A stretch of DNA of 17,369 nucleotides, from NCBI GenBank assembly GCA_900552415.1, contig USAD01000017.1, positions 1 through 17,369 of the forward strand, read 5' to 3'. Below are positions 1 through 17,369 of this stretch, one piece after another. The position numbers were made by a program, and so were the translations under genes. Origin of the DNA: an uncultured Parabacteroides sp. Lineage in GTDB: Bacteria > Bacteroidota > Bacteroidia > Bacteroidales > Tannerellaceae. The notes under the pieces were generated by a model, which saw only the letters and a list, made by a program, of their open reading frames with translations, searched no databases and had not been told where the DNA came from. How positions within the stretch are numbered: position 1 is the first letter of the stretch; the number at the start of each line of letters is the position of its first letter.

Positions 1-476
1 GGGCAAGAATCCCATAATGAGGATTTATATGAGCATAATACGATATACTCAAAAAAATCTTTCAACCACTTATGATTATTAATCCTGATGCCATAGGCCT
101 TTTGGTTTAATTACTGTTTTTAAGGATAATATGTTTCCCCTTGATAAAATTATGGATGTGATTCTCTTTTTTCGGGAAAGAAACCCGCTTTATTGAATAA
201 AAATATCTGTTCGTTGAATAACCCGTTAACGATTGATAGTCACTCTTTATATTTGATCAGTTTTTTTAGGATCATATTCCATTGGCGGATCCAGGATTTT
301 GAACCTTTTTAGCCAAAGAATATCCTTATTGTTAGAACAAGCGAAATAGAACTTTCTTGTCATTGATCTTATACCGATCTTGATTTGACACCGAAGCCTT
401 GATTTATTGAGAGGCATTGGTATGACGAGGAAAAACACATGATAATTAATTCGTTAATCTTATTAATGACAAACCT
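1..476. other. AT-rich region upstream of susC, no supportable gene
   Basis: Two forward frames are open from the left edge. One stops with TGA at 73-75 and the other with TAA at 80-82, so the end of an upstream gene could lie here, but 24-26 codons are too few to choose or identify it. The rest is AT-rich without a convincing ORF. It contains a -7-type element at 248-255 pointing toward susC and another on the opposite strand at 470-477. A short CGGG/CCCG hairpin (173-187) has no T-run suited to a terminator. SusC genes in Bacteroidetes often have long 5' leaders, and this stretch would fit that; the leader itself is inferred. Confidence 0.5.
248..255 (+). promoter_or_regulatory. Candidate Bacteroidota -7 element for the susC/susD operon
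   Basis: TATATTTG matches the Bacteroidetes primary-sigma -7 consensus TAnnTTTG exactly. A good TTTG -33 box at 19-21 bases upstream is not visible, so the call rests on one element. If used, it would give a leader of a little over 200 bases before the susC start. Confidence 0.3.
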
Positions 477-3458
477 ATGCGAAAAGAAGGAATGTTTAAG
501 TTATTCGGACATTCGAGGAAAGTGGTTTTCCCGGTGTTGATGTCCTTTTGTATGGCCGGTGCGGCTTTCGCCCAAAAGGCGACCATCAAGGGACACGTTG
601 TGGATGAGAATGGTATGCCTATTATCGGAGCGAATATCCTGGTGAAAGGTACGACTAATGGAACGATCACGGATCTTGACGGTAATTACTCGCTAGAGGT
701 TGAGAACGCCAAGAATGCGGTACTTCAGATCTCTTTTATTGGTTATAATTCATTGGAAGAGGCCGTAAAAGGAAGAAACCAGATTGCCATCAAGCTGGAA
801 CCTTCAGTCGTGAATCTGGGCGAGGTCGTTGCTATTGGTTACGGTACGCAGACTCGTCGGGAGATAACGGGCTCAGTCGCCAATATCTCAGAGGAGAGTT
901 TTAATAAGGGTGTGACTCGTGACGCTTCCGATTTGTTACAAGGTAAAGTGGCCGGTTTGACCATTACCAGTGGATCGGGCGATGTGACCCGAAGCTCACA
1001 GATCCAGTTACGTGGTACATCAACTTTACAAAACGATCAAGGCCCGATGATCGTTATTGACGGGATTCCCGGTGGTGATATGTCTACCGTTTCACCTTCG
1101 GATATCGAAAGTATTTCAGTCTTGAAGGACGCCTCTTCCGCTGCCATCTATGGCTCGCGTGCCGCTGGTGGTGTCATTTTGATTACTACAAAACGAGGTT
1201 CCGGGTCGAAAACGACTATCAATTACGATGGTTATATTACGGCATCAACCGTTGCCAATAAGCCGGATATGCTGAATGCCTCTGAGTGGCGGGCGGCGAA
1301 CGAGGCCCTGGGAAATGACATCTCCGTCTTCGATTCGTATGATGCGGATACCGATTGGTTTGACGAGATGCTTCGGACAGGAATCTCACAGCAGCATGCC
1401 TTGTCTATGTCGGGTGGTACTTCCAAAAGTAACTATCGGGCCTCTTATACCTATATGGATCGCAATGGCGTGGCTCGTGATAACTATATGACACGCCATA
1501 GTTTCCGTTTCCAGTTCCAGCAACGGGCTATCAATGACCGTTTGCGTATCGGTTTGACCGGATCGGCTACTTTGACGGATATGAGGATGCCGTTTGCTGA
1601 TGATTATATCTTGGCTTATAATATGCCACCGGTTTATCCGGTCTATAATGAGGACGGTTCCTATTTTACGGCGGCGAACCAGAACTATGATCAGGGTAAT
1701 CTGGTACAGAATCAGGACTTGAACTACAAGAAGTCGAGCAATAACTATTTCTATGGTTCCGGTGATGTCCAGTTTACCATTATGGATGGTCTGACAACTA
1801 AAGTACAACTATATAAGAGTCGCTTCAACTCGGATTATAGCGAGTGGCAAGATCCTTCTACCTCTAGAGGCTACGATAATAATGGTTTGGCGATTCGGCG
1901 CAACCGCCTTTGGGATCGTAACCTGTTAGAATGGACGGCAAATTACAATAAGGCTTTTGGATCGGAGGAACAACATAAGATCGACGCTATCATTGGTTAC
2001 TCGTGGGAGAACAACTTATACGCCGATCAATATGCGGAGGCGACCAATTTCGCGGTTTCCTCGATGGGTGCGGATAATATCCAAACCGGTAATACCTTAA
2101 AGATCGGTGATGTCACTTCCAGTCGTAATGAGTATAAATTGATCTCGTTCTTTGCCCGGGCACACTACAGCTATCAGGAGAAATACATGATTACAGCTAC
2201 CGTACGTCGGGATGGCTCCTCGAAGTTTGGTGCCAATCACAAGTGGGGAACTTTCCCTTCTGCCTCAGTCGCCTGGGGAATTAGCCAGGAATCGTTTATG
2301 GAAGATGTGAAGTGGGTAAACGACCTGAAGCTTAGGGTTGGTTATGGTATTACCGGTAACCAGGATGGTTTGCAGCCTTATAAATCGCTCGACCTTTATT
2401 CGGCTTCCGGTACCTATTATAGTAACGGTTCGTGGCCGACCGCTTTTGAGCTTTCGCAGAACGCCAATCCTGACCTGAAATGGGAACAGACAGCCATGTT
2501 GAATATCGGTTTGGACTTTACTTTGTTTAACAGCCGTTTGAATGGTACGATCGAGTGGTACGACAAGCGAACTTCGGATATGTTGTATAACTATAAGGTC
2601 TCTACACCAACCTATGTCTATAACACGATCGCCGCAAATGTGGGCGACATGAAGAATACTGGTATCGAGATCCTCTTGAATCTGGACGTGATTCGCAACA
2701 AGAATTTCACCTGGACGACCTCGCTCAATTTAGCGCACAACAAGAATGAGATCACGAAGTTGTCGAACGATCTCTATTCAACGGGACAGATCTATGTGGG
2801 TGACCCGTGGATCCGTGGCGCTTCCGATCAGACTTCGCATGTGCTTGAGGTAGGTTATCCTGTGGGACAGTTTTATGTGCTTAAATGTAATGGTATTGAC
2901 GAGGAAGGACATTTCATTTATGAGGACTTGAATGGCGATGGAACCATTTCGGAGGCCGATCGTACCTATTGTGGTGACGCGCAACCCGACTTGACTTACG
3001 GCTGGACCAACACCTTCTCTTGGAAGAACTGGGATGCCAGCATTTTCTTCCGTGGAACGATTGGCAACAAGGTACTGAATAACCCGTTGGCCGCTTATGG
3101 AAATAATACCTATCTCTCAGGCGCGAACGCGATAGATAATGAGGATCTGTTGAAACTTCGTGAGAATTCGCAAGTTTCCTCATATTATATAGAGGACGCT
3201 TCCTTCCTGCGTCTTGATAACATGTCGATCGGTTACACTTTTGACACGAAGAAGATCGATTGGTTGGAAAAGGCGAGGGTTTACGTAGCTGCACAGAACC
3301 TGTTCGTCATTACTGGTTATAGTGGCCTCGATCCGGAGGTGGAAAATTATCGGGGTGAGGCAAGCGACGACGATGCGGGCTTGTCACCGGGTATTGAGCC
3401 TCGTAATTATATGCCCAAAGCCCGTTCATTTACATTTGGAGTTAATTTAACATTCTAA
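477..3458 (+). CDS. SusC/RagA-family TonB-dependent outer-membrane transporter
   Basis: This is an outer-membrane active importer that pairs with the SusD-like lipoprotein encoded next to it; family members import glycans or peptides using TonB energy. At 993 aa it has normal family length. A signal peptide is visible (basic start, hydrophobic VVFPVLMSF, AFA|Q cleavage near residue 32). A carboxypeptidase-regulatory-like beta-sandwich domain follows (about 34-110; GHVVDENGMPIIGANI), then the plug (about 115-240; IGYGTQ, VIDGIPGG, DASSAAIYGSRAAGGVILITTK) and the barrel to the C-terminal strand SFTFGVNLTF. A calcium-loop-like DLNGDGTISEADR begins at residue 817, common in SusC barrels. A second ATG at 492 is possible, but the 477 start keeps the same signal peptide. 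The stop is 15 bases before susD. The substrate cannot be inferred because no glycoside hydrolase or sensor lies in the window. Confidence 0.95.
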   Translation: MRKEGMFKLFGHSRKVVFPVLMSFCMAGAAFAQKATIKGHVVDENGMPIIGANILVKGTTNGTITDLDGNYSLEVENAKNAVLQISFIGYNSLEEAVKGRNQIAIKLEPSVVNLGEVVAIGYGTQTRREITGSVANISEESFNKGVTRDASDLLQGKVAGLTITSGSGDVTRSSQIQLRGTSTLQNDQGPMIVIDGIPGGDMSTVSPSDIESISVLKDASSAAIYGSRAAGGVILITTKRGSGSKTTINYDGYITASTVANKPDMLNASEWRAANEALGNDISVFDSYDADTDWFDEMLRTGISQQHALSMSGGTSKSNYRASYTYMDRNGVARDNYMTRHSFRFQFQQRAINDRLRIGLTGSATLTDMRMPFADDYILAYNMPPVYPVYNEDGSYFTAANQNYDQGNLVQNQDLNYKKSSNNYFYGSGDVQFTIMDGLTTKVQLYKSRFNSDYSEWQDPSTSRGYDNNGLAIRRNRLWDRNLLEWTANYNKAFGSEEQHKIDAIIGYSWENNLYADQYAEATNFAVSSMGADNIQTGNTLKIGDVTSSRNEYKLISFFARAHYSYQEKYMITATVRRDGSSKFGANHKWGTFPSASVAWGISQESFMEDVKWVNDLKLRVGYGITGNQDGLQPYKSLDLYSASGTYYSNGSWPTAFELSQNANPDLKWEQTAMLNIGLDFTLFNSRLNGTIEWYDKRTSDMLYNYKVSTPTYVYNTIAANVGDMKNTGIEILLNLDVIRNKNFTWTTSLNLAHNKNEITKLSNDLYSTGQIYVGDPWIRGASDQTSHVLEVGYPVGQFYVLKCNGIDEEGHFIYEDLNGDGTISEADRTYCGDAQPDLTYGWTNTFSWKNWDASIFFRGTIGNKVLNNPLAAYGNNTYLSGANAIDNEDLLKLRENSQVSSYYIEDASFLRLDNMSIGYTFDTKKIDWLEKARVYVAAQNLFVITGYSGLDPEVENYRGEASDDDAGLSPGIEPRNYMPKARSFTFGVNLTF

Positions 3459-3473
3459 TACAGACATAGCTTT

Positions 3474-5042
3474 ATGAGAAATAAAATAATATATGGAATG
3501 GCGGCATGGTTGTTCCTGGCGATGCCGTCGTGCGTAGATTTGACAGAAACGGTCTACGACAAGCTGCCGGGTGACACCTTCGGTAGCACGGAAACAGAGG
3601 TAAATGCCCTTGTGGGTAATATCCATAATACGCTGAAAACCTATTGGCCGAATAATTTCTTTTATCTGTCCGAGAATAGCGGTTCGATGGCCGTGACACC
3701 GACACGACTTGGTGGCGACTGGTACGATGGTGGACAATACCGGGATTTATATATGCACACCTGGACATCGCAAACCTCTTGTATCAAGAATTCATGGGAG
3801 GCGGCAACTTCCGCGATTGGGGCCTGCAACGCGGCGATCCAGATTATACAGGATTCCGAGGCGTTGACGGATGAGCAAAGGACCGAGAAGGAGGCTGACG
3901 TACGTGGTATACGGGCTTTCTGGATCTATGTCATGATGGATTTTTGGGGAAACGTGCCTCTCTTGACAGAATACAGTTCGACCGATAAGGTCTTTCCTGA
4001 TTGTACGCCAAGACAGGAGGTGTTTGATTGGCTTGTTGAGGAGGTACGGGAGATCGCGGACAATTGCCCGGCACCGACACAAGAGAATTATGCTTGCTTC
4101 ACTCAGGGTGCCGCTTATACGTTGTTGGCGAAACTCTTCCTCAATGCCGACGCTTGGGGCGTGACAACCTCGGAGGATAATTATGCTTTGGTCGTGGATT
4201 ATTGCGATAAGGTGATGGCGATGGGTTATAGTTTGGAGCCGGTCTGGAGTGATAATTTCTCAACTTCCAATAATAACTCGAAGGAGGCTATTTTTGCTTG
4301 CGCCTTTTCGGCAAACGATACGGAGAACACGAACAGTATGTATGCTAATACGCTCCATTATAAAGATAACCTCGCGTTCGGGGCTTCTTTTGGTGCCAAC
4401 AACGGTGTCTGCGCGCAACCGGGTTACGTGAAGTTATTCCCGGATGATGATCCTCGCAAGGCGGCCTCTTTCCTGATCGGCAAACAGTATAACGCCTCTA
4501 CGGGTGAGATTATCATCACGGATCATGGTTATGAGCTTGATCATACGATTGATTTGACCATTATTCCCGGAACGGAGTATTCCGGGTCGAATTGGGGTGC
4601 TGTCAATCAGCATGATGGTGCACGTTGCCAGAAATGGCCATATGCGCAAGACTTGGTTTCGGCCATGGAGAACGATTTCCATATTTTCCGTCTGGCAGAT
4701 GTCTACTTGATGAAAGCGGAGGCTCTCTTACGGGGCGGAGGCAGTGCCAATGAGGCGCCGGAGCTGGTCAACTCGATCCGGAGTCGTGCTTATGGAAATG
4801 CGGACCACAACTATTCGAGCGTGACTTTGAATGAGGTACAGTTGGAACGTCGACTGGAGTTGGCTTGGGAAGCAACCTCGCGTCAGGACGATATTCGTTT
4901 CGGTTGCTTTGAGACGGGAATGTGGCCCGAGTCCAATTGCGAACGTGCGGCCGACGAATATTTGAAGTTGATGCCTGTCTCGCAAGACGCTTGGCAAGTT
5001 AATCCGAACTTGACTCAGAATCCGGGTTATCCAGCCTTCTGA
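3474..5042 (+). CDS. SusD/RagB-family nutrient-binding outer-membrane lipoprotein
   Basis: This surface lipoprotein caps the SusC transporter and binds the substrate. The start gives a short lipoprotein signal with the lipobox ending MPSC, lipidated Cys20. Family hallmarks are visible in order: an N-terminal TPR-rich SusD-like part with WEAATSAIGACNAAIQ and RAFWIYVMMDFWGNVPLL (about residues 105-165), then the RagB/SusD C-terminal domain with FRLADVYLMKAEALLR (about 403-418), LNEVQLERRLELAWE and RQDDIRFG. The protein closes with NPNLTQNPGYPAF, the usual end of the family. At 522 aa it has normal length. It follows susC by 15 bases and is certainly co-transcribed. It is the last gene of the operon in view, because a strong hairpin follows 35 bases after the stop. 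Confidence 0.95.
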   Translation: MRNKIIYGMAAWLFLAMPSCVDLTETVYDKLPGDTFGSTETEVNALVGNIHNTLKTYWPNNFFYLSENSGSMAVTPTRLGGDWYDGGQYRDLYMHTWTSQTSCIKNSWEAATSAIGACNAAIQIIQDSEALTDEQRTEKEADVRGIRAFWIYVMMDFWGNVPLLTEYSSTDKVFPDCTPRQEVFDWLVEEVREIADNCPAPTQENYACFTQGAAYTLLAKLFLNADAWGVTTSEDNYALVVDYCDKVMAMGYSLEPVWSDNFSTSNNNSKEAIFACAFSANDTENTNSMYANTLHYKDNLAFGASFGANNGVCAQPGYVKLFPDDDPRKAASFLIGKQYNASTGEIIITDHGYELDHTIDLTIIPGTEYSGSNWGAVNQHDGARCQKWPYAQDLVSAMENDFHIFRLADVYLMKAEALLRGGGSANEAPELVNSIRSRAYGNADHNYSSVTLNEVQLERRLELAWEATSRQDDIRFGCFETGMWPESNCERAADEYLKLMPVSQDAWQVNPNLTQNPGYPAF

Positions 5043-5077
5043 TCCGGACATCCAGTAATATCGGAATATTCATAAAG

Positions 5078-5134
5078 AACGGCACGCTTAAGGAGGAATT
5101 TTATTGTCCCCTTGGCGTGCCGTTTGGGGTTTTA
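5078..5134 (+). terminator. Hairpin terminator after susD
   Basis: A perfect 10-bp stem, AACGGCACGC (5078-5087) with GCGTGCCGTT (5115-5124), continues after a small internal loop as AAGG (5090-5093) with CCTT (5110-5113). It is followed by TTGGGGTTTT. Strong stem, only a moderate T-run. It ends the susC/susD operon and sits 36 bases after the susD stop. Confidence 0.75.
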
Positions 5135-5177
5135 TGGGAGTGGTCCCTCAAATTCTCATAACAGTGTATTTCCCCTT

Positions 5178-5213
5178 CCACTGCAGTCTATTCGGATTTT
5201 CACTGCAGTGAAA
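5178..5213. repeat. Palindrome and half-repeat around CACTGCAGT
   Basis: TTTCACTGCAGTGAAA (5198-5213) is a perfect 16-bp palindrome. The core CACTGCAGT also occurs at 5179-5187, exactly 22 bases before the copy at 5201-5209, and has no second arm there. The size and symmetry resemble an operator for a dimeric regulator, but no regulator gene is adjacent, so the role is unknown. Confidence 0.6.
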
Positions 5214-5245
5214 TTAAAATTGGACTACGATGCCCCGTTTTTTTG

Positions 5246-5348
5246 TTCGAGAAAAAAAGAATTTTCTTTCGAAAGAAATTCCAATTTCCTTCGGACAAAA
5301 AGTTATTTTCTTTCGGACAAAAAGTTATTTTCTTTCGGACAAAATTTT
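5246..5348. repeat. 22-bp tandem repeat array, four units plus a partial fifth
   Basis: Units begin at 5246, 5268, 5290, 5312 and 5334. Units 3 and 4 are identical, starting TTCGGACAAAAAG and ending TTTTCT. Units 1 and 2 are diverged copies starting TTCGAGAAAAAA and TTCGAAAGAAAT. The fifth breaks off after TTCGGACAAAATTTT. Unit length is constant at 22 bases, about two helical turns. The boundary of units 1 and 2 forms a perfect 16-bp palindrome, TTTCTTTCGAAAGAAA (5263-5278). There are no unique spacers, so this is not CRISPR. The array lies between the susD terminator and the MATE gene. Confidence 0.8.
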
Positions 5349-5422
5349 AGGCTTGCCAGAAATGACATGAATGGATTTCCGGGGATGGCTTAAGCGACAT
5401 CCAGCCATGTTCGTCAACCGGA

Positions 5423-5455
5423 TTTGTCTGGGTTTTCTGGGCAGTGGTACATTGT
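5423..5455 (+). promoter_or_regulatory. Possible promoter of the MATE gene
   Basis: TTTG (5423-5426) is followed after 21 bases by TACATTGT (5448-5455). This fits the Bacteroidetes -33/-7 layout, with two mismatches in the -7 box. It lies about 85 bases before the MATE start, downstream of the repeat array. A second weak -7-like TAATTTCG occurs closer to the gene. Neither is decisive. Confidence 0.25.
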
Positions 5456-5540
5456 GGGCGTGCGACCTGAAATGTTTTCAGATTGCGAAGAATTCGGTAA
5501 TTTCGCGCCACAAGAACAGAATAGCCATTAATTAGAGAAG

Positions 5541-6893
5541 ATGAATAACGAGATTATCCAGAAGCTAGAGCACGAGCGGATCGCGCCTCTGCTTTTCCAT
5601 TACGCCATCCCCGCTATCATCGGTACGATGGTCAACGCGCTTTATAACATTGTCGACCGTATTTTTATTGGACAGGGTGTTGGCCCTATGGCCATCTCGG
5701 GCCTGACGCTTACCTTCCCGATCCTGCTTTTCTTGCAGGCCTTCGGTATGTTGGTAGGTGCGGGAGCGGCTACACGGATCTCCATCCATTTGGGGCGCAA
5801 GGCGCACGAGACGGCTGAGCATGTCTTGGGCAACGCCTTGACCCTGACGCTCATTATCAACCTGGCGACGATTCTTCCCTGTATGATTTTCATGGAGGAG
5901 CTGTTGCTGCGTTTCGGAGGTAGCGAGCAGACCTTACCTTATGCGATGGATTATCTTTATATCGTGATACCGGCCAATTTCTTCGCCAATCTGGCGTTTA
6001 ACTTCAATGCGGTCATGCGTGCTTCGGGTTATCCTAAGAAGGCGATGGTCACGATGATGCTGGGTGCCATCCTGAATGTCATTCTCGACGCGGTGTTTAT
6101 CTTCGGTTTTAATATGGGGATCCGGGGTGCCGCCATCGCGACGGCCCTTTCAATGATCGCTTGCGCCATTTTTGTCATGAGTCATTTTGTTGACCGGAAG
6201 AGTGTTATCCGTTTCCATCCGCGTTATTTTCGCCTGGAGGGACGGATTGTCTGGAACATCCTGACAATCGGTATCTCACCTTTTTCCATGCAGATGGCCG
6301 GTAGTCTGGTGGTCGTAATCATGAACCATTCGTTGAAGCGCTATGGAGGAGACTTGGCGATTGGCGCGAGTGGAATCATAACGAGTGTCGTCATGTTGAT
6401 CGTTATGCTTATCATTGGCTTGGCGCAAGGGTCGCAACCGATCGTCGGGTTCAACTATGGCGCACGGCGGTACGACCGGGTAGAGGAGACGCTCAAACTG
6501 GCTATCGGGATCGCCTCGGCGATCACTACGCTCGGCTGGATCATCAGCTTGCTCTTCCCGTCGGCGATCGTTAGCGCTTTTACCTCCGATCCGGAGTTGG
6601 CGCGTATTACCGATCGGGGTCTTGTCCTGACAATGGTGGCCTTCTTCGGTGTCGGGTCGCAAATCATCATCAGCCAGTTTTTCCAGAGTATCGGTCTTGC
6701 CTGGAAAGCGATGTTCCTTAGCCTTAGTCGACAAATTATCTTCTTGATTCCCGGTATTTATTTATTGGGTAACTTTTGGGGGCTTGATGGCGTTTGGCTC
6801 TCGCAACCGGTATCCGACTTCATCGCTGCTGTTACGGCTTGGATTTTTCTTGCGCATCATAAAAAAAGTATGCGAGCGAAAGTATCTGATTGA
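5541..6893 (+). CDS. MATE-family multidrug/cation-coupled efflux transporter
   Basis: This inner-membrane exporter of the MATE family couples Na+ or H+ entry to export of drugs or metabolites; the substrate is not predictable here. At 450 aa it has the expected length. The two six-helix halves are visible: the first opens with LLFHYAIPAIIGTMVNALYNIVDRIFIGQGVG (shown in part: ALYNIVDRIFIG, residues about 33-45) and holds the conserved NAVMRASGYPKKAM segment near residue 155. The second opens near residue 245 with the matching repeat and contains GLAQGSQPIVGFNYGA (about 295-310). The NIVDR motif and the GSQPIVGFNYGA motif are typical of the MepA/NorM-like bacterial branch. It stands alone, about 500 bases after susD, and no TetR/MarR regulator is adjacent. 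Confidence 0.93.
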   Translation: MNNEIIQKLEHERIAPLLFHYAIPAIIGTMVNALYNIVDRIFIGQGVGPMAISGLTLTFPILLFLQAFGMLVGAGAATRISIHLGRKAHETAEHVLGNALTLTLIINLATILPCMIFMEELLLRFGGSEQTLPYAMDYLYIVIPANFFANLAFNFNAVMRASGYPKKAMVTMMLGAILNVILDAVFIFGFNMGIRGAAIATALSMIACAIFVMSHFVDRKSVIRFHPRYFRLEGRIVWNILTIGISPFSMQMAGSLVVVIMNHSLKRYGGDLAIGASGIITSVVMLIVMLIIGLAQGSQPIVGFNYGARRYDRVEETLKLAIGIASAITTLGWIISLLFPSAIVSAFTSDPELARITDRGLVLTMVAFFGVGSQIIISQFFQSIGLAWKAMFLSLSRQIIFLIPGIYLLGNFWGLDGVWLSQPVSDFIAAVTAWIFLAHHKKSMRAKVSD

Positions 6894-6902
6894 AATATAT
6901 CT

Positions 6903-6910
6903 TATCTTTG
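6903..6910 (+). promoter_or_regulatory. Candidate -7 element before the DUF4251 gene
   Basis: TATCTTTG is an exact match to TAnnTTTG, 52 bases before the ATG at 6963. No good -33 TTTG lies at the preferred spacing; ATTG at 6889 is too close. The placement just after the MATE stop suggests the DUF4251 gene has its own transcript. Confidence 0.45.
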
Positions 6911-6989
6911 GGAGACGACAGATAATTAATGATTAAGTATAACAACTAAACCAGGATTAATTATGAAGAAGATCAATTAATTTATTGCG

Positions 6990-7568
6990 ATGGCCCTGCT
7001 TTGCTCGATGACCATAACCCTGCAAGCGCAAGAGGCGAACGACAAGGCTGCCGAGAAAGCGGCGAAAAAAGCGGAAAAAGAGGCTAAGAAAGCTGAGAAG
7101 GAGGCTAAAAAAGCTGCGGAAAAAGCTGCGCAAGAGGCCCTCTTCCAACAGGCCTTGTTGGCTATCAATAACAAGAATTTCGTGCTCGAGGCCGATCGTG
7201 TCGAAGGTAAGCGAGGCCAGTTTGTTTACGTAAACTCGAACACCAACTTCGTGGCTGTCAATGGTGATGAGGCAACCGTTCAGCTTGCTTTGAATGGCGC
7301 CTTCTCGGGACCGAATGGTGTCGGTGGTATTACCGTCGAGGGTAAAACTTCGAAAGTGGAGATCGAGCAAGACAAAAAAGGTAACGTTTCTTTCAGCATG
7401 ATGGTACAGGGTGTTGGCATTTCAGCCCAACTGACCTTCCGTATGACCAAGGGATCGAACGAGTGTACCGCTACGATCCTGCCGAACTTCAACAGTAATC
7501 GTATTTCCTTCACCGGAAAGATCCTGCCCACGGCGCAATCAACCGTGTTCAAGGGACGGGCGCTTTGA
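6990..7568 (+). CDS. DUF4251 secreted protein, signal peptide interrupted by in-frame TAA
   Basis: The protein matches the DUF4251 family of Bacteroidales periplasmic proteins of unknown function, recognisable from KNFVLEADRVEGKRGQFVYV, NSNTNFVAVNGDEATVQ, GPNGVGGITVEG, KGNVSFSMMVQG and the FKGRAL C-terminus. Residues about 15-45 form a Lys/Ala/Glu-rich charged helix (KAAEKAAKKAEKEAKKAE), usual in the family before the beta-rich domain. The natural start appears to be ATG at 6963: it would give MKKIN, then a stop (TAA, 6978-6980), then FIAMALLCSMTITLQAQ. That is a normal signal peptide apart from the stop. Starting at 6990 leaves a very short signal without basic residues, so export of that product is doubtful. 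The 192 aa from 6990 otherwise look intact. Whether the stop is real, read through, or a sequence error cannot be seen here. Confidence 0.8.
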   Translation: MALLCSMTITLQAQEANDKAAEKAAKKAEKEAKKAEKEAKKAAEKAAQEALFQQALLAINNKNFVLEADRVEGKRGQFVYVNSNTNFVAVNGDEATVQLALNGAFSGPNGVGGITVEGKTSKVEIEQDKKGNVSFSMMVQGVGISAQLTFRMTKGSNECTATILPNFNSNRISFTGKILPTAQSTVFKGRAL

Positions 7569-7621
7569 GAGGCGTGAAAGAGGCTTGACTTTATCCATAT
7601 CTAACATAAAAATTAAATCAC

Positions 7622-8863
7622 ATGAAAAAACATTACTTTTTAACCTTAATGACCTGCGCTTTATGTAGCGTGAGCGTGGGGGCGCAAGTTCACACTTCTC
7701 CCCAAATGATGGGAGCTGGGAATGTTTTAGACCCGGCTTTGGTAGCCAAACAGGGGCAACCGTTGCCCCAAAAGCCCGCCAATCTCTTGCGGAGCGAGGC
7801 GAACCAGCTGCAGCCCGATAGTATATTGTATCCCAACGAAGTCGGTGGATATAATAAGGATATATACACTTATACGGACGAAGGATGGGTATCATTACGG
7901 CGGACGATACAGTGGAATTACTCATTGAATGACTATACGGAATCTCAAAATGAATATGAATACGACACGCATGGCAATATCATTCGTCAGGACCTCAATT
8001 ACATGGATGGAACTGGAAGTCACACGATCAATAAGAATACTTACGATGAGCAAGGGCGCTTGCTGAGCGTATCTGGCGTGACGGAGAATCTCGATGGTTC
8101 CTTTATTCGTTCGTATGATAAATATGAGTACGACGGGAACGATTACGTCTGCAATGGTTGCGACAGTACTTTCTCGGTGGATGGCGCTTTCCTTAGTGTC
8201 TCTTATAGTAAGAACGAATATCATTACGATGATGCGGGCAATAACACAAAGATTATTTGGTATTCTATGGCGGATTTGGATGCGGATGGTGTACAAGATA
8301 CTTGGTATCCTTGGTATGTTTTTGAAAATGATTACGATGCTCTAGGTTTGTGTTTCTATAGCTCGACTAGCTGCTATGATTTCGATGGCAAGTTGACTAA
8401 CGAAGCGAAAACCGAGACGGTCTACTCGGATGACAGTGGATTGTATTACATATCTACGACCAGTTACAGGTTTTTGAATACTTACGTGGATGAATGGAGC
8501 GAGACTTACGTGGATCGATACGAGAAGAAAGCGGGCAATCCGGCGATCGAGTATGTTTCCAGTCGCCAATCGGACGGAACTTGGTCGGAACCCAAGGTAC
8601 GCCAGATAATTTATTATCCTCAAGGAAGTGTGGTTGTCAATGAGACGATCGATGAGAACTCCGAGCCTGCTTTCAAGGCCTATGCGGCGGACGGCTCTCT
8701 TGTCGTGACGACCAATGAGGCGACACACGTACAGGTTTTTGCTGTGACGGGCGCTTGCGTTTATAATGCGCCGGTCAATGGCATGACCGCGATCCGTAAC
8801 TTGCCTGCGGGCATCTACATCGTGAAAGCTGGTAATGAAGTGCTGAAAATCAGTGTGCGGTAA
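7622..8863 (+). CDS. Secreted YD-repeat-like protein with C-terminal sorting-type domain
   Basis: 413 aa. A clear signal peptide (MKKHYFLTLMTCALCSVSVGA|Q, cleavage near 21) shows export. Residues about 75-260 carry irregular repeats of the YD/RHS kind: YEYDTHGNIIRQD, TYDEQGRLLSVSG, KYEYDGNDY, NEYHYDDAGNNTKI, ENDYDALG. Such repeats form beta-hairpin stacks in surface or cell-wall proteins. A CNGC pair interrupts one repeat. The last ~65 residues (VQVFAVTGACVYN ... LPAGIYIVKAGNEVLKISVR) resemble the C-terminal sorting or anchoring domains of Bacteroidetes secreted proteins (TIGR04183-like or DUF6383-like). Whether this strain has a type IX secretion system cannot be judged from this window. The start is 53 bases after the DUF4251 stop with no intervening terminator, so the two may be co-transcribed. 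Function unknown; a structural or adhesive surface role is inference only. Confidence 0.85.
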   Translation: MKKHYFLTLMTCALCSVSVGAQVHTSPQMMGAGNVLDPALVAKQGQPLPQKPANLLRSEANQLQPDSILYPNEVGGYNKDIYTYTDEGWVSLRRTIQWNYSLNDYTESQNEYEYDTHGNIIRQDLNYMDGTGSHTINKNTYDEQGRLLSVSGVTENLDGSFIRSYDKYEYDGNDYVCNGCDSTFSVDGAFLSVSYSKNEYHYDDAGNNTKIIWYSMADLDADGVQDTWYPWYVFENDYDALGLCFYSSTSCYDFDGKLTNEAKTETVYSDDSGLYYISTTSYRFLNTYVDEWSETYVDRYEKKAGNPAIEYVSSRQSDGTWSEPKVRQIIYYPQGSVVVNETIDENSEPAFKAYAADGSLVVTTNEATHVQVFAVTGACVYNAPVNGMTAIRNLPAGIYIVKAGNEVLKISVR

Positions 8864-8878
8864 TCCTTATGATAATGT

Positions 8879-8924
8879 TTGATCGCCTTGCCCAGTTTCT
8901 AAAGGAAACGGGCAAGGCGATCAA
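8879..8924. terminator. Bidirectional hairpin between convergent genes
   Basis: TTGATCGCCTTGCCC (8879-8893) pairs perfectly with GGGCAAGGCGATCAA (8910-8924). After one unpaired A, the stem continues as GTTTC/GAAAC (8895-8899 with 8905-8909), closing on a 5-base loop. That is 20 base pairs with one bulge. It lies 15 bases after the secreted-protein stop and 60 bases before the stop of the opposing acyltransferase gene, so it can serve both strands. Neither side has a long T-run. Confidence 0.7.
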
Positions 8925-8984
8925 TATTTCTACAGTTTACGCTAGTAGTGTTGTCTTTATATTAGTCTTTTTCCCTCGCAACCA

Positions 8985-9941
8985 TTAATGGATCAGGTCG
9001 CTCGAACGGTATTCCTCCTCGAGATAGGTTTCGATGTGCCGTTTCTTTTTCTCCTCAAGGATCTCGTTGATCGCGATCAGGATACCGGTTTCTTCTACTT
9101 CGCCAAACTCATGATTGACAGCGGTTCCGAAAACGCGCATTTTGGGTGATAGGTTCATGTAGGCGTTGACCAGTGGCGGCACGTTGATACCGAACTTGCG
9201 CACCTCCTGATTGAGTACCTTATAGTTGTCGCGGAAGTTATCGTAATGGAACAGGCTTGCGAGGCGTGCCTCGTCTCGTTTGATCTGCAGGGGCACGATG
9301 GGTGTCACCAGTTGTTCAGGATCTGGGAAATGGAGGTTAAGGAAGTTGAGAATCAAGTCGCGTGCTTCGGTATTGTACGTATTGTACATCGTGACCTTAC
9401 CGAAAAAATAGCGTAGCTTGGGATCGATGACCGTCAGGGCGCCCAGCCCGTCCCACAGGTTGTCGAGGACGAAAAGGCCTTTCGAGGCGGCCCGTGTGGA
9501 TTGATACTCGAGGGCGACAAACGAGCGGCCCAACTCGACGGTGTAGGGCAGGATCTCGTCAATGAACTTTGGCGAGAAGTTGAAGAGGTGCGAGGTGGCG
9601 AGAATTGGTTTTCCCTGTTCGTCACGACGCGTGTCGGAACCGCAGATAAAGCGATAACCGCCCAGGATCTGCTCATCCTCCGGGCTCCAGACAACCAATT
9701 GCCGATAGGCGCCGGGCATCGTATCGAACTCGTCGATATCGACCGGCTCGCCGGTTCCGCCGCCGTAAAAACGGAAGGCGATTTCGCGCAGGCGTCCGAT
9801 CTCGCGCATGACGTTAGGCGAGTCTTGTGCCGTGATGATATAGATCTCGTTGCTCGACTTGTTCGTGTTTCTCAAACGTTTCTCTTTTGTGAGTTCTGCC
9901 TTGAGCAGATTCCTGTCTATCGGATCAATAATGTTTTGCAT
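8985..9941 (-). CDS. glsB: GNAT-like N-acyltransferase, GlsB-type (glycine lipid synthesis)
   Basis: 318 aa cytoplasmic acyltransferase of the Acetyltransf_5 / hemolysin-like GNAT group. In Bacteroides, GlsB joins a fatty acid to glycine to make N-acyl-glycine (commendamide), the first step of glycine-lipid synthesis. Supporting segments are IGRLREIAFRFYGGGTGEPVDIDEFD (in part: RLREIAFRFYGGGTG, near residue 50-64), QLVVWSPEDEQILGGYRFI, and YTVELGRSFVALEYQ (about 132-146), the ELGRSxV block typical of N-acyl amino-acid synthases. This is followed by the FFGKVTMYNTYN block. The protein has no signal peptide. It lies 19 bases downstream of the PlsC-like acyltransferase gene in the same operon, as expected of a gls pair. 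The alternative is an ornithine-lipid OlsB-like enzyme; the paired gene and the Bacteroidales setting favour GlsB. Confidence 0.82.
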   Translation of the reverse strand: MQNIIDPIDRNLLKAELTKEKRLRNTNKSSNEIYIITAQDSPNVMREIGRLREIAFRFYGGGTGEPVDIDEFDTMPGAYRQLVVWSPEDEQILGGYRFICGSDTRRDEQGKPILATSHLFNFSPKFIDEILPYTVELGRSFVALEYQSTRAASKGLFVLDNLWDGLGALTVIDPKLRYFFGKVTMYNTYNTEARDLILNFLNLHFPDPEQLVTPIVPLQIKRDEARLASLFHYDNFRDNYKVLNQEVRKFGINVPPLVNAYMNLSPKMRVFGTAVNHEFGEVEETGILIAINEILEEKKKRHIETYLEEEYRSSDLIH

Positions 9942-9960
9942 ATCTTATCAGAATCGTCTA

Positions 9961-10788
9961 TTAGCATGGATGATTATAAACCAGAGTCTCGATCCGGCGA
10001 GCCCATTCAGCCGGCGTGTGTTCCTGGCTGAATGTTTGCCAGGGAATCGGCTTCAGGAAATGGATCTTGAATGTCTGGTTCTTGTTCTTGAACATCTCGT
10101 CGGCCAGGTAAAGCATCTCGATATTTGCCTTGATGCCCAGACGCTTGCGTATGTTGGCCAGGCGATAGAAGAAATTGGAGTTGTGTCCCTCGAAACGGAC
10201 GGGAACAACGTCACGATGGTATTGCAGCGCCTTTTGTATAAAAGATTTCTTCCATTCGGGATCGCGGATAATCCCTTTGGTCTTACGCGAGCAAAGTCCT
10301 GCGGGAAAAGTGATAATCTGGTTGTCGGAACCGAAAGCCTCCTCGATCAATCGTGCGTTGTCGCGGCTTTGGGAGCCATGCTTGTTGATCGGGATGAAAA
10401 TGTTCCTCAGGTTGGGAATGAAGAGCAACAGGTCGTTTACCAAATAACGGATTCGCCTGTCATAATGCTCGCCCAAAAAGGCGGAGAGACAGATACCATC
10501 CATTCCGCCAAGGGGATGATTGGAGGCGAAAATGTACCGGCCGTCTGTCGGGGGCAAGTTTTCCTTGCCATACACCTCGAGCCGCAGGCCGAACTCGCTG
10601 ACTAGCGCTCGCATGAAATCGACACCTTCAATGTCCCGATAGCGAGATAAGATATCGTTGATTTCTTCTTGGTGAACAATACGGGTCAGATAGTTGATCG
10701 CGAACTCCGGAATCTTGGGTGCGACCTTCGGCGCCTTTGAGTAAAGCACCTGCTTGATATCAATCTGTAGAGTACTGCTATCTCCCAT
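9961..10788 (-). CDS. glsA: PlsC-like O-acyltransferase, GlsA-type (glycine lipid synthesis)
   Basis: This is an acyltransferase of the PlsC/hemolysin-like family, 275 aa from the ATG at 10788. A GTG nine bases upstream (10797) would add three residues; I prefer ATG. The catalytic motif NHPLGGMDG lies at residues about 90-98, and the substrate-binding block appears as FPAGLCSRK (about 161-169), with Ala where classic PlsC has Glu (FPEG). There is no clear membrane helix beyond the amphipathic LLLFIPNLRNIFIPI. In Bacteroides, GlsA adds a second acyl chain to the hydroxyl of N-acyl-glycine, completing the glycine lipid of the envelope. It is the first gene of a two-gene minus-strand operon with the GNAT-like gene 19 bases downstream. 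It is transcribed divergently from the dcw cluster. Confidence 0.82.
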   Translation of the reverse strand: MGDSSTLQIDIKQVLYSKAPKVAPKIPEFAINYLTRIVHQEEINDILSRYRDIEGVDFMRALVSEFGLRLEVYGKENLPPTDGRYIFASNHPLGGMDGICLSAFLGEHYDRRIRYLVNDLLLFIPNLRNIFIPINKHGSQSRDNARLIEEAFGSDNQIITFPAGLCSRKTKGIIRDPEWKKSFIQKALQYHRDVVPVRFEGHNSNFFYRLANIRKRLGIKANIEMLYLADEMFKNKNQTFKIHFLKPIPWQTFSQEHTPAEWARRIETLVYNHPC

Positions 10789-10808
10789 TTCTATCACTTA
10801 ATCCGGGA

Positions 10809-10816
10809 CAAAGATA
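10809..10816 (-). promoter_or_regulatory. Candidate -7 element for the glsA-glsB operon
   Basis: The minus strand reads TATCTTTG, an exact TAnnTTTG match, about 20 bases before the glsA ATG. No convincing -33 box sits at 19-21 bases upstream. The leader would be very short (roughly 10-15 bases), which is acceptable for Bacteroidetes. Confidence 0.4.
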
Positions 10817-10921
10817 AACCTTATAATTTATATATGCCCTTTTCTGTCCGACAAATTGCGATGGAAAATCCTGGCCCTTCCGACCTGTTGATAACTTTTT
10901 CTTACTTTTCCAGTTTAATTC

Positions 10922-10952
10922 TTGGCTTGGATAGGGGGAATATGTAATTTTA
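10922..10952 (+). promoter_or_regulatory. Candidate promoter of the dcw cluster
   Basis: TTGG (10922-10925) and TAATTTTA (10945-10952) are separated by 19 bases, a good fit to the Bacteroidetes -33/-7 arrangement with one mismatch in each box. The -7 box lies about 80 bases before the rsmH start. An imperfect GGGGGA/TCCC inverted repeat (about 10934-10958) spans the -7 box and could be an operator; this is inference. Confidence 0.4.
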
Positions 10953-11032
10953 CCTCCCGAAAATAGGTCATTTGTGTGCCTATCAAATCGCTATAGCGCA
11001 TTATTTTAAGGATAAGTTTAACTGGTTGGCTG

Positions 11033-11962
11033 ATGAAAGAGAATGAGAAAAGTTGTTATCATGTACCCGTTATGTTGAGAGAGTGCCTGGAAGGATTGGC
11101 AATCCGCCCGGATGGCGTATATGTCGATGTCACTTTTGGTGGCGGAGGGCATTCCCGTGGCATCCTGAGCCATCTTGGTGAGCATGGCTGTCTATATGGT
11201 TTTGACCAAGACGCCGACGCGGAGCGCAACGTGCCAGATGACAGCCGTTTCGTATTCGTAAGGAGCAATTTCCGTTATCTTTATAATTTCATGCGCTATC
11301 ATGGCCGTTTAGGGGAGGTAGATGGCTTGCTGGCCGACTTGGGCGTCTCTTCGCATCATTTTGATGACGAGTCGCGTGGTTTCTCATTCCGTTTCGATGG
11401 AGAGCTGGATATGCGAATGAACCGGCGAGCAGGCCGTACGGCGGCAGAGATTTTGAATACCAGCGCTGAAGAGGCTCTGGCTGACTTGTTCTATCTGTAT
11501 GGAGAGTTGAAGATCGCCCGTAAGATCGCCGCCGCGATCCTGAAAGCCAGGGATGAGCACCCGTTGCGGACGATTGAGGACCTGTTGACTGTCGTGAAAC
11601 CCTTGGTTGGTCGTGGCGAGAAAGAAAAGAAAATCTTGGCCCAGATCTTCCAGGCCTTGCGTATTGAGGTGAATGATGAGATGCGTGCTCTTCGTGAAAT
11701 GTTGGAGCAAACGACACGTGTCCTGAAGCCCGGAGGCCGTCTGGTCGTGATGACTTATCACTCACTGGAGGATCGCCTGGTGAAGAATTTCTTGAAAACC
11801 GGTAATTTCGAGGGAAAAAGCGAGCAGGATTTCTTTGGAAATGTGCGTAGTCCGTTCCGGTTGGTCAATAATAAGGTTATCGTCCCGTCCGAGGATGAGA
11901 TTGAATCGAATCCACGCTCTAGGAGCGCTAAATTAAGAATCGCTGAATTTATAGGGGATTAA
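11033..11962 (+). CDS. rsmH: 16S rRNA (cytosine-1402-N4)-methyltransferase RsmH (MraW)
   Basis: This cytoplasmic SAM-dependent enzyme methylates N4 of C1402 in 16S rRNA at the ribosomal P site. Family signatures are HVPVMLRECLEGL (residues 10-22), the SAM loop VDVTFGGGGHSRGIL (31-45), YGFDQDADA (55-63), LADLGVSSHHFDDESRGFSF (about 102-121), LDMRMN, and VMTYHSLEDRLVKNFL near the C-terminus. The closing NPRSRSAKLRIAEF is also canonical. At 309 aa it has normal length. It is the first gene here of the dcw cluster, with the ftsL-like gene 2 bases after its stop. mraZ, which usually precedes it, is missing. Confidence 0.97.
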   Translation: MKENEKSCYHVPVMLRECLEGLAIRPDGVYVDVTFGGGGHSRGILSHLGEHGCLYGFDQDADAERNVPDDSRFVFVRSNFRYLYNFMRYHGRLGEVDGLLADLGVSSHHFDDESRGFSFRFDGELDMRMNRRAGRTAAEILNTSAEEALADLFYLYGELKIARKIAAAILKARDEHPLRTIEDLLTVVKPLVGRGEKEKKILAQIFQALRIEVNDEMRALREMLEQTTRVLKPGGRLVVMTYHSLEDRLVKNFLKTGNFEGKSEQDFFGNVRSPFRLVNNKVIVPSEDEIESNPRSRSAKLRIAEFIGD

Positions 11963-11964
11963 AG

Positions 11965-12324
11965 ATGAACGAGAATATAACAAATAGCAACAATAGCGAT
12001 AAGAAAAAAGAACGTAAGATTACGTTGCTCTATATTTTGGGAGGAGGTATCCTGAAAGAGGATTTTATCCTGCGGCATACCCGTATGCTCGTATTGCTGG
12101 TCGTATTGGCCTTTTTCTTTATTGGCAATCGTTATACCTGTATGCAAAAATTGCGGGAGATAGATCGCTTGCAGCAAGAGTTGCGTGATGCCCGTTTTGA
12201 GGCTCTTTCAATCTCGTCTGAGTTGACTGGTAATAGCCGGGAGTCGCAGATCGAGTTGTTGATAGAGGAGCAGGGCATTGATCTTGAAACCGCTAAAACC
12301 CCCGCTTACGAATTGTATGAATAA
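11965..12324 (+). CDS. ftsL: FtsL-like cell-division membrane protein
   Basis: 119 aa bitopic membrane protein. A charged cytoplasmic N-terminus (Asn/Lys-rich, residues 1-40) is followed by one transmembrane helix (about 41-55, MLVLLVVLAFFFIGN). Then comes a periplasmic heptad-rich coiled coil (MQKLREIDRLQQELRDARFEAL). This is the FtsL/DivIC pattern; in the divisome it would bridge FtsQ-like and FtsI-like proteins at the septum. Sequence conservation in this family is weak, so the call rests mostly on topology and on its position between rsmH and ftsI, which is the standard dcw order. It is tightly packed: 2 bases after rsmH and 23 before ftsI. Confidence 0.85.
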   Translation: MNENITNSNNSDKKKERKITLLYILGGGILKEDFILRHTRMLVLLVVLAFFFIGNRYTCMQKLREIDRLQQELRDARFEALSISSELTGNSRESQIELLIEEQGIDLETAKTPAYELYE

Positions 12325-12347
12325 GATAAGGAACAGGATATTAAGCG

Positions 12348-14540
12348 ATGAGTGAGGAAAATGAACAAAATAAGAATCTGCCGGGAAATGGACGAATCCT
12401 GTTCTTCTATTTCGTGGTCGTATTGATGCTATGCTGCGTGGCGGCCGGTATCTTGATCTGTGCGTTCGATACCGCTTTCGTCGAGAAGGAGAAATGGCTG
12501 AAGGTGGCTGAAGAGCAAAAAAGGCCGAACCGTTTGATCCTGCCGGGACGGGGAAACATCTATTCCGCTGATGGAAAGTTGATGGCGACAAGTGTTCCTC
12601 GTTATTATATGTATATGGATTTCAAGGCAGATGTTTTCGAAACAAAGACCACGAAATGGAATGGCCGGGATACGTTCTTGAATTCTAAGACCAATGGTGT
12701 AGATTCGTTGGCTGTTTATTTGTCGCGTAAATTGAAAGATCGTACACCGGCTGGTTATAAGGCTTATTTATTGAGAGGCTTAAAAAGCAAAAGCCGGCAA
12801 TATCCAATTTTTGCGGGTAAGGTCTCTTATTCCGATTTGAAGGAGATCCAGAAATTTCCGTTCCTGCGTTTAGGTCGTTTCCGTAGTGGCTTTTATACGA
12901 AAGAGATGGTTCAACGCCAGAAACCATTTGGTTCGTTGGCATCGAGAACGATTGGGGATATTTATGGCGAGATTGAGGAAGGCGGATTGACTAAAGGAAA
13001 GAATGGTTTGGAGTTGCAATACGATTCCTTGTTGAGAGGCGAGGCGGGATTAAGCTCCGTACGCCGTTTGGGTGGCGGTTGGACAAACGTTGTGGAGGTT
13101 GAGCCGACAGACGGTTGCGACATTAAGACGACAATTGATATCCATATTCAGGATATAACCGAGAAATCGCTGGTTGACAAGTTACGTGAGATTGACGCCG
13201 AATCGGGAACCGCTGTTGTCATGGAGGTCGCGACCGGAGAGGTTAAGGCCATAACTAATATGGCTCGTATTCGTGAAGGAGTTTATGCCGAGACAAAAAA
13301 TCATGCGGTCGCTGATGAGACGGAACCCGGCTCGACTTTCAAGGTCGCCTCTATCATGGTCGCCCTTGATGATGGGGTTTGTGCGCCATCTGATACGGTA
13401 GACGTTGGTAATGGTGTGTTCATGTACAAGGGAGCCCGAATGACAGACCACAACTTGAATAGAGGTGGTTATGGACGGATATCGGTTGAGCAGGCGATTT
13501 GGTATTCTTCAAATATCGGTGTGGCAAAAACGATATTGAAAGGTTATGAGAATAATCCGCGCAAATTTGTGGAAGGTCTTTACCGGATTGGCATGAACGC
13601 TGATTTAAGACTGGAGATCCCTGGATCTGGACGTGCCAAGATCCGTATGCCGGGAGATACGCTTAACTATTGGTCCAAGACTACTTTGCCTTGGATGTCG
13701 TTTGGTTATGAGACACAAATTCCGCCTATATATACGTTGGCGTTTTATAATGCTATCGCTAATGGCGGAAAAATGATGCGTCCGATATTCACGAAAGAGA
13801 TCATAAAGGATGGAAAGACTATTCAGCATTTCTCTCCTGAAGTGATAAAAGAATCGATATGTTCCGATTCTACATTGGCGATCATACAAGATATGTTGTT
13901 GGGTGTGGTGGAAAAGGGAACAGGTAAGGCTGTTCATTCCGATATTATCCGTATTGCGGGTAAAACCGGAACAGCGCAGATCGCTTCAGGTGGTGTGTAC
14001 CGGACTAGTGGACACCAAGTGGCGTTTTGTGGTTATTTCCCTGCCGATAACCCCAAATATTCTTGTATCGTAGTTATCCGTCGTCCCAGAATTGGTTATC
14101 CTTCCGGAGGAACGATGTCTGGTGGAGTCGTAAAGGCTGTCGCTGAAAAGATTTATGCCAGCTATATGCTGTATGATGTCCGTGAGATGGAACGGGATTC
14201 TTTGGCGGTACCACTTCCGCAAGTGAAAGGAGGCAATCGGGAAGCGGTTGAAAGTGTTTTGGATGAGCTTGATATACCAACTGATGCGGATAGTTTGGAA
14301 ACAATATGGACTTTTGCCCGTCTGAGCCAAGACTCAACCAAGATAGAGCTTAGAAACTTGGAAATTCATGATGGGACAGTACCTCGTGTCATCGGAATGG
14401 GAGCTAAAGATGCTGTATATCTAATGGAAAAAGCAGGATTACGGGTCTCATTATCAGGAGTGGGGCGTGTAGTCTCACAAAGCGTTTCACCTGGAGGGAA
14501 AGTCTATAAAGGACAAACCGTGTTATTAACTTTAAGGTAA
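12348..14540 (+). CDS. ftsI: Septal peptidoglycan transpeptidase FtsI (PBP3) with C-terminal PASTA domain
   Basis: This class B penicillin-binding protein cross-links septal peptidoglycan together with FtsW. Order of parts in 730 aa: a short cytoplasmic tail, one membrane anchor (about 16-41), a PBP dimerisation domain starting near [18 protein letters not shown] and running to about residue 240, and a transpeptidase domain. The three active-site motifs are present: STFK with catalytic Ser329, SSN at 387-389, and KTGT at 539-542. A single PASTA domain ends the protein (about 680-730; [20 protein letters not shown] ... VLLTLR). Its murE neighbour starts 2 bases after the stop, so translation is likely coupled. 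PASTA-tailed FtsI is normal for Bacteroidetes. It would be a beta-lactam target. Confidence 0.96.
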
Positions 14541-14542
14541 TT

Positions 14543-16009
14543 ATGGATTTAAGAGAATTAATTAAAGCATTAGAAAACTCACGTCTGTCAGGCGATGACC
14601 AGGTCGAGATTAAAGATATCCAATCTGATTCTCGACAGGTAACCGCAGGATCATTGTTTGTGGCTGTTCGTGGAACCGCTGTTGATGGACATGATTATAT
14701 CGGGAACGCGATTGAAAAAGGAGCGGTTGCTATTGTTTGTGAGGTAATCCCCGAGGAATTAGCCAGCAAGCCGGTTTCCTTTGTGGAGGTAGGCGACTCC
14801 GCTACCGCTTTGGGAAAATTGATTTCCAGGTGGTATGGTGATCCTTCAGACAAGCTTATCTTAGTTGGTGTGACGGGAACGAATGGTAAGACTACGACCG
14901 CTACTCTTCTTTATGAGTTGTTCCGGAAATTGGGACATAAAGTTGGGCTTTTGTCGACTGTATGTAATTATATTGATGGGGAAGCAATTCCTACGGATCA
15001 TACGACTCCAGATCCTTTAACTCTTCATAGCTTATTGGCTCGGATGGTTGAGGCGGGATGTGAATATGCGTTCATGGAAGTCAGTTCTCATGCGATCGAC
15101 CAGCGGCGTATCAGTGGCTTGTCGTTTAATGGTGGTATCTTCACGAACTTAACGCGTGATCATCTCGATTATCATAAGACCGTAGATAATTATCTGAAAG
15201 CAAAAAAGAAATTCTTTGATGATCTTTCGGATAGTGCCTTTGCCCTGACTAATCTGGATGATAAATCAGGGTTGGTAATGTTGCAAAACACGAAAGCGAA
15301 GAAGTTTACTTACTCATTGCGTTCGTTAGCCGATTTTAAAGCTAAGATCCTGGAATCCCATTTTGAGGGAACTGATCTTCTGATTAATGATAAAGAGGTG
15401 TTTGTTCATTTTACGGGTCGATTTAACGCTTATAACTTATTGGCAGTTTATGGTGCGGCTGTAGCGTTGGTAAAAACGCAAGATGAGATCCTGATTGCCA
15501 TGAGTACGTTGTATCCTGTCGCTGGACGTTTTGAGACAATCCATTCTCCTTTGGGCTATACGGCAATTGTGGATTATGCCCATACTCCGGATGCCTTGAC
15601 AAACGTGTTGAACTCGATTAATGAGGTTCTTGGAGGAAAGGGACGTGTCATAACGGTTGTTGGTGCCGGAGGTAACCGTGATAAGGGTAAACGGCCTTTA
15701 ATGGCTAGAGAAGCGTTCAAATCGAGTGATCAATTGATATTGACTTCAGACAATCCTCGTTTTGAAGATCCAGAACAGATTATCCAGGATATGACGGCTG
15801 GGTTGACGCCAGAGGAAATGACACAGGTATTGTGTGTTACGGATCGGGCACAAGCCATCAAGACCGCAACCATGTTGGCTCAAAAGGGAGACGTTATCTT
15901 GATCGCGGGGAAAGGACATGAGGATTATCAAGAGGTAAAAGGCGTGAAACATCATTTTGATGACAGGGAACAAATACGTCAGATTTTCTCAACACAAAAG
16001 AGAGGATAA
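14543..16009 (+). CDS. murE: UDP-MurNAc-L-Ala-D-Glu:meso-diaminopimelate ligase MurE
   Basis: This cytoplasmic ATP-dependent ligase adds the third amino acid to the peptidoglycan stem peptide. It is 488 aa with the three Mur-ligase domains: a UDP-binding N-domain (to about 105), a central ATPase domain with the P-loop GTNGKTT (112-118) and [16 protein letters not shown], and a C-domain. The segment [12 protein letters not shown] holds the lysine usually carbamylated. The specificity motif DNPR is present at residues 403-406 (SDNPRFEDP), which marks enzymes that add meso-diaminopimelate rather than lysine. This fits Bacteroidetes wall chemistry. HEDYQ near the C-terminus ([11 protein letters not shown]) is also canonical. 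It starts 2 bases after ftsI, and mraY follows after 3 bases. Confidence 0.97.
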
Positions 16010-16012
16010 ATT

Positions 16013-16219
16013 ATGTTGTATTATCTGTTTAATTATTTAGATCAATTGGATATTCCCGGAGCTGGAATGTTTAAGTACATTTCATTCCGTTCAGGTTTGG
16101 CGTTGATCCTGTCCCTGTTTATTTCAACAGCCATCGGTCGCCGGATTATTGATCGTTTGCAATATCTCCAGATAGGAGAAACGATCCGAAATTTGGGACT
16201 GGAAGGACAAATGAGTTAG
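16013..16219 (+). pseudogene. mraY: MraY N-terminal part, ended by an in-frame amber codon
   Basis: The first 68 residues of phospho-MurNAc-pentapeptide transferase are present: the Bacteroidetes N-terminus (MLYYLFNYLDQLDIPGAGMF), the first membrane helix, and the conserved IGETIRNLGLEGQMS. Codon 69 is TAG (16217-16219), after which the same frame continues as [12 protein letters not shown], exactly the conserved MraY sequence (normally [11 protein letters not shown]). A single A-to-T change of a lysine AAG codon explains the break; there is no frameshift. MraY is an essential inner-membrane enzyme (lipid I synthesis), so a true null allele is unexpected. A sequencing or assembly error or nonsense suppression must be considered. 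It starts 3 bases after murE. Confidence 0.85.
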
Positions 16220-16234
16220 AAGGGAACACCTACA

Positions 16235-17101
16235 ATGGGAGGCATCATTATTATCATCGCGATTTTGGTTCCAACGCTTTTGTGCGCTAAGTTGGGCAAT
16301 ATCTATGTCATCCTGATGTTGGTGACCACGATCTGGTTAGGTTCTTTGGGATTCGCTGATGATTATATCAAGGTTTTCCGGAAAAATAAGGAGGGAATGC
16401 ACGGTAAGTTTAAGATTATCGGACAATTCGGTCTTGGTTTGATTGTCGGTCTGGTATTGTTCCTTAGTCCGGATGTTGTAATTCGGGAGAATATGGAGAT
16501 TCGTCATGATAATGTTATTGAAGAGGTCCGTTATCATAAGAATGAGACAAAATCAACAAAGACGACCATCCCGTTTGTCAAGAACAATAATTTCGATTAC
16601 GCGAGCTTGGTCTCTTGGGTTGGTGAATATAAGGAGGAGGCCGCATGGCTCATATTTGTTATAATGGTCATCTTTGTCGTGACTGCCGTTTCTAATGGCG
16701 CAAACCTGACTGATGGATTGGATGGTCTTGCGGCGGGAAGTTCAGCGATCATAGGTATGGCTCTTGGTATCTTGGCCTATATGTCTTCACACGTTGAATT
16801 CGCATCGTTCTTGAACATTATGTTTATCCCAGGTGCGGAAGAATTGGTGATATTTGCGGCGGCGTTTATTGGGGCAACTGTTGGTTTCTTATGGTATAAT
16901 GCCTATCCGGCCCAGGTCTTCATGGGCGATGTGGGCTCGCTGGCCCTGGGCGGTGTGCTCGGCTATCTGGCCCTGCTCTGCAAGCAGGAACTCATCCTGG
17001 CCGTGGTGGGCGGCCTGTTCGTGGCCGAGACCCTGTCGGTCATCATGCAGGTGAGCTATTTCCGCTGGACAGGCGGCAAGCGCCTGTTCCGCATTTCCTG
17101 A
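16235..17101 (+). pseudogene. mraY: MraY remainder, chimeric and missing its C-terminal HHH segment
   Basis: This continues the mraY frame after the amber codon; ATG at 16235 is the Met of PTMGG. Bacteroidetes-type MraY features follow: [21 protein letters not shown] (in part: FADDYIK, catalytic aspartates), the long periplasmic insertion typical of the phylum ([17 protein letters not shown] ... FDYASLVSW), and [16 protein letters not shown]. From [15 protein letters not shown] on, the protein turns into a different MraY ([48 protein letters not shown]) with high-G+C codons. It stops as RLFRIS at 17099-17101, where MraY proteins read RLFRMAPxHHHFE. The HHH segment and the last two helices are absent, so the encoded protein should be inactive. 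Full MraY in this phylum is a little over 400 aa. Confidence 0.85.
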
Positions 17102-17111
17102 CAACTGGACA

Positions 17112-17148
17112 AAAAAGGACCTGAACGCCATGCGTTCAGGTCCTTTTT
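17112..17148. terminator. Strong bidirectional intrinsic terminator
   Basis: GGACCTGAACGC (17117-17128) and GCGTTCAGGTCC (17132-17143) form a perfect 12-bp stem with loop CAT. It is flanked by A5-6 on the left and T5 on the right, so it is a textbook Rho-independent terminator on both strands. It sits 10 bases after the mraY-like stop and 18 bases from the opposing metG stop. Confidence 0.9.
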
Positions 17149-17165
17149 ATCGTTGTGTCAGATGC

Positions 17166-17369
17166 TCAGCACAGCTTGGCGCCGGCGGGCACGCTGTCAT
17201 CGATGAGCATCAGGTGCAGCTTCTCCTCGCCGTGTTCCCGATGGACGGCGGAGATCAGCATGCCGCAGCTGGGGATGCCCATCATCTTGCGGGGCGGCAG
17301 GTTCAGGATGGCGATGGCCGTCTTGCCGATCAGCTGCTCCGGCTCATAGTACTGGTGGATGCCGGAGAG
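17166..17369 (-). CDS. metG: Methionyl-tRNA synthetase, C-terminal tRNA-binding domain (partial)
   Basis: The last 67 residues and stop of a gene entering from the right edge on the minus strand. SGIHQYYEPEQLIGK, AILNLPPRKMMGIPSCGMLIS and LMLIDDSVPAGAKL match the EMAP/Trbp-like tRNA-binding fold at the C-terminus of bacterial MetG. There, the usual pattern is SGIxxxYxPExLxGK, then NLxPRKxxGxxSxGMxLxA. The domain also occurs as free-standing proteins (YgjH, CsaA), so a short stand-alone protein is possible, but the PxGxxV-type ending fits MetG. The gene is G+C-rich, like the tail fused to mraY and unlike everything to the left of about 16900. It probably belongs to another organism (Desulfovibrio/Bilophila-like by resemblance). 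Confidence 0.8.
   Translation of the reverse strand, partial: LSGIHQYYEPEQLIGKTAIAILNLPPRKMMGIPSCGMLISAVHREHGEEKLHLMLIDDSVPAGAKLC

What the first reader, a model, noticed from the sequence alone, without database searches (positions are those of the whole stretch)
16880..17101. mraY is a chimera of a Bacteroidetes body and a high-G+C proteobacterial-like tail
The frame stays open across an abrupt change from about 42% to about 68% G+C, inside the conserved block encoding [10 protein letters not shown]. Before it the protein has the Bacteroidetes-specific periplasmic insertion; after it the residues ([19 protein letters not shown]) resemble Desulfovibrio-type MraY. The next gene is a high-G+C metG end, whereas a Bacteroidetes dcw cluster should continue with murD and ftsW. 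An assembly join across a short identical stretch is most likely; homologous recombination between distant mraY genes is the exciting but less likely option.
Basis: partly seen in the sequence, partly recalled or inferred. Interest (0 to 1): 0.75.

Follow-up and report, generated by a model that had tools for sequence, protein, structure and literature searches.

The report
Three-source false join inside mraY
The end of this contig stitches together pieces of genes from three unrelated gut-type bacteria, almost certainly an assembly or library mistake rather than a real hybrid gene, so it is ordinary as biology but worth flagging in databases.

Summary
The mraY frame runs from Parabacteroides-type sequence into high-G+C sequence, switching inside the 30-nt block encoding [10 protein letters not shown] (16901-16930). 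The tail (16901-17094) is Desulfovibrio piger DNA: 189 of 194 bases match each of two D. piger genomes, every difference silent. The encoded MraY lacks the HHH-motif region and last helix, and the frame has an in-frame TAG at 16217. No copy of this tail was found in 123 genomes of the Parabacteroides family or 393 sampled from its order. A metagenome protein (P0122) shares the body, with two differences in 297 residues, but has another foreign tail. At least 11 of 239 listed MraY proteins, window included, look chimeric, 8 of them switching at or near this motif. Assembler join and library chimera cannot be separated without reads. Not a biological feature.

The parts
11033..16009 (+). rsmH, ftsL-like, penicillin-binding protein, murE: Parabacteroides-type cell-wall cluster leading into mraY
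   Evidence: Same gene order in the five Parabacteroides loci compared (L001, L002, L006, L009, L016); best-hit protein identity 76-90%; NCBIfam RsmH and MurE over cut-off
16013..16900 (+). mraY body, Parabacteroides-type, with in-frame TAG at 16217-16219
   Evidence: P0122 has the same residues over this part except at 69 and 280
16217..16219 (+). In-frame TAG where P0122 and the other full-length Parabacteroides-type rows of alignment A2 have Lys in [10 protein letters not shown] or [10 protein letters not shown]
16901..16930 (+). Join 1: block encoding [10 protein letters not shown], equal to D. piger L048 at 29 of 30 bases and at 28 of 30 to the three nearest Tannerellaceae segments
16931..17094 (+). 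Fragment of Desulfovibrio piger mraY
   Evidence: 189 of 194 bases over 16901-17094 against L048 and against L049, all differences silent; 97% in 2 of 2 D. piger genomes
17094..17095 (.). Join 2: D. piger mraY breaks off in mid-gene; sequence continues from a third source
17112..17148 (-). Perfect 17-bp inverted repeat (3-nt loop) ending in a T-run, just past the end of metG: terminator-like
17166..17369 (-). 3' end of metG (methionine--tRNA ligase, C-terminal domain), probably of an Oscillospiraceae relative; the contig ends inside it
   Evidence: NCBIfam metG_C_term 58.4 bits, a fragment and below the whole-protein cut-off of 116.65; 84% protein, 80% DNA to Vescimonas fastidiosa; 42% to D. 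piger MetG; 99-100% to 19 of the 120 listed proteins

Best explanation
A technical chimera at a contig end. The contig is a Parabacteroides-type genome piece up to about 16900-16930. There the assembler (or, less likely, template switching during library amplification) crossed into Desulfovibrio piger mraY through a block of up to 29-30 nearly identical bases that encode the conserved YPAQVFMGD loop. About 165-195 bases later it crossed again into the metG end of a third bacterium, probably an Oscillospiraceae relative. Shown: three different sources, the places of both breaks, loss of the MraY C-terminus. Inferred: that the left parent shares the block exactly, and that the joins were made in silico rather than in a tube or in a cell.
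For: Both mraY parents exist as ordinary separate genes: D. piger L048 encodes a full 358-aa MraY ending RMAPLHHHFE...KLR, and all 56 Tannerellaceae loci that reach mraY carry a native tail of their own type (60 loci tried, 4 end before mraY; some loci are of the same genome). The D. piger piece is unameliorated: 97% DNA identity, only silent differences. The metG piece has no more than a 24-nt match in either D. piger genome and is 42% identical to D. piger MetG against 84% to Vescimonas. The tail's best match is 68% over 162 nt in 123 genomes of the family of G004 and 71% over 164 nt in 393 of its order, while D. piger gives 97% over 194 nt in 2 of 2. P0122 carries the window's body with another tail, whose best match among 198 genomes of the order is G488 (85%; not among the family's handles) against 63% for the Parabacteroides genome G004. 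At least 11 of 239 listed MraY proteins, window included, look chimeric (with P0122 and P0126 added by eye); 8 of the 11 switch at or near this motif, and P0028 has at least two switches like the window. The product lacks the PXHHHXEXXG region, called highly conserved in PMC5039524 (passages). De Bruijn assemblers are described as meeting chimeric nodes at stretches shared between species (PMC8171044, passages).
Against: No reads or coverage could be examined. The left parent's own sequence at 16901-16930 is unknown: among 46 distinct Tannerellaceae segments the nearest differ from the window at 2 of 30 bases, and the longest exact stretch any of 56 shares with D. piger mraY is 18 nt, short of a usual smallest k of about 21 (k recalled). 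Join 2 has no demonstrated shared stretch. Searches scored at most 2 and 6 candidate places per genome, so absence rests on a near-identical copy ranking among them. One-contig status of the other chimeras is weak evidence, since many normal rows are also single-contig. The HHH motif is not invariant: P0122 and P0130 have HDH, one locus has HHY, and the same review says no clear catalytic role was assigned to the first His in the A. aeolicus structure.
Confidence: 0.95

Rival explanations
1. Library or amplification chimera: template switching during PCR or whole-genome amplification made a physical hybrid molecule that was then assembled faithfully. It is part of the artefact class above, told apart from an assembler error.
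For: Join 2 has no demonstrated shared stretch, and no relative in hand shares more than 18 nt with D. piger mraY, which suits template switching at least as well as a k-mer join.
Against: Similar switches at the same conserved motif in other assemblies with other partners suggest a general graph problem rather than one bad molecule.
Confidence: 0.15
2. Natural recombination between Parabacteroides-type and D. piger mraY in a gut community, followed by a further rearrangement with a third organism's DNA, leaving a broken mraY (possibly a second copy).
For: Join 1 is in frame at the exact homologous position inside a conserved block.
Against: Three sources in about 500 bp; tail not found in 123 genomes of the family or 393 of the order (with their candidate limits); C-terminus lost and an internal stop; same body with a different tail in P0122.
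Confidence: 0.03
3. Horizontal transfer of a D. piger mraY-metG segment into a Parabacteroides-type genome.
For: Similar G+C of the mraY tail and metG (66% and 65%).
Against: metG is not D. piger's; D. piger mraY is cut off in mid-gene; in the D. piger draft genome mraY and metG are on different contigs (G001 C46 and C43), which for a draft is only weak evidence of distance.
Confidence: 0.01

Closest known systems
Inter-species chimeric contigs in de Bruijn-graph metagenome assembly (chimeric nodes; PMC8171044, passages seen)
   Same: Join at a stretch conserved between species; different organisms on either side.
   Different: The passages speak of evolutionarily similar species; here the partners are from different phyla, and a second join follows within 200 bases.
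MraY, phospho-N-acetylmuramoyl-pentapeptide-transferase (TIGR00445)
   Same: Both halves are genuine MraY in register and together score over the cut-off (237.9 against 192.05 bits).
   Different: Halves from two organisms; internal stop; C-terminus missing.
Other apparent MraY chimeras in the protein listings: P0004, P0013, P0015, P0028, P0056, P0122, P0123, P0124, P0126, P0130
   Same: Body and tail from different lineages; P0004, P0015, P0028, P0122, P0123, P0124 and P0130 switch at or near YPAQVFMGD.
   Different: P0013 and P0056 switch at [13 protein letters not shown] and P0126 later; the others mostly run to a full-length end.
Mosaic genes by interspecies recombination, as in pneumococcal penicillin-binding proteins (recalled; seen here only as a search listing)
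   Same: Switch between homologous genes.
   Different: As recalled, known mosaics involve close relatives and leave a working gene.

Membership tests
Functional MraY | Family profile match over curated cut-off | tested here: met
   TIGR00445 237.9 bits, cut-off 192.05, for the 288-aa ORF after the internal stop
Functional MraY | Uninterrupted reading frame from the start codon | tested here: not met
   In-frame TAG at 16217-16219
Functional MraY | C-terminal loop with the PXHHHXEXXG motif and the last helix | tested here: not met
   Frame ends RLFRIS* at 17101; D. piger and the 56 Tannerellaceae genes continue through HHH (one HHY); motif from passages of PMC5039524; Bacteroidales tails with HDH exist (P0122, P0130)
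Natural interspecies mosaic gene | Joint present in a genome or in independent assemblies | tested here: not met
   Not found in 123 genomes of the family or 393 of the order (at most 6 and 2 candidate places scored per genome); no other protein in the two lists of 120 pairs this body with this tail
Natural interspecies mosaic gene | Single reads span the joint | not testable with these tools
   No reads; no whole genome held for the window
Chimeric metagenome contig | Sides from different organisms, each continuing differently in its own genome | tested here: met
   for Parabacteroides type and D. piger; for the metG source only the identity was tested, not its own continuation
Chimeric metagenome contig | Exact shared stretch long enough for the assembler's k at the joint | tested here: inconclusive
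   D. piger side 29 of 30; left parent's own sequence unknown, nearest relatives 28 of 30; longest exact stretch shared by any of 56 relatives with D. piger 18 nt

The most novel reading that the evidence does not exclude
The conserved YPAQVFMGD block of mraY is a real site of cross-phylum recombination in gut communities: the window species' body is found with a D. piger tail here and with another Bacteroidales tail in P0122, and related Parabacteroides-type bodies with non-Bacteroidota tails in P0123 and P0124.
Probability: 0.03. Interest if true: 0.75.

Novelty: not a real feature. Interest (0 to 1): 0.08.

Why it matters
As biology it probably does not matter: it is unlikely that any cell carries this gene. 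As data hygiene it does: at least 11 of 239 listed MraY proteins look chimeric (plus two by eye), 8 of them at or near one conserved loop, so protein sets built from metagenome assemblies can show false evidence of domain swapping or horizontal transfer in an essential antibiotic-target gene. The 239 are the top hits of two searches with this chimera as query, so the rate is not a general one. If the recombination reading were true, it would be a striking exchange of an essential cell-wall enzyme between phyla.

Tried and rejected
Viral contigs: the MraY chimera gave no relative; exact patterns from the metG side and from join 1 gave no match; the metG C-terminus gave three loci, 76% over 66 residues, 78% over 49 and 41% over 66, none giving a named third organism. 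The metG piece in the family of D. piger gave only matches of 24-58 nt, in 28 of 199 sampled genomes (at most 3 candidates per genome scored, so D. piger was tested again with 40). The idea that mraY tail and metG are one D. piger segment was rejected. Naming the third organism failed: the list gave no source or name for the 19 hits at 99-100%, so it rests on a plasmid collection, where Vescimonas is best (84%) but Subdoligranulum (77%) and a Collinsella record (76%) follow, and on full-length comparison. No DNA of that organism beyond its metG end was found, so join 2 could not be examined. Literature: 'mraY' with 'chimeric gene' and 'metagenom' gave 0 papers; 'mraY' with 'mosaic', 'recombination' and 'interspecies' gave 11, 10 of them listed and seen as listing only, none with a title on cross-phylum mraY. 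Searches were read as listings, with passages of one paper from each.

Full report
OBSERVATION. The frame 16235-17101 is open and crosses from 42.1% G+C (16013-16900) to 65.9% (16931-17094); third-position G+C goes from 47% to 91%. Read from the mraY start at 16013, the frame has a TAG at 16217-16219 where P0122 and other full-length Parabacteroides-type homologues have lysine, so the gene as a whole is not open.

LEFT PARENT. In the one scan of genome contigs the ftsL-like neighbour matched Parabacteroides and other Tannerellaceae (best 90% protein identity, L001). The order rsmH, ftsL, PBP, murE, mraY is the same in the five Parabacteroides loci compared. DNA similarity runs continuously to about 16930 and stops there in most loci. 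In 123 genomes of the family of G004 (the genome of L001; the tool names no group, I take it to be Tannerellaceae), 115 match 14543-16900, the top-scoring one at 74% over the full length, so the exact species was not found. Of 60 Tannerellaceae-type loci tried, 4 end before mraY and 56 gave an intact gene; all 56 have a native tail of one type (FKYTKK-like, then PLHHHFQ or, once, PLHHYFQ). My script looked for genes with GDTGSL after the motif, but no locus that reaches mraY was lost by that; some of the 56 are the same genome fetched twice.

MIDDLE PARENT. 16901-17094 matches Desulfovibrio piger L048 and L049 at 189 of 194 bases each; the five differences from each are at third positions and silent. 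In D. piger the gene continues to a normal 358-aa end. In the window it breaks at 17094 and the frame ends RIS* at 17101.

RIGHT PARENT. 17166-17369 (minus strand) is a metG end, with a terminator-like inverted repeat just beyond it. It is 84% identical in protein and 80% in DNA to Vescimonas fastidiosa (Bacillota, Oscillospiraceae), the best of 11 records in a plasmid collection, followed by Subdoligranulum (77%) and a Collinsella record (76%). It is 42% identical in protein to D. piger MetG, with no more than a 24-nt match in either D. piger genome. Of 120 listed proteins 19 are 99-100% identical over its 67 residues; one of them stands for 6120 member sequences. Two full-length ones are 80% and 85% identical to V. 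fastidiosa MetG and 37-38% to D. piger MetG.

THE JOINS. Join 1 lies in 16901-16930, which equals D. piger L048 at 29 of 30 bases. In 46 distinct Tannerellaceae segments the block differs from the window at 2 to 8 of 30 bases. The odd base, T at 16930, is C in both D. piger genomes and T in 38 of the 46 (counted from the listing), so it may be the last Parabacteroides-type base or a D. piger strain difference. Against a simple k-mer story, the longest exact stretch between D. piger mraY and any of the 56 genes is 18 nt, at this block in L031; the longest stretch lies at or near the block in 24 of 56. The parent species is unknown, so its block could still be identical. Join 2 shows no homology that I could test.

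IS THE JOINT ANYWHERE ELSE? For 16901-17101 the best match is 68% over 162 nt in 123 genomes of the family (32 with some match) and 71% over 164 nt in 393 genomes of the order (70 with some match); shorter matches of up to 96% over about 25 nt also occur. D. piger gives 97% over 194 nt in 2 of 2. Searches scored at most 2 and 6 candidates per genome, so a near-identical copy would be missed only if it ranked below those. In protein space, P0122 (one contig, 5207 bases) shares the window's body, with two differences in the first 297 residues, the stop and V280I. Its tail matches best, among 198 genomes of the order, G488 (85%), which is not among the family's handles, against 63% for the Parabacteroides genome G004.

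OTHER CHIMERAS. Of 239 MraY proteins listed have the motif used for splitting and were compared with two Desulfovibrio-type and two Parabacteroides-type references; 9 were not classified. The script flagged ten, of which P0220 is only truncated; P0122 and P0126 I added by eye. That makes at least 11 with the window: P0001, P0004, P0013, P0015, P0028, P0056, P0122, P0123, P0124, P0126, P0130. Eight switch at or near YPAQVFMGD (P0001, P0004, P0015, P0028, P0122, P0123, P0124, P0130), two at [13 protein letters not shown] (P0013, P0056), and P0126 later, into an integrase-like tail. P0028 and P0130 show at least two switches each. P0123 and P0124 have bodies 99% like the Parabacteroides-type references; P0013, P0015 and P0056 have bodies 41-49% and tails 93-100% like the Desulfovibrio-type ones. 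Each of the ten others is listed with one member and one contig, but so are many normal proteins. That the tails of P0123 and P0124 are not Bacteroidota-type rests (48% and 62% to the Desulfovibrio-type references against 39% and 45%); finer placing would be recall.

FUNCTION. The protein keeps MraY's central loops but lacks the PXHHHXEXXG region and the last helix. Passages of PMC5039524 call MraY essential and the motif highly conserved, list H289 and H290 of B. subtilis among catalytically important residues, and also say no clear catalytic role was assigned to the matching H324 in the A. aeolicus structure. With the internal TAG too, this gene is unlikely to serve as a cell's only MraY. 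A natural event would have to be in a dispensable copy, for which I have no evidence.

CONCLUSION. False join at a contig end, 0.95; within that, an assembler join seems more likely than a library chimera. Passages of PMC8171044 describe stretches shared between species as the cause of chimeric nodes in de Bruijn assemblies.

Noticed in passing
window 16217-16219: In-frame TAG in mraY where homologues have Lys; with V280I it is one of only two differences from P0122 over 297 residues. Sequencing error or strain variant cannot be told.
   Followed up: partly
P0126 (protein): Parabacteroides-type MraY running into an integrase-like C-terminus (listed with PF00589), another likely chimera.
   Followed up: no
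P0028 (protein): MraY that looks like a mosaic of at least three pieces, with a Desulfovibrio-type middle and another kind of end after HHHFE.
   Followed up: partly
P0008-P0012 (proteins): D. piger-type MraY sequences with different internal deletions, each listed with one contig: perhaps further assembly faults.
   Followed up: no
window 8985-10797 (minus strand): Two genes, 8985-9941 and 9961-10797, beside rsmH; at the same relative place in four of five Parabacteroides loci compared, with no match in L001.
   Followed up: partly
window 5285-5344 and 7053-7116: Short tandem repeats: 22-bp unit x2.7, and 21-bp unit x3 encoding a Lys/Ala/Glu-rich stretch of the ORF at 6990-7568.
   Followed up: no
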